Part shown: in pieces, positions 1 to 64,000 of the stretch
Layout: the number at the start of each line of letters is the position of its first letter
Numbering within the stretch: the first letter of the stretch is position 1
Assembly (NCBI GenBank): GCA_028871455.1
Contig: JAGWNF010000001.1
Span: forward strand, 232,349 to 296,348
Direction: 5' to 3'
Length of the DNA: 64,000 bases
Origin: Alphaproteobacteria bacterium
GTDB lineage: Bacteria > Pseudomonadota > Alphaproteobacteria > ATCC43930 > CGMCC-115725
The notes under the pieces: model-generated
What the model was told of the DNA's origin: nothing
Seen by the model: only the letters and a program-made list of their open reading frames with translations
Databases searched by the model: none
Translations under genes and position numbers: made by a program

Positions 1-187
1 CCGACTGGCGCGCCGGAACATGCTGCGGCCGTGGACCGACGAGCAACGCCGGGCGCAACTCGTCAAGCGCGGCCGCTACGTCGAGTTCAACCTGCTTTAC
101 GACCGCGGCACGCTGTTCGGCCTCAAGACCGGCGGCAACGCCGAAGCGATCCTGATGTCACTGCCGCCCGTCGTACTGTGGCCTTAG
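1..187 (+). CDS. hemF: Oxygen-dependent coproporphyrinogen III oxidase, C-terminal fragment
   Basis: Only the last 61 codons are present; the gene runs in from upstream of the window, with the reading frame starting at base 2. The readable tail contains [15 protein letters not shown] and [18 protein letters not shown], the highly conserved C-terminal signature of aerobic HemF, which converts coproporphyrinogen III to protoporphyrinogen IX using O2 in heme synthesis. The stop TAG (185-187) lies one base from the stop of the convergent MFS gene. An aerobic heme enzyme fits the aa3-type oxidase operon further along. Family assignment is secure; completeness cannot be judged. Confidence 0.93.
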
Positions 188-188
188 C

Positions 189-1406
189 TCATGGGCGTTC
201 CTCCGGCGGCTTGCGGCCGCCGAAGCACGCCAGCAACAGCAGGTCGTAGACCGCCTTGATGCTGCCGGCGAGCAGCACCGGCCAGCCGAACGGCGATACC
301 GTCAGCAGCCAGCCGGCCAGCACCGGCGCCAGCGCCGCGGCGAGACTACGCGGCACCGCTGTCGCGCTCGCCGCCGCGGCGCGCTCGGCCGGAGTCACCA
401 CCGCCATGACATACGAGGTGCGCGTCGGCACATCCATTTGCGACAGCGACGAGCGCACCAGCCACAGCGCGACGGCGATCCACAATTTGGGAGCGAAGGC
501 CATTGCAACCAGGCACAGGTTCGACGGCAGGTGCGTGAACACCATCGTGTTGACGAGGCCGATGCGCGCGGCGATACGGCCGGCCGCCACATAGGATGCC
601 GCCGAGGCCAGGCCGCTCCAGAAGAAGATCGTGCCAGCAGTCGCGAGCGAGAGACCGAAGCGCTGGAAGAACCACAACGCGAGCAGAGACCGGACGATCA
701 GTCCGCCGCCGAAGGCATCGAGGCTGAACAGCGCGGCCAGGCCCAACACGACGTTGCGCGACGGGCCGAGCGGCGGCGCCGGCGTCTCCGCTTTCGGATC
801 GAGGCCGACCGGCAGGCGCCGGTACAGGTGATAGCTGGCGAGGCCGAGCAACGCGTAAAGGCCGAACATCCAGCGCAGCGCGTCGACGAGGTCGAGGCCA
901 AACCAGCCGCCGGCGGCCTCAGGCAGGCCCGCGGCGAGCGCGCCCAGCGCGCCCACCAGCGAACCGACGAGGCTGTAGACCACGAAGGCGCTGGTGCGTG
1001 CGCGCGCCGGCGCCGCTTCGGCAAGCAGGGCCTGCTCCAGCGGCAAGAACAGGCTCACGTCGCTCGTCGACGGATTGAGCGTGCCGCAGAACGCAATCAG
1101 CGCCAGCGGCCAGAAGCGCTCGAAGCCCGCAAAGCCGAGGCCGGTGCCGATCATCAGCAGCGTCGCGATCACCAGGAGCCGGCTGCGGCCGTAGCGATGG
1201 GCGGTGAAGCCGACCACGGTGGTGGCCGCCGCCGAGCCGATGAGCGTCACGGCCGCGATCAGGCCGATCTGGAAGGCGTCGAAGCCGAGCGCCTTCAAAT
1301 AGACCGGCAGCAGCAGGCTGACGAAGCCATCGCCGAAAGCGCGCAGGCCGCGCGCCCAATAGAGCGTCGTTGCAGCCGGCGCAACGTCCACAGGCAGGAT
1401 GCGCAC
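189..1406 (-). CDS. MFS transporter
   Basis: A 405-residue, strongly hydrophobic protein with about 12 predicted membrane spans in two halves, the usual MFS length. Near the N-terminus it reads RGLRAFGDGFVSLLLPVYL, and after the second span TAHRYGRSRLLV, which resembles the loop 2-3 motif of the major facilitator superfamily. The substrate cannot be inferred. The start is GTG at 1406; another in-frame GTG lies 15 nt downstream. It is the last gene of a minus-strand series and begins 7 nt after chrA ends, so it is probably co-transcribed with it. Its 3' end almost touches hemF. Confidence 0.8.
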   Translation of the reverse strand: MRILPVDVAPAATTLYWARGLRAFGDGFVSLLLPVYLKALGFDAFQIGLIAAVTLIGSAAATTVVGFTAHRYGRSRLLVIATLLMIGTGLGFAGFERFWPLALIAFCGTLNPSTSDVSLFLPLEQALLAEAAPARARTSAFVVYSLVGSLVGALGALAAGLPEAAGGWFGLDLVDALRWMFGLYALLGLASYHLYRRLPVGLDPKAETPAPPLGPSRNVVLGLAALFSLDAFGGGLIVRSLLALWFFQRFGLSLATAGTIFFWSGLASAASYVAAGRIAARIGLVNTMVFTHLPSNLCLVAMAFAPKLWIAVALWLVRSSLSQMDVPTRTSYVMAVVTPAERAAAASATAVPRSLAAALAPVLAGWLLTVSPFGWPVLLAGSIKAVYDLLLLACFGGRKPPEERP

Positions 1407-1413
1407 GACGCCG

Positions 1414-2625
1414 TTAGCTCAGCCGGGCCAGCGCCTCGCCGCCGAGCGCCCCCAGGATGACAACGGCCCAGGGCGGCACGCGGATCCGCAGCAGGACCAA
1501 GGCCGCAGCCGCGAAGGCGAGATCGCGCCAGTTGAACACCGCGCTGACGAAGACGGGCCGGTACAGCGCAGCCAATAACAGGCCGACGACCGCCGCGTTG
1601 ACTCCCTTGAGCGTCGACTGCATCGCCTGGTTGCGCCGCAGCTCGCTCCAGAATGGCAGAGTGCCCAGAATGAGCAGCGAGCCGGGCAGAAAGATGGCGA
1701 CAAGCGCGATCAAGCCGCCGATCAGGCCGCCGGGCGATGGCTGCATCGCCACGCCGAGAAACGCGGCAAAGGTGGACAGCGGTCCCGGCAGGGCCTGGGT
1801 CGCGCCATAGCCGGCGAGAAAAGTGTCCTGGCTCACCCAGCCCTTCGGCACCACGACGGCATCGAGCAGCGGTAGGATTAAATGGCCGCCGCCGAATACC
1901 AGCGAGCCAGACCGATAGAAGCCATCAAAGAGCTGCGCCGAGGTCGCATGTGTCGCCGCTGCCACCACGGGCGACAACGCGAGCAGGACACCAAACGCGA
2001 CGAGGGCGCCGATCGCGACGCCGCGCGACACCGGAGGCGCGAAATGCATGGTTGCGGCTCGCACATCGGTCGAGAGGAACAGCCGGCCGATCACCGCGCC
2101 GAACCCGATTGCCACGAACTGGCTCCAATTCGGCGGCAGCAGCAGCACGATCGCCGTCGCGGCCAGCGCCAGCACCCCGCGCGGCACGTCATTGGCGAGG
2201 CGCCGCGCCATCTGCCACACGGCCAGCGCCACGACGGCGACGGCAACCAGCATCAGGCCGTGCAGCCAGGCGGCGCCAGCAAGACTGCCGGCACGCGCGA
2301 CGCCGTAAGCAAAGCCGCCCATGATCAATGCCGAAGGCAGCGTGAAGCCGAGCCACGCGCAAAACGCGCCGAGCAGGCCGCCGCGCAACAGGCCGACGGC
2401 GAAGCCGAACTCGCTCGACGCCGGCCCCGGCAGGAACTGCGCCAATGCCAGCAGGTCGGCAAAGCCCGCTTCGTCGAGCCATCGTCGCTTGGCGATGAAC
2501 TCGGCGCGGAAATAGCCCATATGCGCAACCGGGCCGCCGAAGCAGGTCAGACCGAGCCGCAGGAAGACGCCGAGGATTTCGAGCGCCGAGGACCGCGCTT
2601 GTGCGGGTGCGGCAACGTCAGCCAT
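1414..2625 (-). CDS. chrA: Chromate efflux transporter, CHR family (long, two-domain form)
   Basis: The 403-residue membrane protein contains two homologous CHR domains. The N-terminal half has FGGPVAHMGYFRAEF followed by LALAQFLPGPASSE, and the C-terminal half has the matching FGGGHLILPLLDAVV and GATQALPGPLSTF. This duplicated arrangement is diagnostic of long-chain ChrA. Characterised members export chromate by proton-driven antiport and confer resistance, but many environmental homologues are untested, so chromate specificity is an inference. The ATG overlaps the end of the CCA-adding gene by 8 nt, suggesting translational coupling with a housekeeping gene rather than a dedicated resistance island. 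Confidence 0.88.
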   Translation of the reverse strand: MADVAAPAQARSSALEILGVFLRLGLTCFGGPVAHMGYFRAEFIAKRRWLDEAGFADLLALAQFLPGPASSEFGFAVGLLRGGLLGAFCAWLGFTLPSALIMGGFAYGVARAGSLAGAAWLHGLMLVAVAVVALAVWQMARRLANDVPRGVLALAATAIVLLLPPNWSQFVAIGFGAVIGRLFLSTDVRAATMHFAPPVSRGVAIGALVAFGVLLALSPVVAAATHATSAQLFDGFYRSGSLVFGGGHLILPLLDAVVVPKGWVSQDTFLAGYGATQALPGPLSTFAAFLGVAMQPSPGGLIGGLIALVAIFLPGSLLILGTLPFWSELRRNQAMQSTLKGVNAAVVGLLLAALYRPVFVSAVFNWRDLAFAAAALVLLRIRVPPWAVVILGALGGEALARLS

Positions 2626-3820
2626 GGATGCGCCGCTTCAGCTCGGCGCGGCATTGCGCCGTCGTCGCGCGGAAACCGCTCTCGATCCACCAGGCTTCGA
2701 GCGCGGCCAGTAGTTCGCCGATGGCCGGTCCGGGTGCGACGCCAGCGGCCACCAGGTCGCGCCCCCGCAGCGGAAAGCGCGGTGCCTTCCAATTCTTCGC
2801 CAGCATCAGCAGCGGCGCGATGTTGTGCCTCCCGCTGGTTGCCGCCGCCAGCAGCACATGATCGCGATAGAGCTCGGTGCCCCAGCGATAGAGCGCGCGC
2901 CGCTGCGCCGCACGGTCGCCGCGCAACTCGGCCGGCGGCCGTGTGCACATCGCTATCAGCCGGTCGCGCTGGGCGCCGGCCAGCTTCAGGCGCTCGGCCA
3001 CCGCCGCCGGATCGCGAACGATCAGCGCAGCAAGGCGCCGGATCGGATCGGGCTCGGGCTCGAGCGCGATCAGGCGACGCAACCGCGTCAGCGCGCCGGC
3101 TTCGGGCAACAGCACCTGCAGCACGCCGTCGGCGCGCATCAGCCGGAGCGCCGGCAGCGGCTCCGGGGCCGCCAGCAGCTTCAGCAGCTCCGCGGCGACG
3201 CGCTCGGCCGAGAGTGTCGGCAGCAAGGGCGCCGCCTCGCGGCAAGCCACGCGCGCAGCGCGGTCGCCGGTGTCGCGTCCGAAATATGCGAAGAAGCGGT
3301 AGAAGCGCAGCAGACGCAGCACATCCTCATGGATGCGCGTCGCCGGATCGCCGACGAAGCGCACGCGGCCGGCTTTGAGGTCGGCGAGGCCGCCGACATA
3401 GTCGTAAAGCGCGCCGCCGGTGTCGAGCGACAGCGCGTTCATGGTGAAGTCGCGGCGCCGTGCATCGCCTTCCCAGTCGGCATCGAAAGCCACCTTGGCA
3501 TGCCGGCCGTAGGTCTCGACATCGCGGCGCAGCGTGGTGATCTCGAAATGGCGTTTGGGCGTCGCCGCAGTCACCGTGCCGTGCGCGATTCCGGTCGGCA
3601 CCGCCCTGATGCCGGCCGCGGTCAGCCGCTCCATCACGGCTTCGGGCTTCAGCGGCGTGGCGATATCAATGTCGATCACCGTCCGACCGAGCACCGCGTC
3701 GCGCACCGCCCCGCCGACGAATCGCGGCGCCGCGTCCGGTGCCGTCAGCGCGCGCATTACACGCCGCGTCGCCGCTTCGCGCATCCACGGCGGATTGATC
3801 CGGCGGCTCGCGGTCATCAA
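2618..3820 (-). CDS. cca: CCA tRNA nucleotidyltransferase
   Basis: This 400-residue protein belongs to the class II polynucleotide adenylyltransferase/CCA-adding family. Early in the protein is FVGGAVRDAVLGR followed by DIDIATPLKPEAV, the nucleotidyltransferase G-G-x-V-R-D and D-x-D signature that binds the two catalytic metals. Downstream, RRRDFTMNALSLD and LRLLRFYRFFAYFGR match the conserved neck region that recognises ATP and CTP. The product adds or repairs the 3' CCA end of tRNAs. The length is typical of alphaproteobacteria. The start overlaps the stop of the upstream DUF6111 gene as ATGA, so translation is coupled. Confidence 0.92.
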   Translation of the reverse strand: MMTASRRINPPWMREAATRRVMRALTAPDAAPRFVGGAVRDAVLGRTVIDIDIATPLKPEAVMERLTAAGIRAVPTGIAHGTVTAATPKRHFEITTLRRDVETYGRHAKVAFDADWEGDARRRDFTMNALSLDTGGALYDYVGGLADLKAGRVRFVGDPATRIHEDVLRLLRFYRFFAYFGRDTGDRAARVACREAAPLLPTLSAERVAAELLKLLAAPEPLPALRLMRADGVLQVLLPEAGALTRLRRLIALEPEPDPIRRLAALIVRDPAAVAERLKLAGAQRDRLIAMCTRPPAELRGDRAAQRRALYRWGTELYRDHVLLAAATSGRHNIAPLLMLAKNWKAPRFPLRGRDLVAAGVAPGPAIGELLAALEAWWIESGFRATTAQCRAELKRRIHG

Positions 3821-4077
3821 TGCCCACCCGGTGGCATGATCTGGCCCGGCACGAGGCGACCGCTCTCAACGTGCGGTGGCACGTAGGTACCCGTGCGCGA
3901 GCCGGACCCGACGCCGATGACCACCAGTGCGACCGCCGCGGCGACGAGGCCGCCGACGATGAGCCACGTCCATGGCGCGCCGCGCTCACCGACGCGACCG
4001 ATGGTGTAAAGCCAGAGGAAATAGATCGCGGTTGGAGCGAGGAGCGGCAACAGGATGGTGAGCGCCACCCGGATCAT
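3817..4077 (-). CDS. DUF6111 family small membrane protein
   Basis: An 86-residue protein. Residues 4-24 form a hydrophobic span (LTILLPLLAPTAIYFLWLY) and a second span follows an arginine/glutamate-rich loop (about residues 36-58). The C-terminus is soluble and Pro/Gly-rich. I recognise this as the DUF6111-type protein that in alphaproteobacteria sits between the CoA pyrophosphatase and the CCA-adding enzyme; it has no known function. The stop overlaps the cca start by 4 nt and the start is 7 nt after the Nudix gene. Confidence 0.75.
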   Translation of the reverse strand: MIRVALTILLPLLAPTAIYFLWLYTIGRVGERGAPWTWLIVGGLVAAAVALVVIGVGSGSRTGTYVPPHVESGRLVPGQIMPPGGH

Positions 4078-4084
4078 GGCGGGT

Positions 4085-4744
4085 TCACCGACCCAGCACC
4101 TCGGAAAGATTGACCAAAATGCCCGCGGTCGCGCCCCAGATATAGCGGTTCTCGTAGGGCAGCACGAAGAAGGTGCGCACGCCGTTCTTCAGCTCGCGCG
4201 TTTCACGGCGATGATTGGCACGATCGACGACGAAGGCCAGCGGCACTTCGAACACGTCTGTCACCTCGCTGGGATCGGGCGCGAGCGCCAAAGGCGGCGC
4301 AAGCAGCGCCACCACCGGCACGATCTCGAATCCGGTGCCGGTGATATAGGTGTCGAGGCGGCCAATCACTTGGGCGCGGTCGGCGGAGAGCCCGATCTCC
4401 TCGCGCGTCTCGCGCAAAGCGGCGGCGACCGCGTCGGTATCGACCGGCTCGACCTGGCCGCCGGGCAACGAGATTTGGCCGGCATGGGCGTTCAAGTTCT
4501 CGTGGCGCTGGGTGAGCAGAACCGTGAGGCCCTCGGTACGGTCGACAATCGGTACCAGCACAGCGGCCGGTCGCAGGCCCGGCGGCAGCTTGACGTCGGG
4601 GTTCAGAATGTGGTCGCCGCGTACCTGCTCGGTATCGAACGAGCGCAGGCCCGGTTGGTACGCGCCAAAGCGTTGGCGCACCGCCGCAGCGGTCAGCGCA
4701 TCGGACTGAGTGTGTCGAGCGGAAAGAATTTTGCGCTGCTCCAT
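4085..4744 (-). CDS. CoA pyrophosphatase, Nudix hydrolase
   Basis: The 219-residue protein carries the Nudix box: SLPGGQVEPVDTD followed by AAALRETREEIGLSAD, giving the G-x5-E-x7-R-E-x-x-E-E-x-G metal-binding signature. The pattern and length fit the NudL/CoA pyrophosphatase group, which splits coenzyme A into 4'-phosphopantetheine and 3',5'-ADP. The first ATG (4744) lies inside the upstream DUF1285 gene, a 52-nt overlap; an in-frame GTG about 20 codons downstream, at VRQRFG, is a possible alternative start. The order DUF1285-Nudix-DUF6111-cca is conserved in many alphaproteobacteria. Confidence 0.85.
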   Translation of the reverse strand: MEQRKILSARHTQSDALTAAAVRQRFGAYQPGLRSFDTEQVRGDHILNPDVKLPPGLRPAAVLVPIVDRTEGLTVLLTQRHENLNAHAGQISLPGGQVEPVDTDAVAAALRETREEIGLSADRAQVIGRLDTYITGTGFEIVPVVALLAPPLALAPDPSEVTDVFEVPLAFVVDRANHRRETRELKNGVRTFFVLPYENRYIWGATAGILVNLSEVLGR

Positions 4745-5238
4745 ACGCCGAACGACGTCTTGCCTCCGACTTGTTCTTCGCGGCCCAAATCCACGAGCTC
4801 GTAGAATGCCGGCCGGGCTATCCGCGCTTCCAGCCCGCCGCGGACTAAAATATAGGGTACCGGCGTGCGCGTAACCACGTCCTCGGCAATGCGCAGCGGA
4901 TGTGCCGCGTCGAGGGTCACAATGTCGTCAACATTTGTGCGAAAGACCAAGCGCTGGCGCGGGCCGGAATCCTTGACGGCCAACGCCACGACGATGAAAG
5001 GCGCGTCCTCGACCGTGATACGGCCACGCTCGGCTGGCGTCACCAGCCAATATAGCCCGTCCGTGTCGCGCTCCAGCACGCGGCTGAACAGCCGAACCAG
5101 CGCAATCCGGTGGATTGTGGAGCCGCGATAGAACCAGCTACCATTGCGGTCGATGCGGATGCCGAAGTTGCCACGGCCGCGCGGCATCACTGCCTCCGCT
5201 GCCAGGCGCGTGAGTCCGGAAGATGAGGCCTTGTCCAT
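4693..5238 (-). CDS. DUF1285 domain-containing protein
   Basis: About 181 residues if translation begins at MDKASSSG (5238); an in-frame ATG four codons upstream (5250) is equally possible. The frame stays open to 5436, but that would run through the moxR start, so I reject it. The segment IRIDRNGSWFYRGSTI HRIALVRLFSRVL (written here in two pieces) and the later YWLVTPAERGRI are typical of DUF1285, a two-subdomain soluble fold of unknown function. It is transcribed divergently from moxR with only 30 bp between starts, so their promoters must overlap. It heads the Nudix-DUF6111-cca-chrA series. Confidence 0.8.
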   Translation of the reverse strand: MDKASSSGLTRLAAEAVMPRGRGNFGIRIDRNGSWFYRGSTIHRIALVRLFSRVLERDTDGLYWLVTPAERGRITVEDAPFIVVALAVKDSGPRQRLVFRTNVDDIVTLDAAHPLRIAEDVVTRTPVPYILVRGGLEARIARPAFYELVDLGREEQVGGKTSFGVWSSAKFFPLDTLSPMR

Positions 5239-5257
5239 GACCGTCCGCATCCGCAAC

Positions 5258-5262
5258 AGGAG
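5258..5262 (+). promoter_or_regulatory. Ribosome binding site fixing a TTG start for moxR
   Basis: AGGAG lies 6 nt before TTG at 5269. No better-placed ATG or GTG exists in this frame, and the resulting N-terminus (MSTTESAV) runs straight into the MoxR fold. This makes TTG the likely start codon. Confidence 0.65.
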
Positions 5263-5268
5263 TGCCCG

Positions 5269-6276
5269 TTGAGCACCACCGAATCGGCCGTCTCGAACGC
5301 CGGCGCCGATCTCGCGCGCGAGATCGAGGCGCTGGGGGCGCGTCTCGCCGCCGTGCGGCAACGCATCGGCCGCGTCATCTTCGGCCAGGCCGAGGTGATC
5401 GATCAAGCGTTGATCACCCTCTTGGCCGGCGGGCACGCGCTATTGATCGGCGTGCCGGGCCTGGCGAAGACCCGGCTGGTCGAGACGCTCGGCACCGTGC
5501 TCGATCTCGATGACAAGCGTGTGCAGTGCACGCCCGACCTGATGCCCGCCGACATCATCGGCTCCGAGGTGCTGGAGGAAACTGAGAATGGCCGGCGCAG
5601 TTTCCGTTTCATTCCGGGGCCAGTGTTCTGCCAGCTGCTGATGGCCGACGAGATCAATCGGGCGAGTCCGCGGACCCAGTCGGCGCTGCTGCAGGCAATG
5701 CAGGAAGGTCGCGTCTCGGTTGCCGGCCAATACCATCCGCTGCCCCGGCCGTTTCACGTGCTGGCAACGCAGAATCCGCTCGAGCAGGAAGGCACTTATC
5801 CGCTGCCCGAGGCGCAGCTCGATCGCTTCCTGCTGCAGATCGATGTCGGCTATCCCGATCTCGAGGCCGAGCGCCGGATGCTGATCGCGACCACGGGCAT
5901 CGCGGAGGAAGCCGCCGCGCCGGTACTCAACGCCGCCGAGTTGCTCGCGGCGCAGCGGTTGGTGCGGCGCGTACCGGTCGGCGACAGCGTCGTCGAGGCG
6001 ATCCTCACGCTGGTGCGGTCGGGCCGACCCGACAGCAGCGCCGATGCGGCTCAGAAGCACATCGCCTGGGGGCCCGGACCGCGCGCTAGCCAGGCGCTGA
6101 TGCTCGCCGCCCGGGCGCGCGCTTTGCTCGATGGACGGTTGGCGCCGTCGGTCGACGACGTGCTGGCGCTGGCGCATCCGGTCCTGCGCCACCGCATGGC
6201 GCTCACCTTCGCCGCGCGCGCCGACGGCGTCGGCATGGCGCAAGTCATTGACCGGCTGCTGGATCCGTTGCGCTGA
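5269..6276 (+). CDS. MoxR family AAA+ ATPase
   Basis: A 335-residue cytoplasmic AAA+ ATPase. Walker A is GVPGLAKT (residues 61-68), Walker B is LLMADE (123-128), and the sensor/arginine finger region reads ATQNPLEQEGTYPLPEAQL, the classic MoxR signature. The C-terminal part is the AAA lid. MoxR proteins act as chaperones or remodellers for partner proteins containing von Willebrand A-like domains, which are encoded just downstream here. The stop and the next start share one base (TGATG at 6274-6278), indicating strict coupling. The native client is not known. Confidence 0.93.
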   Translation: MSTTESAVSNAGADLAREIEALGARLAAVRQRIGRVIFGQAEVIDQALITLLAGGHALLIGVPGLAKTRLVETLGTVLDLDDKRVQCTPDLMPADIIGSEVLEETENGRRSFRFIPGPVFCQLLMADEINRASPRTQSALLQAMQEGRVSVAGQYHPLPRPFHVLATQNPLEQEGTYPLPEAQLDRFLLQIDVGYPDLEAERRMLIATTGIAEEAAAPVLNAAELLAAQRLVRRVPVGDSVVEAILTLVRSGRPDSSADAAQKHIAWGPGPRASQALMLAARARALLDGRLAPSVDDVLALAHPVLRHRMALTFAARADGVGMAQVIDRLLDPLR

Positions 6277-7142
6277 TGGCCGAGACGGCGCTCCGTCACC
6301 GCGCCGAAGCAGCATCGCTTGCGCTGCCGCCGCTCCTGATCGCGGCCGAGCGCGTTGCCGCCGCCGTCGTCCAAGGCACGCACGGGCGCCGGCGCACCGG
6401 TCAGGGCGAGACCTTTTGGCAGTTCCGCCGCTACGAGCCGAGCGATCCGATCGGCCGCATCGACTGGCGCGAGACCGCCAAAACGCAGCACGTCTACGTA
6501 CGCGAGACCGAATGGGAGGCAGCGCAGAGCGTCTACCTCTGGCGCGATGGTTCGCCATCGATGGATTACGCGTCGGAAACCAATCTGCCGACCAAACGCG
6601 CACGGGCTGATCTGTTGACGCTTGCGTTCGCGGCCCTGCTTGTGCGCGGCGGCGAGCGCGTCACCATGATGGGTTCGGGCCTGGCACCCACGTATGGCCG
6701 GGCCATGCTTGACCGCCTAGCGTTGCTGCTCGAGCGCGCCGGCGGCGGCGCCGATCTGCCGGCGTATGAAAAACTGCCGCGTTACGGGCAGGTGGTCTGG
6801 TTCGGCGACCTGCTAGCGCCGCTCGATGCGACTGCGGCGTTGGTCCTGCGTTATGCCGATGCCGGCCTTAAAGGTCACCTGCTGCAGATTCTCGATCCAG
6901 CCGAAGAGAGCCTGCCCTTCGCCGGCCGCGTGCGCTTCGAGGGCTTGGAGCAGGACGAAAGGCCGTTAATCATCAGCCGTGTCGAGTCGATCCGCGCCGC
7001 CTATGCCGAGCGCCTACAACGCCACCGTGACGGTCTGGCAGCGCTGGCGCGCGGCGTCGGCTGGACCTTCGCGACCCATCGCACCGACCATCCGCCCCAG
7101 CACGCGCTGCTCGGCCTCTACCGGACCCTGACGGAGCGCTAG
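6276..7142 (+). CDS. DUF58 domain-containing protein (MoxR partner)
   Basis: A 288-residue soluble protein. Residues near 35-80 include RTGQGETFWQFRRYEPSDP and RIDWRETAKTQHVYVRE, the conserved DUF58 core that nearly always accompanies MoxR. It is followed by a vWA-like segment with DGSPSMDY, a recognisable though slightly altered metal-site (DxSxS) motif. There is no membrane anchor, unlike longer DUF58 proteins. It is assumed to be a client or adaptor of the MoxR ATPase. It sits 4 nt upstream of the DUF4159 gene. Confidence 0.88.
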   Translation: MAETALRHRAEAASLALPPLLIAAERVAAAVVQGTHGRRRTGQGETFWQFRRYEPSDPIGRIDWRETAKTQHVYVRETEWEAAQSVYLWRDGSPSMDYASETNLPTKRARADLLTLAFAALLVRGGERVTMMGSGLAPTYGRAMLDRLALLLERAGGGADLPAYEKLPRYGQVVWFGDLLAPLDATAALVLRYADAGLKGHLLQILDPAEESLPFAGRVRFEGLEQDERPLIISRVESIRAAYAERLQRHRDGLAALARGVGWTFATHRTDHPPQHALLGLYRTLTER

Positions 7143-7146
7143 GGCC

Positions 7147-9864
7147 ATGCTGACGCTCGGCCCCATCGCTTTCGTCGCTCCGTGGCTGCTGGCCGGCTTG
7201 GCCGCGCTGCCGGTGTTATGGTGGCTGTTGCGCGTGACGCCGCCAGCGCCTAACCGCATCCGCTTTCCGGCCTTGCGCCTGATGCGCGGATTGGCGCCGC
7301 CAGAGGAGACGCCGGCAAAGACGCCGCTGTGGCTGATCCTGTTGCGCATGCTGCTGGCGACGGTGGTCATCCTGGCACTGGCCCAGCCGGTGCTCAATCC
7401 GCGAGCGACCATCGGCGCCGCCGGACCCGTGGTGTTCGCGGTCGACGACGGCTGGGGCGCCGCCCGCAACTGGGACGCGATGCGCGCGACGCTCGACCGC
7501 CTCATCGATCAAGCGGGCCGCGAGGGCCGCCAGATCGCGCTATTCGGCACCGCCGATCCGCCCGGCGGACGCGCCCCCGGCGATTTATCGTTGCTGCGGC
7601 CGGCCGATGCGCGAGCAGCGGCGGCCAATCTGCGACCGCGGCCCTGGCCGGACGATCGCGGCCGGGCGTTGGCGCGATTCGCACGGCTTGATCTGCCGCA
7701 CGCTGCTGAGATCGTCTGGCTGAGCGATGGCCTCGACGAGGGCAGTGCCGACGCTTTCGCCGCCGGGCTCGCGCGCCATGGCCAGCTGACGGTGATGGCG
7801 GCAAGTAGCAACGCGCTGCCGCGACTGTTGGCCGCCGGCAATCCCGGCGATCGGGATTTGTCGGTCACGGTCCGGCGCGCCGATCCCAGCCGACCCGATA
7901 CCGTCGTGCTGCGCGCGCTGGGCGACGACGACCGACTGCTGGCACGACGCACCGTGACGATCCCGGCCGAACAAGACTCCGTCATCGCGCACCTGCCCAT
8001 GCCAACCGAGTTGCGCAACCGCGTGACCTCGATTGCTATCGAGAACGAAGCGTCGGCAGGTGCGGTGCTGCTGCTCGACGAGCGCTGGCGGCGCCGGCCG
8101 ATCGGCATCGTCACCCGGCGCGACGCATCTCAGCCGCTCTTGAGCGGCGCCTATTACCTCGAGAAGGCGTTGGCGCCCTTCAGTGAAATTCGCACCGGCG
8201 ACGTCAGCACCCTGATCAAGGGCGACATCGCCGTGCTGGCGCTGCCCGACGGTGCGCCGTTGAGCGAGAGCGACCGACAAGCAATCGTCAAATGGCTAGA
8301 CGACGGTGGCACGGTGTTGCGCTTCGCCGGACCGCAGCTGGCGGCACAGCCCGACGACGATCTCCTCCCGGTCAGACTCCGGCGCGGCGACCGCACGCTC
8401 GGCGGCGCGCTATCCTGGGAGCGTCCAGCCAAGCTCGCACCGTTCGCCGCCGGCAGCCCGTTTGCCGGCCTCGCCATCCCGAACGACGTGACCGTCTCGC
8501 GCCAGGTTCTGGCCGAGCCGACGGTCGATCTCGCGCAAAAAACCTGGGCGCGTCTGGCCGACGGAACACCGCTGGTCACCGCCGCCGAGCGCGGCAAAGG
8601 CTGGCTGGTTCTGGTGCACACCACGGCGGATCCGGAGTGGTCGAACCTGGCGATTTCCGGCCTGATGGTGGACATGCTGCGCCGCATCGTTGCTGTCAGC
8701 CAGGGCATCTCCGGCGCCGGCGACAAGCCGCTGCCGCCGGTCGAAACGCTCGACGGCTTCGGCCGGCTGCAAGCGGCGCCGGCCACGGCCGGGACCATTC
8801 CAGCCGGCGGCATCGCCAAGACCGTCGCCGGACCACCTTACCCGCCCGGATTCTATGGCACCGCGGATGCGCGCGTGGCACTCAATCTCGCGCCGGCAGT
8901 GACGCATTTCGCGCCACTGCCACCTTTGCCGTCGGGCGTGAAGCGCGAAGGCTTTGCACGCGGCGTTGAGGTCGATTTTCGGCCGCCGCTACTGGCGCTG
9001 GCGTTGCTGCTCATGCTTGCTGACTTCGCGATCGGCTTTGGCCTGCGCGGGTTGTTGTCGCGGCTAAACTGGCGCCACGGCGCGGCTGCTGGCGCCGTCG
9101 CGCTGTGCATGGTAATCGGCGCACCGACAGCACGCGCCGCCGACAGCGACGCCTTCGCCATCCAGGCGGCAAGCCAGTTCCATCTCGCTTATGTGCGCAC
9201 CGGCATTCCCGACATCGACGCCGAATCCAAGGCGGGCCTGACAGGATTGTCGCGCGTGCTCAACGCGCGCACGGCGGTCGATGCGGCGGCCCCGATGGCG
9301 GTCGATCCGGAAACCGACCAGCTGGTGTTCTTCCCGCTGCTGTATTGGCCGGTTGTCGCCGGCGAGCCGGCGCTGTCGCCGCAAGCGGTCGCGCAGGTGC
9401 AGCATTACATCGACACCGGCGGCATCATTCTGTTCGACACGCGCGACCGCGAGCAGCCCACCGCGTTCAGCGCCGCTACAGCGCAGGCGCAGCTTAAGCG
9501 CATCGCCGCCGGCCTCGACATTCCGCCGCTGGTGCCGCTGCCGCCCAACCACGTGCTGACCAAATCCTTCTATCTGATGGAGGATTTTCCGGGTCGCTGG
9601 AGCGGCGGCCAGCTCTGGGTCGAGCCGACCGCGGATGCGGTCAATGACGGCGTCTCGAGCGTCATCGTCGGCGGCAACGAATGGGCCGGCGCCTGGGCTG
9701 TCGACCGCAACGGCCGGCCGCTCTACGCGGTGGTCCCGGGCGGCGAGCCGCAGCGCGAGATGGCCTACCGCTTCGGCGTCAACCTGGTCATGTACGCCCT
9801 GACCGGCAACTACAAGAGCGACCAGGTGCACGTGCCGGCGATCCTGGAGCGGCTTGGGCAATGA
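7147..9864 (+). CDS. BatA-like N-terminal / DUF4159 membrane protein
   Basis: The 905-residue protein begins with the aerotolerance-regulator (BatA) N-terminal domain: two membrane spans around a loop containing RIRFPALRLMRGL. A vWA-like domain follows, where the usual DxSxS metal motif is replaced by VDDGWGAA (residues ~97-104), so metal binding is doubtful. A long periplasmic region leads to a third span near residues 610-640 and a hydrophobic stretch at about 650. The C-terminal ~220 residues (FHLAYVRTGIPDIDAESKAG, then HYIDTGGIILFDTR and YRFGVNLVMYALTGNYK) match DUF4159, which has a glutamine-amidotransferase-like fold but no catalytic Cys triad that I can see. The product is probably an inner-membrane scaffold of the MoxR system. 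It overlaps the next gene by 4 nt. Confidence 0.85.
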   Translation: MLTLGPIAFVAPWLLAGLAALPVLWWLLRVTPPAPNRIRFPALRLMRGLAPPEETPAKTPLWLILLRMLLATVVILALAQPVLNPRATIGAAGPVVFAVDDGWGAARNWDAMRATLDRLIDQAGREGRQIALFGTADPPGGRAPGDLSLLRPADARAAAANLRPRPWPDDRGRALARFARLDLPHAAEIVWLSDGLDEGSADAFAAGLARHGQLTVMAASSNALPRLLAAGNPGDRDLSVTVRRADPSRPDTVVLRALGDDDRLLARRTVTIPAEQDSVIAHLPMPTELRNRVTSIAIENEASAGAVLLLDERWRRRPIGIVTRRDASQPLLSGAYYLEKALAPFSEIRTGDVSTLIKGDIAVLALPDGAPLSESDRQAIVKWLDDGGTVLRFAGPQLAAQPDDDLLPVRLRRGDRTLGGALSWERPAKLAPFAAGSPFAGLAIPNDVTVSRQVLAEPTVDLAQKTWARLADGTPLVTAAERGKGWLVLVHTTADPEWSNLAISGLMVDMLRRIVAVSQGISGAGDKPLPPVETLDGFGRLQAAPATAGTIPAGGIAKTVAGPPYPPGFYGTADARVALNLAPAVTHFAPLPPLPSGVKREGFARGVEVDFRPPLLALALLLMLADFAIGFGLRGLLSRLNWRHGAAAGAVALCMVIGAPTARAADSDAFAIQAASQFHLAYVRTGIPDIDAESKAGLTGLSRVLNARTAVDAAAPMAVDPETDQLVFFPLLYWPVVAGEPALSPQAVAQVQHYIDTGGIILFDTRDREQPTAFSAATAQAQLKRIAAGLDIPPLVPLPPNHVLTKSFYLMEDFPGRWSGGQLWVEPTADAVNDGVSSVIVGGNEWAGAWAVDRNGRPLYAVVPGGEPQREMAYRFGVNLVMYALTGNYKSDQVHVPAILERLGQ

Positions 9865-11945
9865 CTGGCTGGAGCCTCGCCGCTTCGCCGCTGCTGCCGT
9901 GGGACGCGATTGGCGCCTTCGCGGCGGCCGCGCTGCTTCTCGTCGCATTCGGCTTCTGGCGCCGTGCGCGCGGCACCGGCCTCCGCCTCCTGGCCGTGTT
10001 GGCGCTGGCCGCAATCGTCGTCAACCCCTCGCTGGTCGAGGAGAAGCGGGCGCCGCAACGCGACGTCGCCGCGGTGATCGTCGACGACTCGCAGAGTATG
10101 ACCATCGGCCAACGTCAGGCCGTTGCCGCCACCGCGCTCAAGAGCGTGACGGACCAGCTGGCGAGACTGCACGGTGTCGACGTGCGCGTCGTCCACGCCG
10201 GTACGCCGGATCCGTCCTCGCCGCTCGCGAACGAGGGCACTCAACTTTATACCGCACTCAACCACGCGCTTGCCGATGTGCCGCGCCAGCGTGTCGCCGG
10301 CGCGATTCTTATCACCGACGGCCAGATCCACGACATGCCGCCGCCGGCCCAACTCGCTTTCCACGCGCCATTGCATGTCCTACTCACCGGTCGTCCAGGC
10401 GAAGAAGACCGTCGCCTGGTCGTGCGCAACGCACCCAAATTCGGTCTGGTGGGTAAGACCGTGACGCTCGCTGTGCGGGTGGAGGATCTGCCGAAGACCG
10501 ACGCGGTCGCGGAGGCGCAGCTCACCTTGCGCAAGGACGGTGGCCTGCCGGTCATTCGCACGGTGCCAGTCGGCCAGGATGTCGACATCCCGGTGACCAT
10601 CGACCATGGCGGGCCCAACATCGTCGAGCTGTCCGTGAACGCCGGGCCGCACGAGCTGACCCTTACCAACAACCGCGCCGCCTTCGTCATCAACGGCGTC
10701 CGCGACCGCCTCAAGGTGCTATTGGTCAGCGGCAAGCCGAACCAGGACGAGCGCACGTGGCGCAACATCCTCAAGTCGGATCCGTCGGTCGATTTGATCC
10801 ATTTTACGATCCTGCGACCACCCGAGAAACAGGATGGCACGCCGATCCGCGAGCTGAGCCTGATCGCGTTTCCGATTCGCGAGTTGTTCGACGTCAAGCT
10901 GCACAGCTTCGATTTGATCATCTTCGACCGCTATCGCCAGCGCAGCGTGCTGCCCCAAGCCTATTTGGAGAACATCGCCAATTACGTGCGCGAGGGCGGC
11001 GCGCTGCTGGTGTCGGCCGGCCCGGCCTTCGCCACGCCGCTGTCGCTCTACCGCACGCCGCTCGGCAGTGTGCTGCCGGCCGAGCCGACCGGCGACGTCT
11101 TCGACAAGGGCTTCGTGCCGGAGGTCACCGCGATCGGACAGCGCGATCCGATCACGGAGGATCTGCCCGAGTTGCCGGCCAAGCCCGGAGCGATGCCGCC
11201 ATGGGGTCGGTGGTTCCGCGACATCGGCGCGCAAGCGCAGCGCGGCGTAACGGTGATGACCGGCTACCAAGGCGAGCCGTTGCTGGTGCTGGATCGCGTC
11301 GGCAAAGGTCGCGTCGCGCAGCTGATGTCCGACGAGATGTGGCTATGGACGCGCGGCTACGAAGGCGGCGGCCCGCAAGTTGAACTGCTTCGGCGGGTAA
11401 TCTATTGGCTGATGAAGGAGCCCGATCTCGAGGAGAACGATCTCCGCGCCGTGATCAATGGCGACAAGCTGACGATCACGCGCCAGTCGCTGCAGCCGGA
11501 TGACTCGCCGGTACAAGTGACGCAGCCCGATGGCAAGATCGAGACGATCAAGCTATCGCCCGAGCACGGCGGCCGCAGCAGCGCGACGCTGGCGGTGAAC
11601 GAAAGCGGTCTCTATCGCGTCAGCGACGGTCAGCGCACCGCGCTCGCCGCGGCCGGCGCGCTCAACCCGATCGAGATGTCGGATGTGCGCACCACCGACG
11701 ACAAGGTGAAGGCCGACGTCGCGGCCACCGGCGGCGGTATCTTCTGGGTCGGTTCCGGCCGGCTCCCCGAAATCCAGCTGGTGGATCCCGGACAGTCGAC
11801 CGCAGGCTCCGGCTGGATTGGTCTGCGCCGCAACGGCGACTACATCGTTACCGGTGTCGGCGAGACGCCGCTCCTGTCGGGCGTGCTGGCCTTGATCCTG
11901 GCGCTTGGACTGCTGATCCTGGCCTGGCGGCGGGAGGGGCGCTGA
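9861..11945 (+). CDS. vWA-like/glutamine amidotransferase-like membrane protein of the MoxR operon
   Basis: The start is ATG 9861, overlapping the DUF4159 stop (ATGA); the frame is open further upstream but only as a shadow. The 694-residue product has two N-terminal spans (about residues 10-55), then AAVIVDDSQSMTIGQRQ, a near-canonical vWA metal motif. Its middle contains YLENIANYVREGGALLVSAG, which resembles the class I glutamine-amidotransferase-like fold found in such proteins, and it ends with one span (LALILALGLLILAW) and a short basic tail. This is the alphaproteobacterial counterpart of the large BatB/BatD-region membrane proteins. The role is inferred from the operon only: a MoxR-dependent envelope complex. 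Confidence 0.82.
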   Translation: MTGWSLAASPLLPWDAIGAFAAAALLLVAFGFWRRARGTGLRLLAVLALAAIVVNPSLVEEKRAPQRDVAAVIVDDSQSMTIGQRQAVAATALKSVTDQLARLHGVDVRVVHAGTPDPSSPLANEGTQLYTALNHALADVPRQRVAGAILITDGQIHDMPPPAQLAFHAPLHVLLTGRPGEEDRRLVVRNAPKFGLVGKTVTLAVRVEDLPKTDAVAEAQLTLRKDGGLPVIRTVPVGQDVDIPVTIDHGGPNIVELSVNAGPHELTLTNNRAAFVINGVRDRLKVLLVSGKPNQDERTWRNILKSDPSVDLIHFTILRPPEKQDGTPIRELSLIAFPIRELFDVKLHSFDLIIFDRYRQRSVLPQAYLENIANYVREGGALLVSAGPAFATPLSLYRTPLGSVLPAEPTGDVFDKGFVPEVTAIGQRDPITEDLPELPAKPGAMPPWGRWFRDIGAQAQRGVTVMTGYQGEPLLVLDRVGKGRVAQLMSDEMWLWTRGYEGGGPQVELLRRVIYWLMKEPDLEENDLRAVINGDKLTITRQSLQPDDSPVQVTQPDGKIETIKLSPEHGGRSSATLAVNESGLYRVSDGQRTALAAAGALNPIEMSDVRTTDDKVKADVAATGGGIFWVGSGRLPEIQLVDPGQSTAGSGWIGLRRNGDYIVTGVGETPLLSGVLALILALGLLILAWRREGR

Positions 11946-11948
11946 GCG

Positions 11949-12455
11949 GTGTCGAGTGAATGGCGCGATTTCTACGTCATCCTCGCGACCGCAGCAGCGA
12001 CGCTGCTCGGTGCGATGTTCGTCGTCGCTTCGATTGCGGGAAGAATCGTGCGCAAGGCGCGCGCCACGCAGGTTGGAGCCTTCTTCACTGCAACCGTATT
12101 CCATCTGGCCGTCGTGCTTTTCGCCTGCGCGCTAGCTATGGTGCCGACGCTGACGCCTCTGGCGTTCGGCATCGTTATCGGAGTCGGCGGCTTGGCGGGC
12201 CTCGCCATCGCGAGCCGCGCCGGGCTGTGGATTGGACGTGCCGCCAACGTCGAGCGCGCCGACCGCCTTTGGTATGCGGCGGCACCGATGGTCAGCTATG
12301 TCCTGATCGTCGTGGCCGCGGCGCTGATGGTCGACGGCGCAGCCGCCGGTCGTGAAACCCTGGCGTTGGCGCTCGGCCTCCTGATCGCGGCCGGCATCCG
12401 CAACGCCTGGGACATGATCATCTTCATCGTCGGCCAAGGCGAGAATACGCCCTGA
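11949..12455 (+). CDS. Uncharacterised multi-span membrane protein
   Basis: A 168-residue protein starting at GTG 11949, 3 nt after the vWA-like gene. About five hydrophobic segments can be seen (residues ~8-28, 44-66, 72-92, 105-125 and 136-158), separated by short basic loops such as RIVRKARATQ. I do not recognise a family. The spacing makes it the fifth gene of the MoxR operon. It could be an extra membrane subunit or an unrelated passenger gene. Confidence 0.7.
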   Translation: MSSEWRDFYVILATAAATLLGAMFVVASIAGRIVRKARATQVGAFFTATVFHLAVVLFACALAMVPTLTPLAFGIVIGVGGLAGLAIASRAGLWIGRAANVERADRLWYAAAPMVSYVLIVVAAALMVDGAAAGRETLALALGLLIAAGIRNAWDMIIFIVGQGENTP

Positions 12456-12514
12456 TGCTCCGGACTCGGATGACGGTGGGCTAAGGGCCGCCGGATTTGC
12501 TAGGGTCCGCGCCC

Positions 12515-12520
12515 AGGAGG
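12515..12520 (+). promoter_or_regulatory. Strong ribosome binding site of psd
   Basis: AGGAGG, five bases ahead of the ATG at 12526. It fixes the start of psd. The 70-bp gap from 12456 shows no clear promoter or terminator. Confidence 0.7.
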
Positions 12521-12525
12521 ATTCC

Positions 12526-13212
12526 ATGTGGCGCCGGGCCTTGCCGCCCATTCATCCCGACGGCTGGCGGTTCATCGCGATTTTTGCCGCGATCACGGTA
12601 GTCCTGTTCTGGATCGCGCAGCCGCTCGGCTGGTTCGGCGTGATCGCGACGATCTGGTGCGTGACGTTCTTCCGCAACCCCTGGCGCGTCACGCCGCAGC
12701 GCGACGGCCTGATCGTCGCCCCCGCCGACGGCATCGTGGTGGCAGTCGACGAGGCGCCGCCGCCGCCCGAGCTCGACATGGGCGAGGCGCCGATGCGGCG
12801 GATCGGAATTTTCCTCTCGATCTTCGATGTGCACGTCAACCGCGTGCCGGTCGCCGGCCGCGTGGCGAAAACCGCCTACCGCAAGGGCAAGTTCGTCAAC
12901 GCCGCGCTCGACAAAGCAAGCGAGGACAATGAGCGGATGGCGATCCGCCTGGTGCTACCGGACGGGCCCGAGATCGCGGTGGTGCAGATCGCCGGCTTGG
13001 TTGCGCGACGCATCCTGTGCGACCTGCACGAGGGCCAGACGGTAGTCGCCGGCCAACGTCTCGGCCTGATCCGCTTTGGTAGCCGCACCGATATCTACCT
13101 GCCACCGTCGTGGTCGCATTTCGCCATCGTCGGCCAGCGCATGGTCGGCGGCGAGACCGTGCTTGCCGACCGGCGCTCCAACGAGAGCGCCCGCTCGGGC
13201 ATGGTGCATTGA
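12526..13212 (+). CDS. psd: Phosphatidylserine decarboxylase, short form
   Basis: A 228-residue PSD-A-type enzyme that converts phosphatidylserine to phosphatidylethanolamine. Two hydrophobic segments lie at residues 16-48 (membrane association). The core has VAPADGIVVAVDE, FLSIFDVHVNRVPVAGRV and the self-processing site RFGSRTDIYLP, where cleavage between G185 and S186 generates the pyruvoyl cofactor on the small alpha subunit. Length and motifs are normal. The stop overlaps the pssA start by one base (TGATG), so the two consecutive steps of the pathway are translationally coupled. Confidence 0.95.
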   Translation: MWRRALPPIHPDGWRFIAIFAAITVVLFWIAQPLGWFGVIATIWCVTFFRNPWRVTPQRDGLIVAPADGIVVAVDEAPPPPELDMGEAPMRRIGIFLSIFDVHVNRVPVAGRVAKTAYRKGKFVNAALDKASEDNERMAIRLVLPDGPEIAVVQIAGLVARRILCDLHEGQTVVAGQRLGLIRFGSRTDIYLPPSWSHFAIVGQRMVGGETVLADRRSNESARSGMVH

Positions 13213-14006
13213 TGCCGTTGCGTCGACCGCGCGTCCGCGTACGTCCGATGGGAGCGTTCTCGCTCAATCGGATGATTCCCAACGTTCTGACGCTGCTGGC
13301 GTTGTGCGCCGGCATGACCGCTATCCGGCTCGCGTTCCTCGGCCGCTTCGAGCAGGCAACCGCAGCGATCATCATCGCCGGTATCCTCGACGGCATCGAC
13401 GGCCGCATCGCGCGCCTCTTGAAAGGCACCTCGACGTTCGGCGCCGAACTCGATTCGCTTTCCGACTTCGTCAGCTTCGGCGCGGCACCCGCCGTCATGC
13501 TCGACATCTGGACCATGGACTCGCTGCATGGCATCGGTTGGGCTCTGGTGTTGCTATTCGCGGTGTGCGGCGCCCTGCGCCTGGCGCGATTCAACACCCA
13601 GATGGGCGTCGATTTGCCGCCCTACGCTTACAACTTCTTCACCGGCGTGCCCGCGCCGGCTGGCGCCGGCTTGGTGATGATTCCGATGTTTCTCTATTTC
13701 GAGACCGGGATCGACTTGTTCCGCTCACCGATCCTGTGTGGCGCCGTGCTGGCGGCGGTCGCCGCGCTGATGGTGAGCCGAGTGCCCACCTTCGCGTTCA
13801 AGAGTTTCCGCATTCCACGCGAGTGGGTTGTGCCGTTGCTGTTGCTGGTCGGCGCGCTGGCGGCTTTCATGACCACCGAGCCCTGGATCACGCTGCTGAT
13901 CATCGGCGCGCTCTATATCGGCTCGATCCCGGTGAGCATCCGTGCCTATGGCCGTTTGCGCCGCGCCGCCGAGGAGCTGCGCGCGCCGCGCCTCAGTCAG
14001 CCCTGA
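13212..14006 (+). CDS. pssA: CDP-diacylglycerol--serine O-phosphatidyltransferase
   Basis: A 264-residue membrane enzyme that makes phosphatidylserine from CDP-diacylglycerol and serine. The CDP-alcohol phosphotransferase signature D-G-x2-A-R-x8-G-x3-D-x3-D is complete (D63, G64, A67, R68, G77, D81, D85), followed by about six further hydrophobic segments. The start at 13212 (MPLRRPRV) overlaps the psd stop; the frame is open further upstream within psd, but an upstream start would overlap it heavily. With psd this forms a complete phosphatidylethanolamine module. Confidence 0.94.
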   Translation: MPLRRPRVRVRPMGAFSLNRMIPNVLTLLALCAGMTAIRLAFLGRFEQATAAIIIAGILDGIDGRIARLLKGTSTFGAELDSLSDFVSFGAAPAVMLDIWTMDSLHGIGWALVLLFAVCGALRLARFNTQMGVDLPPYAYNFFTGVPAPAGAGLVMIPMFLYFETGIDLFRSPILCGAVLAAVAALMVSRVPTFAFKSFRIPREWVVPLLLLVGALAAFMTTEPWITLLIIGALYIGSIPVSIRAYGRLRRAAEELRAPRLSQP

Positions 14007-14184
14007 ACCGCTCAAGCGGCCGGTAGATGCCCGCGCGCAAAATGCAGGTTCAAATCCAGCGCGAGCGAGCCAAATCCATCCTGATCGTTGTCACGCCGGC
14101 CGTGTTATATTTGGCATATCTCGTGTTCGTGGCCGCGACGGAATTGCGCCGTCGGCATGCGGATGCGCCGCGCAAGGCTATGTC
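14007..14184. other. Intergenic region after pssA
   Basis: This 177-bp gap holds a short perfect hairpin directly after the pssA stop (CCGCT-CA-AGCGG, 14008-14019) with no T tract, so it is at best a weak transcription pause site. CAAATCCA occurs twice (14051-14058 and 14071-14078). A TTGTCA (14088-14093) resembles a -35 box, but I find no well-spaced -10. A T-arm-like stretch at 14044-14060 does not extend into a tRNA. Confidence 0.4.
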
Positions 14185-14436
14185 ATGAATCGTCTTTGGA
14201 TCGCCGTTCTCGCTCTGGTCATCGCCGCATCTGTCGGCGCTTCGGCTGTCGCCGACCCCCTCGGCGCAAGCGAAGGCGTGTGGTCGGCAGCGGACAAATG
14301 CGCGCGCGAGGCCGCTCGGCTCTTTCCCGATTACACGCCCCAAGGCAACGCCGCGCGCGAGAATTATCGCCGCGCCTGCCTGCGCGCCCACAACGAGCCG
14401 GCGCCGAATGGTCAGGCGAGCACGTCTTCCAACTGA
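14185..14436 (+). CDS. Small secreted two-cysteine protein, unknown function
   Basis: An 83-residue protein. Residues 1-23 are a signal peptide (MNRLWIAVLALVIAASVGAS, with cleavage likely after AVA at 21-23). The mature part has two cysteines (C39 and C65) bracketing CAREAARLFPDYTPQGN and AARENYRRACLRAHN, which could form one disulfide across a helical hairpin. I do not know a named family, although similar small Cys-(x~25)-Cys exported proteins occur in alphaproteobacteria. It has its own gap upstream and ends 7 nt from the convergent DUF6969-like gene. Confidence 0.65.
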   Translation: MNRLWIAVLALVIAASVGASAVADPLGASEGVWSAADKCAREAARLFPDYTPQGNAARENYRRACLRAHNEPAPNGQASTSSN

Positions 14437-14443
14437 ACCGGGC

Positions 14444-15187
14444 TCAAGCCACCTGACGCAGCGCCGCCTGGATGCGACCTAGCTCCGCATCGACGTCGAT
14501 GGCGGCCGCGGACGTGACCTCCATCCTCCGATCTTCGAGGACGTGCACCTTGCCGCGGCGGCGGCGGAAGTTCATCACCGCGGCGTCGCGTTCGGCCAGC
14601 AGCCGGGCGATGGTCGGCTGGAACAGGCCGAGCATTGCGGTGATCCAGCGGTCGAGCGCGCTCGGCGCGTCGCCGCCAACACGAAACCGGTCGAGCGAGG
14701 CGGCGACGTCGGCGGCGGCGTACCACGTCTCGCCGGTGACCCAGCGATTGGTGGTAAACAGGCTGAGCGGCCGGCCGGCGCGATCCATCGCGATGGCGAC
14801 CAAATGCACCCAGGGCTCGTCCGGCTCGCCCGCGGGCGCCGGCGCGGACGGCGCCGCCGGCGACGGTGCCGCCGGATGGCCGGCGATCGCGAGTTCGGGC
14901 ATGACCAGCGGCCGCACGCCCGGCTTGAGGCCCCGCGCCCGCAGAAAGGCGTGAAAATGGCCATGCTCGCCGGTAGCGGTGTCGGTGCGCGCGTCCGGTG
15001 CATGAGCGTGATAGAAGTACTGCGCGTGCGTCGTCGAGTCGTAGACGTCGCCAACCGGATAATGACGCCAATGGAACACGCGCGTCGCGCCACCAAGCGC
15101 GGCCGACACGACGTTGCAGCCGTCGCGGGCCAGAGCCTCGCGGCATCGTATGGCCTCGCGGCCGCAATCGGCCCGGCGCTCTAACAT
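14444..15187 (-). CDS. DUF6969-like uncharacterised protein at the end of the Mla operon
   Basis: I start this gene at ATG 15187 (MLERRADCG), giving 247 residues; the frame is open to 15595 but that part lies over the lipoprotein gene. Characteristic stretches are HWRHYPVGDVYDSTTHAQYF, YHAHAPDARTD, GEHGHFHAFLRARG, MPELAIAGHP and LVAIAMDRAGRPLSLFTTNR. The His-rich patch (HAH, EHGHFH) suggests metal binding, but no catalytic family is recognisable. My DUF6969 label is from memory and not certain. It begins 29 nt after the PqiC-like lipoprotein, so it is plausibly the last gene of the lipid-transport operon. Confidence 0.62.
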   Translation of the reverse strand: MLERRADCGREAIRCREALARDGCNVVSAALGGATRVFHWRHYPVGDVYDSTTHAQYFYHAHAPDARTDTATGEHGHFHAFLRARGLKPGVRPLVMPELAIAGHPAAPSPAAPSAPAPAGEPDEPWVHLVAIAMDRAGRPLSLFTTNRWVTGETWYAAADVAASLDRFRVGGDAPSALDRWITAMLGLFQPTIARLLAERDAAVMNFRRRRGKVHVLEDRRMEVTSAAAIDVDAELGRIQAALRQVA

Positions 15188-15216
15188 TGCCCGGTCTCGA
15201 TGCGAGGTCGACGGAC

Positions 15217-15849
15217 TCAAGGGTGCCGCGAGGCGGAGCCGGGCAGCGCACCAGCGATCCATGACGGCACGTCGTGCAGCGCCTGGTGCGCCGCAACGTC
15301 GAACGCCGCAACGACGGCCGGCACGGTGTTCTGGCGGGCGGGGACTGCGGCGGTGAAGCGACGCGCCGCAACGATGGTGCCGTCGGACACGTGCAGCAGC
15401 TGAAGCTCGACCGCGACGCGGACGCGTGGCAGCGTGGCCGCGCTGTAATCCGCTTCGAAATGGCGCAATGTGCCGACAACGAGATAGTCGGCACGCAGCG
15501 TCAGCGAACGCCGGGCGACACGCGCGAAGTGGCCAGAACGCTGCAGCGTGTCGAGGAGGAGGTTGTCGACGAGGACCGGCGCCCGATCGGTCCATTCCGC
15601 GTCGGCATAATATTCGACGCGAGTCGCATTCGGCGTCAGCACGATGCGCGCGGTATCGAGCGCACCGGATGCTGCAATTTCGCCAACCAGCAGCTGGACC
15701 GCAACCGGACGGACGGCCATGGATGCGCTGTCAGCCGGCGACAGGCGATAGAAATCGGGCGGCGGCGGCGGCTTCGGCAGCAAACCGCCGCTGCAGCCGG
15801 CGAGCGCCAGGCCGAGAGCAAGGATCAGCGCACGCCGCGAGAGCATCAT
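15217..15849 (-). CDS. ABC-type transport auxiliary lipoprotein (PqiC-like)
   Basis: A 210-residue lipoprotein: after a hydrophobic signal comes the lipobox LAGC (residues 16-19), followed by a proline-rich linker (LLPKPPPPPDFYRLSP). The FYRLSP start of the mature domain and the later ADYLVVGTLRHFEADY are typical of the PqiC/DUF330-type outer-membrane lipoprotein that accompanies MCE transporters. The start (15849, tandem ATG ATG) overlaps the MlaD stop as ATGA. It probably anchors the MCE complex to the outer membrane. Confidence 0.82.
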   Translation of the reverse strand: MMLSRRALILALGLALAGCSGGLLPKPPPPPDFYRLSPADSASMAVRPVAVQLLVGEIAASGALDTARIVLTPNATRVEYYADAEWTDRAPVLVDNLLLDTLQRSGHFARVARRSLTLRADYLVVGTLRHFEADYSAATLPRVRVAVELQLLHVSDGTIVAARRFTAAVPARQNTVPAVVAAFDVAAHQALHDVPSWIAGALPGSASRHP

Positions 15850-16682
15850 CGCGGCGTGTAACCCTGCAGGCGATTGCCGTAAATCACCTGCGACGGATTG
15901 CGCTTGAGTGAATCTACCAGCCGCGTCAGCTCTGCGACGAGGACCCGCGAATCGGCGAGCAGCTGTTGCAATTCCGGCAGGCCATGATTGGCGAAATCGC
16001 TCACCGGTCGACGACTCTCGCGCACCATCTGATCCAGATTGTCCGCGGCTTGGTTCAGATGCCGGACCGACGACGACAGCCCGGCGAGCGAGGCGTCGAT
16101 ATCGTGCGAATGCGCCGCGAGCACGGCGCTCACCTGGCGCAGATTAGTCACCGTCTCGGCAAGCGCCGCGCGATTGCCGGCATTGGTGGCATCGTTGAGG
16201 TGGTCGGCGAGCGTCGACAGCTTTTGGATGAGCACCGGCATGCCATTGAAGAGTTCGGTCAACTGGGACGAACGGGATTGAATCACCGGCCGTGGCTGGC
16301 CGTTCTCGGCGACCAAAGGCGGGGCCGTACCGCTGGCTCCGGTGATCTCGACATAGGCGCCGCCGGTGAGACCCTTCACCTGCAACTCAGCGACCGCATC
16401 CTTGCGGATCACGACGTCGTGGTTGATATCGACGGTGACACGGACCTCGGTCGGCCGTTTCGGATCGAGTTGGATTTCCGACACGCGCCCCACCAGAACG
16501 CCGTTGTAGCGCACGTCGGAGCCGATATCGAGCCCGGACACCGAACCATTGAAGTAGACGTCGTAGCGCACGGCGTTGACCTTGAACGGCGCCTGCACGA
16601 ACCACAACAGGGCCACTGCGATTCCGGCCAGCAGTACGAGAACGAAGCTTCCGACAAGCACATATTCGGCGCGCGTTTCCAT
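15846..16682 (-). CDS. MCE-family substrate-binding protein (MlaD type)
   Basis: The chosen start at 16682 (METRAEYVLVGSF) gives 278 residues and matches the standard MCE N-terminus: a short cytoplasmic tail, one membrane span (residues 9-30), then the MCE domain (YDVYFNGSVSGLDIGSDVRY, then VLVGRVSEIQLDP). A long predicted coiled coil follows (about residues 140-250). MlaD-type proteins form the hexameric lipid-binding ring of inner-membrane lipid ABC transporters. It starts 5 nt after the ATPase gene stops and overlaps the lipoprotein start by 4 nt. Confidence 0.9.
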   Translation of the reverse strand: METRAEYVLVGSFVLVLLAGIAVALLWFVQAPFKVNAVRYDVYFNGSVSGLDIGSDVRYNGVLVGRVSEIQLDPKRPTEVRVTVDINHDVVIRKDAVAELQVKGLTGGAYVEITGASGTAPPLVAENGQPRPVIQSRSSQLTELFNGMPVLIQKLSTLADHLNDATNAGNRAALAETVTNLRQVSAVLAAHSHDIDASLAGLSSSVRHLNQAADNLDQMVRESRRPVSDFANHGLPELQQLLADSRVLVAELTRLVDSLKRNPSQVIYGNRLQGYTPR

Positions 16683-16687
16683 GTCGT

Positions 16688-17497
16688 TTACCCGCTGGCC
16701 GCTTCGGCGATTTGCGCAGCGCGACCACGCGGTCCGTGGAAATACGCCTGAATCCACGGATGCGGATTGCGCGCGATATCGGCAAGCGGGCCGATGACGA
16801 GGCGCTCGTCGACGATCACCGCGATGCGATCGCAGATCGTGACCAAGCTGTCGAGATCGTGCGTCACCATGAAAACAGTCAGGCCGAGGCTTTCCTTGAG
16901 ATCGCGCACCAACCCATCGAACTCGGACGCCGCAATCGGATCGAGGCCGGCGGTCGGCTCGTCGAGGAAAAGCAATTTCGGATCGAGCGCCAGCGCACGA
17001 GCGAGGCCTGCGCGTTTGCGCATGCCGCCGGAAAGTGCAGCGGGAAACTTGTTTGCGGAATCGGGCGGCAGGCCGACAAGGGCGATTTTGAGCGCCGCGA
17101 TCTCGCGCAGCAAGGCCGGCGACAGTGCGAGCTGCTCCCGCAACGGCACCATGATGTTCTCGGCCACGGTCAGCGAGCTGAACAAAGCACCATCCTGGAA
17201 CAACACGCCCCAGCGCCGGCCAAATCGGCGCAGATCGGGCCGGCGGCCGATGTCTTCGCCGAAAACCTCGATCGTTCCGGCCGCCGCTGGCACTAGGCCG
17301 ACGATCGTGCGCAACAGGATCGACTTGCCGGCGCCCGACGCGCCGACGACGCCCAGAACCTCGCCGACGGCGAGATCGAAACTCGCATCGCGCACCAGGA
17401 CGCGGCCGCCGATCCGCGTCGTCAGACCGCGCACCCGCACGACCGGCGCCGCCGGGTCAGATACGGAGCTCGTTGAAGAAGATCGAGAAGAGCGCAT
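16688..17497 (-). CDS. ABC transporter ATP-binding protein (MlaF type)
   Basis: A 269-residue ABC ATPase: Walker A GASGAGKS (residues 52-59), signature LSGGMRKRAGLARAL, Walker B KLLFLDEPTAGLDP and the H-loop VTHDLDS. FQDGALFSSLTVAENI and the GMRKRAG form of the signature are typical of MlaF/MCE-linked ATPases. The only ATG (17497) is inside the permease 3' end (41-nt overlap); an in-frame GTG just before RVRGLTT is a possible shorter start. It powers lipid transport between the two membranes. Confidence 0.9.
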   Translation of the reverse strand: MRSSRSSSTSSVSDPAAPVVRVRGLTTRIGGRVLVRDASFDLAVGEVLGVVGASGAGKSILLRTIVGLVPAAAGTIEVFGEDIGRRPDLRRFGRRWGVLFQDGALFSSLTVAENIMVPLREQLALSPALLREIAALKIALVGLPPDSANKFPAALSGGMRKRAGLARALALDPKLLFLDEPTAGLDPIAASEFDGLVRDLKESLGLTVFMVTHDLDSLVTICDRIAVIVDERLVIGPLADIARNPHPWIQAYFHGPRGRAAQIAEAASG

Positions 17498-18581
17498 CGA
17501 GCACTATGACCAGGAAAATGGATTGGACGACGGACTGGGTGGTCTGCCGCCCGACGCTTTCGGCGCTGCGGGTTACCAGCAGACCCTCGTTGCAACCGAT
17601 CAGCGCGATAGCGGCGGCGAAGAACGGCGCCTTGATGATACCGAGAAATACGCTCCACAGCGACACTGCCCCACGGAGCTGATCGAGGAAGGTGGTCAGC
17701 GGAATTTCGAGCGACAGCTTGCAAATCACCGCGCCACCGGCAAGGCCCGTGAAATCGGCCCAAAACGTCAGGAACGGCAGGGTCAGGATCAGACCGAGAA
17801 CACGCGGTACGACCAGAATTTCGATCGGATCGAGGCCGAGCGTGCGCATCGCATCGACCTCTTCGTTGACGATCATGGCGCCGATTTCCGCCGTGAACGC
17901 ACTGCCCGACCGGCCCGCGATGATGATCGCGGCGAGCAAAACGCCCAACTCGCGCAGGAAGCCGACCGCGAGCAGGTTGACCGTGAAGATCTCCGCGCCG
18001 TATGGGCGCAGCTGCTGGGCGCCGATATAGGTCATGACGATACCGACCAGAAACGACAGCAGGCCGACGATGCCTAGCGCCGACACGCCCGCGCGCTCCA
18101 TCTGAGCCACCATCGGCGTGAAACGCAGCTGGCGGGGTCGTGCAGCGGTGCGCAGCAACGTGACCGTCACTTCGCCGAAGAATGCAAGCAAGGTACGGGC
18201 CAGGCGCAGCAGCTCGACGGTGCGGAACCCGACATGCGCCAGCAGCACGAAGGGGCCGCCACCGCGGCGCGGCGCGCTCGCCATCACCGCTTGGCGTCTT
18301 TCGATCTGGCTCAGCAGCGGCGCCAGTTCGGGTCCAGCATGGTCGATCGCTACCGCAGCGCCAGCCGCCTCGAGACCGCGTTTCAACCGGAACAACAACC
18401 AAGCGCCAGTTGTGTCCATCGCCTCGACGTCGGCCAAGTCGATGCGGACCCGTCGCGCGCCACTGGCGCGAATCTCTCGCAGACGGCGATCGAGGCCGTC
18501 GGCCTCGGCAACCACCCAGCGCCCCCGTGGCCGCAGCACCAGCGCGTCGCCATCACGTGTCTGGTCGATGGAATGGGCCAT
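17457..18581 (-). CDS. MlaE-type permease with N-terminal STAS domain
   Basis: A 374-residue fusion. Residues ~1-100 form a STAS (MlaB-like) domain with RVRIDLADVEAMDTTGAWLL in two conserved pieces (RIDLADVEAMDTTG). The MlaE permease follows, with about five spans, LRELGVLLAAIIIAGRSGSA and AEIGAMIVNEEVDAMRTLGL, the conserved coupling segment contacting the ATPase. The fused STAS domain replaces the separate MlaB subunit of E. coli. It is the first gene of the Mla operon. Direction of transport (retrograde or anterograde) cannot be told from sequence. Confidence 0.9.
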   Translation of the reverse strand: MAHSIDQTRDGDALVLRPRGRWVVAEADGLDRRLREIRASGARRVRIDLADVEAMDTTGAWLLFRLKRGLEAAGAAVAIDHAGPELAPLLSQIERRQAVMASAPRRGGGPFVLLAHVGFRTVELLRLARTLLAFFGEVTVTLLRTAARPRQLRFTPMVAQMERAGVSALGIVGLLSFLVGIVMTYIGAQQLRPYGAEIFTVNLLAVGFLRELGVLLAAIIIAGRSGSAFTAEIGAMIVNEEVDAMRTLGLDPIEILVVPRVLGLILTLPFLTFWADFTGLAGGAVICKLSLEIPLTTFLDQLRGAVSLWSVFLGIIKAPFFAAAIALIGCNEGLLVTRSAESVGRQTTQSVVQSIFLVIVLDALFSIFFNELRI

Positions 18582-18636
18582 TTCGCTCCCGGTCTCGGCG
18601 GCGACAGTCTAGCGCAATACGACACTTTCGCATCCC

Positions 18637-18650
18637 AAACCCCGCGGTTT
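18637..18650. repeat. Short inverted repeat in the mlaE-apt divergent gap
   Basis: AAACC-CCGC-GGTTT, a perfect 5-bp inverted repeat with a 4-bp centre, 35 bp ahead of apt and about 55 bp ahead of the Mla operon. It may be an operator or a short hairpin; nothing else supports either reading. Confidence 0.35.
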
Positions 18651-18684
18651 AGATTGGGCGGCAATTTTTGTCGAGGCTAGGACA

Positions 18685-19200
18685 ATGGATCTGAAGCAGC
18701 ACATTCGCAGCGTGCCGGATTTTCCGAAGAAAGGGATTCTGTTTTACGACATTTCGACCCTGCTGGCGCACGCCAAAGCATGGCAGGCGACCGTGCAGCG
18801 ACTGGAACAGGCGCTGGCACCGCATCGGCCACAGCTTCTCATCGGCATTGAATCGCGCGGCTTCCTGGTGGCGGCGCCACTGGCATTGGCCCTCGGCATT
18901 GGCTTTGTTATGGTGCGCAAGCGCGGCAAGCTGCCCGGCGGGACCATCCCCTATACCTACGCGCTCGAGTACGGCACCGACACGATCGAGATCCAGGCCG
19001 ACGCGATCGCGCCAGGAACGCGCGTGGCGGTGCTCGACGATCTGCTTGCAACCGGCGGCACGCTGGAGGCGGCTATCAATCTCTGTCGCAAGGTCGGCGG
19101 CGAAGTCGTCGCTGCTGGCTGCATTATCGAGCTGAGTTTTCTCGGCGGTCGGGATCGGCTTGACGTGCCGTTTTCGTCGATCGTGGCCTACGATTCTTGA
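18685..19200 (+). CDS. apt: Adenine phosphoribosyltransferase
   Basis: A 171-residue enzyme that salvages adenine to AMP using PRPP. It opens with [20 protein letters not shown], the Apt N-terminal hallmark, and carries the PRPP-binding motif [13 protein letters not shown] plus [15 protein letters not shown]. Length is standard. The start ATG is preceded by GAGGCTAGGA. It is monocistronic, with a 103-bp divergent gap upstream, and its stop is 13 bp from the stop of the convergent K+ channel gene. Confidence 0.95.
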
Positions 19201-19213
19201 CGGCGGCACGGGT

Positions 19214-20137
19214 TCAACTGCGCGGTTCCTCGTCGGCGTCGTGAAAGCGCGCGTAGTCGACGGTGAGGCGGCCTTCCGGCGTGCGGCCGATGATGTCGGC
19301 TAGGCGCCAGCCCCAGCGGATATCCTGGGCGCGATAGCTTTTTCGCGCGTAGATCGTCTGCGCGAAGCTCTCGTCGAGACCGCTGATGCTCGCGATGATC
19401 TCGGCCTCCTGCGCGCGCAGGCTGGCATCGTCGGCGCCGAGCAACGGACTTGTCTCGTCGATCGCATGCATGACCGTCCAAGTCAGCACGAAGGTTGGAT
19501 TGTGACGGCGGATCACCGCCAGGTCGTAGAAGCGCCGCATCACCTGCCCTTCAGCCGTCAGCTCGTTGCGCACGAGCATCACATTGGCCGACGCCTCGAG
19601 GATGCGGTTGCGGCGCTGATTGGCGGCGCGGAACATCAGCGTCGGCACGCCGTCGTAACGGTTGACGACCGCGACGTCGCTGAACATGACGCGGGCCGTC
19701 GGCCGCGAGAAGCGTGCGAAAATCAGGCCGGTGGCGAGCGCCAGGCCGGTCATGCCCAGCAGCACTTCGATCGTCACCAGGATGTTGGCGTAGAGCGTCG
19801 CTGGATGCATGTCGCCGTAGCCGATCGTCGCCATCGTCTGGACGCTGAAGAAGAACGAATCAGCGAAAGAATGCGGCTTGGCATTGGCGACGCTGCCGTC
19901 TTGCAGCAGATAAAGCAGGCCGAAGACGACGTTGAAAAGCCCGTAGGCGGCGGCCAGCAGCGCGAAGAACGCGCTCCACGGCATCACCAACAGCCAGTGA
20001 TAGACATCGAGCCGCGACGCGACGCGCTGGCGCGCCACGCGCATCGCGGCGCCGGCGCGCAGCACGGGAAACCTCACTGACAGCGCCTCGCGCGGGGCGG
20101 AATTTGGACGCTTCGCGCTTTCGCGGCCGTCGCTCAT
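19214..20137 (-). CDS. Inward-rectifier potassium channel, KirBac type
   Basis: Starting at ATG 20137 the protein has 307 residues, close to characterised KirBac channels. Slide and outer helices occupy about residues 44-80, the pore helix and selectivity filter include TMATIGYGDM (TIGYG 104-108), and the inner helix follows at 112-140 with LLGMTGLALATGLIFARFSRP. The C-terminal half is the cytoplasmic Kir immunoglobulin-like domain (LMFRAANQRRNRILEAS, then WTVMHAIDETSPL). The product conducts K+ across the inner membrane. Its start overlaps the stop of the upstream lipoprotein gene (ATGA), so the two are translated together. Confidence 0.9.
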   Translation of the reverse strand: MSDGRESAKRPNSAPREALSVRFPVLRAGAAMRVARQRVASRLDVYHWLLVMPWSAFFALLAAAYGLFNVVFGLLYLLQDGSVANAKPHSFADSFFFSVQTMATIGYGDMHPATLYANILVTIEVLLGMTGLALATGLIFARFSRPTARVMFSDVAVVNRYDGVPTLMFRAANQRRNRILEASANVMLVRNELTAEGQVMRRFYDLAVIRRHNPTFVLTWTVMHAIDETSPLLGADDASLRAQEAEIIASISGLDESFAQTIYARKSYRAQDIRWGWRLADIIGRTPEGRLTVDYARFHDADEEPRS

Positions 20138-20694
20138 TGCGCCGGCGGCGTCTGCTGCGCGTTGTTGAAGCGGATCTGGTCTTGCGTCAGCTGAAAACCG
20201 CCGACGATGCCGAAGTCCTGCCCCTCGGAGACGTTCTGCAACGGCAGATGGACGGTGATCTGGTCGTCCATCGCCTTGAACGTCTCGGCGCCAGCGAAGT
20301 GCACCGGCAGAACGAAGCGCTGTTCGTTCAGGATGTTGCTTCGACTGTCGACGACGGCAACGAAATAGGTGAACTGCGCGTCCTGGAGCCGCGACGAGCC
20401 GCGTACGACGGAAAATGCCACATCGACGTCGACGCGAACGCCGCTCTTCTCTTCGCTGCATTTGGTCTTCACCGCCAGGATCCGGGCGGCGGCAACGACG
20501 TCATTCTGGGTGCGGCCCGGTCCGGGACCGAATTGCGGCGCGACGTCGAGGGCCGGCACCGCCGAACCGCCTGGGCAGGTGGGGCCCTCGGCATTGGTCT
20601 TGCCGAAGCAGCCGCCGAGCAGAACGGGAAGCGCCATCACCGCCACGAGCGCCAAGCGGCGGTTCAACCGCCCCACCGAGTCCGGTCTCTTCAT
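20134..20694 (-). CDS. Lipoprotein of unknown function, coupled to the KirBac gene
   Basis: The start is ATG 20694, with AAGGA 7 nt upstream, giving 186 residues. The N-terminus MKRPDSVGRLNRRLALVAV leads to a lipobox LLGGC (C near residue 29). The mature part has a Gly/Pro-rich segment (PQFGPGPGRTQNDVV), then a beta-rich domain (VRVDVDVAFSVVRGSSRLQD, YFVAVVDSRSNIL, ITVHLPLQNVSEG) and a Gln/Pro tail. I do not recognise a named family. The 4-nt overlap with the channel gene suggests a shared function. Confidence 0.75.
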   Translation of the reverse strand: MKRPDSVGRLNRRLALVAVMALPVLLGGCFGKTNAEGPTCPGGSAVPALDVAPQFGPGPGRTQNDVVAAARILAVKTKCSEEKSGVRVDVDVAFSVVRGSSRLQDAQFTYFVAVVDSRSNILNEQRFVLPVHFAGAETFKAMDDQITVHLPLQNVSEGQDFGIVGGFQLTQDQIRFNNAQQTPPAQ

Positions 20695-20819
20695 CTCCCT
20701 TTCCTTGAGGGTTCTGCCTGTATTAACGTGCCGAAAAACGGCGGGCGAAAAATCGGCTCGCACTCTATTCGACGATCGAGAGTCGTACAAGCGCCCGCGC
20801 GCCACGAGTCGAAATCCGC

Positions 20820-21785
20820 ATGGCGGTCTACACCGACGTTCCCGACGAGGAGCTCAAGGCTTTCATCGCCGAGTACGCCATTGGCGATGTGGTGTCGTGC
20901 AAAGGCATCGCGGAGGGCGTTGAGAATTCCAACTACCTGCTGCGCACCGAGACCGGCACCTACATACTGACGCTCTACGAGAAGCGGGTCGCGCCCGCCG
21001 ACCTGCCCTTTTTTATCGCCCTAATGGAACATCTGGCGAAAGCGGGCATCCCATGTCCGACTCCGATCCACGGCCGCGACGGCGGGGCGTTGCGCAAGCT
21101 CTGTGGTCGGCCGGCGGCGATCGTCACTTTTCTCGATGGCATGTGGCCGCGCCGCATTCACCCCTATCATTGCGCCGGCCTGGGTGGAGCGCTCGCATGC
21201 CTGCATCACGCCGGCGGCAGCTTCCCGCAGGGCCGCGCCAACGATCTGTCGCTCGCGGGTTGGGAGCGGTTGCACGGCGCTTGCGCCGCGCGCGCGGACG
21301 AAATCAAGCCCGGCCTCGCCGACGAATTGCACCGGGAGCTCCAGGAGCTTCGGCGGCTGTGGCCACGCGACCTGCCGCGCGGCATCATCCACGCCGACCT
21401 CTTTCCCGACAACGTGTTCTTCCGTGGCGAGGCCGTATCCGGCCTCATCGACTTCTATTTCGCCTGTACTGATTTCTTCGCCTACGACGTGGCGGTCTGC
21501 CTCAACGCCTGGTGCTTCGAGAGCGACGGCAGCTTCAACGTGACGAAGGCGAAGCTGATGCTGGCGAAATACCGCGCGACGCGGCCGCTGACGTCCGACG
21601 AAATTGCAGCCCTGCCACTGCTCGCACGGGGCAGCGCCACCCGCTTTCTGCTGACGCGGCTTTATGACTGGCTGCATCAACCGCCGGGCGCATTCGTGCG
21701 GCCGAAGGATCCACTCGAGTATTTGCAGAAACTGCGCTTCCACCGCGGCGTAACGAGTCCTGCGGCCTACGGGTTCGATTCGTGA
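20820..21785 (+). CDS. thrB: Homoserine kinase, aminoglycoside-phosphotransferase-fold type (ThrB2)
   Basis: A 321-residue kinase of the APH/ChoK fold. The beginning ([19 protein letters not shown]) and [18 protein letters not shown] are diagnostic of alphaproteobacterial ThrB. The catalytic loop is [14 protein letters not shown] (Brenner motif H-x-D-x4-N) and [10 protein letters not shown] supplies the metal-binding Asp. It phosphorylates homoserine for threonine synthesis; threonine synthase is encoded in this window at 27409-28824 but in a different operon. The stop overlaps the rnhA start (GTGA, 21782-21785). Confidence 0.92.
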
Positions 21786-22243
21786 GCGGCGACTTCGTCG
21801 AAATTTTCACCGACGGTGCATGCAGCGGCAATCCCGGCCCCGGTGGCTGGGGCGCGCTGCTGCGCTATGGCGGCCATGAGAAAGAGCTCTCCGGTTTCGA
21901 GGCCACGACGACCAACAACCGCATGGAGCTGATGGCTGCGATCGCGGCGCTCGAGCAGCTGACGCGCGGCGTGAGCGCCATCATCCATACCGACAGCCGA
22001 TATCTCCACGACGGCATCACGCAATGGCTGCCGCAATGGAAGGCGCGCCGTTGGAAGACGGCGGACAAGAAGCCGGTGAAGAACGCCGATTTGTGGCGCC
22101 GGCTCGAGGTCGCGCTGGAGCGCCACCGCGTCACCTGGCGCTGGGTGCGCGGCCATGCCGGTCACCCAGAGAACGAACGCGCCGACGCGCTGGCGCGCGC
22201 GGCGATCGCACAGGCTCGTCGCGCTTCCGGCGAGACGTGCTGA
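21782..22243 (+). CDS. rnhA: Ribonuclease HI
   Basis: A 153-residue enzyme starting at GTG 21782, overlapping thrB by 4 nt. It degrades the RNA strand of RNA-DNA hybrids. The four acidic catalytic residues are visible: [18 protein letters not shown] (Asp), [16 protein letters not shown] (Glu), IHTDSRYL (Asp) and [11 protein letters not shown] (Asp). [15 protein letters not shown] contains the conserved active-site His. thrB-rnhA pairing is common in alphaproteobacteria. Its stop directly abuts the peroxiredoxin stop. Confidence 0.95.
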
Positions 22244-22726
22244 CTAAAGCGCCTTGAGGACGGCGTCGGCGCTCGAGACCTCGAAAGCGCCTGGCGCCTC
22301 CACGTTGAGTGTCTTGACCACGCCGTTGTCGACCACCATGGCATAGCGCTGCGAGCGCTTGCCGAGGCCGCGATCGGTCAGATCGAGCTCGAGCCCAACC
22401 GCCCGCGTGAAGTCGCCGCTGCCGTCGGCCAGCATAAGGATCTTTTCGCCGGCCTTCTGGTCCTTGCCCCACGCACCCATGACGAAGGCGTCGTTCACCG
22501 AGAGGCAAGCGACAGCATCGACGCCCTTGCCCTTCAGGATCGAATATTTCTCGACAAAGCCGGGCAGATGCTTGGCCGAGCAGGTCGGCGTGAAGGCGCC
22601 GGGTAACGCGAACAGCACGACCTTCTTGCCCTTGAAAATCTCGTCGGTGGTGATGGGTTTCGGTCCATCCGCGGTCATGGTCATCAGCTTGACCGACGGA
22701 ATCTTGTCGCCAGCCTTGATGGTCAT
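22244..22726 (-). CDS. Peroxiredoxin, Prx5-like
   Basis: A 160-residue atypical peroxiredoxin. The peroxidatic cysteine is C49 in PGAFTPTCSAKHLPGF, the signature of the Prx5 group. Conserved AVACLSVNDAFVMGAWGKDQ and RSQRYAMVVDNGVV follow. It reduces H2O2 and organic peroxides, with glutaredoxin or thioredoxin as electron donor in relatives. It is transcribed in the same direction as the upstream DsbD-type gene (64 bp between them), making a small thiol-redox unit. The 22727-22790 gap shows nothing clear. Confidence 0.92.
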   Translation of the reverse strand: MTIKAGDKIPSVKLMTMTADGPKPITTDEIFKGKKVVLFALPGAFTPTCSAKHLPGFVEKYSILKGKGVDAVACLSVNDAFVMGAWGKDQKAGEKILMLADGSGDFTRAVGLELDLTDRGLGKRSQRYAMVVDNGVVKTLNVEAPGAFEVSSADAVLKAL

Positions 22727-22790
22727 TGCCTCTCCTGTTCTGAGATGAAGTCGAGTGGGGGCCGAAACATAGACCGGACCAGACGAAAAA

Positions 22791-24965
22791 TCATCCGCCC
22801 CGGGCAGTTGCGGATCCGGTGGACAGCGGCGCCGGCCCCTCGGCCTGAGCCAAGCCGTGAAGCACGATCGCAGGTGTCAGGATTTCGGGTAAGACCACGC
22901 CCTGCGGCGCATGTGGACCGTAGACGATGTTGAACGGAATGCCGTAGCGACCGAATTCCCGCAAGTAGCGCGCGATGGCTGCGTCAGGTCGGGTCCAGTC
23001 GGCCCGCATGGCGACGACGTCGGGGGCGGCGAGTTGCCGGCGCACCGATTCCGGCGACAACGCAAGACTCGCATTGACCTTACAGGTCAGGCACCAGTCA
23101 GCGGTGACATCGACGAAGACCGTGCGGCCGCGTGCCACGAGCGGCGCGATGCGGCTCTCGTCGAACGGATGCCAGAACCCGCCGATGGCCGGTCCGGCGG
23201 ATGGCGGCGCGGCGAATCCCGGAACGACGATTGCGGCGGCAAAAAGGCCGCAGATCGCGGCACGCCGCCATGCGGATTGCCGGAGCAGCGCGAGCGCGCC
23301 CACGACTGCGGCGAGCAGCGCCCCGGAGGTGATCGCAACCGCCAAGCTGCTTTCAACGGCGAGCACCGAAAGCAGCCAGATCGCCGTTGCCCCCAGCGCC
23401 ACGCCGAGGACCCGCTTTAACTGGATCATCCACAAGCCGGGACGCGGCAGCCAGCCAGCGATCGCCGGCACGGCGGCAACTGCAAGATAGGGCAGTGCCA
23501 ATCCGACGCCCATGGCCGCGAAGACTGCGAACGCTTCGATCGGCGGCGACAGCAGCGCGAAGCCCAGCGCGGTGCCGACCAACGGCGCGGTGCATGGCGT
23601 CGCCAGCAAGGTCACCAGCACGCCCGAAAAGAAACTCCCGAGATGGGCCCGCCCTTCGCCCATTTCGGTCAGCACCGCAGGCAACGGAATCTCGAACAAG
23701 CCCCAGAGATTGGCGGTAAACAACACCAGAATTGTCGCCATCGTCGCCAAGAAGATCGGTTGCTGGAACTGCAATCCCCAACCGACGGCGATGCCAGCGG
23801 CGCGGAAGCCGATCGCCACCGCCGCCAGCACGAGGAAAGAGACGACGATGCCAGCGGCGCTCGCCAGGAACCCGACGCGGATTGCTGTGCGGCCGCGCGC
23901 TGCGTGACTCACGACGCCGACCAACTTCAGGGCCAGAACCGGCAACACGCACGGCATGAAATTGAGGATGAACCCGCCCGCAAGCGCGAGCGCGAGCATC
24001 GGCAGCAACCGCGCCCAATTGACCGGCGGCGGCGGCGCCAAGCTCGGCGCCATGACGCCGGTCATCGCGCGGGAACCGTCGGTCAACGTCACGGTGAGCG
24101 GGTGCCCGACCAACTTGACGAGCGCGGCGGTGCCGCCGCCGGTGAGCGGCAGCCGCAGCAGAGATTGGCCGGCCTCCGCATCGGGCATGAGGCGCGGCGG
24201 ACCGAATGCGATCCCGCCAGCGCCTTCGACGAAGGCGTCCGGCGAGGTCAGTGGCGGCGACGCGGCGACATGCAGCAACAACGCCGGTCGCGTGCTACCG
24301 TCGATCGCCGCACTCAGGAGCTTGAGCCCGGCCGCGCGACCGTCACCGGGCACCTGCATCACATATTGGTCGATGAGCGCGGCGTAGCCGACCGAACCGG
24401 CCGGTGACGGGCCCGGCGGCACGGCGAGACTCAGAACTGTCTGATACGGCACACAAATGTCGTAGCAGGTGAGGTAATCGAGATGCAGCGTGAGATCGAG
24501 CGGCCGTTGCGAATCTGTGACACGTGCGGTGATTGGCAGCACGACCGAGTCGGTATAGCCCATAGTCTGCAAGCCGGAGACCGCGAAGCGATGCGGCGCC
24601 GGCCACGCGACATCCGCGCCGGCCAGATTGGTCGAACCCGTCCAGTCGAGCCGTGGCGGATAGCCAGCGTCACCGGGCGACCGCCAGTAGATGTGCCAAT
24701 GCGGCGCCATCCGGAACTCAAGGCCAAGCGTCTGGGTTTTCTGTCCATCGAGCGCGGTTTGCGCGGCAATGAGCCGCACTTCGCCCTGATCGGTCGTGAA
24801 CCACGACGAGGCGGCTGCGGCCGATGCTGGCGCGGCAAAGGCGATCGCGAGCAACAACATTCCGGCGGCGGCAACCGCGTGCCGCCACCAGCGCGACTTG
24901 CAAGCGCGCAGAGGCGGGCTTATTTCAGGAACTCGGAGGTCTTCGTGACGTCGCTCGCCGGTCAT
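22791..24965 (-). CDS. Protein-disulfide reductase, DsbD-like
   Basis: A large membrane protein (about 720 residues). After the signal-like segment (MLLLAIAFAAPASA) is a periplasmic DsbD-alpha-type domain with the cysteine pair in TCYDICVPYQ. The membrane domain (eight spans) has FMPCVLPVLALKLVG and ATPCTAPLVGTALGFA, each with a redox Cys. The C-terminal thioredoxin-like domain has DVTADWCLTCKVNA (CLTC). It moves electrons from cytoplasmic thioredoxin to periplasmic proteins. The start is uncertain: 24965 (ATG), 24986 (TTG) or 24860 (ATG). The first two overlap the divergent yqgE start; the last leaves a signal peptide without its basic RWWRH segment. Confidence 0.82.
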   Translation of the reverse strand: MTGERRHEDLRVPEISPPLRACKSRWWRHAVAAAGMLLLAIAFAAPASAAAASSWFTTDQGEVRLIAAQTALDGQKTQTLGLEFRMAPHWHIYWRSPGDAGYPPRLDWTGSTNLAGADVAWPAPHRFAVSGLQTMGYTDSVVLPITARVTDSQRPLDLTLHLDYLTCYDICVPYQTVLSLAVPPGPSPAGSVGYAALIDQYVMQVPGDGRAAGLKLLSAAIDGSTRPALLLHVAASPPLTSPDAFVEGAGGIAFGPPRLMPDAEAGQSLLRLPLTGGGTAALVKLVGHPLTVTLTDGSRAMTGVMAPSLAPPPPVNWARLLPMLALALAGGFILNFMPCVLPVLALKLVGVVSHAARGRTAIRVGFLASAAGIVVSFLVLAAVAIGFRAAGIAVGWGLQFQQPIFLATMATILVLFTANLWGLFEIPLPAVLTEMGEGRAHLGSFFSGVLVTLLATPCTAPLVGTALGFALLSPPIEAFAVFAAMGVGLALPYLAVAAVPAIAGWLPRPGLWMIQLKRVLGVALGATAIWLLSVLAVESSLAVAITSGALLAAVVGALALLRQSAWRRAAICGLFAAAIVVPGFAAPPSAGPAIGGFWHPFDESRIAPLVARGRTVFVDVTADWCLTCKVNASLALSPESVRRQLAAPDVVAMRADWTRPDAAIARYLREFGRYGIPFNIVYGPHAPQGVVLPEILTPAIVLHGLAQAEGPAPLSTGSATARGG
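24935..24939 (+). promoter_or_regulatory. Ribosome binding site fixing the GTG start of yqgE
   Basis: GGAGG lies 5 nt before GTG at 24945. It decides the start: the frame is open far upstream, but only here do a good site and the conserved N-terminus (TSLAGHLLVAMPQM) coincide. Confidence 0.65.
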
Positions 24966-25502
24966 CTCCTGGTCGCCATGCCACAAATGCAGGACCCGCG
25001 CTTCGCGCGCTCAGTCGTCTATCTATGCGCCCATAATGCCGACGGCGCCATGGGTTTGGTGGTTAACCGGCTGCTCGACGAGGTCACTTGGCCGGCGTTG
25101 ATGAAGCAACTTGGCATCGAGACCACCGGCACGAGCAGTGAGGACCGGCGCATCCATTTCGGCGGTCCGGTCGAGGCCGGCCGCGGTTTCGTGTTGCATT
25201 CGGCCGACTATGTCGAGGATGGCACGCTGGTGGTGGACGGCAAGGTCGCGCTCACTGCGACGCTCGAGATCCTGCGCGCTATTGGCCGCGGTGCCGGCCC
25301 GAAGAAGAGCTTGTTGGCGCTCGGCTATGCCGGCTGGGGACCGGGCCAGCTCGATTCCGAGATCCAGGCGAACGGCTGGCTCAACGTCGCCGCCGACGAA
25401 GACATCGTCTTCGACGATCAGAACGGTGACAAGTGGCAGCGCGCCCTCAACAAGCTGGGCGTCGACCTGTTGTCGCTCTCCGGCGAGTCGGGCCGGGCCT
25501 GA
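24945..25502 (+). CDS. YqgE/AlgH family protein
   Basis: A 185-residue protein beginning at GTG 24945. It contains the family hallmarks SLAGHLLVAMPQMQDPRFAR, VVYLCAHNADGAMGLVVNR and ALGYAGWGPGQLDSEI. YqgE/AlgH proteins are widespread and their biochemical role is unsettled; early reports tied AlgH to alginate regulation. No catalytic motif is evident. It is a single gene, divergent from the DsbD-type gene and 5 bp from the convergent GNAT stop. Confidence 0.9.
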   Translation: MTSLAGHLLVAMPQMQDPRFARSVVYLCAHNADGAMGLVVNRLLDEVTWPALMKQLGIETTGTSSEDRRIHFGGPVEAGRGFVLHSADYVEDGTLVVDGKVALTATLEILRAIGRGAGPKKSLLALGYAGWGPGQLDSEIQANGWLNVAADEDIVFDDQNGDKWQRALNKLGVDLLSLSGESGRA

Positions 25503-25507
25503 CCGGC

Positions 25508-26146
25508 TCACGCCACGGTCGCCGAAGCGTGCGCACTTTCGTCGCGATGCGCCCATTCGCTGGCGAGCAGGCCGAAGAGCAGATGATCCTGCCAGCGGCC
25601 GTCGATCGATAGATATTCCTTGGCGTAGCCCTCCTCGCGGAAGCCGCTTTTCAGTAGTAGCCGCCGGCTTGCCTCATTGTGCGGCAGGCAGGCAGCCTCG
25701 ACGCGGTGCAGCCGCAGACGGTCGAAGGCGAAGGCGAGCGCGAGTTTGAGGCCGTCAGTCATGTAGCCCTGACGCGCGAAGCGTTCGCCGATCCAATAAC
25801 CGAGGCTCGCGGTTTCGGCCACGCCGCGCCGCACGTTCGACAGGCTGACGCCGCCAATCAGCACGCGGTCGGCGCGCCGCGTCAGGACAAAGCTGTAGCC
25901 TTGATCGCTGCGCCAGTCGATGGCATAGCGCTGCAGCCGTCGGCGGAAGCCAACGCGGGTAACTGCATCGTTCGGCCAGCTCGGCTCGAACGGCGCCAGA
26001 AACGCGCGCGAGTCGGTTCGCAGGGTCGCCCATTCGTCGAAATCCTCGCGCTCGGGCGTGCGAAGGATGACGCGCGGACCAAGCAGCCGGACGGGCGGCG
26101 GAGCCGCGCCAAACAACCGGGTCAAGCCCAGCAGCTCGGAACCCAT
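25508..26146 (-). CDS. GNAT family N-acetyltransferase, RimJ-like
   Basis: A 212-residue acetyltransferase. Motifs: PRVILRTPEREDFDEWATL at the start, LGYWIGERFARQGYMTDG (acetyl-CoA-binding region) and ACLPHNEASRRLLLKSGFRE with EEGYAKEYL, the RimJ/RimL pattern. RimJ-type enzymes acetylate ribosomal protein N-termini (S5) in E. coli; the target here is inferred by family only. It is the last gene of the long cox-thrC operon, 6 nt after the M16 peptidase gene. Confidence 0.85.
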   Translation of the reverse strand: MGSELLGLTRLFGAAPPPVRLLGPRVILRTPEREDFDEWATLRTDSRAFLAPFEPSWPNDAVTRVGFRRRLQRYAIDWRSDQGYSFVLTRRADRVLIGGVSLSNVRRGVAETASLGYWIGERFARQGYMTDGLKLALAFAFDRLRLHRVEAACLPHNEASRRLLLKSGFREEGYAKEYLSIDGRWQDHLLFGLLASEWAHRDESAHASATVA

Positions 26147-26152
26147 TGCGCC

Positions 26153-27412
26153 TCAGGCCGCCAAGCGCCGGGTGAGGCGGTCATAGTCTTCGACGGCACC
26201 GATCGGCCCCAACGCGGCAAAGGTCGGCCGCGACGCGATGAGGCGCGACGCGACGCGCGCCACCGCCGCCTCGTCGACGCCGTCGATGCGTCGAATGGTG
26301 TCCTTCACATCGAAGGGCCGATCGAAGATCAGCATGTGATTGCCGTGATGCTCGGCCCGCGCCGCCGTCGCTTCGAGCGACATGAGCAGGCCGGCCTTGA
26401 GTTGCGCACGCGCCCGGTCGAGCTCGACCGGATCGAGCCCGCGCTCGAGTTTGCGGATTTCATCGCACAGCACGGGCAGCAGTTCCGCGGCCTCATGCTC
26501 GCCGGTGCCGGCATAAACGCCGAACAGGCCGCCGTCGCTGTAGGCGTGGACGAAGGAATAGATCGAATAGACCAGACCGCGCTTCTCGCGGATCTCCTGG
26601 AACAAGCGTGACGACATGCCGCCGCCAAGCGCCGCCGAGACCAGCGATGCCGCGTGATAATCCGGGTCGGTAAAGGCGAAGCCTGGAAAGCCGAGAAGGA
26701 TGTGCACCTGCTCGAGCGCGCGGCGTTCGCGGTATTCGCCGCCGACATAGCGCGTTGGCTCGGTCGCGGCATTGCTGCGCACCGGCAGATCGCCGAACGC
26801 GCGCTCGGCCAGCGCCACGACGGCGTCGTGATCGCAGTTGCCCGACGCCGCCAGCACCATGCCGGCGGCGGCGTAATTGCGGGCGAGATAGCCTGCCACC
26901 GCGTCGCGGCCGATGGCACGGATGATCACCGCCCGACCCAACACCGGCCGGCCCATCGGCTGGTCGGGAAACGCCTGCTCCTGCAGGTAGTCGTAAATGA
27001 TGTCCTCCGGTGTATCCTGCGCCTGCCCGATTTCCTGCAAAATGACCGCGCGCTCGCGCTCGAGTTCGGCCGGATCGAAACTCGAGTGCTGCAGGATATC
27101 GGCCAGAATGTCGACTGCGAGCGGCACGTCGGATTTCATCACTTTGGCGTAATAGGCGGTGTGCTCGCGCGAGGTGTAGGCATTGAGATGGCCGCCGACC
27201 GCCTCGATCTCGGCCGCGATTTCAAGCGCCGAGCGACGCGCCGTGCCCTTGAACGCCATGTGCTCGAGGACGTGTGCCACGCCGTTGATGTCTTTCGGCT
27301 CGTGTCGCGTGCCGACATCGACCCAGACGCCGAGCGAGACAGTCTCGACCGCGTCCATTTCGTCGGTTACGACGCGGAGCCCGTTGGCGAGGCGGCTGAC
27401 GCGGATGGTCAT
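26153..27412 (-). CDS. M16 family zinc peptidase (mitochondrial-processing-peptidase-like)
   Basis: The start at ATG 27412 gives 419 residues. The inverted zinc motif HVLEH (residues 47-51) is complete, and a second Glu ligand lies in the downstream helix (EIEAVGGHLNAYTSREHTAY). The C-terminal half has ALGGGMSSRLFQEIREKRGL, the conserved Arg/Tyr-containing segment of MPP-beta-like peptidases. Alphaproteobacterial proteins of this type are the closest bacterial relatives of mitochondrial processing peptidase. The start overlaps the thrC stop as ATGA. Confidence 0.92.
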   Translation of the reverse strand: MTIRVSRLANGLRVVTDEMDAVETVSLGVWVDVGTRHEPKDINGVAHVLEHMAFKGTARRSALEIAAEIEAVGGHLNAYTSREHTAYYAKVMKSDVPLAVDILADILQHSSFDPAELERERAVILQEIGQAQDTPEDIIYDYLQEQAFPDQPMGRPVLGRAVIIRAIGRDAVAGYLARNYAAAGMVLAASGNCDHDAVVALAERAFGDLPVRSNAATEPTRYVGGEYRERRALEQVHILLGFPGFAFTDPDYHAASLVSAALGGGMSSRLFQEIREKRGLVYSIYSFVHAYSDGGLFGVYAGTGEHEAAELLPVLCDEIRKLERGLDPVELDRARAQLKAGLLMSLEATAARAEHHGNHMLIFDRPFDVKDTIRRIDGVDEAAVARVASRLIASRPTFAALGPIGAVEDYDRLTRRLAA

Positions 27413-28824
27413 GCCGCCACCCCTAGTCGGGCGTGCGCCCGGACATAGTTCTGCACGGCACCGAGATCGTTCGGCAGATTCACACGCCGCTCCGGTAGCG
27501 CCATGAGATTGGCGAGTCGTGGCGGCATTTTGGGTCGCACGCCGCACGCCGAGACAACCGCGTCCGGGAATTTGGCGGGATGCGCGGTCGCGACCACGAT
27601 CATCGGTGTCGTCTGGTCACGTTTCACCCGACGCGCCGCCGCGAGCGCCACCGCCGTGTGCGGATCGACGAGCATGCCTGTCCGGCGATAGGTATCGGCC
27701 ATGATCGCGCGAGTCTCTTCGTCGTCGATGCGCTCGGCCTGGAAGAGGGCGCGCGCCGCCTGCCACTGGCGCCGTGTTATCGGCAATATGCCGGTGGCGC
27801 GAAATTGCCGGAAGGCCGCCGCCGTTTTGGGGCCGCTGTGGCCGACGAGCTCGAAGAAAAGTCGCTCGAAATTGCTCGATACCTGGATGTCCATGCTCGG
27901 GCTGATGGTCGGCTCGACGGTGCCGAGGCTCATCGTGCCGCGGGCGAAGAACCGCGTGAGTATATCGTTGCGATTGGTGGCGATCGCAAGTCGCGCGATC
28001 GGAAGGCCCATGCGGCGGGCGACGTGCGCCGCAAAGACATTGCCGAAATTGCCAGTGGGCACAGCGAAGGCGACGTCCTGATCGGGCGCGCCGAGCGCGA
28101 CCGCGGCGGCGACATAGTAGACGATCTGCGCCATGATCCGCGCCCAATTGATCGAATTGACCGCCGAGAGGCCAAGCTCATCGCGGAACACCGCGTCGGC
28201 GAACATCCCCTTCACCAAGTCCTGGCAGTCGTCGAACGTTCCGTCGATCGCGACCGCGTGAACGTTGCGTGCCGGCACCGTCGTCATTTGGCGGCGCTGC
28301 ACCTCGGAGATGCGGCCGGCGGGATAGAGCATGAAGATGTCGATCGTCTCGCGGTCGCGGCAGGCCTCGATCGCCGCCGAGCCGGTGTCGCCTGAAGTGG
28401 CGCCGATGATGGTGATGCGCCGCCGGTGCTTGCGCAGCACACGATCGAAGAGCGGACCGACCAGCTGCAGCGCATAATCCTTGAAGGCGAGTGTCGGCCC
28501 ATGGAAGAGCTCGAGCAGCCACAGATCGCTGTCGAGCTGGCGCAGTGGCGCCACCGCGGGATGGGTGAAGGGCCGATAGGCCGCTTCGATCAGCCGTCGC
28601 CATTCCCCTGCCGGCACGGCACCGCCAAGAAACGGTTCGGTCACGCGCGCGGCGATGTCGGCGTAAGGAAGTCCGCGCAGCGCGTCGAACCACGCAGGCG
28701 CGCGACGCGGCAGACGCTGCGGCACGTAGAGCCCGCCATCGGGCGCCATGCCAGCCAGCAGAATCGCGTCGAAGTTCCGGGCTGTCGCCGCGGCGCGGCC
28801 GTGGCGGGTGCTGATGTAGCGCAT
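27409..28824 (-). CDS. thrC: Threonine synthase
   Basis: A 471-residue PLP enzyme that converts O-phosphohomoserine to threonine. The start MRYISTRHG (28824) is the family N-terminus; the frame is open upstream to 28986 but that region overlaps the M32 peptidase. The PLP lysine is K115 in FHGPTLAFKDYALQL, and IGATSGDTGSAAIEA binds the PLP phosphate. Length matches the long (type II-like) bacterial enzyme. It lies between two peptidase genes, 29 nt after M32 and overlapping M16 by 4 nt. Homoserine kinase is at 20820. Confidence 0.93.
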   Translation of the reverse strand: MRYISTRHGRAAATARNFDAILLAGMAPDGGLYVPQRLPRRAPAWFDALRGLPYADIAARVTEPFLGGAVPAGEWRRLIEAAYRPFTHPAVAPLRQLDSDLWLLELFHGPTLAFKDYALQLVGPLFDRVLRKHRRRITIIGATSGDTGSAAIEACRDRETIDIFMLYPAGRISEVQRRQMTTVPARNVHAVAIDGTFDDCQDLVKGMFADAVFRDELGLSAVNSINWARIMAQIVYYVAAAVALGAPDQDVAFAVPTGNFGNVFAAHVARRMGLPIARLAIATNRNDILTRFFARGTMSLGTVEPTISPSMDIQVSSNFERLFFELVGHSGPKTAAAFRQFRATGILPITRRQWQAARALFQAERIDDEETRAIMADTYRRTGMLVDPHTAVALAAARRVKRDQTTPMIVVATAHPAKFPDAVVSACGVRPKMPPRLANLMALPERRVNLPNDLGAVQNYVRAHARLGVAA

Positions 28825-28853
28825 CGTGTCGATCGCGGCGGTCGACGTCGAGC

Positions 28854-30344
28854 CTATGCTGCCAGATAGCGCGCGCGCAAGTGGTGCTCGAAGACGGCCG
28901 CGTCGAGCGGTTTGCCGGTGGCGCGAACCAAGATCTCGCGGGCGGAGAAGCGCGAGCCCAGGCCGTGCACGTTGGCGCGCAGCCACGCCAGCAACGGCGC
29001 AAAATCGCCGTGCGCGATGGCGGCGGGAATGCCGGGGACAGCGCGCTTCGCGGCATCGAAGAGTTGCGCCGCCGTCATCGCGCCGAGCGTATAAGTCGGG
29101 AAATAGCCCCAGGCGCCGTCATACCAATGGATGTCCTGGAGACAACCCTGGCGATCATCGGGCGGCGTCACTGCCAGCAGCCGTTCCATCCCTTCGGACC
29201 AAGCCTCGGGCAAATCGACGAGCTCGAGCTCGTCCGCGATAAGGGCGCGTTCGAGCCGGTAACGCAGGATGACATGCGCCGGATATGTGACCTCGTCGGC
29301 GTCGACGCGGATCAACGAGCGCGCCACACGCGTGCCGAGGCGATAGAGATTGTCGGCCGACCATTCCGGCCCGTTGCCATCGAAACAGACGCGCAGGATG
29401 GGCGCTGCGAACTCGATAAATTCGCGCGAGCGGCAGACCTGCATTTCGACCAGCAGCGACTGGCTCTCATGGATGCTCATGCCCCGCGCCTCGCCCACCG
29501 GCTGGCGCCGCCACGCCGCCGGCAAGCCGCGCTCATAGAGCGCATGACCGGTTTCGTGCAATACCCCCATCAGCGCGCGGGCAAAATCCGCCTCGTCGTA
29601 GCGCGTGGTAATACGCACGTCGTCGGGCGTGCCGCCGCAGAACGGATGCAGGCTCTGGTCGAGCCGACCGTGGTCGAATTCGAAGCCGAGCCGGTCCATC
29701 AGTCGTCGCGCCGCGTGGCGCTGTGACTCGACCGGGAACGGACCCGCCGGCCGCCTTGGCGCCGGTTGCTCTGCCTGGACCGTAAGCGCGCCTTCGATCA
29801 ACGCCGGCAGGCGCGCGGCGAGGTGGTCGAAGAGTTGGTCGATTTCCGTGATCCGGCCACCCGGCTCGAATTGGTCGAGCAACGCTTCGTACGGCGAAAC
29901 ACCGAGCTTTGACGCCTTGGCGGCGGCGACTTCGCGCGTCAGATCGAGAACACGCTGGAGCAGCGGCCGAATCGAGGCGAAGTCGTTTGCCGGCCGTGCC
30001 TTGCGCCATGCCATCTCGCATTCTGAGCAGGCGCGCGAATAGGCCGCCACCAGATCGGCCGGCACGGCTGTGGCATGCAACCACAGCCGGCGCATCTCGT
30101 TCAGATTGGCGAGCTGCCAATCATCGAGGCCGTCGCTCGCCGCGCCGTCAAGGAGATCGGCGAGGCGCGGATCGGCAAGCAGTTCGTGCGCGATGACCTT
30201 GAGTTCGGCCAACTGTTCGGCGCGTGCTCCCGCCGCGCCTTCCGGCATCATTGCCGCGGTGTCCCAGTTCAGCATCGCCACAGCCTCATTGACGAGGCCA
30301 AGACGCTTGAAGCGGCTTTCGAGCGCGGCATAGGCGCCGGTCAT
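28854..30344 (-). CDS. M32 family metallocarboxypeptidase
   Basis: The ATG at 30344 overlaps the SURF1 stop (ATGA) and gives 496 residues, standard for M32 (Taq-type) carboxypeptidases. The zinc motif HEXXH is HETGH (residues 263-267) in LMGVLHETGHALYERG, and the third ligand Glu lies in GMSIHESQSLLVEMQVCRS. PFCGGTPDDVRITTRY and HVILRYRLERALI are further conserved family stretches. The enzyme removes C-terminal residues from peptides in the cytoplasm. Its presence in the cox operon looks like lineage-specific gene order, not a role in oxidase assembly. Confidence 0.93.
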   Translation of the reverse strand: MTGAYAALESRFKRLGLVNEAVAMLNWDTAAMMPEGAAGARAEQLAELKVIAHELLADPRLADLLDGAASDGLDDWQLANLNEMRRLWLHATAVPADLVAAYSRACSECEMAWRKARPANDFASIRPLLQRVLDLTREVAAAKASKLGVSPYEALLDQFEPGGRITEIDQLFDHLAARLPALIEGALTVQAEQPAPRRPAGPFPVESQRHAARRLMDRLGFEFDHGRLDQSLHPFCGGTPDDVRITTRYDEADFARALMGVLHETGHALYERGLPAAWRRQPVGEARGMSIHESQSLLVEMQVCRSREFIEFAAPILRVCFDGNGPEWSADNLYRLGTRVARSLIRVDADEVTYPAHVILRYRLERALIADELELVDLPEAWSEGMERLLAVTPPDDRQGCLQDIHWYDGAWGYFPTYTLGAMTAAQLFDAAKRAVPGIPAAIAHGDFAPLLAWLRANVHGLGSRFSAREILVRATGKPLDAAVFEHHLRARYLAA

Positions 30345-31051
30345 GCGCGTTCCTTCAGCCGGCGGAGGATAAAAATGGCGTACATCTGCAACAGGCCGGC
30401 CGCCAGAGCATACCAAGTGATCGCATAGGACAGATGGTGGTTCGGCAGGTCGATTGTGGTCTGGCCGCCTCTCGGCCAACCGCCGGGATTGGGCGAGGCG
30501 TCGGCGTCGATGTAATAGGGCAGCACCTGCGCACGCGGCGCGGCGGCGGCGGCCATGGCGCGGACGTCGATGTAGTACCATTCGTTATGCGCCGGCTGGT
30601 TATCGGGCGTGAACCACGACGGTCGGCCCCGGTCGAGGCGCAACGGACCGATCACCTGCGTCGGCCCTGCGATCTCGCCGGCGCGGCGGCTGGCGGGCGA
30701 CTTGAGGTCGGTTGGCACGAAGCCGCGCTCGATCAGCAGCACGCGGCCGTCGTCGAGCACGAACGGCGTGACGATATCGAAGCCAGCCGTGCCATCGTCG
30801 GCGATCGCCGCCACCGGCATTTCACGGTTGTTGAGAAAATGGCCCGAGGCGCGGATCGGATGATATTCGAGCGGCTGCGCCGCGGCGAGGCTCGGCGGCG
30901 GCGCTACCGCCGGCAACGCGAATGCGGCGCGCCGCGCGGCGATCAAGCCTTCCTTCCAGTGCAGCCGGTGCACCTGCCAGGTGCCGAGGCCGATCAGAAC
31001 CACGAAGCCGACCGCCGCCCAGACGCTGGGCCAGAGCAGCGAGCGTCTCAC
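30341..31051 (-). CDS. SURF1 family cytochrome oxidase biogenesis protein
   Basis: A 236-residue protein with the SURF1 topology: one N-terminal span (residues 9-27, ending in GTWQVHRLHWKEGLI, the conserved G-x-W-Q motif), a periplasmic domain (PVAAIADDGTAGFDIVTPF, LLIERGFVP, NHHLSYAITWYALA) and one C-terminal span. It assists heme a insertion into COX subunit I. It overlaps both neighbours (DUF983 and M32) by 4 nt and is part of the cox operon. Confidence 0.93.
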   Translation of the reverse strand: MRRSLLWPSVWAAVGFVVLIGLGTWQVHRLHWKEGLIAARRAAFALPAVAPPPSLAAAQPLEYHPIRASGHFLNNREMPVAAIADDGTAGFDIVTPFVLDDGRVLLIERGFVPTDLKSPASRRAGEIAGPTQVIGPLRLDRGRPSWFTPDNQPAHNEWYYIDVRAMAAAAAPRAQVLPYYIDADASPNPGGWPRGGQTTIDLPNHHLSYAITWYALAAGLLQMYAIFILRRLKERA

Positions 31052-31425
31052 GGCGTCGCGGGTCCTCCGCCGAGCGCACGATGCCGATATTGCTGGGCGA
31101 TCAGGACAGCCTTGAGCGGCCGCAGCAGCAGGATGGCGCCGCCGAGCGTCACCGGCGGCCAGAGCACGACATGGACCCAGAGCGGTGGCGAAAACAGCGC
31201 CTCGACGACTAACGCACCGGCGACGACGATCGCACCGAGCACGAACACCACCAGGACCGCTGGACCGTCACCGGCATCTTCGGCGGCGAGATCGAGTCCG
31301 CAATGGGTGCAACGCGGTGTCACCTTGAGAAGGCCCGCGAACAGCGGGCCCTTGCCGCAACGCGGGCAACGGCAATGCAACGCAATCGTCAATAGCGACG
31401 CCGGCGGGTACTCCGCGGCACTCAT
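31048..31425 (-). CDS. DUF983 family membrane protein
   Basis: A 125-residue protein. The N-terminal part has two Cys-x2-Cys pairs, CPRCGKGPLF and CTHCGLDLAAED, forming a probable zinc knuckle; two spans follow (VLVVFVLGAIVVAGALVVEA and a second near residues 88-110). The family regularly sits in aa3 oxidase operons between coxC and SURF1, as here, but its function is unknown. The ATG at 31425 is 4 nt after the coxC stop. Confidence 0.88.
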   Translation of the reverse strand: MSAAEYPPASLLTIALHCRCPRCGKGPLFAGLLKVTPRCTHCGLDLAAEDAGDGPAVLVVFVLGAIVVAGALVVEALFSPPLWVHVVLWPPVTLGGAILLLRPLKAVLIAQQYRHRALGGGPATP

Positions 31426-31429
31426 GGGA

Positions 31430-32254
31430 TCATCCGGAAACGTACTTGCCGCCCGATCCCCACCAGTAAACGCAGATGAACAGGAACAGCCAGACCACGT
31501 CGACAAAGTGCCAATACCACGCCGCCGCCTCGAAGCCGAAATGATGATCGGGCTTGAAATGGCCAGCGATGGCGCGGAACAGGCATACCGCCAGGAACGT
31601 CGTGCCGATGATCACATGGAAGCCGTGAAAGCCGGTCGCCATGAAGAACGTCGACGGATAGATACCGTCCTTGAAACCGAATGCCGCGTGCGCATACTCG
31701 AAAGCCTGCAGCGACGTGAAAGTGATCCCGAGCAGGACGGTGACGATCAAGCCGCGGACGAGGTTCTTGCGGTCGTTCTCGAGCAGCGCGTGATGCGCCC
31801 AGGTGACGGTGGTGCCCGAAAGCAGCAGCACCATCGTGTTGAGGAAGGCGATATCCCACGGATCGAATGGCCGGATGCCCTTGGGCGGCCAAACACCGCC
31901 GACCGGATAGAGCGCCGACGAGAAGAACGCCCAGAAGAAGGCGGAGAAGAACATCACTTCGGACGCGATGAACAGCGCCATGCCGAAGCGCAGACCGATC
32001 TGCACCACCGGCGTGTGGAAGCCCCGGAACTCGGCCTCGATGATGACATCGCGCCACCACACGAACATGATGCCGAGCACGCCGAGGAGGCCGGCGGCCA
32101 TCAGCCACGGCGGGCCGCCATGCAGCCACCAGACCGTCCCGCCGGTGAGCAGGCCGGCAATCGCGGCGCCGACCAGCGGCCACGGACTCGGATCGACGAG
32201 GTGATACGGGTGTTTGTGGCCGGCGTGGCCTGTGGCGTGGCTGGTTTCGGTCAT
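31430..32254 (-). CDS. coxC: Cytochrome c oxidase subunit III
   Basis: A 274-residue, seven-span subunit of the aa3-type oxidase. [68 protein letters not shown] and [19 protein letters not shown] are all typical of subunit III, including the WHFVD motif and the conserved Glu near the proton-uptake side. Its start shares ATGA with the stop of the 40-codon ORF upstream (32251-32254). Confidence 0.95.
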
Positions 32255-32373
32255 GTCTTGTCCTTCAGCGAATCGGTACCGGAAAACGGCTGCATTCCGG
32301 CCGCAACGGTCGTTGGCGCAACCGAGTGGGAATAGCGCAACGTGACGATGTCGAGGTGCACAGCGGGCTTCAC
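32251..32373 (-). CDS. 40-codon ORF in the place of ctaG
   Basis: Between coxF and coxC, where ctaG (Cox11) is usually found, there are only about 115 bp. This small ORF begins at GTG 32373, overlapping the coxF stop as GTGA, and ends overlapping the coxC start as ATGA. Its 40 residues (opening [18 protein letters not shown]) contain no membrane span or cysteine and resemble no family I know. It may be a real small protein, a remnant of ctaG, or merely a spacer that lets ribosomes pass from coxF to coxC. No SD motif stands out. Confidence 0.4.
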
Positions 32374-32504
32374 GACCACACCCCGAGCCGCACCAGCGCG
32401 ATGAGATAGAACAGCGCCACGATGCCGAGCAGCAACAGCAACAGCGCCCGGTTGCGGGACCGGATGCGGCGTTCGCGCTCGTCCATGAGCGCGACCCCGC
32501 TCAT
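32370..32504 (-). CDS. coxF: CoxF-like small cytochrome oxidase-associated protein
   Basis: A 44-residue protein, starting at ATG 32504 in an ATGA overlap with ctaB; a second ATG lies six codons downstream. The basic N-terminus ([14 protein letters not shown]) is followed by one span (residues ~21-39) ending in LVRLGVWS. This matches the short CoxF protein of alphaproteobacterial cox operons, whose position is always between ctaB and ctaG. Its biochemical role is not established. Confidence 0.7.
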
Positions 32505-33448
32505 AGGCCGAAGCCCCGGACCGCAAGGAGTCCGGGTATGCGGTCGATCGCCATCAAGGCGAAGAGCAGGAAGAGGTAGAGGATCGAAAAACCGAACATC
32601 CGCCGCGCCGCGCGATCGCCGTCGTCGCGGCGAACAGCGAGCGCGCACAACGTGAACAGCGCCGACAGGACCAGCGCCGCAGCGCCGTAGAGCCAGCCGG
32701 TGACATGCAGCAGCGCCGGCGCGACCGCGACCGGCCACAGCATCAGCGTGTAAATCAGCATCTGCTTCTTGGTTTCGGCCGGGCCCACGACCACCGGCAG
32801 CATGGGCACGCCGGCCTTGGCGTAATCGCCCGTGCGATAGAGCGACAACGCCCAGAAATGCGGCGGCGTCCAGAAGAAGATGAGCGCAAACAGCGCCACT
32901 GCGGCGACGCTGACGTCGCCGGTTACCGCCGCCCAGCCGATCATCGGCGGAAACGCGCCGGCGGCGCCGCCGATCACGATGTTCTGCGGCGTGCGGCGCT
33001 TGAGGCCGACGGTGTAGACGAAGACGTAGAAGCCAATCGCCAGCGCCAGCAGCGCGGCGGCGGCGGTGTTGAGCGCCAGTCCCATGACGATCACCGCGCT
33101 GACCGCCAACACGGCGCCGAAACCGAGCGCGTCGCCGGGCGCCATGCGGCCTGCCGGCAAGGGTCGCCGCCGCGTGCGTTCCATCAGCGCGTCGATATCG
33201 CGCTCGTACCACATGTTGATGGCACCCGCGGCGCCGGCGCCGACGGCGATGCACAGTACCGCGACTATCGCCAGCAGCGGATGGAGGTGCCCCGGCGCGA
33301 GATACAGGCCGACGAATCCGGTGAACACGACCAGCGACATCACGCGCGGTTTCAACAGCGCGAAATAATCACCGACCGCCGGGACAACGTCGCGCGGCAG
33401 CGTGCGCGGCAGCGCAGCGACAGCGGTATCCAGCGCCAGCGGGCTCAT
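32501..33448 (-). CDS. ctaB: Protoheme IX farnesyltransferase (heme o synthase)
   Basis: A 315-residue, multi-span UbiA-fold prenyltransferase making heme O from heme B and farnesyl diphosphate. The first active-site motif is INMWYERDIDALMERTRRRP (N-x3-D-x2-M-x-R-T-x2-R-P), and the second region reads YRTGDYAKAGVPMLPVVVG. LKPRVMSLVVFTGFVGL near the start is also typical. It lies 3 nt after coxA and overlaps coxF by 4 nt. The heme made here feeds the aa3 oxidase. Confidence 0.95.
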   Translation of the reverse strand: MSPLALDTAVAALPRTLPRDVVPAVGDYFALLKPRVMSLVVFTGFVGLYLAPGHLHPLLAIVAVLCIAVGAGAAGAINMWYERDIDALMERTRRRPLPAGRMAPGDALGFGAVLAVSAVIVMGLALNTAAAALLALAIGFYVFVYTVGLKRRTPQNIVIGGAAGAFPPMIGWAAVTGDVSVAAVALFALIFFWTPPHFWALSLYRTGDYAKAGVPMLPVVVGPAETKKQMLIYTLMLWPVAVAPALLHVTGWLYGAAALVLSALFTLCALAVRRDDGDRAARRMFGFSILYLFLLFALMAIDRIPGLLAVRGFGL

Positions 33449-33451
33449 CGC

Positions 33452-35951
<2,500 letters not shown>

Positions 35952-36033
35952 GGATATCCCCTCGTCCTCACCAGACTCGATGCGCCGCGGCGCGGCGATG
36001 ATGCGGGACGCTACACGAAAGCCCCATGCCGCG

Positions 36034-36046
36034 AAACCGGCCCGCA
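36034..36046 (+). repeat. Direct repeat, copy 1 (AAACCGGCCCGCA)
   Basis: Thirteen bases matching 36112-36124 (AAACCGGCCTGCA) at 12 of 13 positions, in the same orientation and 78 bp apart. Similarity extends further in both (CATCCGGCCTGTCAT versus CAACGCCTGTGAC). Its meaning is unknown; it could be paired binding sites for one regulator. Confidence 0.45.
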
Positions 36047-36099
36047 TCCGGCCTGTCATAGCGAACGGCGGCGGGCGACGCCAACCGCAACATTGCGAC

Positions 36100-36114
36100 T
36101 TTATGCCGCATAAA
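36100..36114. promoter_or_regulatory. Perfect inverted repeat TTTATG-CCG-CATAAA
   Basis: A 15-bp exact palindrome, 104 bp ahead of tldD and 149 bp ahead of coxB, overlapping the second direct repeat. Its symmetry and AT-rich arms suit a dimeric regulator binding site. I do not recognise a consensus (not FNR/CRP). Confidence 0.5.
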
Positions 36115-36124
36115 CCGGCCTGCA
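36112..36124 (+). repeat. Direct repeat, copy 2 (AAACCGGCCTGCA)
   Basis: Second copy of the 13-base repeat at 36034-36046, overlapping the right arm of the 36100-36114 palindrome by three bases. Confidence 0.45.
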
Positions 36125-36217
36125 ACGCCTGTGACGTGCGGCTTCGGCGCTGGCGGAGACGACCCTGGCACCCCATGTCTGTTTCTGGCAAGAAGCGATC
36201 AAGACAAGGAGCGAAAG

Positions 36218-37648
36218 ATGAGCGATCTGGCGCGCGCCGAGAGTCTGTTTTTCGCCGGCACCGGCATGGATCGCGCGCGGGTCGATCGCATCGTTCGCGA
36301 CTCGCTGGCCGGCATGGACGACGGCGAGCTGTTCCTCGAATGGAGCCAGTCAGAAGCGCTGGCGCTGGATGACGGCCGCATCAAGAGCGCGAGCTTCGAC
36401 CAGTCGCAAGGCTTCGGCCTGCGCGCGCTGTCCGGCGAGGCTGCGGGTTACGCGCATGCGTCCGAACTGTCCGAAGATGCTATCCGCCGCGCCGGCGAGA
36501 CTGTGCGCGCAGTGAAGCACGGACACGGCGGCGTGCTGGCGCCGCCGCCCGGCACCAACCGCCAGCTCTATACCGACGCCAATCCGCTGCAGCTTGCGCC
36601 GTTCGACGCCAAGACCAAGCTGTTGATGGAAATCGACGCCTATGCGCGCGCTCGGGACAGGCGTGTGCGACAGGTGACGGCGTCGCTCGCAGGCGAGTGG
36701 CGCACGATCGAAATCATTCGCGCCGACGGCGAGGCGCATGTCGATATTCGGCCGTTGGTACGGCTCAATGTCAGCGTGGTGGTGGAGGAGAACGGCCGCA
36801 TGGAAGTCGGCAGCCATGGCGCCGGCGGCCGCATCGAATACGCGCGCTATCTCGATCCGGCCCAGTGGCACGCGCAGGTCGACGAGGCGCTGCGGCAAGC
36901 GTTGGTGAACCTCGCTTCGGTGTCCGCACCAGCCGGCGAGATGACCGTCGTGCTCGGTCCCGGCTGGCCCGGCGTCATGCTGCACGAGGCGGTCGGGCAC
37001 GGACTCGAAGGTGACTTCAACCGCAAGAAGACCTCGGCCTTCAGCGGCCTGATCGGTCAGCGCGTCGCGGCACCGGGCGTCACCGTCGTTGACGACGGCA
37101 CGCTCAAGGACCGACGCGGCTCGCTCACGGTCGACGACGAAGGCACGCCAAGCGCCTGCACGACCTTGATCGAGGACGGCATCCTCAAGGGCTACATGCA
37201 GGACCGGCTCAATGCGCGCCTCATGAACATGAAACCCACCGGCAATGGCCGGCGGCAGAGCTACGGCCACGCGCCGATGCCGCGCATGACCAACACCTAT
37301 ATGCTGGCCGGCTCGCACGATCCGGCCGAGATCATCGCCTCGGTGAAACGGGGCGTATATGCGGTCAATTTCGGCGGCGGCCAGGTCGACATCACTTCTG
37401 GCAAGTTCGTGTTCTCCGCGTCGGAGGCCTATCTGATCGAGAACGGCAAGATCGGCCCGTCGCTCAAAGGCGCGACGCTGATCGGCAACGGGCCCGATGC
37501 GCTGACCAAGATCACGATGATCGGCAACGATCTGAAGCTCGACGACGGCGTCGGCACCTGCGGCAAAGATGGTCAGGGCGTGCCGGTCGGCGTCGGCCAA
37601 CCGACGTTGCGCATGGACGGACTCACGGTCGGCGGCACCGCCGCATGA
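36218..37648 (+). CDS. tldD: TldD metallopeptidase
   Basis: A 476-residue protein preceded by AAGGAG six bases from ATG 36218. The zinc motif HEAVGH (HExxxH, residues 256-261) is in GWPGVMLHEAVGHGLEGDF, and the third ligand Cys is probably in VGTCGKDGQGVPVGVG near the end. TldD works with TldE (PmbA) as a heterodimer that cleaves unfolded peptides and matures some peptides such as microcin B17; tldE is at 43349. The stop overlaps the next gene by 4 nt, coupling it to a secreted glycoside-hydrolase-like protein. Confidence 0.95.
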   Translation: MSDLARAESLFFAGTGMDRARVDRIVRDSLAGMDDGELFLEWSQSEALALDDGRIKSASFDQSQGFGLRALSGEAAGYAHASELSEDAIRRAGETVRAVKHGHGGVLAPPPGTNRQLYTDANPLQLAPFDAKTKLLMEIDAYARARDRRVRQVTASLAGEWRTIEIIRADGEAHVDIRPLVRLNVSVVVEENGRMEVGSHGAGGRIEYARYLDPAQWHAQVDEALRQALVNLASVSAPAGEMTVVLGPGWPGVMLHEAVGHGLEGDFNRKKTSAFSGLIGQRVAAPGVTVVDDGTLKDRRGSLTVDDEGTPSACTTLIEDGILKGYMQDRLNARLMNMKPTGNGRRQSYGHAPMPRMTNTYMLAGSHDPAEIIASVKRGVYAVNFGGGQVDITSGKFVFSASEAYLIENGKIGPSLKGATLIGNGPDALTKITMIGNDLKLDDGVGTCGKDGQGVPVGVGQPTLRMDGLTVGGTAA

Positions 37649-39585
37649 ATTTTTTCGGGCGGGTTGGCGCCGCCATCGCGGCGGCCGTTCTCGTCTGCGT
37701 CGCCCAATCCGCTGTTGCCGCCGCCTGCGACCTCGCGCAGGCGCCGACGACGCGCTGGCGGGCGGTCGAGCAGAACGGTCACGCTTGGTTGGTCGATCCC
37801 TGCGGCGTGCGCACATTCTCGATCGGCGTCAATGTGCTCGACGCCGGCCGTTCCGGCGCCAAGCTGCGGCGGCCGCATTACGACTGGCGCGCACACTATG
37901 CGTCGATTGACGACTGGATCCACGCGACTGACGCGCGGCTACATGCCTGGGGTTTCAATGCCGCCGGCGCCTGGTCGCTGCCGCCGCAGGAGCTGCGCCT
38001 GCCGACCACGATTGATCTCGAGCTCGGCCGGCTGTCGCGCTTTCACTGGTTTGACCCGTTTCGGCCCGACATGGGCGCCATCATGGACGCCGAGGCCGCG
38101 AAGCTGGTCGCGCCCTATCGTCACACCGCCTATCGCATCGGCTATTTCTCGGACAACGAAGTCGGCTGGTGGAGCGGCGCGCTCTTTACCTTCTATTCGC
38201 GCAAGCCGGCGGCGAATTACACCAAGCAGCACTTGGTCGCGTTACTGCGTGAGCGCTACCACGAGGATTGGACGCGCTTCACGCGCGACTTCATGCCGCC
38301 TGCCGGCGTCCATTCGTGGCGGGAATTGCTCGCGACGCGGCAAACGACGCGCCTGCGGCCCGGCGGCGACGGCGCCGGCGTGATCGAAGAATGGACGGGC
38401 ATTGTCGCGACGCGTTATTACGCCCTGGCTTCTGCCGCAATTCACAAGGCGGATCCGGAGGCGCTCTATCTCGGCGATCGGCTGCCGATCTATTACGATC
38501 CGGCCGCCATCCGCGCCGAAGCGCGCTACGTCGACGTCATCGCCACCAACTACAACGTCGACAGCCCGGAAGGCTGGATCGCGCCCTACTTCTTCGACGG
38601 TCTGCGGCGCCTTTCGGGCGACAAGCCGGTGCTGATCTCGGAATGGTTCTATGCCGCGCACGAAAACCGCACCGGCAACCGCAACAATGGTCACTTGATG
38701 ACGGTCGAGACGCAAGCCGAGCGCGCCGCTGGCGCAAGCGCCGCCGCACGCGACTTCGTTGCGATCCCTGAGATTCTTGGCGTCGACTGGTTCCAGTACT
38801 ACGACTATCCGCTCGGCGGCCGGCAGGATAGCGAGGATTACAATTTCGGTCTGGTCGACATCAGTGATCGGCCGTATCGGCGGCTGGTGACAGCGCTCAC
38901 CGCGGCCAACCGGCAACTGCCAATGCTCCACGCCGACGCCGCCCCGATGGCGCGGCAGGATCGCGACGCGATCCGTGTGCCGCACGTGGCGATCGACTTC
39001 GCCAAGCCCTCGCTGATCGACTGGCCGAAGCCGGTGTCGCTATTGCCGCCGTTGGAAACATCAACGGGCGACGTGCCCTTCGGCGAAGTCTACCTCGCAT
39101 GGGACAACCGCGGCATCGAGTTCGCGACCATCGGCCAGGATTATTACGACCTCGGCGTGCTGGCCTATAAGGGCCGATTTCCGCTGAGCGAGGCCTATCG
39201 CATTGCGGTCGATTTCGACGCCGGTGCCGGACCGCGCCGGTTCACGTTGTATTTCATTCCGCCCAGAGGCAAGGCACGCAACTATCCGCCGATGAAGCCG
39301 GTCCTCTGCGTCGGATCGCCCGAGGAACACCGCGGATCGACATGTTCATCGGTCGCCGGCGGTATTGCGCATTATTTCGGCGCCGACCAGCCGCGCATCG
39401 TCGCCGATGCATTGATTCCGTGGTCGGCGCTCGGCATCGCGGGCCCGCCGGAATCGCATCGTATCCGGCTCGACGTTACCGCGCGCAGCTGGTTCCGCGC
39501 GCGCTGGATGTCGCTGTCGGGTCAGACACCCGAGACGACGGCCGCCGATCCTCGGCTCTGGCTGACGGCAACTCTGACTCAATAA
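37645..39585 (+). CDS. Secreted glycoside hydrolase-like protein (agarase-like, with a C-terminal CBM9-like domain)
   Basis: A 646-residue protein with a signal peptide (residues 1-27, ending VAAAC). The central (beta/alpha)8-type region has AWGFNAAGAWS (101-111), FSDNEVGWW with candidate acid/base E172 and VLISEWFYAAHENRTG with candidate nucleophile E333, both at positions expected for a GH-A clan enzyme; the pattern recalls beta-agarases (GH50/GH86). The last ~200 residues (YLAWDNRGIEFATIG, IPWSALGI, WFRARWMSLSG) look like a CBM9-like beta-sandwich. The substrate is unknown. The start overlaps tldD by 4 nt (ATGA), and the 3' end overlaps gshA by 7 nt. Confidence 0.72.
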   Translation: MNFFGRVGAAIAAAVLVCVAQSAVAAACDLAQAPTTRWRAVEQNGHAWLVDPCGVRTFSIGVNVLDAGRSGAKLRRPHYDWRAHYASIDDWIHATDARLHAWGFNAAGAWSLPPQELRLPTTIDLELGRLSRFHWFDPFRPDMGAIMDAEAAKLVAPYRHTAYRIGYFSDNEVGWWSGALFTFYSRKPAANYTKQHLVALLRERYHEDWTRFTRDFMPPAGVHSWRELLATRQTTRLRPGGDGAGVIEEWTGIVATRYYALASAAIHKADPEALYLGDRLPIYYDPAAIRAEARYVDVIATNYNVDSPEGWIAPYFFDGLRRLSGDKPVLISEWFYAAHENRTGNRNNGHLMTVETQAERAAGASAAARDFVAIPEILGVDWFQYYDYPLGGRQDSEDYNFGLVDISDRPYRRLVTALTAANRQLPMLHADAAPMARQDRDAIRVPHVAIDFAKPSLIDWPKPVSLLPPLETSTGDVPFGEVYLAWDNRGIEFATIGQDYYDLGVLAYKGRFPLSEAYRIAVDFDAGAGPRRFTLYFIPPRGKARNYPPMKPVLCVGSPEEHRGSTCSSVAGGIAHYFGADQPRIVADALIPWSALGIAGPPESHRIRLDVTARSWFRARWMSLSGQTPETTAADPRLWLTATLTQ

Positions 39586-40943
39586 GCCTGTTCGTCGTAA
39601 AGCGGCTCGATCCGGCCGCCCCAGCGCGTGTTGAATTCTTCGAGAAGCAGCTCGGCCGGCGTGCGGCCGCGGTCGACGATCTCGAGCAGCGGCTCGAGAT
39701 AGACGCGCTCGTCGTCCTTGGTGGTATCGAGTTCGGCGCGCCGCCGCAGGCCGTCGCGCGCAATCGCCAGCATCTCCTTGGCCCAGTCGTTGAGCAGCCG
39801 GCCGCGGAATGGTGTCGCCAAGCCCTGGCGCGGTACTGTCATATGCAGCGCCTCGCGCTCGGCTGCGGTCCAGTCCTCGATCATCGCCGCGACGGCATCG
39901 AGCGCCGTTTGCTCGTAGAGCAGGCCGGTCCACAGCGCGGGCAGCGCGCAAAGGCGACGCCACGGACCGCCGTCGGCGCCGCGCATCTCGAGATATTTCT
40001 TGAGCCGCACCTCGGGGAACGCGGTGGTCAGGTGATCCGACCAGTCGCCCAATGTCGGCAGCGCGCCGGGCAGACCGGGCAGCTTGCCCTTGAGAAAATC
40101 GCGGAAGCTTTGACCAGCGACGTCGATGTACTGGCCGTCGCGATAAACGAAGTACATCGGCACGTCGAGCATGTAATCGACGTAACGCTCGAAACCCATG
40201 CCGGACTCGAACACGAAGGGCAGCATGCCGCTGCGATCGGGATCGGTGTCGGTCCAGACGTGGCCACGGTAGCTGACGAAGCCGTTGGGTTTGCCTTCCA
40301 TGAAGGGTGAATTGGCGAACAGTGCGACCGTCAGCGGCTGCAGCGCTAGGCCGACGCGGAATTTCGTCACCATGTCGGCTTCGTCGGCGTAATCGAGATT
40401 CACCTGCACCGTGCAGGTGCGCAGCATCATGTCGAGGCCGAGCGTGCCCTTCTGCGGCATATAGCGACGCATGATGGCGTAACGGCGCTTCGGCATCCAT
40501 GGCACGTCTTCGCGCCGCCATTTCGGATCAAAGCCCATGCCGAGCATGCCAAGATCGAGCTCGCCGGCGACCTCGCGCACCTGCCGCAGATGGCGATGCA
40601 GCTCGCCGCAGGTCTCGTGCAGCGTCGCCAAGGGCGCACCTGAGAGCTCGAACTGGCCGCCGGGTTCGAGCGAGATGCCGGCGGCGTCCTGCGACAGGCC
40701 AATCAGGTTGTCGCCGTCCATCACCTTCTGCCAGCCGAAGCGCTGCAACCGCTCGAGCAACGCGCGAATACCATCAGCGCCCTCATAAGACGGCCGCGAC
40801 AGATCGCGCCGGTGGAAGACGAACTTCTCGTGCTCGGTGCCGATGCGCCATTGCGGGCGCGGCTTACTGCCCGACGCGATGTAGTCGATCAGCTGGCGCT
40901 TGTCGATGACGGGCGCGCCGCCCGATTGCGAGGGAGCCGACAT
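39579..40943 (-). CDS. gshA: Glutamate--cysteine ligase, plant/alphaproteobacterial type
   Basis: A 454-residue enzyme catalysing the first step of glutathione synthesis. KPRPQWRIGTEHEKFVFH is the ATP/Glu-binding start of the class, DMMLRTCTVQVNLDYADE and FANSPFMEGKPNGF the core, and TPFRGRLLNDWAKEML the C-terminal signature. This is the plant-like GshA family found in alphaproteobacteria, distinct from E. coli GshA. No SD precedes the chosen ATG 40943. It starts 32 nt after rsmE. Confidence 0.92.
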   Translation of the reverse strand: MSAPSQSGGAPVIDKRQLIDYIASGSKPRPQWRIGTEHEKFVFHRRDLSRPSYEGADGIRALLERLQRFGWQKVMDGDNLIGLSQDAAGISLEPGGQFELSGAPLATLHETCGELHRHLRQVREVAGELDLGMLGMGFDPKWRREDVPWMPKRRYAIMRRYMPQKGTLGLDMMLRTCTVQVNLDYADEADMVTKFRVGLALQPLTVALFANSPFMEGKPNGFVSYRGHVWTDTDPDRSGMLPFVFESGMGFERYVDYMLDVPMYFVYRDGQYIDVAGQSFRDFLKGKLPGLPGALPTLGDWSDHLTTAFPEVRLKKYLEMRGADGGPWRRLCALPALWTGLLYEQTALDAVAAMIEDWTAAEREALHMTVPRQGLATPFRGRLLNDWAKEMLAIARDGLRRRAELDTTKDDERVYLEPLLEIVDRGRTPAELLLEEFNTRWGGRIEPLYDEQAY

Positions 40944-40975
40944 CTGAACCCGAACGTGTTGCGAAAAGCGGACGA

Positions 40976-41710
40976 TCAGCGTGATCGGGCCGCAGACCAG
41001 TCCCCGATCACCGCCTGGACCACCGCCAGCGCCGCGAGCGCGGCGGTGTCGGCGCGCAAAACGCGCGGGCCCAGACCGACGGCGCAAACAAAGGGCAGCC
41101 GGCGAAGCAGGTCAAGCTCCGAATCTGCAAAACCGCCCTCGGGTCCGATCAAGACGGCACGCGGCGTGCCGGCGATGTCCTTGAGCGCCGCGGCGATGGA
41201 TGGCGATTGTCCGGTCTCGTCGCAGACCACGAGTCGACGACCCGCACCCCAATCCGCAAGCAGGTCGGCGAGACTCACCGGTGCGCGCAGCACCGGCACG
41301 GTGAGCCGCTGGCTTTGTTCGGCCGCCTCGATCGTGTTGGCACGCAGGCGCTCGAGATTGACCCGGCTCACCGTCGTGCGCTCAGTAACGACGGGACGCA
41401 GCTCGGCAACGCCGAGCTCGGTCGCTTTCTCGACGAGATAGTCGAGCCGCGCGCGCTTGACCGGCGCGAAGCACAGCCAAAGATCGCCATCGCTTTGCTG
41501 CGGCCGGCGGCTTTCTGACACGTCGAGGGTGCAGATGCGACGGCCGGATTCGGCGATGCGTGCCGCGAATTCGCCGTCGCGACCGTTGAATACGGCCAGC
41601 GTGTCGCCCGGCTTCATGCGCATCACCGACAGCAGATAGTGCGCTTGTCCGGCGGTGACCTGCAACGTCACGCCGGGCGCGAGGTCCGATTCGACGAAGA
41701 TCCGCGTCAT
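40976..41710 (-). CDS. rsmE: 16S rRNA (uracil(1498)-N(3))-methyltransferase
   Basis: A 244-residue SPOUT-fold methyltransferase. I chose ATG 41710 (MTRIFVESDL); earlier starts at 41725 or 41788 would give a non-conserved leader and, at 41788, overlap ubiA. FAPVKRARLDYLVEKATELG, VLIGPEGGFADSELDLL and VGLGPRVLRADTAALAAL are the diagnostic motifs, the last two forming the AdoMet-binding knot. It methylates U1498 in the 30S decoding region. Confidence 0.92.
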   Translation of the reverse strand: MTRIFVESDLAPGVTLQVTAGQAHYLLSVMRMKPGDTLAVFNGRDGEFAARIAESGRRICTLDVSESRRPQQSDGDLWLCFAPVKRARLDYLVEKATELGVAELRPVVTERTTVSRVNLERLRANTIEAAEQSQRLTVPVLRAPVSLADLLADWGAGRRLVVCDETGQSPSIAAALKDIAGTPRAVLIGPEGGFADSELDLLRRLPFVCAVGLGPRVLRADTAALAALAVVQAVIGDWSAARSR

Positions 41711-41777
41711 CGCGCGATAGGCCATAGACCGATACTGCCACACTTTTATGACGGCCGGTCCGCGGGCAAGATAAGGC

Positions 41778-42671
41778 ATGACCGACATCCCGAGCGGCGA
41801 CTGGGTCGATCGTTGCGCACCGGCAGCGTGGCGGCCTTACCTGCGTCTGGCGCGGCTTGATCGGCCGATCGGTACCTGGCTGCTGCTGTTTCCAGGCTGG
41901 TGGAGCGTGGCGCTGGCGACGTCGGGCTGGCCTGACTGGCGGTTGATGGTCCTGTTCGGCGTCGGCGCGATGGCGATGCGCGGCGCGGGCTGCACGCTCA
42001 ACGACATCGCCGACCGCGATTTCGACGCGCGCGTCGCGCGCACGCGAACGCGGCCGGTCGCCAGCGGCGCCGTTTCGGTCCAGCAGGCGATTGCGTTCAT
42101 GGCGCTGGAGGTGGCAATCGGCGCCGCCGTGCTGTTGTCGTTCAACCGCGCTGCGATCCTGCTCGGCATTCTCGTGCTCGTGCTGGTCGCGACCTATCCG
42201 TTCATGAAGCGGATCACTTATTGGCCGCAATTCTTCCTCGGCCTGAATTTCAACTGGGGCGCCCTGCTGGGTTGGGCGGCGGTGCGCGGCGATCTGCAAT
42301 GGCCCGCGGCGTTGCTTTACGCCGGCGGTATCTGTTGGACACTCGGCTACGACACCATCTACGCCCACCAGGACAAAGACGACGACGCGCTCATCGGCGT
42401 AAAATCCTCAGCGCTGGCGCTGGGCGCGCGTACACGGCCCTTCCTGTTTATCTTCTACGCCGCGGCCGCGGTGTTGTGGGCGGCAACTGGCGTGAGCGCG
42501 GCGCTCGGTTGGCCGTTCTGGATCGGCCTCGCCCTCGCGACGGCGCAGATGCTCTGGCAGGCCGCGATGGTCGACATCGATGACAGCGCCGACTGCCTTG
42601 CCAAGTTCCGCTCCAACCGCGTTATCGGCTGGGCGCTGCTCCTGGGCATCGTCGCCGCCCATGTCGCTTGA
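41778..42671 (+). CDS. ubiA: 4-hydroxybenzoate polyprenyltransferase
   Basis: A 297-residue membrane prenyltransferase of ubiquinone synthesis. The two Asp-rich motifs are NDIADRDFDARVARTRTRP (Mg/prenyl-diphosphate) and YDTIYAHQDKDDDALIG. PYLRLARLDRPIGTWLLLFP is the family N-terminus and PFMKRITYWPQFFLGLNFNW a conserved segment. About eight spans can be seen. It is the first gene of a short plus-strand operon and overlaps the next start by 11 nt. Confidence 0.95.
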   Translation: MTDIPSGDWVDRCAPAAWRPYLRLARLDRPIGTWLLLFPGWWSVALATSGWPDWRLMVLFGVGAMAMRGAGCTLNDIADRDFDARVARTRTRPVASGAVSVQQAIAFMALEVAIGAAVLLSFNRAAILLGILVLVLVATYPFMKRITYWPQFFLGLNFNWGALLGWAAVRGDLQWPAALLYAGGICWTLGYDTIYAHQDKDDDALIGVKSSALALGARTRPFLFIFYAAAAVLWAATGVSAALGWPFWIGLALATAQMLWQAAMVDIDDSADCLAKFRSNRVIGWALLLGIVAAHVA

Positions 42672-43302
42672 GCGCAACTTCGTCTGCGCGAACACTGTGA
42701 TCGCCTCGCCGCCACTGACGCCGGAGATCAGGCTGCACCTCGCCACCGCCGTCACGCCGCTATGGCAGGCCACAGAGGCGGCCTTGCACCAGACGCAATT
42801 GCCGCCGCCCTATTGGGCCTTTGCCTGGGCGGGCGGCCAGGCCGTTGCGCGACACGTGCTCGACCATCCGGCGCTGGTCGCCAGCCATCGCGTACTGGAT
42901 TTCGGCGCCGGCAGCGGCGTCATCGCGATCGCCGCGGCCAAGGCGGGTGCGCATGTCACGGCGGCCGAGCCCGACCGCTTTGCGGTCGCCGCCTTAACGC
43001 TCAACGCGGCGCTTAACGGCGTGGAGATTGAAATCGAGACCGCCGATCTGCTGACAGGCGCCGGCGCCTGGGATGCGGTCCTTGCCGGCGACATGTGCTA
43101 CGAGCGGCCGCTCGCCGAGCGCCTCGTCCCCTGGCTTGCGGCGCGGGCGCGCGAGGGCGCGCTGGTCCTGCTTGGTGATCCGGGTCGCGCTTACCTGCCG
43201 ACGCGCGGCCTCCAGGCGCTGGCGCGCCATTGGGTGCCGACGCCGCTCGAACTCGAAGACCGCGAAGCACGCGAGACCACGGTGTGGCGGCTTCAGGGAT
43301 GA
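42661..43302 (+). CDS. Class I SAM-dependent methyltransferase, probable ETFB-lysine methyltransferase-like
   Basis: A 213-residue protein beginning at ATG 42661, within the last 11 nt of ubiA. The AdoMet-binding motif I is RVLDFGAGSGVIAIAAAKAG followed by VTAAEPDRFA (acidic loop). PPPYWAFAWAGGQAVARHVL and DMCYERPLAERL, with GDPGRAYLPTRGL near the end, resemble the protein N-methyltransferases of the ETFBKMT/Nnt1 type, which modify electron-transfer flavoprotein beta in mitochondria. The substrate assignment is an inference. Confidence 0.8.
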   Translation: MSLERNFVCANTVIASPPLTPEIRLHLATAVTPLWQATEAALHQTQLPPPYWAFAWAGGQAVARHVLDHPALVASHRVLDFGAGSGVIAIAAAKAGAHVTAAEPDRFAVAALTLNAALNGVEIEIETADLLTGAGAWDAVLAGDMCYERPLAERLVPWLAARAREGALVLLGDPGRAYLPTRGLQALARHWVPTPLELEDREARETTVWRLQG

Positions 43303-43348
43303 CCCATTGACGCTGGCAACCGCGCGTGGCGCTCCCATATGATGGCGC

Positions 43349-44692
43349 ATGCGCAAATCGCCCGACCCGCTCGCCCTGCTGGGCGATCTCGTCAGTCGCG
43401 CCCGTCGGCAGGGCGCCGACCAGGCCGATGCGGTGCTGATCGAAAGCGTTGCGCTTTCACACGCGCAGCGGCTCGGCAAGCTCGAGAAGCTGGAGCGCGC
43501 CGAAAGCTTCGACCTTGGCCTGCGCGTGATCATCGGCAAGCGGCAAGCCATCGTCTCGTCCAACGACCGCGACGCCGACCACGGCGGCGAACTGATCGGC
43601 CGCGCGCTGGCGATGGCGCGTAGCGTACCGGAAGACCCTTTTTGTGGCCTCGCCGATCCTGCCGATCTGGCAAAAGACATTCCGGATCTCGAGCTTGCCG
43701 ATCCCGTCGAGCCGATGCCGGCGCTTCTGGCCGAGCGCGCCGGCGCCGCCGAGGACGCGGCGCTGGCTGTCAAGGGCGTGACCAATTCGGAAGGTGCCCA
43801 GGCTGGCTGGTCGCAAAGTCGTGTCGCGCTGATCGCCTCGAACGGATTTTCCGGCCACTACGCCACGACCGGCCACGCGATCGCTGTTGCCGTCCTGGCG
43901 AGCAAAGGCTCGGCGATGGAACGCGACGACGACTGGGACTCGGCGGTGTTCGGCGCCGACCTGAGGGATCCGGCGGCGATCGGCCGCAAGGCGGGCGAGC
44001 GTACGGTGCGCCGGCTCGGCGGCCGCAAGGTGCCGAGCGCCAAGGTGCCGGTCGTCTACGATCCGCGCGTCTCATCCTCGCTCTTGCGCCATCTGAGCGG
44101 CGCGATCAGCGGTCCCTCGATTGCCCGTGGCACGTCCTTCCTCAAGGATCGGATGGGCGAGAACATTTTCCCGCGCGGTATAACCGTGATGGACGATCCG
44201 CACATGAAGCGCGGCCACCGCTCGGCACCATTTGATGGCGAAGGCATTGCGACAGCAAAGCGCGAAGTGATTGCCGACGGCGTGCTGCAAACATGGCTGC
44301 TCGACTTGGCGTCGGCACGACAACTCAAGCTCAAGACCACGGGCCATGCCCGGCGGGGTACCTCGGGCCCGCCCGGGCCGGCGCCGGCTAATTTCTATCT
44401 CATGCCCGGCGCCGTGACCGCGCAGGAGTTGATCGGCGACGTCGCCGGCGGCTTCTACGTCACCGAGCTCATGGGTATGGGCGTCAGCGGCGTGACCGGC
44501 GACTACAGCCGTGGCGCAGCAGGCTTCTGGATCGAGAACGGCGTGCTCGCCTTCCCGGTCAGCGAGGTGACGATCGCCGGCAATTTGAAGGACATGTTCC
44601 GCCATCTGACTCCGGCCAACGATCTGGAATTCCGCACCGGCATCGATGCGCCGACGGTCCGGGTTGATGGCATGACGGTGGCCGGCGCCTGA
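43349..44692 (+). CDS. pmbA: TldE/PmbA metallopeptidase subunit
   Basis: A 447-residue TldE/PmbA protein, partner of TldD. It lacks the HExxxH motif as expected, and carries GVTNSEGAQAGWSQSRVALI, VVYDPRVSSSLLRHLSGAI, SFLKDRMGENIF and GVTGDYSRGAAGFWIENG, all conserved in TldE. The start ATG 43349 is 46 nt after the methyltransferase. tldD is 6 kb away, so the two subunits are expressed from separate operons. Confidence 0.93.
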   Translation: MRKSPDPLALLGDLVSRARRQGADQADAVLIESVALSHAQRLGKLEKLERAESFDLGLRVIIGKRQAIVSSNDRDADHGGELIGRALAMARSVPEDPFCGLADPADLAKDIPDLELADPVEPMPALLAERAGAAEDAALAVKGVTNSEGAQAGWSQSRVALIASNGFSGHYATTGHAIAVAVLASKGSAMERDDDWDSAVFGADLRDPAAIGRKAGERTVRRLGGRKVPSAKVPVVYDPRVSSSLLRHLSGAISGPSIARGTSFLKDRMGENIFPRGITVMDDPHMKRGHRSAPFDGEGIATAKREVIADGVLQTWLLDLASARQLKLKTTGHARRGTSGPPGPAPANFYLMPGAVTAQELIGDVAGGFYVTELMGMGVSGVTGDYSRGAAGFWIENGVLAFPVSEVTIAGNLKDMFRHLTPANDLEFRTGIDAPTVRVDGMTVAGA

Positions 44693-44802
44693 GCCGCGGC
44701 GCCTTGCGGGCGCGCCTGCGCCTCGTTATGAGTGCAATCGGCCCGGCGCGGCATGCTATGATCACGTGGTAAATCCCGGGTTTTGCAGAGGATTCCGGTC
44801 GC

Positions 44803-45135
44803 TTGAGCCCCGAAGCTACGCCGCGCGACGCCGCGAAGGAGCGGCCGGCTACGCTGCCGTTGCTGCGCCGGCTGATTCGCGAATTCGTGCAACCTTATAT
44901 CGGTCGGCTGGCGGTCGCGCTCGTCTGCATGGGAATCATGGCCGGCGCCACGGCCGTCAACGCATGGCTTATCGGTGCCGACTTGATCTACGTGATCGAC
45001 AAGGGTCGCGTCGTCGAGCAGGGGACGCACACCGAGTTGATGCGCGAGCGCGGCGTCTATGCGCGCCTCTACGCGCTGCAATTCGCCGACCAGGCGGCGG
45101 ACGAGCCCTCGCTGCGCGCCATCCGGGCGTCCTAG
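44803..45135 (+). pseudogene. MsbA-type lipid A ABC exporter, reduced by an in-frame internal deletion
   Basis: A 110-codon gene (TTG start 44803). Residues 1-57 look like the N-terminus of an MsbA-type exporter: a basic cytoplasmic segment (RRLIREFVQPYIGRL) and the first span (~residues 36-57). From about residue 59 it switches to the C-terminal end of the ABC ATPase (ADLIYVIDKGRVVEQGTHTE, then ERGVYARLYALQF). The remaining spans, Walker A, signature and Walker B are missing. A full MsbA is about 580-620 residues, so some 470-500 codons are absent. The junction lies near 44965-44985 and the frame is preserved. It sits at the head of lipid A genes, where msbA normally belongs, and cannot transport. 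It could be a natural deletion, or an assembly collapse. Confidence 0.72.
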
Positions 45136-45138
45136 GGC

Positions 45139-45882
45139 ATGGACTGGACGAATCGGGTCCTACGCCGAGACGACGTGCGGCGGTTCCTCTGCTGGCTGGT
45201 TTCGCTCTATATCCGCCTGGTGCGGCTCACCGGCGCCTGGATAACGGACGGCGGCGCCGTTCCCGCCGAATTCCACGCTGGCAAGCGGCCCTTCATCCTC
45301 GCTTTCTGGCACGGACGGTTGCTGATGATGCCGTGCGCGTGGGAGCGGCGCGTGCCGATCCACATGCTGATCTCGGGCCACCGTGACGGCCGTATCATCG
45401 CCGACGCGGTGCGCCATTTCGGCATCGATTCGATCGCCGGCTCGACGACATCCGGCGGCTCGGGCGCGTTGCGCGCCATGGTCCGTCATCTGAAGGACGG
45501 CGAGTGCGTCGGCATCACGCCGGACGGTCCCGACGGGCCGGCGATGCGCGCTTCGTCAGGCATTGTCGCCGTGGCGCGGCTCGCCGGCGCGCCGGTCGTG
45601 CCGCTTGCCTATGCGACGCGGCGGCGGCGCATCCTCGACACATGGGATCGCTTCCACCTGCCCCTGCCGTGTTCGCGCGGCACGTTCATCTGGGGCGAGC
45701 CGATCGTAATTCCGCCGGAACTCGACGACGCTGGCATCGAGCGCTACCGCGCGCTGATCGAGCAACGGCTGAACGCGATCACGGCGGAGGCCGATCGCCG
45801 CGTTGGCCGTGAGCGCGTCTCGCCCGGCACGCAGTCGCGTCAGGCATTGCGCCGCATGCAGCGGCAGAACGGCCACGGATGA
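45139..45882 (+). CDS. DUF374 lysophospholipid acyltransferase family protein
   Basis: A 247-residue protein 3 nt after the msbA remnant. The acyltransferase motifs are visible: PFILAFWHGRLLMMPCAW (the LPLAT His-x-Gly site), SGHRDGRIIADAVRHFGID, and GECVGITPDGPDGPAM, where the TPDGPDGP loop is the DUF374 signature. ALRAMVRHLKDG and RMQRQNGHG fit as well. It is found beside waaA in many alphaproteobacteria and is presumed to act on lipid A precursors; its exact role is not established. It overlaps waaA by 4 nt. Confidence 0.88.
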   Translation: MDWTNRVLRRDDVRRFLCWLVSLYIRLVRLTGAWITDGGAVPAEFHAGKRPFILAFWHGRLLMMPCAWERRVPIHMLISGHRDGRIIADAVRHFGIDSIAGSTTSGGSGALRAMVRHLKDGECVGITPDGPDGPAMRASSGIVAVARLAGAPVVPLAYATRRRRILDTWDRFHLPLPCSRGTFIWGEPIVIPPELDDAGIERYRALIEQRLNAITAEADRRVGRERVSPGTQSRQALRRMQRQNGHG

Positions 45883-47177
45883 GCCGCCTGCTCTGGCTCT
45901 ATCGCGGCGGCACCACAGCGCTCGGACCGCTGATCGCGCTCTATCTCGCGCGCCGCATGGCGCACGGCAAGGAAGATCCCGAGCGCTTTGCCGAGCGCCA
46001 GGGCGTCGCCTCCCGGCCGCGGCCGGCGGGGCCGTTGGTCTGGGTACACGCCGCCAGCATCGGCGAGGCCGTCTCGATGTTGTCATTGATCGACCGTCTG
46101 CTGGTCGAGCGACCGCTTCTGTCAGTGCTCGTTACCACCGGAACCGTGACCTCGGCACGGCTGCTGGCCAATCGCCTGCCGGGCGATCACGCGTGGCATC
46201 AATACGTGCCGGTAGATCGCTGCACCTATGTCCGGCGCTTTCTCGAGCACTGGCGCCCTGACCTTGCGCTCTGGGTCGAATCCGAGCTGTGGCCGAACCT
46301 GATTGCGGAGAGCAACCGCTATGGCGTGCCGTTGTTACTCCTCAATGGCCGCATGTCGGCGAAGTCGTTGCGCGGCTGGCGGCGCGCTCCCGGCCTGATC
46401 GGACCGCTGCTGGCGAGCTTCGATCTGTGCCTAGCGCAGGACGAGGCCCAGGCGGCGCGCTTCAAACAGCTGGGCGCGGCCGGCGCCGCCTCGGTCGGCA
46501 ATCTCAAGGCTGCGGCTGCGCCGCTGCCGGTCGACCAGAGCGAACTGGCGCGGCTCGCGGCCGCGCTGGCCGGCCGCACCATCTGGCTCGCGGCCTCGAC
46601 GCATCCCGGCGAAGAAGACACCGCCGCGCTGGTTCATCGCCGCCTGCGGCCGCAGCATCCGAATCTGCTGACCGTCATCGCGCCGCGCCATCCGGCGCGC
46701 GGCGGTGAAGTGGCGCAGCAGCTCGAGGCCCTGGGTCTGCGCGTCGCCCGCCGTTCGCGCGACGAGCGGATCGATCGCATGACCGACATCTATCTCGCCG
46801 ATACCCTCGGCGAGCTTGGCCTCTTCTATCGGCTTGCCGGCATCGCCTTCATCGGCGGCTCGCTCGCGCACAAAGGTGGCCACAATCCGATCGAAGCGGC
46901 GTTGCTCGATTGCGCCATCCTGCACGGCCCCGACATGAGCAACACCGCCGGTGCCGCCGAAGCGCTCGCCGCCGCCGGAGCGTCGATCGACGTGCGCGAC
47001 GCCGAAACGCTGGCCGCGGCGGTCGGCCGACTCATCGACGATCCGGTCGAGCGCGCGGCGCGGGCCGCCGCCGCCGCCGGCATCGCCGCAGACAATCGTG
47101 CGGTGCTCGACGCCGTGATGAACCGCATCGCGCCCTGGCTCGACCGGCTTTCGCCCCATGCCGCCCAGCGCGCCTGA
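45879..47177 (+). CDS. waaA: 3-deoxy-D-manno-octulosonic acid transferase
   Basis: A 432-residue GT30 transferase that adds Kdo to lipid IVA. An N-terminal membrane-associated helix is followed by WVHAASIGEAVSMLSL (acceptor-binding, catalytic Glu) and VPVDRCTYVRRFLEHWRPDL. The C-terminal half has IWLAASTHPGEEDTAALVH, HPARGGEVAQQLEALG, FIGGSLAHKGGHNPIEAAL (nucleotide-sugar binding). Length is normal. It overlaps DUF374 by 4 nt and lpxK by 20 nt. Confidence 0.94.
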   Translation: MSRLLWLYRGGTTALGPLIALYLARRMAHGKEDPERFAERQGVASRPRPAGPLVWVHAASIGEAVSMLSLIDRLLVERPLLSVLVTTGTVTSARLLANRLPGDHAWHQYVPVDRCTYVRRFLEHWRPDLALWVESELWPNLIAESNRYGVPLLLLNGRMSAKSLRGWRRAPGLIGPLLASFDLCLAQDEAQAARFKQLGAAGAASVGNLKAAAAPLPVDQSELARLAAALAGRTIWLAASTHPGEEDTAALVHRRLRPQHPNLLTVIAPRHPARGGEVAQQLEALGLRVARRSRDERIDRMTDIYLADTLGELGLFYRLAGIAFIGGSLAHKGGHNPIEAALLDCAILHGPDMSNTAGAAEALAAAGASIDVRDAETLAAAVGRLIDDPVERAARAAAAAGIAADNRAVLDAVMNRIAPWLDRLSPHAAQRA

Positions 47178-48138
47178 GTTCTGGGCGCGGCGCGGTGCCC
47201 TGTCGGCGCTGCTGGCGCCGCTCGGCTGCGCCTACGACGCCGCCGGTGCGCTGCGTCGAGCGATGGCCCGATCCTATCAAGCACCGGTGCCGGTGATCTG
47301 CGTCGGCAACCTGATCGCCGGCGGCGCCGGCAAGACGCCCATCGTCGCCGATCTGGCCCGACGCCTTACGGCGCGCGGCAACGCCGTTCATATCCTGAGC
47401 CGCGGCTATGGCGGCAGTGTCGCCGGTCCGGTGCGGGTCGATCCGAAGCGCCACGACGCCGCGGCGGTAGGCGACGAGCCGTTGATGCTGGCGCGGCAGG
47501 CGCCGGTCTGGGTCGCACGCGACCGTGCCGCGGGTGCGCGGGCCGCGGTCGCAGCCGGTGCCCGGACGATCCTAATGGATGACGGCCTTCAGAATCCGAG
47601 CTTGGCAAAGGACCTTTCGTTGGTCGTGCTCGATGGCGGCTACGGTTTCGGCAACGGCCGCGTGATGCCGGCGGGTCCGCTTCGTGAGAGCATCGCGCGC
47701 GGTTTGGCGCGGGCCGATGCCGTCGTCATGCTTGGCACCGACGAGACCGGCGCAACGGCGCGGCTCGGCGCCGTTCCGGTTTTGCACGCGGAGCCGCGTC
47801 CTTCGACGACAAACCTCGCCGGCCGCGCGCTCGTCGCCTTCGCCGGCATCGGTCGACCCCGGAAGTTCTTCGATCACTTTCCCAACGCGGGCGCGCGGCT
47901 GATTGCGGCGCGCGGCTTTCCCGACCACCATCCATATACCGAGCACGAACTCGAGGTGCTCGCGGCCGAAGCCCAACGAGCTGGCGCCGATCTGATCACG
48001 ACGGAAAAGGATTGGGTGCGGCTATCGGCGACCTGGCAGGCCCGCATCGCCTACCTGCCGCTGACCATCGAATGGCGCAACGAGCGTGCGCTCGACGCGC
48101 TGCTCGACGGTGCGTTGCAACAGGCGGCGCATGGCTGA
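47158..48138 (+). CDS. lpxK: Tetraacyldisaccharide 4'-kinase
   Basis: A 326-residue membrane-associated kinase that phosphorylates the lipid A disaccharide at 4'. The P-loop is VGNLIAGGAGKTPIVADLAR, and the conserved ILMDDGLQNPSLAKDLSLVV, GRVMPAGPLRE and FAGIGRPRKFFDHF follow. An N-terminal hydrophobic helix anchors it. It overlaps waaA by 20 nt and the downstream acyltransferase by 8 nt, so lipid A genes are fully coupled. Confidence 0.94.
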   Translation: MPPSAPEFWARRGALSALLAPLGCAYDAAGALRRAMARSYQAPVPVICVGNLIAGGAGKTPIVADLARRLTARGNAVHILSRGYGGSVAGPVRVDPKRHDAAAVGDEPLMLARQAPVWVARDRAAGARAAVAAGARTILMDDGLQNPSLAKDLSLVVLDGGYGFGNGRVMPAGPLRESIARGLARADAVVMLGTDETGATARLGAVPVLHAEPRPSTTNLAGRALVAFAGIGRPRKFFDHFPNAGARLIAARGFPDHHPYTEHELEVLAAEAQRAGADLITTEKDWVRLSATWQARIAYLPLTIEWRNERALDALLDGALQQAAHG

Positions 48139-49021
48139 ACGCGGCGGCGCCATACGCGTACGTGACTGGACCGAAGGCCTGTTCGCGCGCGTCGCCTTTG
48201 CGTTCTTCCACCTGTTACCGCTCGATGCAGCGTCGGCGGTCGGTGGTTGGCTCGCACGCGGCATCGGTCCCCGGCTCGGCATCAGCAACCGCGCCCGCGT
48301 CAATCTGCGGCGCGCCCTCCCCGAACTTACCGACGCGGACATCGACCATATCGTCCGAGGCATGTGGGACAATCTCGGCCGGGTCGTCGCCGAATATCCG
48401 CACCTCGGCGAGTTCAGGCTCTACGAACCGGACGGGCGCGTGACCGTCGAGGGCTTCCGCGAAATCGTCGACGTGCGCAGACCGGAGACGCGTTTCATCT
48501 TCTTCTCGGCGCATTTCGGCAACTGGGAGATCGCAACGCTGGCGGCGACTCAGGCCGGCCTCGACGTTATCGAGATCTACCGCGCTGCCAACAATCCGTT
48601 CGTCGACGAGCTGATCAACGAGGCGCGTAGCATCGTCGGCAGCGAGCTGGTGCCGAAGGGAGGCGTCGCGGCGCGCCGCGCGATCGGCGCGCTCGGCGAA
48701 GGCAAGCACATCTGCATGCTCGTCGACCAGAAGATGAACGACGGCATTCCGGTGCCGTTCTTTGGCCGCGACGCGATGACGGCGCCGGCGCTGGCGCGCC
48801 TCGCGCTACGCTACGACTGCGTGGTGCTGCCCTGCTGCGTCGAGCGCATCCGCGGCGCACATTTCCGCTTCGTTGCCGAGCCGCCGATCCCGCTGCCCCG
48901 GAGCGGTGACGTTCAAGCCGACGTCAAACGACTGATGACCGCGATCAACGCGGCGGTGGAAGGATGGGTACGGCGGCGGCCGGAGCAGTGGTTCTGGCTG
49001 CACCGGCGGTGGCCGGATTAG
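48131..49021 (+). CDS. Lipid A biosynthesis acyltransferase, LpxL/HtrB-like
   Basis: A 296-residue late acyltransferase starting at ATG 48131 in an 8-nt overlap with lpxK. The catalytic motif is SAHFGNWEIATLAATQAGLD (HxxxxE). LVDQKMNDGIPVPFFGRDA and QWFWLHRRWPD are family features. It adds a secondary acyl chain (laurate or similar) to Kdo2-lipid A. Its last 77 nt also encode, on the other strand, the C-terminus of the M23 peptidase. Which LpxL/M subgroup it is cannot be decided. Confidence 0.9.
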   Translation: MAERGGAIRVRDWTEGLFARVAFAFFHLLPLDAASAVGGWLARGIGPRLGISNRARVNLRRALPELTDADIDHIVRGMWDNLGRVVAEYPHLGEFRLYEPDGRVTVEGFREIVDVRRPETRFIFFSAHFGNWEIATLAATQAGLDVIEIYRAANNPFVDELINEARSIVGSELVPKGGVAARRAIGALGEGKHICMLVDQKMNDGIPVPFFGRDAMTAPALARLALRYDCVVLPCCVERIRGAHFRFVAEPPIPLPRSGDVQADVKRLMTAINAAVEGWVRRRPEQWFWLHRRWPD

Positions 49022-49841
49022 CGGCATTCGGCTGCGGCATCGGCCCGACCGCCAGCGCCGGATCGAGCCGGACGCCATTCCACACCAGCCCCCAATGCAG
49101 GTTCGGCCCGGTGGCGCGGCCAGTCTCGCCCACTTCGCCGATGATCTCGCCGCGCGTCACCCGGTCGCCAACATGCACGGCGATATTCTGGAGGTGGATA
49201 TAGAGCGTCGACAGGCCGTAGCCGTGGTCGATGATGACCGTGCCGCCGGTGAAGAACAGGCTTTGTTCGGCAAGACTCACGATGCCTGCATCCGCCGCCT
49301 TAATCGGCGTGCCCGCCGGCGCACTGATGTCGACGCCGAGATGCGGCTGGCGCCTCTGGCCGTTGAGGAAAGTCCCAACGCCGTAGACGCCGGTGATGGT
49401 TCCGGTCACCGGCCACTCGAGCGGTGTCTCGAAGGCGACGCTGTCGCTCTGCTGTGCGAAAGCGACGTCGATCTCAGCTGCCTCACGCTTGATTCGCGCC
49501 ATCACCTCGGGCGGAGGCGTGACCTCGGCAGGTGGCAGGTTCTCGATGCGACGCACGCCGTAATGCCGCACCACGACATCAAGGACCCGATGGAGGCGCT
49601 TGCCGTCGCGGAAGATGACGTCGAGGCTCGCACGCGCCGGCGCGTCACGGCCGAAGCCGAAGATGAAATGGCCGTCGGGCGCGACGCGCACCGTCTTGCC
49701 GTCGAGCGCAATGTGTGCACCGGGTCCGGCGAAGCCACGAATCAGTGCACCCTCGGTCAGGGTGCCATCGAGCTTAAGAGCATCGGCCCAAGCCACCGTC
49801 GCGATGACGCAGAGTGCCGCGGCGATGGCGAGGCGCCTCAC
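48945..49841 (-). CDS. M23 family (LytM-type) peptidase
   Basis: A 298-residue exported protein with a signal peptide (residues 1-21, MRRLAIAAALCVIATVAWADA). After a beta-rich N-terminal domain and a possible helical linker comes the LytM domain: FLNGQRRQPHLGVDISAPAG contains H-x3-D, two of the zinc ligands; FTGGTVIIDHGYGLSTLYIH follows. The usual HLH motif is TGPNLHWGLVWNG, so the first His is Asn while the zinc-ligand His is kept. Activity may be reduced, or it may be a known subtype. Its 3' end overlaps lpxL by 77 nt, and its start overlaps the xseA stop (ATGA). Confidence 0.88.
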   Translation of the reverse strand: MRRLAIAAALCVIATVAWADALKLDGTLTEGALIRGFAGPGAHIALDGKTVRVAPDGHFIFGFGRDAPARASLDVIFRDGKRLHRVLDVVVRHYGVRRIENLPPAEVTPPPEVMARIKREAAEIDVAFAQQSDSVAFETPLEWPVTGTITGVYGVGTFLNGQRRQPHLGVDISAPAGTPIKAADAGIVSLAEQSLFFTGGTVIIDHGYGLSTLYIHLQNIAVHVGDRVTRGEIIGEVGETGRATGPNLHWGLVWNGVRLDPALAVGPMPQPNAANPATAGAARTTAPAAAVPILPPPR

Positions 49842-51286
49842 AACAATTCGCCTTGTTCGCGCTTGGGTGCCGGCACCTTCCCGGCTTTCCCAGTGTCGCG
49901 GCCGACTGCGCGCGCCGCGACCTTGCCATCATGAAATTCAAGTACCAAGTCGGCTCCCGGCACGACCGCTCGGGCAGAGGTCAGCACGGCACCCTTGGCA
50001 TCGCGCACCAGCACATAGCCGCGTTTAAGAACGTTCTCCTGGGTTTGGCGCCAGCTGGCGAGGCGGCCGGCGCAGCCGGCTAGCGCCATCTCGCGCTGCT
50101 GCAGAAGGCGCGCCGTCGCAGGCGCCAGTCGCTCGCCGATCGCACCGACGGTGTCGCGCAGGCGGCCGATCTCGCGCTCAATCATGTCGCGCCGGAGCAT
50201 GCGGCCCAGCGACTGCAGGCTCTGGCGCCGCAGACGGAACAGCGCCGTGACGCCGAGGCGCAGTCGCTCGGCGCGGTCATCGAGTCGCTGTAGCGCGTTC
50301 TCGAGCAGGCTTCGCGGGTCGGGCAGTCCTCGCGCCAGGCCTTCGACGCGTAGGAATTTGTCATCCATGAACCGCCTCAGCGCCTGTGCCAAGCGGTGCG
50401 AATAGGCGGCGAGATCGGTGGCAAGATCGAGGCGCACCGGTACCGCGATCTCGGCCGCGGCGGTCGGCGTCGGGGCGCGGCGGTCGGCGGCGTAATCGAT
50501 CAGCGTCGTATCGGTCTCGTGGCCGACCGCCGAGATCAGCGGAATGGTACAGGCAGCGACGGCGCGGACGACGACCTCCTCGTTGAAAGCCATCAGGTCC
50601 TCGAGGCTGCCACCGCCGCGCGCCACGATCAGCAGATCCGGCCGCGGCACCGCGCCGCCGCCGTCGAGTGCGTCAAAGCCGGCGATCGCGGTGGCGATCG
50701 CCTCGGCTGCACCCTCACCCTGCACCGGCACCGGCCAGACCAGCACACGGCGCGGGAAGCGATCGGCCAAGCGATGCAGGATATCGCGGATCACCGCTCC
50801 GGTCGGCGAGGTGACGACACCGATGACCTCGGGCAGGAATGGCAGCTTCCGCTTCCGCGCCTCGTCAAAGAGACCGGCAGCCGCCAGCTTCTGCTTGCGC
50901 TCTTCCAGCAGCTTCAGCAGGGCACCGATGCCCGCGAGCTCGACCGCTTCGATCACGAGTTGGTACTTCGACCGACCGGGATAGGTGGTCATGCGGCCGG
51001 TGCAGACGACGTCCATGCCGTCCTCGGGCTTTAACGCGAGGCGGCCGAATGTCGTGCGCCAGATCACGCCGTCGAGGCACGACTCGGCGTCCTTCAGCGT
51101 CAAGTAACAATGGCCCGACGTGACCCGCTTGTAGCCGGAAATCTCGCCGCGCACCCGAACGTGCCCGAAATCGGTTTCGAGCGACCGCTTAACCGCTTGA
51201 GATAGCTCGGAAACCGTGTATTCGGGCAGGTTGGGACGGAGGCTCCCGGCGCCCACATCCATGGTCGGCGAGTGGCTTTCCGTCAT
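49838..51286 (-). CDS. xseA: Exodeoxyribonuclease VII large subunit
   Basis: A 482-residue protein. The N-terminal OB-fold domain has EYTVSELSQAVKRSLETDF and VRVRGEISGYKRVTSGHCYL; the catalytic region has VVTSPTGAVIRDILHRLADR, LIVARGGGSLEDLMAFNEE and SAVGHETDTTLIDYAADRRA, all XseA signatures. The C-terminal half is a long coiled coil. The enzyme degrades single-stranded DNA. No xseB is seen in the window. It is co-transcribed with the M23 gene. Confidence 0.95.
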   Translation of the reverse strand: MTESHSPTMDVGAGSLRPNLPEYTVSELSQAVKRSLETDFGHVRVRGEISGYKRVTSGHCYLTLKDAESCLDGVIWRTTFGRLALKPEDGMDVVCTGRMTTYPGRSKYQLVIEAVELAGIGALLKLLEERKQKLAAAGLFDEARKRKLPFLPEVIGVVTSPTGAVIRDILHRLADRFPRRVLVWPVPVQGEGAAEAIATAIAGFDALDGGGAVPRPDLLIVARGGGSLEDLMAFNEEVVVRAVAACTIPLISAVGHETDTTLIDYAADRRAPTPTAAAEIAVPVRLDLATDLAAYSHRLAQALRRFMDDKFLRVEGLARGLPDPRSLLENALQRLDDRAERLRLGVTALFRLRRQSLQSLGRMLRRDMIEREIGRLRDTVGAIGERLAPATARLLQQREMALAGCAGRLASWRQTQENVLKRGYVLVRDAKGAVLTSARAVVPGADLVLEFHDGKVAARAVGRDTGKAGKVPAPKREQGELL

Positions 51287-51293
51287 CGCACGC

Positions 51294-51321
51294 TATGATA
51301 CAAGAGCGCCCCCGTCGGGGG
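51294..51321 (+). promoter_or_regulatory. Possible purD promoter -10 box and 5'-leader hairpin
   Basis: TATGAT (51294-51299) resembles a -10 box, but no good -35 lies 16-18 bp upstream. A perfect short hairpin follows at 51309-51321 (CCCCC-GTC-GGGGG), which would lie in the leader of purD. No purine riboswitch core was seen. Confidence 0.35.
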
Positions 51322-51345
51322 AAACGAGCCGGAAGAGGCCAGCGT

Positions 51346-51351
51346 GAGGAG
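51346..51351 (+). promoter_or_regulatory. Ribosome binding site fixing the TTG start of purD
   Basis: GAGGAG six bases before TTG 51358. The next conserved residues, RVLVIGSGGREH, are the PurD N-terminus. A longer product from ATG 51295 would add a nonconserved basic leader. Confidence 0.6.
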
Positions 51352-51357
51352 AGCCGC

Positions 51358-52671
51358 TTGCGAGTGCTGGTGATCGGATCGGGCGGACGCGAGCACGCTT
51401 TGTGCTGGGCGATCTCGTCGTCACCGCTGTGCGACACGCTGTTCTGCGCGCCGGGCAATCCCGGCATCGCCGACGAAGCGGCGTGCGTGCCGGTCGCTCC
51501 CAACGACATCGACGGCATCGTCAAGCTGTGCAAGCAGGAAAAGATCGACTTCGTCGTCGTCGGCCCCGAGGGACCGTTGGTCGCCGGCGCGGTCGACACC
51601 CTCGAAGCCAATGGTATCGCCGCCTTCGGTCCGAGCGCGGCGGCGGCGGCGCTCGAAGGTTCCAAGGCGTTCGCCAAGGATCTCTGCGCCAAGTACAACA
51701 TCCCCACGGCGGCCTATCGGCGCTTCACCGATCCGGCCGCGGCCAAGGACTACATCAGGAAACACAAGGCGCCGATCGTGGTGAAGGCCGACGGCCTCGC
51801 CGCTGGCAAGGGCGTGACCGTGGCGACGACGACGCGCCAGGCGCTCGCCGCCGTTGACGCCGCGATGGTGGCGAAGAAGTTCGGCGACGCCGGCGCCGAA
51901 ATCGTTGTCGAAGATTTTCTCGAGGGCGAGGAAGTCAGCTTCTTTGCGCTGGTCGATGGCAAGCGCGCGCTCGGCCTCGCCTCGGCGCAGGACCACAAGC
52001 GCATCGGCGACGGCGACACCGGACCCAACACCGGCGGTATGGGTGCCTATTCACCGGCGCCGGTGCTGACGGCCGAACTCGAAGTACAGGTGATGGAGAA
52101 GATCGTTCTGCCGACCGTGCACGCCATGCGCGACGAAGGGCGGCCGTACAAGGGTGTGCTCTACGTCGGCCTGATCCTGACCAAGGATGGTCCGCAGGTC
52201 ATCGAATACAACTGCCGCTTCGGCGATCCCGAGTGCCAAGTGCTCCTGACCAGGCTCAAGAGCGACTTGCTGCCGGCGTTGATCGCCGCGCATGACGGCG
52301 AGCTCGAAGATTTCGACCTGCGCTGGCGCGACGAGGTGGCGCTTTGCGTCGTGCTCGCGGCCAAGGGCTATCCCGGCACGCCGGTGAAAGGCAGCGAAAT
52401 CCGTGGCCTCGATGTCGCCGCGGGCGCCGACACCTCGGTCCGTATCTTCCATGCCGGCACCAAGCGCGTCGGCGACAAACTCTTAGCCGATGGCGGTCGC
52501 GTCCTCAACGTCGTCGCCCGTGGCCGCTCGGTGCGCGAGGCGCAGAAGCGTGCCTACGCCGTGGTCGACAAAATCGACTGGCCGCAGGGTTTCTGCCGAC
52601 GCGACATCGGCTGGCGCGCCATCGGCCGCCGCCGCGCATCAGCGCCGGTCAGCGAAAAAGCGCCGCAGTAA
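51358..52671 (+). CDS. purD: Phosphoribosylamine--glycine ligase (GAR synthetase)
   Basis: A 437-residue ATP-grasp enzyme of purine synthesis. RVLVIGSGGREHALCW is the family N-terminus; IVVKADGLAAGKGVTVA and FLEGEEVSFFALVDG are ATP-grasp motifs; DHKRIGDGDTGPNTGGMG is the P-loop-like PurD signature, and EYNCRFGDPECQVLLTRL the metal site. Length is normal. Its 3' end overlaps the tadA 3' end by 33 nt. Confidence 0.95.
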   Translation: MRVLVIGSGGREHALCWAISSSPLCDTLFCAPGNPGIADEAACVPVAPNDIDGIVKLCKQEKIDFVVVGPEGPLVAGAVDTLEANGIAAFGPSAAAAALEGSKAFAKDLCAKYNIPTAAYRRFTDPAAAKDYIRKHKAPIVVKADGLAAGKGVTVATTTRQALAAVDAAMVAKKFGDAGAEIVVEDFLEGEEVSFFALVDGKRALGLASAQDHKRIGDGDTGPNTGGMGAYSPAPVLTAELEVQVMEKIVLPTVHAMRDEGRPYKGVLYVGLILTKDGPQVIEYNCRFGDPECQVLLTRLKSDLLPALIAAHDGELEDFDLRWRDEVALCVVLAAKGYPGTPVKGSEIRGLDVAAGADTSVRIFHAGTKRVGDKLLADGGRVLNVVARGRSVREAQKRAYAVVDKIDWPQGFCRRDIGWRAIGRRRASAPVSEKAPQ

Positions 52672-53091
52672 CTCGCCGGCGCGCGTTGCGTCGATACTGC
52701 CATAGACCTCCGGTCGGTGATGGCAGGTCGGCTGTTGAAAATAACGTGGACCGTGCTCGACCGCGCCGCCCTTCGGATCGTTCGCGCCGAAATAGAGCCG
52801 CCGGATGCGCGCCAGCGCGATGGCGCCGGCGCACATGGCGCAGGGCTCGAGCGTGACGTAGAGATCGCAATCGTCGAGGATCGGTCGGCCGCGTCGACGC
52901 GCGCCTTCGCGCAGCGCCAACAGTTCGGCATGCGCGGTCGGATCGGCAAGCTCCTCGACGCGATTCGCGGCCTGCGCCAGCACCGCGCCCGACGCATCGA
53001 CCAGCACCGCGCCGACCGGCACTTCGCCGGCGGCGGCGGCCTGCTCGGCCAGCCGCAACGCCAACGCCATCGGCTTTACCGGTTGTTCCAT
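52639..53091 (-). CDS. tadA: tRNA-specific adenosine deaminase
   Basis: The ATG at 53091 (MEQPVKPMALAL) gives 150 residues. The zinc site is present as HAELLALREGARRRG (His and catalytic Glu) and LEPCAMCAGAIALARI (PCxxC), with VYGSIDATRAGELLRRFF at the C-terminus. The enzyme makes inosine at the wobble position of tRNA-Arg(ACG). The frame is open upstream to 53145, which would overlap the divergent amidotransferase gene start. Confidence 0.93.
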   Translation of the reverse strand: MEQPVKPMALALRLAEQAAAAGEVPVGAVLVDASGAVLAQAANRVEELADPTAHAELLALREGARRRGRPILDDCDLYVTLEPCAMCAGAIALARIRRLYFGANDPKGGAVEHGPRYFQQPTCHHRPEVYGSIDATRAGELLRRFFADRR

Positions 53092-53138
53092 GCGGCTTCC
53101 TTGCCGCTCGCGCGGCGCGGTCATAGATTGGCGCCAGC

Positions 53139-53855
53139 ATGGCACAACCGGTCATCGGCCTCACCCTCGATCACGAGCCGCCGGGCGGCTATTCCAAGAC
53201 TCATCCGTGGTACGCGCTGCGCGAGAATTATTGCGAGGCGGTGGCCGAGGCGGGTGGCCTGTCGGTGCTGCTGCCGCACGAGCCCGAGCGCGCCGGTGAT
53301 TACCTCGCGCTGCTCGACGGCCTGATCGTCACCGGCGGCGCCTTCGACGTCGATCCGGCGCTGTTCGGCGCCAAGGCAAAACATGCGACCATCGCGCTCA
53401 AGGAGCGCCGTACGGCGTTCGAGCTGGCGATCTGCCAGGCGGCACTGGCGAAGAACCTGCCGGTGCTTGGGATTTGCGGTGGCCAGCAGCTGTTGAACGT
53501 CGCGCTCGGCGGTACGCTGATCCAGCACATTCCCGACGAGATCAAGAACGCGCTGGCGCACGAGCAGCACAATCCGCGCACCGAACCCGGCCATACGGTG
53601 GCAATCGCGCCCAACACGCTGCTACATCGGGTAACGCAAATGGCCGAGATGCCGGTCAACAGCGCGCACCACCAGGCGGTGAAGGACGCGGCGCCAGGAC
53701 TCGTCGTCGACGCGGTCGCGCCCGACGGTGTCATCGAAGGCATCGAGGATCCGAAACGGCGCTTCGTCCTCGGCGTGCAGTGGCATCCCGAATATCGCCT
53801 GAGCGAGGGCGACCGGCGTATCTTCGCCGCTTTCATCACGGCCGCGCGCGGCTGA
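53139..53855 (+). CDS. Gamma-glutamyl-gamma-aminobutyrate hydrolase-like class I glutamine amidotransferase (peptidase C26)
   Basis: A 238-residue class I glutamine amidotransferase-fold hydrolase. The nucleophile is Cys in LPVLGICGGQQLLNVALGG, and His-Glu are in VQWHPEYRLSEGDRR. GLTLDHEPPGGYSKTHPW and DGLIVTGGAFDVDPALFG match the PuuD group, which hydrolyses gamma-glutamyl-GABA in putrescine breakdown. Without other Puu genes here the substrate is uncertain. It lies 4 nt before rsmD. Confidence 0.88.
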   Translation: MAQPVIGLTLDHEPPGGYSKTHPWYALRENYCEAVAEAGGLSVLLPHEPERAGDYLALLDGLIVTGGAFDVDPALFGAKAKHATIALKERRTAFELAICQAALAKNLPVLGICGGQQLLNVALGGTLIQHIPDEIKNALAHEQHNPRTEPGHTVAIAPNTLLHRVTQMAEMPVNSAHHQAVKDAAPGLVVDAVAPDGVIEGIEDPKRRFVLGVQWHPEYRLSEGDRRIFAAFITAARG

Positions 53856-53859
53856 GCAC

Positions 53860-54438
53860 GTGCTGCGCATCATCGCCGGCAAGCATCGCGGCCGAAAGCT
53901 TGCGCCGCTCAGCGGCGGGGAGGTGCGGCCGACTTCGAGCCGCGCGCGCGAGGCGATCTTCAACATTCTGGCGCATGCGCCGTTCGCGCCGCGGCCGGTT
54001 TACGACGACGCCGTCGTGCTCGACGTTTTCGCCGGCAGCGGTGCGCTCGGCCTTGAGGCGCTGTCGCGCGGCGCACGCTTCGTCACCTTCATGGAACGCG
54101 ATCGCGCAGCCCGTGCGATCTTGATGGCGAACATCGCGGCGCTCGGCGTCGAGCGGATGACAGCTGTGCTCGCTTCTGACGCGCTGAAGCCGCCGCGCGC
54201 CGCGGCACCGGCCTCGTTGGCGTTTCTCGATCCGCCCTATTCCGAGGCTTGGACGGCGCCGGCACTCGCCGCGCTCGCAGCCGCCGGTTGGCTGCTGCTC
54301 GACGCGGTCGTCGTCGCCGAGCTGCCGGCCAAGCGCGATCTAACGCCGCCAAACGGATTCACGCCGCTCGACGAGCGCCGCTATGGCGCCGCCAAGATCG
54401 TCTTCCTGCGTTATTCCGCCGCGACGGCTTCCGGCTGA
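53860..54438 (+). CDS. rsmD: 16S rRNA (guanine(966)-N(2))-methyltransferase
   Basis: A 192-residue AdoMet-dependent methyltransferase starting at GTG 53860. LRIIAGKHRGRKLAPLSG and VRPTSSRAREAIFNIL are the RsmD N-terminal hallmarks, VVLDVFAGSGALGLEALSRG the AdoMet site, and LAFLDPPYSEAW the catalytic (N/D)PPY motif. It modifies G966 of 16S rRNA. Its 3' end overlaps the convergent reductase gene by 28 nt. Confidence 0.95.
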   Translation: MLRIIAGKHRGRKLAPLSGGEVRPTSSRAREAIFNILAHAPFAPRPVYDDAVVLDVFAGSGALGLEALSRGARFVTFMERDRAARAILMANIAALGVERMTAVLASDALKPPRAAAPASLAFLDPPYSEAWTAPALAALAAAGWLLLDAVVVAELPAKRDLTPPNGFTPLDERRYGAAKIVFLRYSAATASG

Positions 54439-55436
54439 GCGGCGGCGTCTGCGCTGCGCCTCTCATAGAGCCGCAAGGCTTCGGCCCGGTGCTGGATCAG
54501 TGCCAGGACGATGTCGAGCGTCGGCGTCGGCACCTCGACCAAGCGGCCGAGTTCCTGCACCGCGGTGACCAGGGCGTCGATCTCGAGCGGCCGGCCGCGT
54601 TCGAGATCCTGGAGCATCGACGTCTTGTGCGCGCCGACCTTGCGGGCGCCGTCGAGCCGGCGCTCGAGATCGACGCGGAATCGGACATCGAGCCGCTCGG
54701 CGATCGCCTGCGCCTCGCGCATCATGGTGCGGGCGACGTCGCGCGTGCCGGTTTCGCCGCACAGCACATCGAGCGTGGTACCGGTCAGCGCGCTGAGCGG
54801 ATTGAGGCAAAGATTTCCCCAAAGCTTGAGCCAGATCTCGTCGCGGATACGATCGAATACCGGCGCTTTGAGGCCCGATTCCGCGAACACGGCCGAGAGG
54901 CGCTGACAGCGCGCGCTGATCTCGCCCGAGGGCTCGCCGATCGGAAACCGATCGCCGTAGACGTGCTCGACCACCCCGGGCACCGTTAATTCGGTCGCCG
55001 GATAGACGACACAGCCGATGGCGCGTTCCGGCCCGAGCAAGTCCCATTGCCGACGGCCCGCATCGACGCTCGCAATGCTGCGGTTCTCCCACGGTCCGCC
55101 GTGGCGATAGAAATACCAATAGGGAATGCCGTTCACTGCGGTGACGATCGCCGTGTTGCGGCCGAGCAGCGGCGCGAAGTGCGGCAGCGCGGCGTCGACC
55201 TGGTTCGCCTTGAGGGTGACGATGACGTAGTCCTGCGGACCGAACTCGGCCGGATTGTCGGTCGCCGGCAGCCGCACGACAGTCGCCTTGCCGTCAGCGC
55301 GCAGCGTCAGGCCGTTGGCGCGGATCGCTGCCAGATTGGCGCCGCGCGCCACCAGCGACACTTGAGCGCCGGATTGGGCCAGCTTAGCGCCGAGGAAGCC
55401 TCCGATCGCCCCCGCTCCGAACACGCAAATCTTCAC
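54411..55436 (-). CDS. Ketopantoate reductase family protein (PanE/ApbA)
   Basis: A 341-residue NAD(P)H-dependent reductase. The start is GTG 55436, fixed by GGAGG five bases upstream. VKICVFGAGAIGGFLGAKLA is the Rossmann GxGxxG motif; VTLKANQVDAALPHFAPLL and AVNGIPYWYFYRHGGPWE follow; IWLKLWGNLCLNPLSALTG is the helical-domain signature and KTSMLQDLERGRPLEIDAL the C-terminal lysine region. It may be true PanE (pantothenate synthesis) or another 2-dehydropantoate-like reductase; paralogues are common. Confidence 0.88.
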   Translation of the reverse strand: MKICVFGAGAIGGFLGAKLAQSGAQVSLVARGANLAAIRANGLTLRADGKATVVRLPATDNPAEFGPQDYVIVTLKANQVDAALPHFAPLLGRNTAIVTAVNGIPYWYFYRHGGPWENRSIASVDAGRRQWDLLGPERAIGCVVYPATELTVPGVVEHVYGDRFPIGEPSGEISARCQRLSAVFAESGLKAPVFDRIRDEIWLKLWGNLCLNPLSALTGTTLDVLCGETGTRDVARTMMREAQAIAERLDVRFRVDLERRLDGARKVGAHKTSMLQDLERGRPLEIDALVTAVQELGRLVEVPTPTLDIVLALIQHRAEALRLYERRSADAAAQPEAVAAE

Positions 55437-55441
55437 GTCGA

Positions 55442-55446
55442 CCTCC
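55442..55446 (-). promoter_or_regulatory. Ribosome binding site of the ketopantoate reductase gene
   Basis: On the minus strand GGAGG lies five bases before GTG 55436 and settles the start, excluding the longer form from 55496. Confidence 0.6.
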
Positions 55447-55512
55447 GTCCACAACGGCCGCCACGTCCCCACGGTCGGCATACGGCCATGCCCCACAGAA
55501 TTTACATTGCGC

Positions 55513-55540
55513 TTGCGAAGTTTCTACCTAAGGCGATAAT
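55513..55540 (+). promoter_or_regulatory. Putative sigma70-type promoter of the XRE regulator
   Basis: TTGCGA (55513-55518) and GATAAT (55535-55540) are spaced 16 bp apart and face the regulator gene. The stretch from about 55530 to 55600 is strikingly AT-rich compared with the rest of the window. This is a reading of consensus similarity only. Confidence 0.5.
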
Positions 55541-55584
55541 GAAATTAGTAAATCATGTGTATTTTAGTGCAAAAAATTGTGCCG

Positions 55585-55600
55585 TTTGTAAATTTGTAAA
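55585..55600. repeat. Tandem direct repeat TTTGTAAA-TTTGTAAA
   Basis: Two perfect, abutting 8-bp copies (55585-55592 and 55593-55600), just before the ribosome binding site of the XRE regulator and downstream of its likely promoter. This is a plausible autoregulatory operator. Confidence 0.55.
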
Positions 55601-55604
55601 CCGC

Positions 55605-55609
55605 AGGAG
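55605..55609 (+). promoter_or_regulatory. Ribosome binding site of the XRE regulator (TTG start)
   Basis: AGGAG, 8 nt before TTG 55618 and 11 nt before the next codon GTG 55621; TTG is better spaced, but either may start translation. Confidence 0.5.
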
Positions 55610-55617
55610 CGTTCCGA

Positions 55618-57033
55618 TTGGTGGCCCGCAAGACCTTGCTCGGCCAGAAGATTCGGCGGCTGCGTCAAGATCGTGGCCTGACCCAGCAACAGATGGCGGG
55701 TGAGCTCGGCATCAGCGCCAGCTACCTGAACCTGATCGAACACGACGAGCGGCCGGTGACGGTGTCGTTGCTGTTGAAGCTCGGCGAGAGGTTCGACGTC
55801 GACCTCAACGCGCTGACCGACGATGCCGAACGCCAGCTCGCGGCAGCGCTGAGCGAGGTGTTTGCCGACGCGGGCCTGCGCGACAGTGGCATCGACAGCG
55901 ACGAGATCGCGCGGCTGGTCGGTGCGGCGCCGCGCGCCGCTCGTGCGATTGCCGATCTTTACCGCGCCTTGCGCGCCGCGCGCGACGACGCCCAGGCGGT
56001 CAACATCGACCTTTCGGAAGGCCGGACGCGTCGCGTCGTGCTGCCCACTGAAGAGGCCCGCGATTTCTTCGAAACGCGACGCAATCATTTTCCGACGCTC
56101 GAAACCGCGGCCGAGGCGCTGCGACCAGCGGCGGGCGACCTCGGCCGCTTCCTTGGTGATCGTCTCGCGCAGCGCCACGGCGTGACTCTGGAGATCGCGC
56201 CGGTCGAAGCCATGGCCGGCGCCTTTCGGCGGTTCGACCCGCGCAGCCGCCGTCTAAGTCTCTCCGAGGCACTGCCGCTCGCCAGCCGGAATTTTCACCT
56301 AGCCTACCAGCTCGGCCTGCTTGAGGCGCGTGACGCGATCGGCGAGATCATCCGGACCGCCAAGCTGTCCGCGCCGGAAAGCGAGATGCTATGTCGTATC
56401 GGCCTCGCCAATTACTTCGCCGGCGCCATTCTAATGCCCTACGCCGCCTTGCTGGCGGCGGCGCAGTCGGAGCGTTACGACATCGAGCGCCTGATGAACC
56501 GCTTTGGCGTTTCGTTCGAGCAGGCGGCGCATCGTCTGTCGATGCTTAACCGGCCCGGCGCCGCAGGTATCCCGTTCTTCTTCGCCCGCGCCGACATTGC
56601 CGGCAACATCAGCAAGCGCTTCTCAGCCGCCGGCTTTCACTTCTCGAGATACGGCGGCGCCTGCCCGCGTTTCGTCGTGCACGAGGCCTTCGCCACGCCC
56701 GGATTGATTCGCCGTCAGATTGCGCGCTTGCCGGACGGCGCCACGTTCTTCTGCGTCGCGCGCACGGTCGAGAAACCGGGCGGCGGTTTCCACGCACCGT
56801 CGGGCCACATGGCGGTGGTATTGGGCTGCGATATCGCGCGGGCGGCCGAGATCGTCTATGCCGATGGCCTTGATCTGACGCGGCCGGAAGCGGCGACCGA
56901 GATCGGTGTCGGCTGCCGGTTGTGTGAGCGCGCCGATTGCCGCCAGCGCGCTTTCCCGCCGCTGCAGCATCGGCTGGTGGTCGACGAGGTGGTCAAAGGA
57001 CCGTCGGCCTACGTCTTCCGACCGCAACGCTAG
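55618..57033 (+). CDS. XRE-family regulator with ImmA/IrrE-type domain (short-chain fatty acyl regulator-like)
   Basis: A 471-residue protein. Residues ~7-65 are an XRE helix-turn-helix ([20 protein letters not shown], then [19 protein letters not shown]). The middle is an ImmA/IrrE-like region ([33 protein letters not shown]), lacking the canonical HExxH, as in ScfR/RamB/PrpC-type regulators. The C-terminal part ([33 protein letters not shown]) has the Cys cluster of the DUF2083-type domain, probably metal binding. Relatives control propionate/acetate or short-chain fatty acid genes, but no such genes are adjacent. It overlaps queC by 4 nt at the 3' end. Confidence 0.87.
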
Positions 57034-57770
57034 CGCGCCGCGCGCGTGGTCGATCTCGCGGCGCGATCCGCCGCATAAGCTTGCCAGCCTTTGGCGCGCA
57101 GGACACAGGCATCGCAGAGACCGCAGCCGTGACCCCAATTGTGCAGCGTGCCGCGAACACCGCGGTAGCAGCTGTGGGTTTCGCAACGTATGAGTTCGGC
57201 CAACGCCGCACCGCCGAGGCTTTCGGCCAGCCGCCAGGTCGCCGCCTTGTCGATCCACATCAGCGGTGTCTCAAGCACGAGCCGCGCATCCATGCCAAGG
57301 TTGATCGCCGCTTGCAGCGCCTTGATCGTATCGTCGCGGCAATCGGGATAGCCGGAAAAGTCGGTCTCGCACATGCCGCCGACGACATGCTTGAGGCCGC
57401 GCTGATAGGCGACGATGGCGGCGAAGGTAAAGAACACGAGATTGCGGCCGGGCACAAAAGTCGCCGGCAAGCCGTCGGGCCGCTTGCCCAGCGGCAGGTC
57501 TGCCATCAGTGCGCTTTCGCTCACCCGCCCCAGGACGTCGAGCGCGATGATCCGATCGGGTCCGAGGCGCAGCGCCCAATCCGGATTGAGCGCCGCCATC
57601 TTGCGCCGGAGCGGCTCGCGCAGCTCCATCTCGATGCCGTGACGCTGGCCATATTCGAAGCCGATGGTCTCGACGCGATGGAAGCGATCGAGCGCCCAGG
57701 CGAGGCACGTGGTTGAATCCTGGCCGGCGGACAGCAGCACCAGCGCGGTGTCGGCTTCGAGTGGAACCAT
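57030..57770 (-). CDS. queC: 7-cyano-7-deazaguanine synthase
   Basis: A 246-residue ATP-dependent enzyme of queuosine synthesis. The PP-loop is [20 protein letters not shown], with [19 protein letters not shown] and [20 protein letters not shown] following. The zinc-binding tail is THSCYRG then [17 protein letters not shown]. It is the last gene of the pgi-mutL-queC operon, 4 nt after mutL. Other Que genes are not in the window. Confidence 0.94.
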
Positions 57771-57774
57771 GCGA

Positions 57775-59568
<1,794 letters not shown>

Positions 59569-59571
59569 GGC

Positions 59572-60846
59572 CTATTGTGCCTTGGCGCGGCCTTTCTCGC
59601 CAAGGTACTGGCGTGCGAGCACCTTGCCTTGCTCGACCGCAGGTTGATCGAAGGCGTTCACGCCCCACAGCTGAGCGGCAATCATGGTTTCGAGCATGTA
59701 GTGCATCAGCAGCGCGCCGAGCGCCCTCGCATCGAGTCGCTCGAGCGCGAAGACGCGAGTCGGGCGGCCGTTGCGGATCAGCGTCTGTGCCGTCGCGCGC
59801 TGCTCGGCATCGATCAAATCGCCCATGCGCTTGCCGGCGAGGTAGCCGAGACTCGGATCGGACAGCTTCGCTGGCATGCGCGGCCCCTTGCCGGCCTGCG
59901 CCAACATCACCAGCGAAAACATCTTGTCGGCCGGACCATCGAGATAGAGCTGGAGCTGGCTATGCTGGTCGACGGTGCCGACGGCGCGAATCGGCGTCGT
60001 ACCCTTGCCGTCCTTGCCGAGGCTTTCCGCCCAGAGCTGCCGAAACCAGAAGCCGAAATGCGCCAGCCGATCGACATAGGGCATGACGACCGTGGCCGTA
60101 ATGCCGTGCCGTTCGTTAAGCGCGACCGAAACCGCGGCGCCGAGCGCCGGCGCCGCATCGCGCGGGTTCGCAGCTGCGAGCGTTGCGTCGAGCACCTCGC
60201 GTGCGCCGCGCCGCAGCGCCGCGACATCGATACCGGCGATCATGGCGGGCAGCAATCCCACGTTCGACAGCACAGAATAGCGACCGCCGATATTGGGATC
60301 ATGATCGAGGACACGTAGCTTGCGCGCTGTGGCGAGCCCGCGCAGCGGACTGGGCTTGGGTTCGGTGATGACGATGGTGCGTGCCGCGCTACGCTTGTCG
60401 AGCCACGCCATGCAGGCAAAGAACTGCACCAGGGTCTCCGCGGTGCCGCCCGACTTCGATATGGCGATCAGCCCCGTCCGGCGCGGATCGAGCGCATCGA
60501 ACAGCAGCGTGAAACTGTGCGGATCGACATTATCCATGAAATGGATGCGGGTACGGCCCGGCGGTGCCACGGCGACCAACGTCTGGCCGCCGAGACTCGA
60601 GCCGCCGGTGCCGAGCACGATCACGTCCTTGAAGCGGGCGAATTCGGCAGCGAGCGGCTTGAGTCGAGCGATGTCATCGCGCCGCGCCGGCAAACGCAAC
60701 AGCGGCAGGCTGTCGTCATCGCGCTTGCGCGATAAAATCGGCAAAGCTGGCACCGTGCGGCGCAGCGCGTCCTCAAGCTCGGCGGCGCTAAGTCCGCACT
60801 CGCAATTCTCGGCTAAACAGCCGGTGATATCCTGGTGGTAAGTCAT
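59572..60846 (-). CDS. pgi: Glucose-6-phosphate isomerase, short form
   Basis: A 424-residue enzyme, shorter than the 540-560 residues of E. coli Pgi but within the range of compact bacterial forms. VIVLGTGGSSLGGQTLVAV and IAISKSGGTAETLVQFFACM are the sugar-phosphate-binding SIS motifs; GRYSVLSNVGLLPAMIAG, VGTVDQHSQLQLYLDGP (catalytic His) and the C-terminal VNAFDQPAVEQGKVLA motif are present. It interconverts glucose-6-P and fructose-6-P. It is the first gene of the pgi-mutL-queC unit; a 125-bp gap separates it from the DUF3035 gene. Confidence 0.9.
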   Translation of the reverse strand: MTYHQDITGCLAENCECGLSAAELEDALRRTVPALPILSRKRDDDSLPLLRLPARRDDIARLKPLAAEFARFKDVIVLGTGGSSLGGQTLVAVAPPGRTRIHFMDNVDPHSFTLLFDALDPRRTGLIAISKSGGTAETLVQFFACMAWLDKRSAARTIVITEPKPSPLRGLATARKLRVLDHDPNIGGRYSVLSNVGLLPAMIAGIDVAALRRGAREVLDATLAAANPRDAAPALGAAVSVALNERHGITATVVMPYVDRLAHFGFWFRQLWAESLGKDGKGTTPIRAVGTVDQHSQLQLYLDGPADKMFSLVMLAQAGKGPRMPAKLSDPSLGYLAGKRMGDLIDAEQRATAQTLIRNGRPTRVFALERLDARALGALLMHYMLETMIAAQLWGVNAFDQPAVEQGKVLARQYLGEKGRAKAQ

Positions 60847-60971
60847 CGGGACTCCGCTCGCAACGCTGCTTATAACGCCCGGAGGGTCACTTTAGATCAG
60901 CCGATCGGCGCTGAATCGAGACGGCCGCAGCACGGCACTTTGATCGCGCGGGCAACGGACGGAGCGTCGCC
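60847..60971. other. Gap between pgi and the DUF3035 lipoprotein gene
   Basis: Contains a perfect 10-bp palindrome GCCGATCGGC (60900-60909) and, on the minus strand, TTATAA near 60870 that could serve as a -10 box for pgi, without a convincing -35. No gene is visible. Confidence 0.3.
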
Positions 60972-61604
60972 CTAGAACAGCCAGTCGAAGAAGCCCTTGC
61001 CGCTGTCCTTCTTCGCGCGCTCGATCGTCGGCTTCGGCCCAGCCGTCGCCGTCGCGGGCTGACTGGCGGCGAGCGTCGGTTCGCCGGTAGCGCCGAATTC
61101 GCGCAGTCGTGCGGCTTCCGCCGTCGGATCGAGCGACACATTCGGATTGGGCGGCTCCGACCGCCAGAACAGTAGCCGCTGAGTCAGCGTATCGCTGTTC
61201 GTTGCCGCCTGTTCGTCGTGGCTGACAAGTTGACGAATGTCTTTCGGCGCCCGTTGCGCGCCGGCATCCTGCAACAGCGCGCTTTCGCCCGCGCTACGGG
61301 ACTTCGCGGGCGGCAACGTGTCGAGCTTGTTGGCGCCGGCGCGGAACACCGTCTCCTGCGCCTGAGCCGTGGGCGACAGTTGCTGCGTCGGCGCCGCACC
61401 CGGCCGGGGTGGCCGCAGCGTGTAGTCGGGCGGAATGGCGAGCGGCGCACTGGTGGTGACTTCGAATTCGTCGGGCACGACCTTTTCCATGCCGAGGCCG
61501 CGCTTGACGTCCGTCCAGGCGCTGCAACCGGACAGCGCCAGAACCGCGACCGTTAAGGACACGAAGACCGAGACTGCGGACAGGCGAAAGCGACCGAGAA
61601 CCAT
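60972..61604 (-). CDS. DUF3035 family lipoprotein
   Basis: A 210-residue lipoprotein starting at ATG 61604: LTVAVLALSGCSAWTDVKRG carries the lipobox (LSGC). The body has EKVVPDEFEVTTSAPLAIPP, PDYTLRPPRPGAAP and AQAQETVFRAGANKLD, the DUF3035 signature; the tail ends KDSGKGFFDWLF. Function is unknown. It is next to lspA, the peptidase that would process it, and 31 nt downstream of it. Confidence 0.82.
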   Translation of the reverse strand: MVLGRFRLSAVSVFVSLTVAVLALSGCSAWTDVKRGLGMEKVVPDEFEVTTSAPLAIPPDYTLRPPRPGAAPTQQLSPTAQAQETVFRAGANKLDTLPPAKSRSAGESALLQDAGAQRAPKDIRQLVSHDEQAATNSDTLTQRLLFWRSEPPNPNVSLDPTAEAARLREFGATGEPTLAASQPATATAGPKPTIERAKKDSGKGFFDWLF

Positions 61605-61635
61605 TACAACGCCCCCAAGCGAGAAGCTAAAAAGC

Positions 61636-62100
61636 TTACCGATTCCGGCTGGCTTCGCCAAGCAATCCGTCGATGGCGATAAAGAAGACCCCCAGGCAAA
61701 TGGCCGTATCCGCGAGGTTGAAGGCGAACCAATGGAGGCCGCCAAGATGAAAATCAAGAAAGTCTACCACCGCGCCGCGGATCAGCCGATCGACGATGTT
61801 GCCGACGGCGCCGCCGATCACCAGGCCAATGGCGACCTGGAGGCTGGCTTCGCGGGCCCGCGACAGCCACCAGAGCAGCGCGGCGACGATCGCCGCCGCC
61901 AGGGCGGCAAAGATAAAAGTGCCGTGACCGCCGTTGAACAGACCGAAACTGACGCCGCGATTCCACGCCATGACCAGGTTGAAAACCGGCAGGACGCGTA
62001 CCACGTCGACCGACCGTACGGCGAAGAAGCCGACGATCCAGGCCTTCACCGCCTGGTCGATCGCCACGATGGCGAGCGCGACAACGAGCCCGCGCCGCAT
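61636..62100 (-). CDS. lspA: Lipoprotein signal peptidase II
   Basis: A 154-residue inner-membrane aspartyl peptidase with four spans. The start ATG (62100) overlaps the ileS stop by one base. AWNRGVSFGLFNG, GNIVDRLIRGAVVDFLDF and FNLADTAICLGV are the conserved blocks; the catalytic aspartates are D113 and D131. It cleaves the signal peptides of prolipoproteins, of which at least three are encoded in this window. Order ileS-lspA-DUF3035 is typical. Confidence 0.94.
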   Translation of the reverse strand: MRRGLVVALAIVAIDQAVKAWIVGFFAVRSVDVVRVLPVFNLVMAWNRGVSFGLFNGGHGTFIFAALAAAIVAALLWWLSRAREASLQVAIGLVIGGAVGNIVDRLIRGAVVDFLDFHLGGLHWFAFNLADTAICLGVFFIAIDGLLGEASRNR

Positions 62101-64000
62101 CACGCGGCTTCGCCGCGCGCACCCACGACGCCGGCGCACCGCCGACAAAGATCGGGATGCGTCGGGTCGTCACCGACTTCGGGAAGCACCCGCCAACAGC
62201 GTGCGCATTTGTCGCCCGGCGCGCGCTCGACGGTCACGGCGACATCGGGCACATCGGGCAGGCTGAAGGCGCCGGGGGGCGGTGCACCGACCGCGAACGC
62301 AGCGGTCGAAGTGATGAAGATTTCCGGCGGATCGACGTTCTTAAAAATATCCTCTCCCGTCATGTAAATCGCCGGCGCCGCCTGCAAGCTCGAACCGAGG
62401 AATTTTTCGGCGCGTTTCAACTCGATCGCGCCGGTGACGACGCGGCGCACGCGTTTGATCGCGTCCCATTTCAGAAATTCCGCATCGTTTTTCCACTCCG
62501 CGTGCGCGCGGCGATACGATTGCAGATGCACGCTCGAATCGTCACCGTCGCCATGACGGACGAGCCAGGCTTCCTCGGCGGTGAAACACAAAACCGGCGC
62601 GAGCCACCGCACCAAATGCTCGAATACGAGGTCGAGAACGGTGCGGGCCGCGCGCCGCTTTGATGAGCTTGGCGCGTCACAGTAGAGCGAATCCTTTCGA
62701 ATGTCGAAATAAAAGGCCGATAGATCGACGGCGCAAAAATTGTGGAGCGCCGTGTACATGCCGTGAAAATCGTACGCCGCGATGAACGCGTGAACGTCGT
62801 CATCCAACTTGGCCAATAGATTGAGCATGTAGCGTTCTAACTCGGGCATCTGCGCATAGGCGACGCGTTCGCGTTCGTTGAATCCGCTGAGCGCGCCGAG
62901 CAGATACCGCAGCGTGTTCCGCAGCCGACGATAGATCTCGCTCTGCTGCTTCAGGATCTCGGGGCCGATGCGCAGATCGTCGGCGTAGTCGGCGGCGACC
63001 ACCCAGAGCCGCAAGATGTCGGCGCCGCTCTTCGCGACCACATCCTGCGGCGAAGTAACGTTGCCGAGCGACTTGGACATCTTGCGGCCCTGCTCATCGA
63101 GCACAAAACCGTGGGTCAGCACCGCCTCGTAGGGCGCGCGGCCGCGCGTGCCGCAGGATTCGAGCAGCGACGAATGGAACCAGCCGCGATGCTGGTCGGA
63201 GCCTTCGAGATAGAGCGACGCCGGCCAGGCGAGATCGCCGTCGCGGCGCGGCTCGAGCACGAAGGCATGCGTCGAGCCGGAATCGAACCAGACGTCGACG
63301 ATGTCCTTAACTTGTTCGTAATCCGTCGGATTGCGGCCGGGCCCTAGGAACTCGGCCGGATCGTGCGTGAACCACGCATCGGAGCCTTCGTGCTCGAAAG
63401 CGGCGGTGACACGGTCTACGACGGTTTGGTCGCGCAGCGGCTCACCCGTTTTCTTGTCGACGAAGACCGCGATCGGCACGCCCCAGGCGCGCTGACGCGA
63501 AATGCACCAGTCGGGTCGCGTCTCGATCATGGCGCGAATGCGGTTGCGGCCTTGCGCCGGAATCCAGCGCGTCGCATCGATGGCCGCGAGCGCCGTCTCG
63601 CGCAGGGTGTGGCCGTCGCCGCCCTTGATATCCATGCCGATGAACCACTGCGGCGTGGTGCGGAAGATGAGCGGCGCCTTGGAGCGCCAGGAATGCGGAT
63701 AGGAATGGACGAGCTTGGCATCACCCAGCAGCGCGCCGGCCTGCTTCAGCGCCGCGATCACCGCTGGGTTGGCGTCGCCTTCCTTGCCGTTCGGCCGGAA
63801 GATGCGCTTGCCCGCGAAGAGCGGCACCGCCGCGACATAGCTACCGTCGGCCGCGACCGTCTCCGGCACCTTAATGCCATGCTTTTGACCGAGATCGAAA
63901 TCATCGGCGCCGTGTCCGGGCGCAATATGCACGAAGCCCGTGCCGTCGGTGTCGGTGACGAAGTCACCCGCCAATAGCGGCACGGGAAAATCATAACCCT
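62100..64000 (-). CDS. ileS: Isoleucyl-tRNA synthetase, C-terminal two thirds
   Basis: At least 632 residues are visible; the 5' end lies beyond the window. RPDWCISRQRAWGVPIAVFV, DVWFDSGSTHAFV, YLEGSDQHRGWFHSSLLES and LDEQGRKMSKSLGNVTSPQD (KMSKS loop) are typical of class Ia IleRS. The editing domain's end (GTGFVHIAPGHGADDFDLG) is near the window edge. The C-terminal zinc motif is KCARCWRVLPEVGDD with CRRCAG. The reading frame remains open to base 64000, so the fragment is a window-edge effect only. Confidence 0.96.
   Translation of the reverse strand, partial: GYDFPVPLLAGDFVTDTDGTGFVHIAPGHGADDFDLGQKHGIKVPETVAADGSYVAAVPLFAGKRIFRPNGKEGDANPAVIAALKQAGALLGDAKLVHSYPHSWRSKAPLIFRTTPQWFIGMDIKGGDGHTLRETALAAIDATRWIPAQGRNRIRAMIETRPDWCISRQRAWGVPIAVFVDKKTGEPLRDQTVVDRVTAAFEHEGSDAWFTHDPAEFLGPGRNPTDYEQVKDIVDVWFDSGSTHAFVLEPRRDGDLAWPASLYLEGSDQHRGWFHSSLLESCGTRGRAPYEAVLTHGFVLDEQGRKMSKSLGNVTSPQDVVAKSGADILRLWVVAADYADDLRIGPEILKQQSEIYRRLRNTLRYLLGALSGFNERERVAYAQMPELERYMLNLLAKLDDDVHAFIAAYDFHGMYTALHNFCAVDLSAFYFDIRKDSLYCDAPSSSKRRAARTVLDLVFEHLVRWLAPVLCFTAEEAWLVRHGDGDDSSVHLQSYRRAHAEWKNDAEFLKWDAIKRVRRVVTGAIELKRAEKFLGSSLQAAPAIYMTGEDIFKNVDPPEIFITSTAAFAVGAPPPGAFSLPDVPDVAVTVERAPGDKCARCWRVLPEVGDDPTHPDLCRRCAGVVGARGEAA

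Follow-up and report, generated by a model that had tools for sequence, protein, structure and literature searches.

How does a cell export lipid A when the gene at the native place of its exporter has been reduced to two ends? The question is raised by the window analysed here, a stretch of 64,000 nucleotides from an alphaproteobacterial genome, in which a run of lipid A genes opens with a frame of only 110 codons and a TTG start (44803-45135, forward strand). Judged by its sequence, this frame begins as an MsbA-type exporter and passes, without a change of frame, straight into the final ~54 residues of the ATPase domain. The observations set out below make it very probable, for the one genome concerned, that the frame is a relic of the native msbA and that its role was taken over by a copy on another contig of the same genome, C1, whatever the source of that copy.

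The relic and its surroundings

The native 5' end that is kept (44803..44972, forward strand) encodes the N-terminal tail and first hydrophobic span of the exporter, and the native 3' end (44974..45135, forward strand) the C-terminal end of the ABC ATPase domain, past the H-loop. The N-terminal half of the product matches the start of relatives' MsbA-type proteins, and residues 58-96 match positions 534-572, the very end of the 572-position TIGR02203 MsbA model; no Pfam family is hit at an E-value of 1. The closest known system is the MsbA lipid A flippase (TIGR02203; solved chains include 3b60 and 5ttp): each of the two ends has its counterpart at the corresponding end of MsbA-type exporters, but everything beyond the first span and the whole catalytic core are lacking. 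A single hydrophobic stretch, at about residues 33-57, is found instead of a six-span membrane domain, and in the alignment the elements that we take to be Walker A, the ABC signature, Walker B and the H-loop all lie within the deleted part. With only the first span and no catalytic core, the product cannot work as a transporter. The first-pass annotation had described the fusion and allowed ~45 residues for the ATPase end; the fusion stands, while the junction is now placed at 44972/44974 and the kept C-terminal end is lengthened accordingly.

Upstream lies a pmbA/tldD-type gene (43349..44692), syntenic in congeners, and downstream, on the same forward strand, a DUF374 acyltransferase-like gene (45139..45882; Pfam PF04028, 90.3 bits). 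This is followed by waaA, encoding the Kdo transferase (45879..47177; PF04413, 194.6 bits; it matches waaA models across nearly their full length, under their cut-offs), lpxK (47158..48138; PF02606, 329 bits; TIGR00682 above cut-off) and an lpxL-type acyltransferase gene (48086..49021; PF03279, 175 bits), whose real start is probably inside that frame, near 48131. Domain scores against Pfam and TIGR models show the last three to be intact, in keeping with the earlier view that they look functional. As LpxC is present in the genome as well, lipid A is probably made and needs export.

Alignment with the congener designated G003 reveals what has been lost. The DNA of this relative aligns from pmbA through the first ~57 msbA codons at 83%, up to window position 44972; the alignment then skips 1,486 bp of G003, picks up again at 44974 and continues at 85% past the end of msbA into DUF374. 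One base at the joint is left unaligned between the blocks, and the net loss at the junction (44972..44974, forward strand) amounts to 1,485 bp or 495 codons, consistent with a protein of 605 residues in G003 against 110 here. The break recurs within a few bases against G002 and against both loci of a third congener, G001, which excludes chance similarity. Throughout these congeners pmbA, DUF374, waaA, lpxK and lpxL are collinear, with protein identities of 74-90%; as far as the congener contigs extend, the alignments span most of each protein or the whole of it. The comparison with close relatives proposed at first pass has thereby been carried out: the congeners hold a full-length syntenic msbA of which the relic lacks the middle, and the proposed in-frame internal deletion at the native place is borne out. 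Slippage at a short repeat was considered as the deletion mechanism: G003 and G002 carry a 10-base direct repeat, one unit at the left breakpoint and the other ~46 bases short of the right breakpoint. A simple slip between them would have made the relic 16 codons longer than it is, and this mechanism was not adopted.

Among the loci examined, the short form appears to be confined to this genome. In a set of 41 genomes, comprising the genome itself and 40 relatives, DUF374 was found in 36, including 22 of the 24 relatives of the same family. An MsbA-type match lies directly upstream of it in all 22 (one locus each): in 20 of them at least 477 residues are aligned within 1.5 kb upstream, and the other two (G007, G022) are cut by a contig end. 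One of the 20, G005, is counted with a TGA inside the matched C-terminal end. The second G001 locus, on contig C268, likewise has msbA before DUF374. Of the more distant loci, three were examined (G029, G030, G039), and in all three an MsbA match precedes DUF374, with G030 cut by a contig end. In the second family of the order (G025-G028; L098-L101) no MsbA match was detected at an E-value of 1e-3 in the 1.5 kb before DUF374 at any of four loci. In that family msbA does not occupy this position and no relic is visible, so these genomes were dismissed as bearers of a comparable remnant. Among the matches listed for the 41 genomes, only the genome studied here covers residues 1-110 in one short frame; the other short frames listed (G007, G022, G030) are all cut by contig ends. 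A plasmid search with the query matched 59 records, none of which covered 80% of it.

G001 itself contains two msbA-DUF374 loci (L050 and L051, on contigs C268 and C82) with MsbA proteins 93% identical. With 7% contamination in this genome, the pair may reflect a mixed bin.

A draft genome of 51 contigs invites the suspicion that the native gene is in truth intact and lost its middle part only in assembly. This is highly improbable. On the same strand, the relic and the C1 copy have no exact stretch longer than 17 bases in common; for the 60 nt to the left of the joint and the 60 nt to its right, the figure is no more than 6. Such matches are too short for the k-mers usually employed in assembly, and a repeat-driven collapse is therefore unlikely. 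Moreover, the joint is in frame, and, with a full-length copy elsewhere, an intact gene at this place is no longer required. The assembly collapse contemplated in the first-pass annotation is thus unsupported.

The full-length copy on contig C1

When the relic is used as a query against its own genome, both ends are recovered in one frame on C1, with identities of 64% and 85%. The gene in question (C1:108060-109943) encodes 627 residues from an ATG and is the only full-length orthologue: with the C1 protein as query, the next exporters in the genome are 35-37% identical or less. The search for a full-length msbA, suggested at first pass together with the notion that export must rely on another gene, has therefore yielded a candidate. 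Its protein carries the whole exporter architecture, with ABC_membrane (PF00664) and ABC_tran (PF00005) both above cut-off and nucleotide-binding motifs that are intact by eye in the alignment. Residues 31-606 of its 627 match solved MsbA chains, with tandem ABCB transporters ranking higher because two stretches add up. The TIGR02203 score of 593.1 bits is close to that of the syntenic G003 gene (595.1), and both fall below the equivalog cut-off of 602, so that the name MsbA leans on synteny with the lpx genes too. The middle part of the C1 gene, which the relic has lost, shows a dN/dS of 0.18 against G003 and 0.14 against G002, the G003-G002 pair giving 0.15. These low values are taken as a sign of purifying selection.

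Does C1 belong to this organism? Positions C1:60001-80000 run in the same order as G003:C33 and G002:C235, with identities of 82-85% in the main pieces (82-83% against G003:C33); the msbA surroundings in the window behave alike, at 81-84% to G003. Within the genome this 20 kb occurs once, apart from three short matches at 75%. Contamination is unsupported by these observations; less probably, the contig may stem from a very near relative. Tetranucleotide use in seven C1 pieces correlates at 0.975-0.993 with the window; stretches from congeners (L053, L052) reach 0.994, and the measure thus cannot separate species of this genus.

On C1 the order is tRNA-Glu(CTC), a DUF2141 gene, the msbA copy and then methyltransferase and glycosyltransferase-like genes. 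Similarity of the copy to the native locus extends from ~77 bp before the native start codon to about the stop codon. In G003:C33 tRNA-Glu(CTC) adjoins a small gene that on C1 comes past the methyltransferase, and this contig ends there; on contig C24 of the same genome as C1, the methyltransferase directly follows tRNA-Glu(CTC). From these two arrangements, DUF2141 and msbA look like an insertion behind the tRNA gene, although C24 may represent a further locus, or the form that another strain has. The DUF2141 stretch of C1 is 92% identical to one on contig C20, near tRNA-Glu(TTC).

Several further features of this region deserve record. The spot behind tRNA-Glu(CTC) is variable (L007:6750-9944 in G000:C1, L083:89-1028 in G000:C24, L105:1-220 in G003:C33): DUF2141 and msbA occupy it on C1 only, and neither in C24 nor in G003, while C24 repeats the genes past the spot at 73% identity. 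A window stretch of ~120 bp (14302-14421) recurs at 79% between tRNA-Glu and DUF2141 (G000:C1:107019-107140) and has just one other short match in the genome; the C1 stretch also has matches of 74-77% in G003 and G002. The end of the contig (G000:C1:104001-140000; L081, L082) is GC-poor: its 4-kb pieces have values of 0.60-0.63, while the window has 0.667. The low GC3 of the msbA copy matches this.

Origin of the C1 copy

Two routes may have brought the copy to C1. The most likely, and the best supported, is that the gene was duplicated within this lineage and the native one then lost its core. Alternatively, the copy was transferred from an unsampled relative, after which the native gene, now dispensable, was lost by deletion, a xenologous replacement that is possible though rather unlikely.

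In full-length gene trees the C1 copy is sister to the native genes of the congeners (support 92/93 for protein, 92/96 for DNA), with a warning on base composition, as the copy departs from that of the alignment. In a tree that includes the relic ends, relic and C1 copy group together (97/96) next to G003, the signal coming from the C-terminal end only; this placement matches the neighbour-gene tree, where the genome's own genes stand beside those of G003 (82/83). The C-terminal end taken singly unites the two copies at 95/96, and they have residues in common there that are absent from the congeners. A topology that places the relic with the congeners and leaves the C1 copy out is rejected (p-AU 0.009 for the C-terminal end, 0.038 for both ends). 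This link speaks against transfer. The N-terminal end with its upstream DNA fails on its own to unite relic and C1 copy (support 38/0), and the other grouping has a p-AU of 0.49.

Other measures lean towards transfer. Over the N-terminal end and upstream DNA the relic is 73% identical to the C1 copy and 83% to G003, so that the C1 end is the less similar of the two. Synonymous difference likewise is larger between relic and C1 copy (0.45) than between relic and G003 (0.24), and the branch of the copy is long, 0.26 against 0.07. Its GC3 is also lower: 0.76 where the relic has 0.85, and, over the 110 codons that both possess, 0.79 where the relic has 0.855. The copy sits in an accessory block behind a tRNA gene. 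The low GC, for its part, fits the contig end on which the copy lies. Recent gene conversion of the relic's C-terminal end by the C1 copy was examined separately and discarded, since synonymous differences in that end are greater to C1 (0.52) than to G003 (0.21).

With duplication in this lineage as the preferred route, the course of events may be pictured as follows. The msbA gene with ~77 bp of upstream DNA would have been duplicated into the accessory segment behind tRNA-Glu(CTC) on C1. The new copy stayed full length and presumably now flips lipid A, while the native gene, having become redundant, would have lost 495 codons by internal deletion. For the codons kept in the relic, dN/dS against G003 is 0.39, which falls inside the range that the congeners show among themselves (0.11-0.48), values that come from few codons; either the decay is recent or the relic is still constrained.

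The retained start, frame and spacing

The sequence TGCTATGAT (44754..44762, forward strand), whose first base lies 49 nt from the relic start codon, is the sole occurrence of TGnTATGAT in the window, both strands considered. This motif, which we take to be an extended -10 element, occurs upstream of msbA at six of the seven relatives' loci that have the corresponding upstream DNA, namely in G001 (C268), G002, G003, G018, G009 and G023, and is absent there in G024; the C82 locus of G001 is cut before the element. The C1 copy carries it with one base changed. The conserved motif is a candidate promoter of the msbA-DUF374-waaA-lpxK-lpxL run; a scan with the two sigma-70 hexamers detected no consensus promoter at the element. 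A Shine-Dalgarno-like AGAGGA (44787..44792, forward strand), read from the sequence, precedes the TTG start, and from AGAGGA through TTG the window does not differ from G002, G003 or either G001 locus. An Rfam scan of the window returned no matches at gathering scores.

The relic stop is separated from the DUF374 start by 3 nt, as in three congeners, and no well-placed Shine-Dalgarno precedes DUF374 either here or in those three. Were the joint shifted by one base, a stop would fall at codon 61, well before DUF374; shifted by two bases, the frame would run beyond the DUF374 start. Together with the 3-nt gap, these outcomes fit translational coupling, and DUF374 may plausibly depend for its translation on the joint being in frame. 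By chance, however, a third of deletions would keep the frame.

The promoter-like element, ribosome-binding site, start and open frame having been retained, ribosomes could still run through the relic into DUF374-waaA-lpxK-lpxL, and the downstream lipid A genes may need the parts that were kept. It is a doubtful step further to regard the relic as selected as a translated leader, such that only a deletion preserving promoter, start, frame and 3-nt gap was tolerated because the four genes behind need its ribosomes. If this were true, a transporter gene would have been turned into an operon coupling peptide. That the 110-residue product is itself a selected small membrane protein with a single span is very unlikely. 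Its intact ribosome-binding site, start and frame, the hydrophobic stretch and a dN/dS not above the congeners' range would suit such a protein; on the other hand, the C-terminal end is part of an ATPase fold without its core, and no other genome among the matches listed has this short frame.

Takeover by the C1 copy, with the native gene left as a relic, has an ordinary explanation, that of ordinary pseudogene formation and genome decay. Decayed ancestral copies left behind after the relocation of essential genes form a general kind, and the present case resembles them in having a relic at the ancestral syntenic place, a full-length copy elsewhere and a short copied unit with its own upstream region. 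It differs in being a clean in-frame fusion of two ends within a tight gene run instead of a frameshifted wreck. In a study on Brucella abortus, MsbA is called the essential flippase and a strain with a deliberately duplicated msbA is described (PMC9938171). No report of such an msbA relocation was found in a non-exhaustive literature search.

The locus suggests a route by which an essential envelope gene may leave its run: a copy with its own upstream region settles at a variable spot and assumes the function, and the original is then pruned without silencing the genes behind it. When msbA is absent from the lpx run of a draft assembly, it does not follow that lipid A export has been lost.
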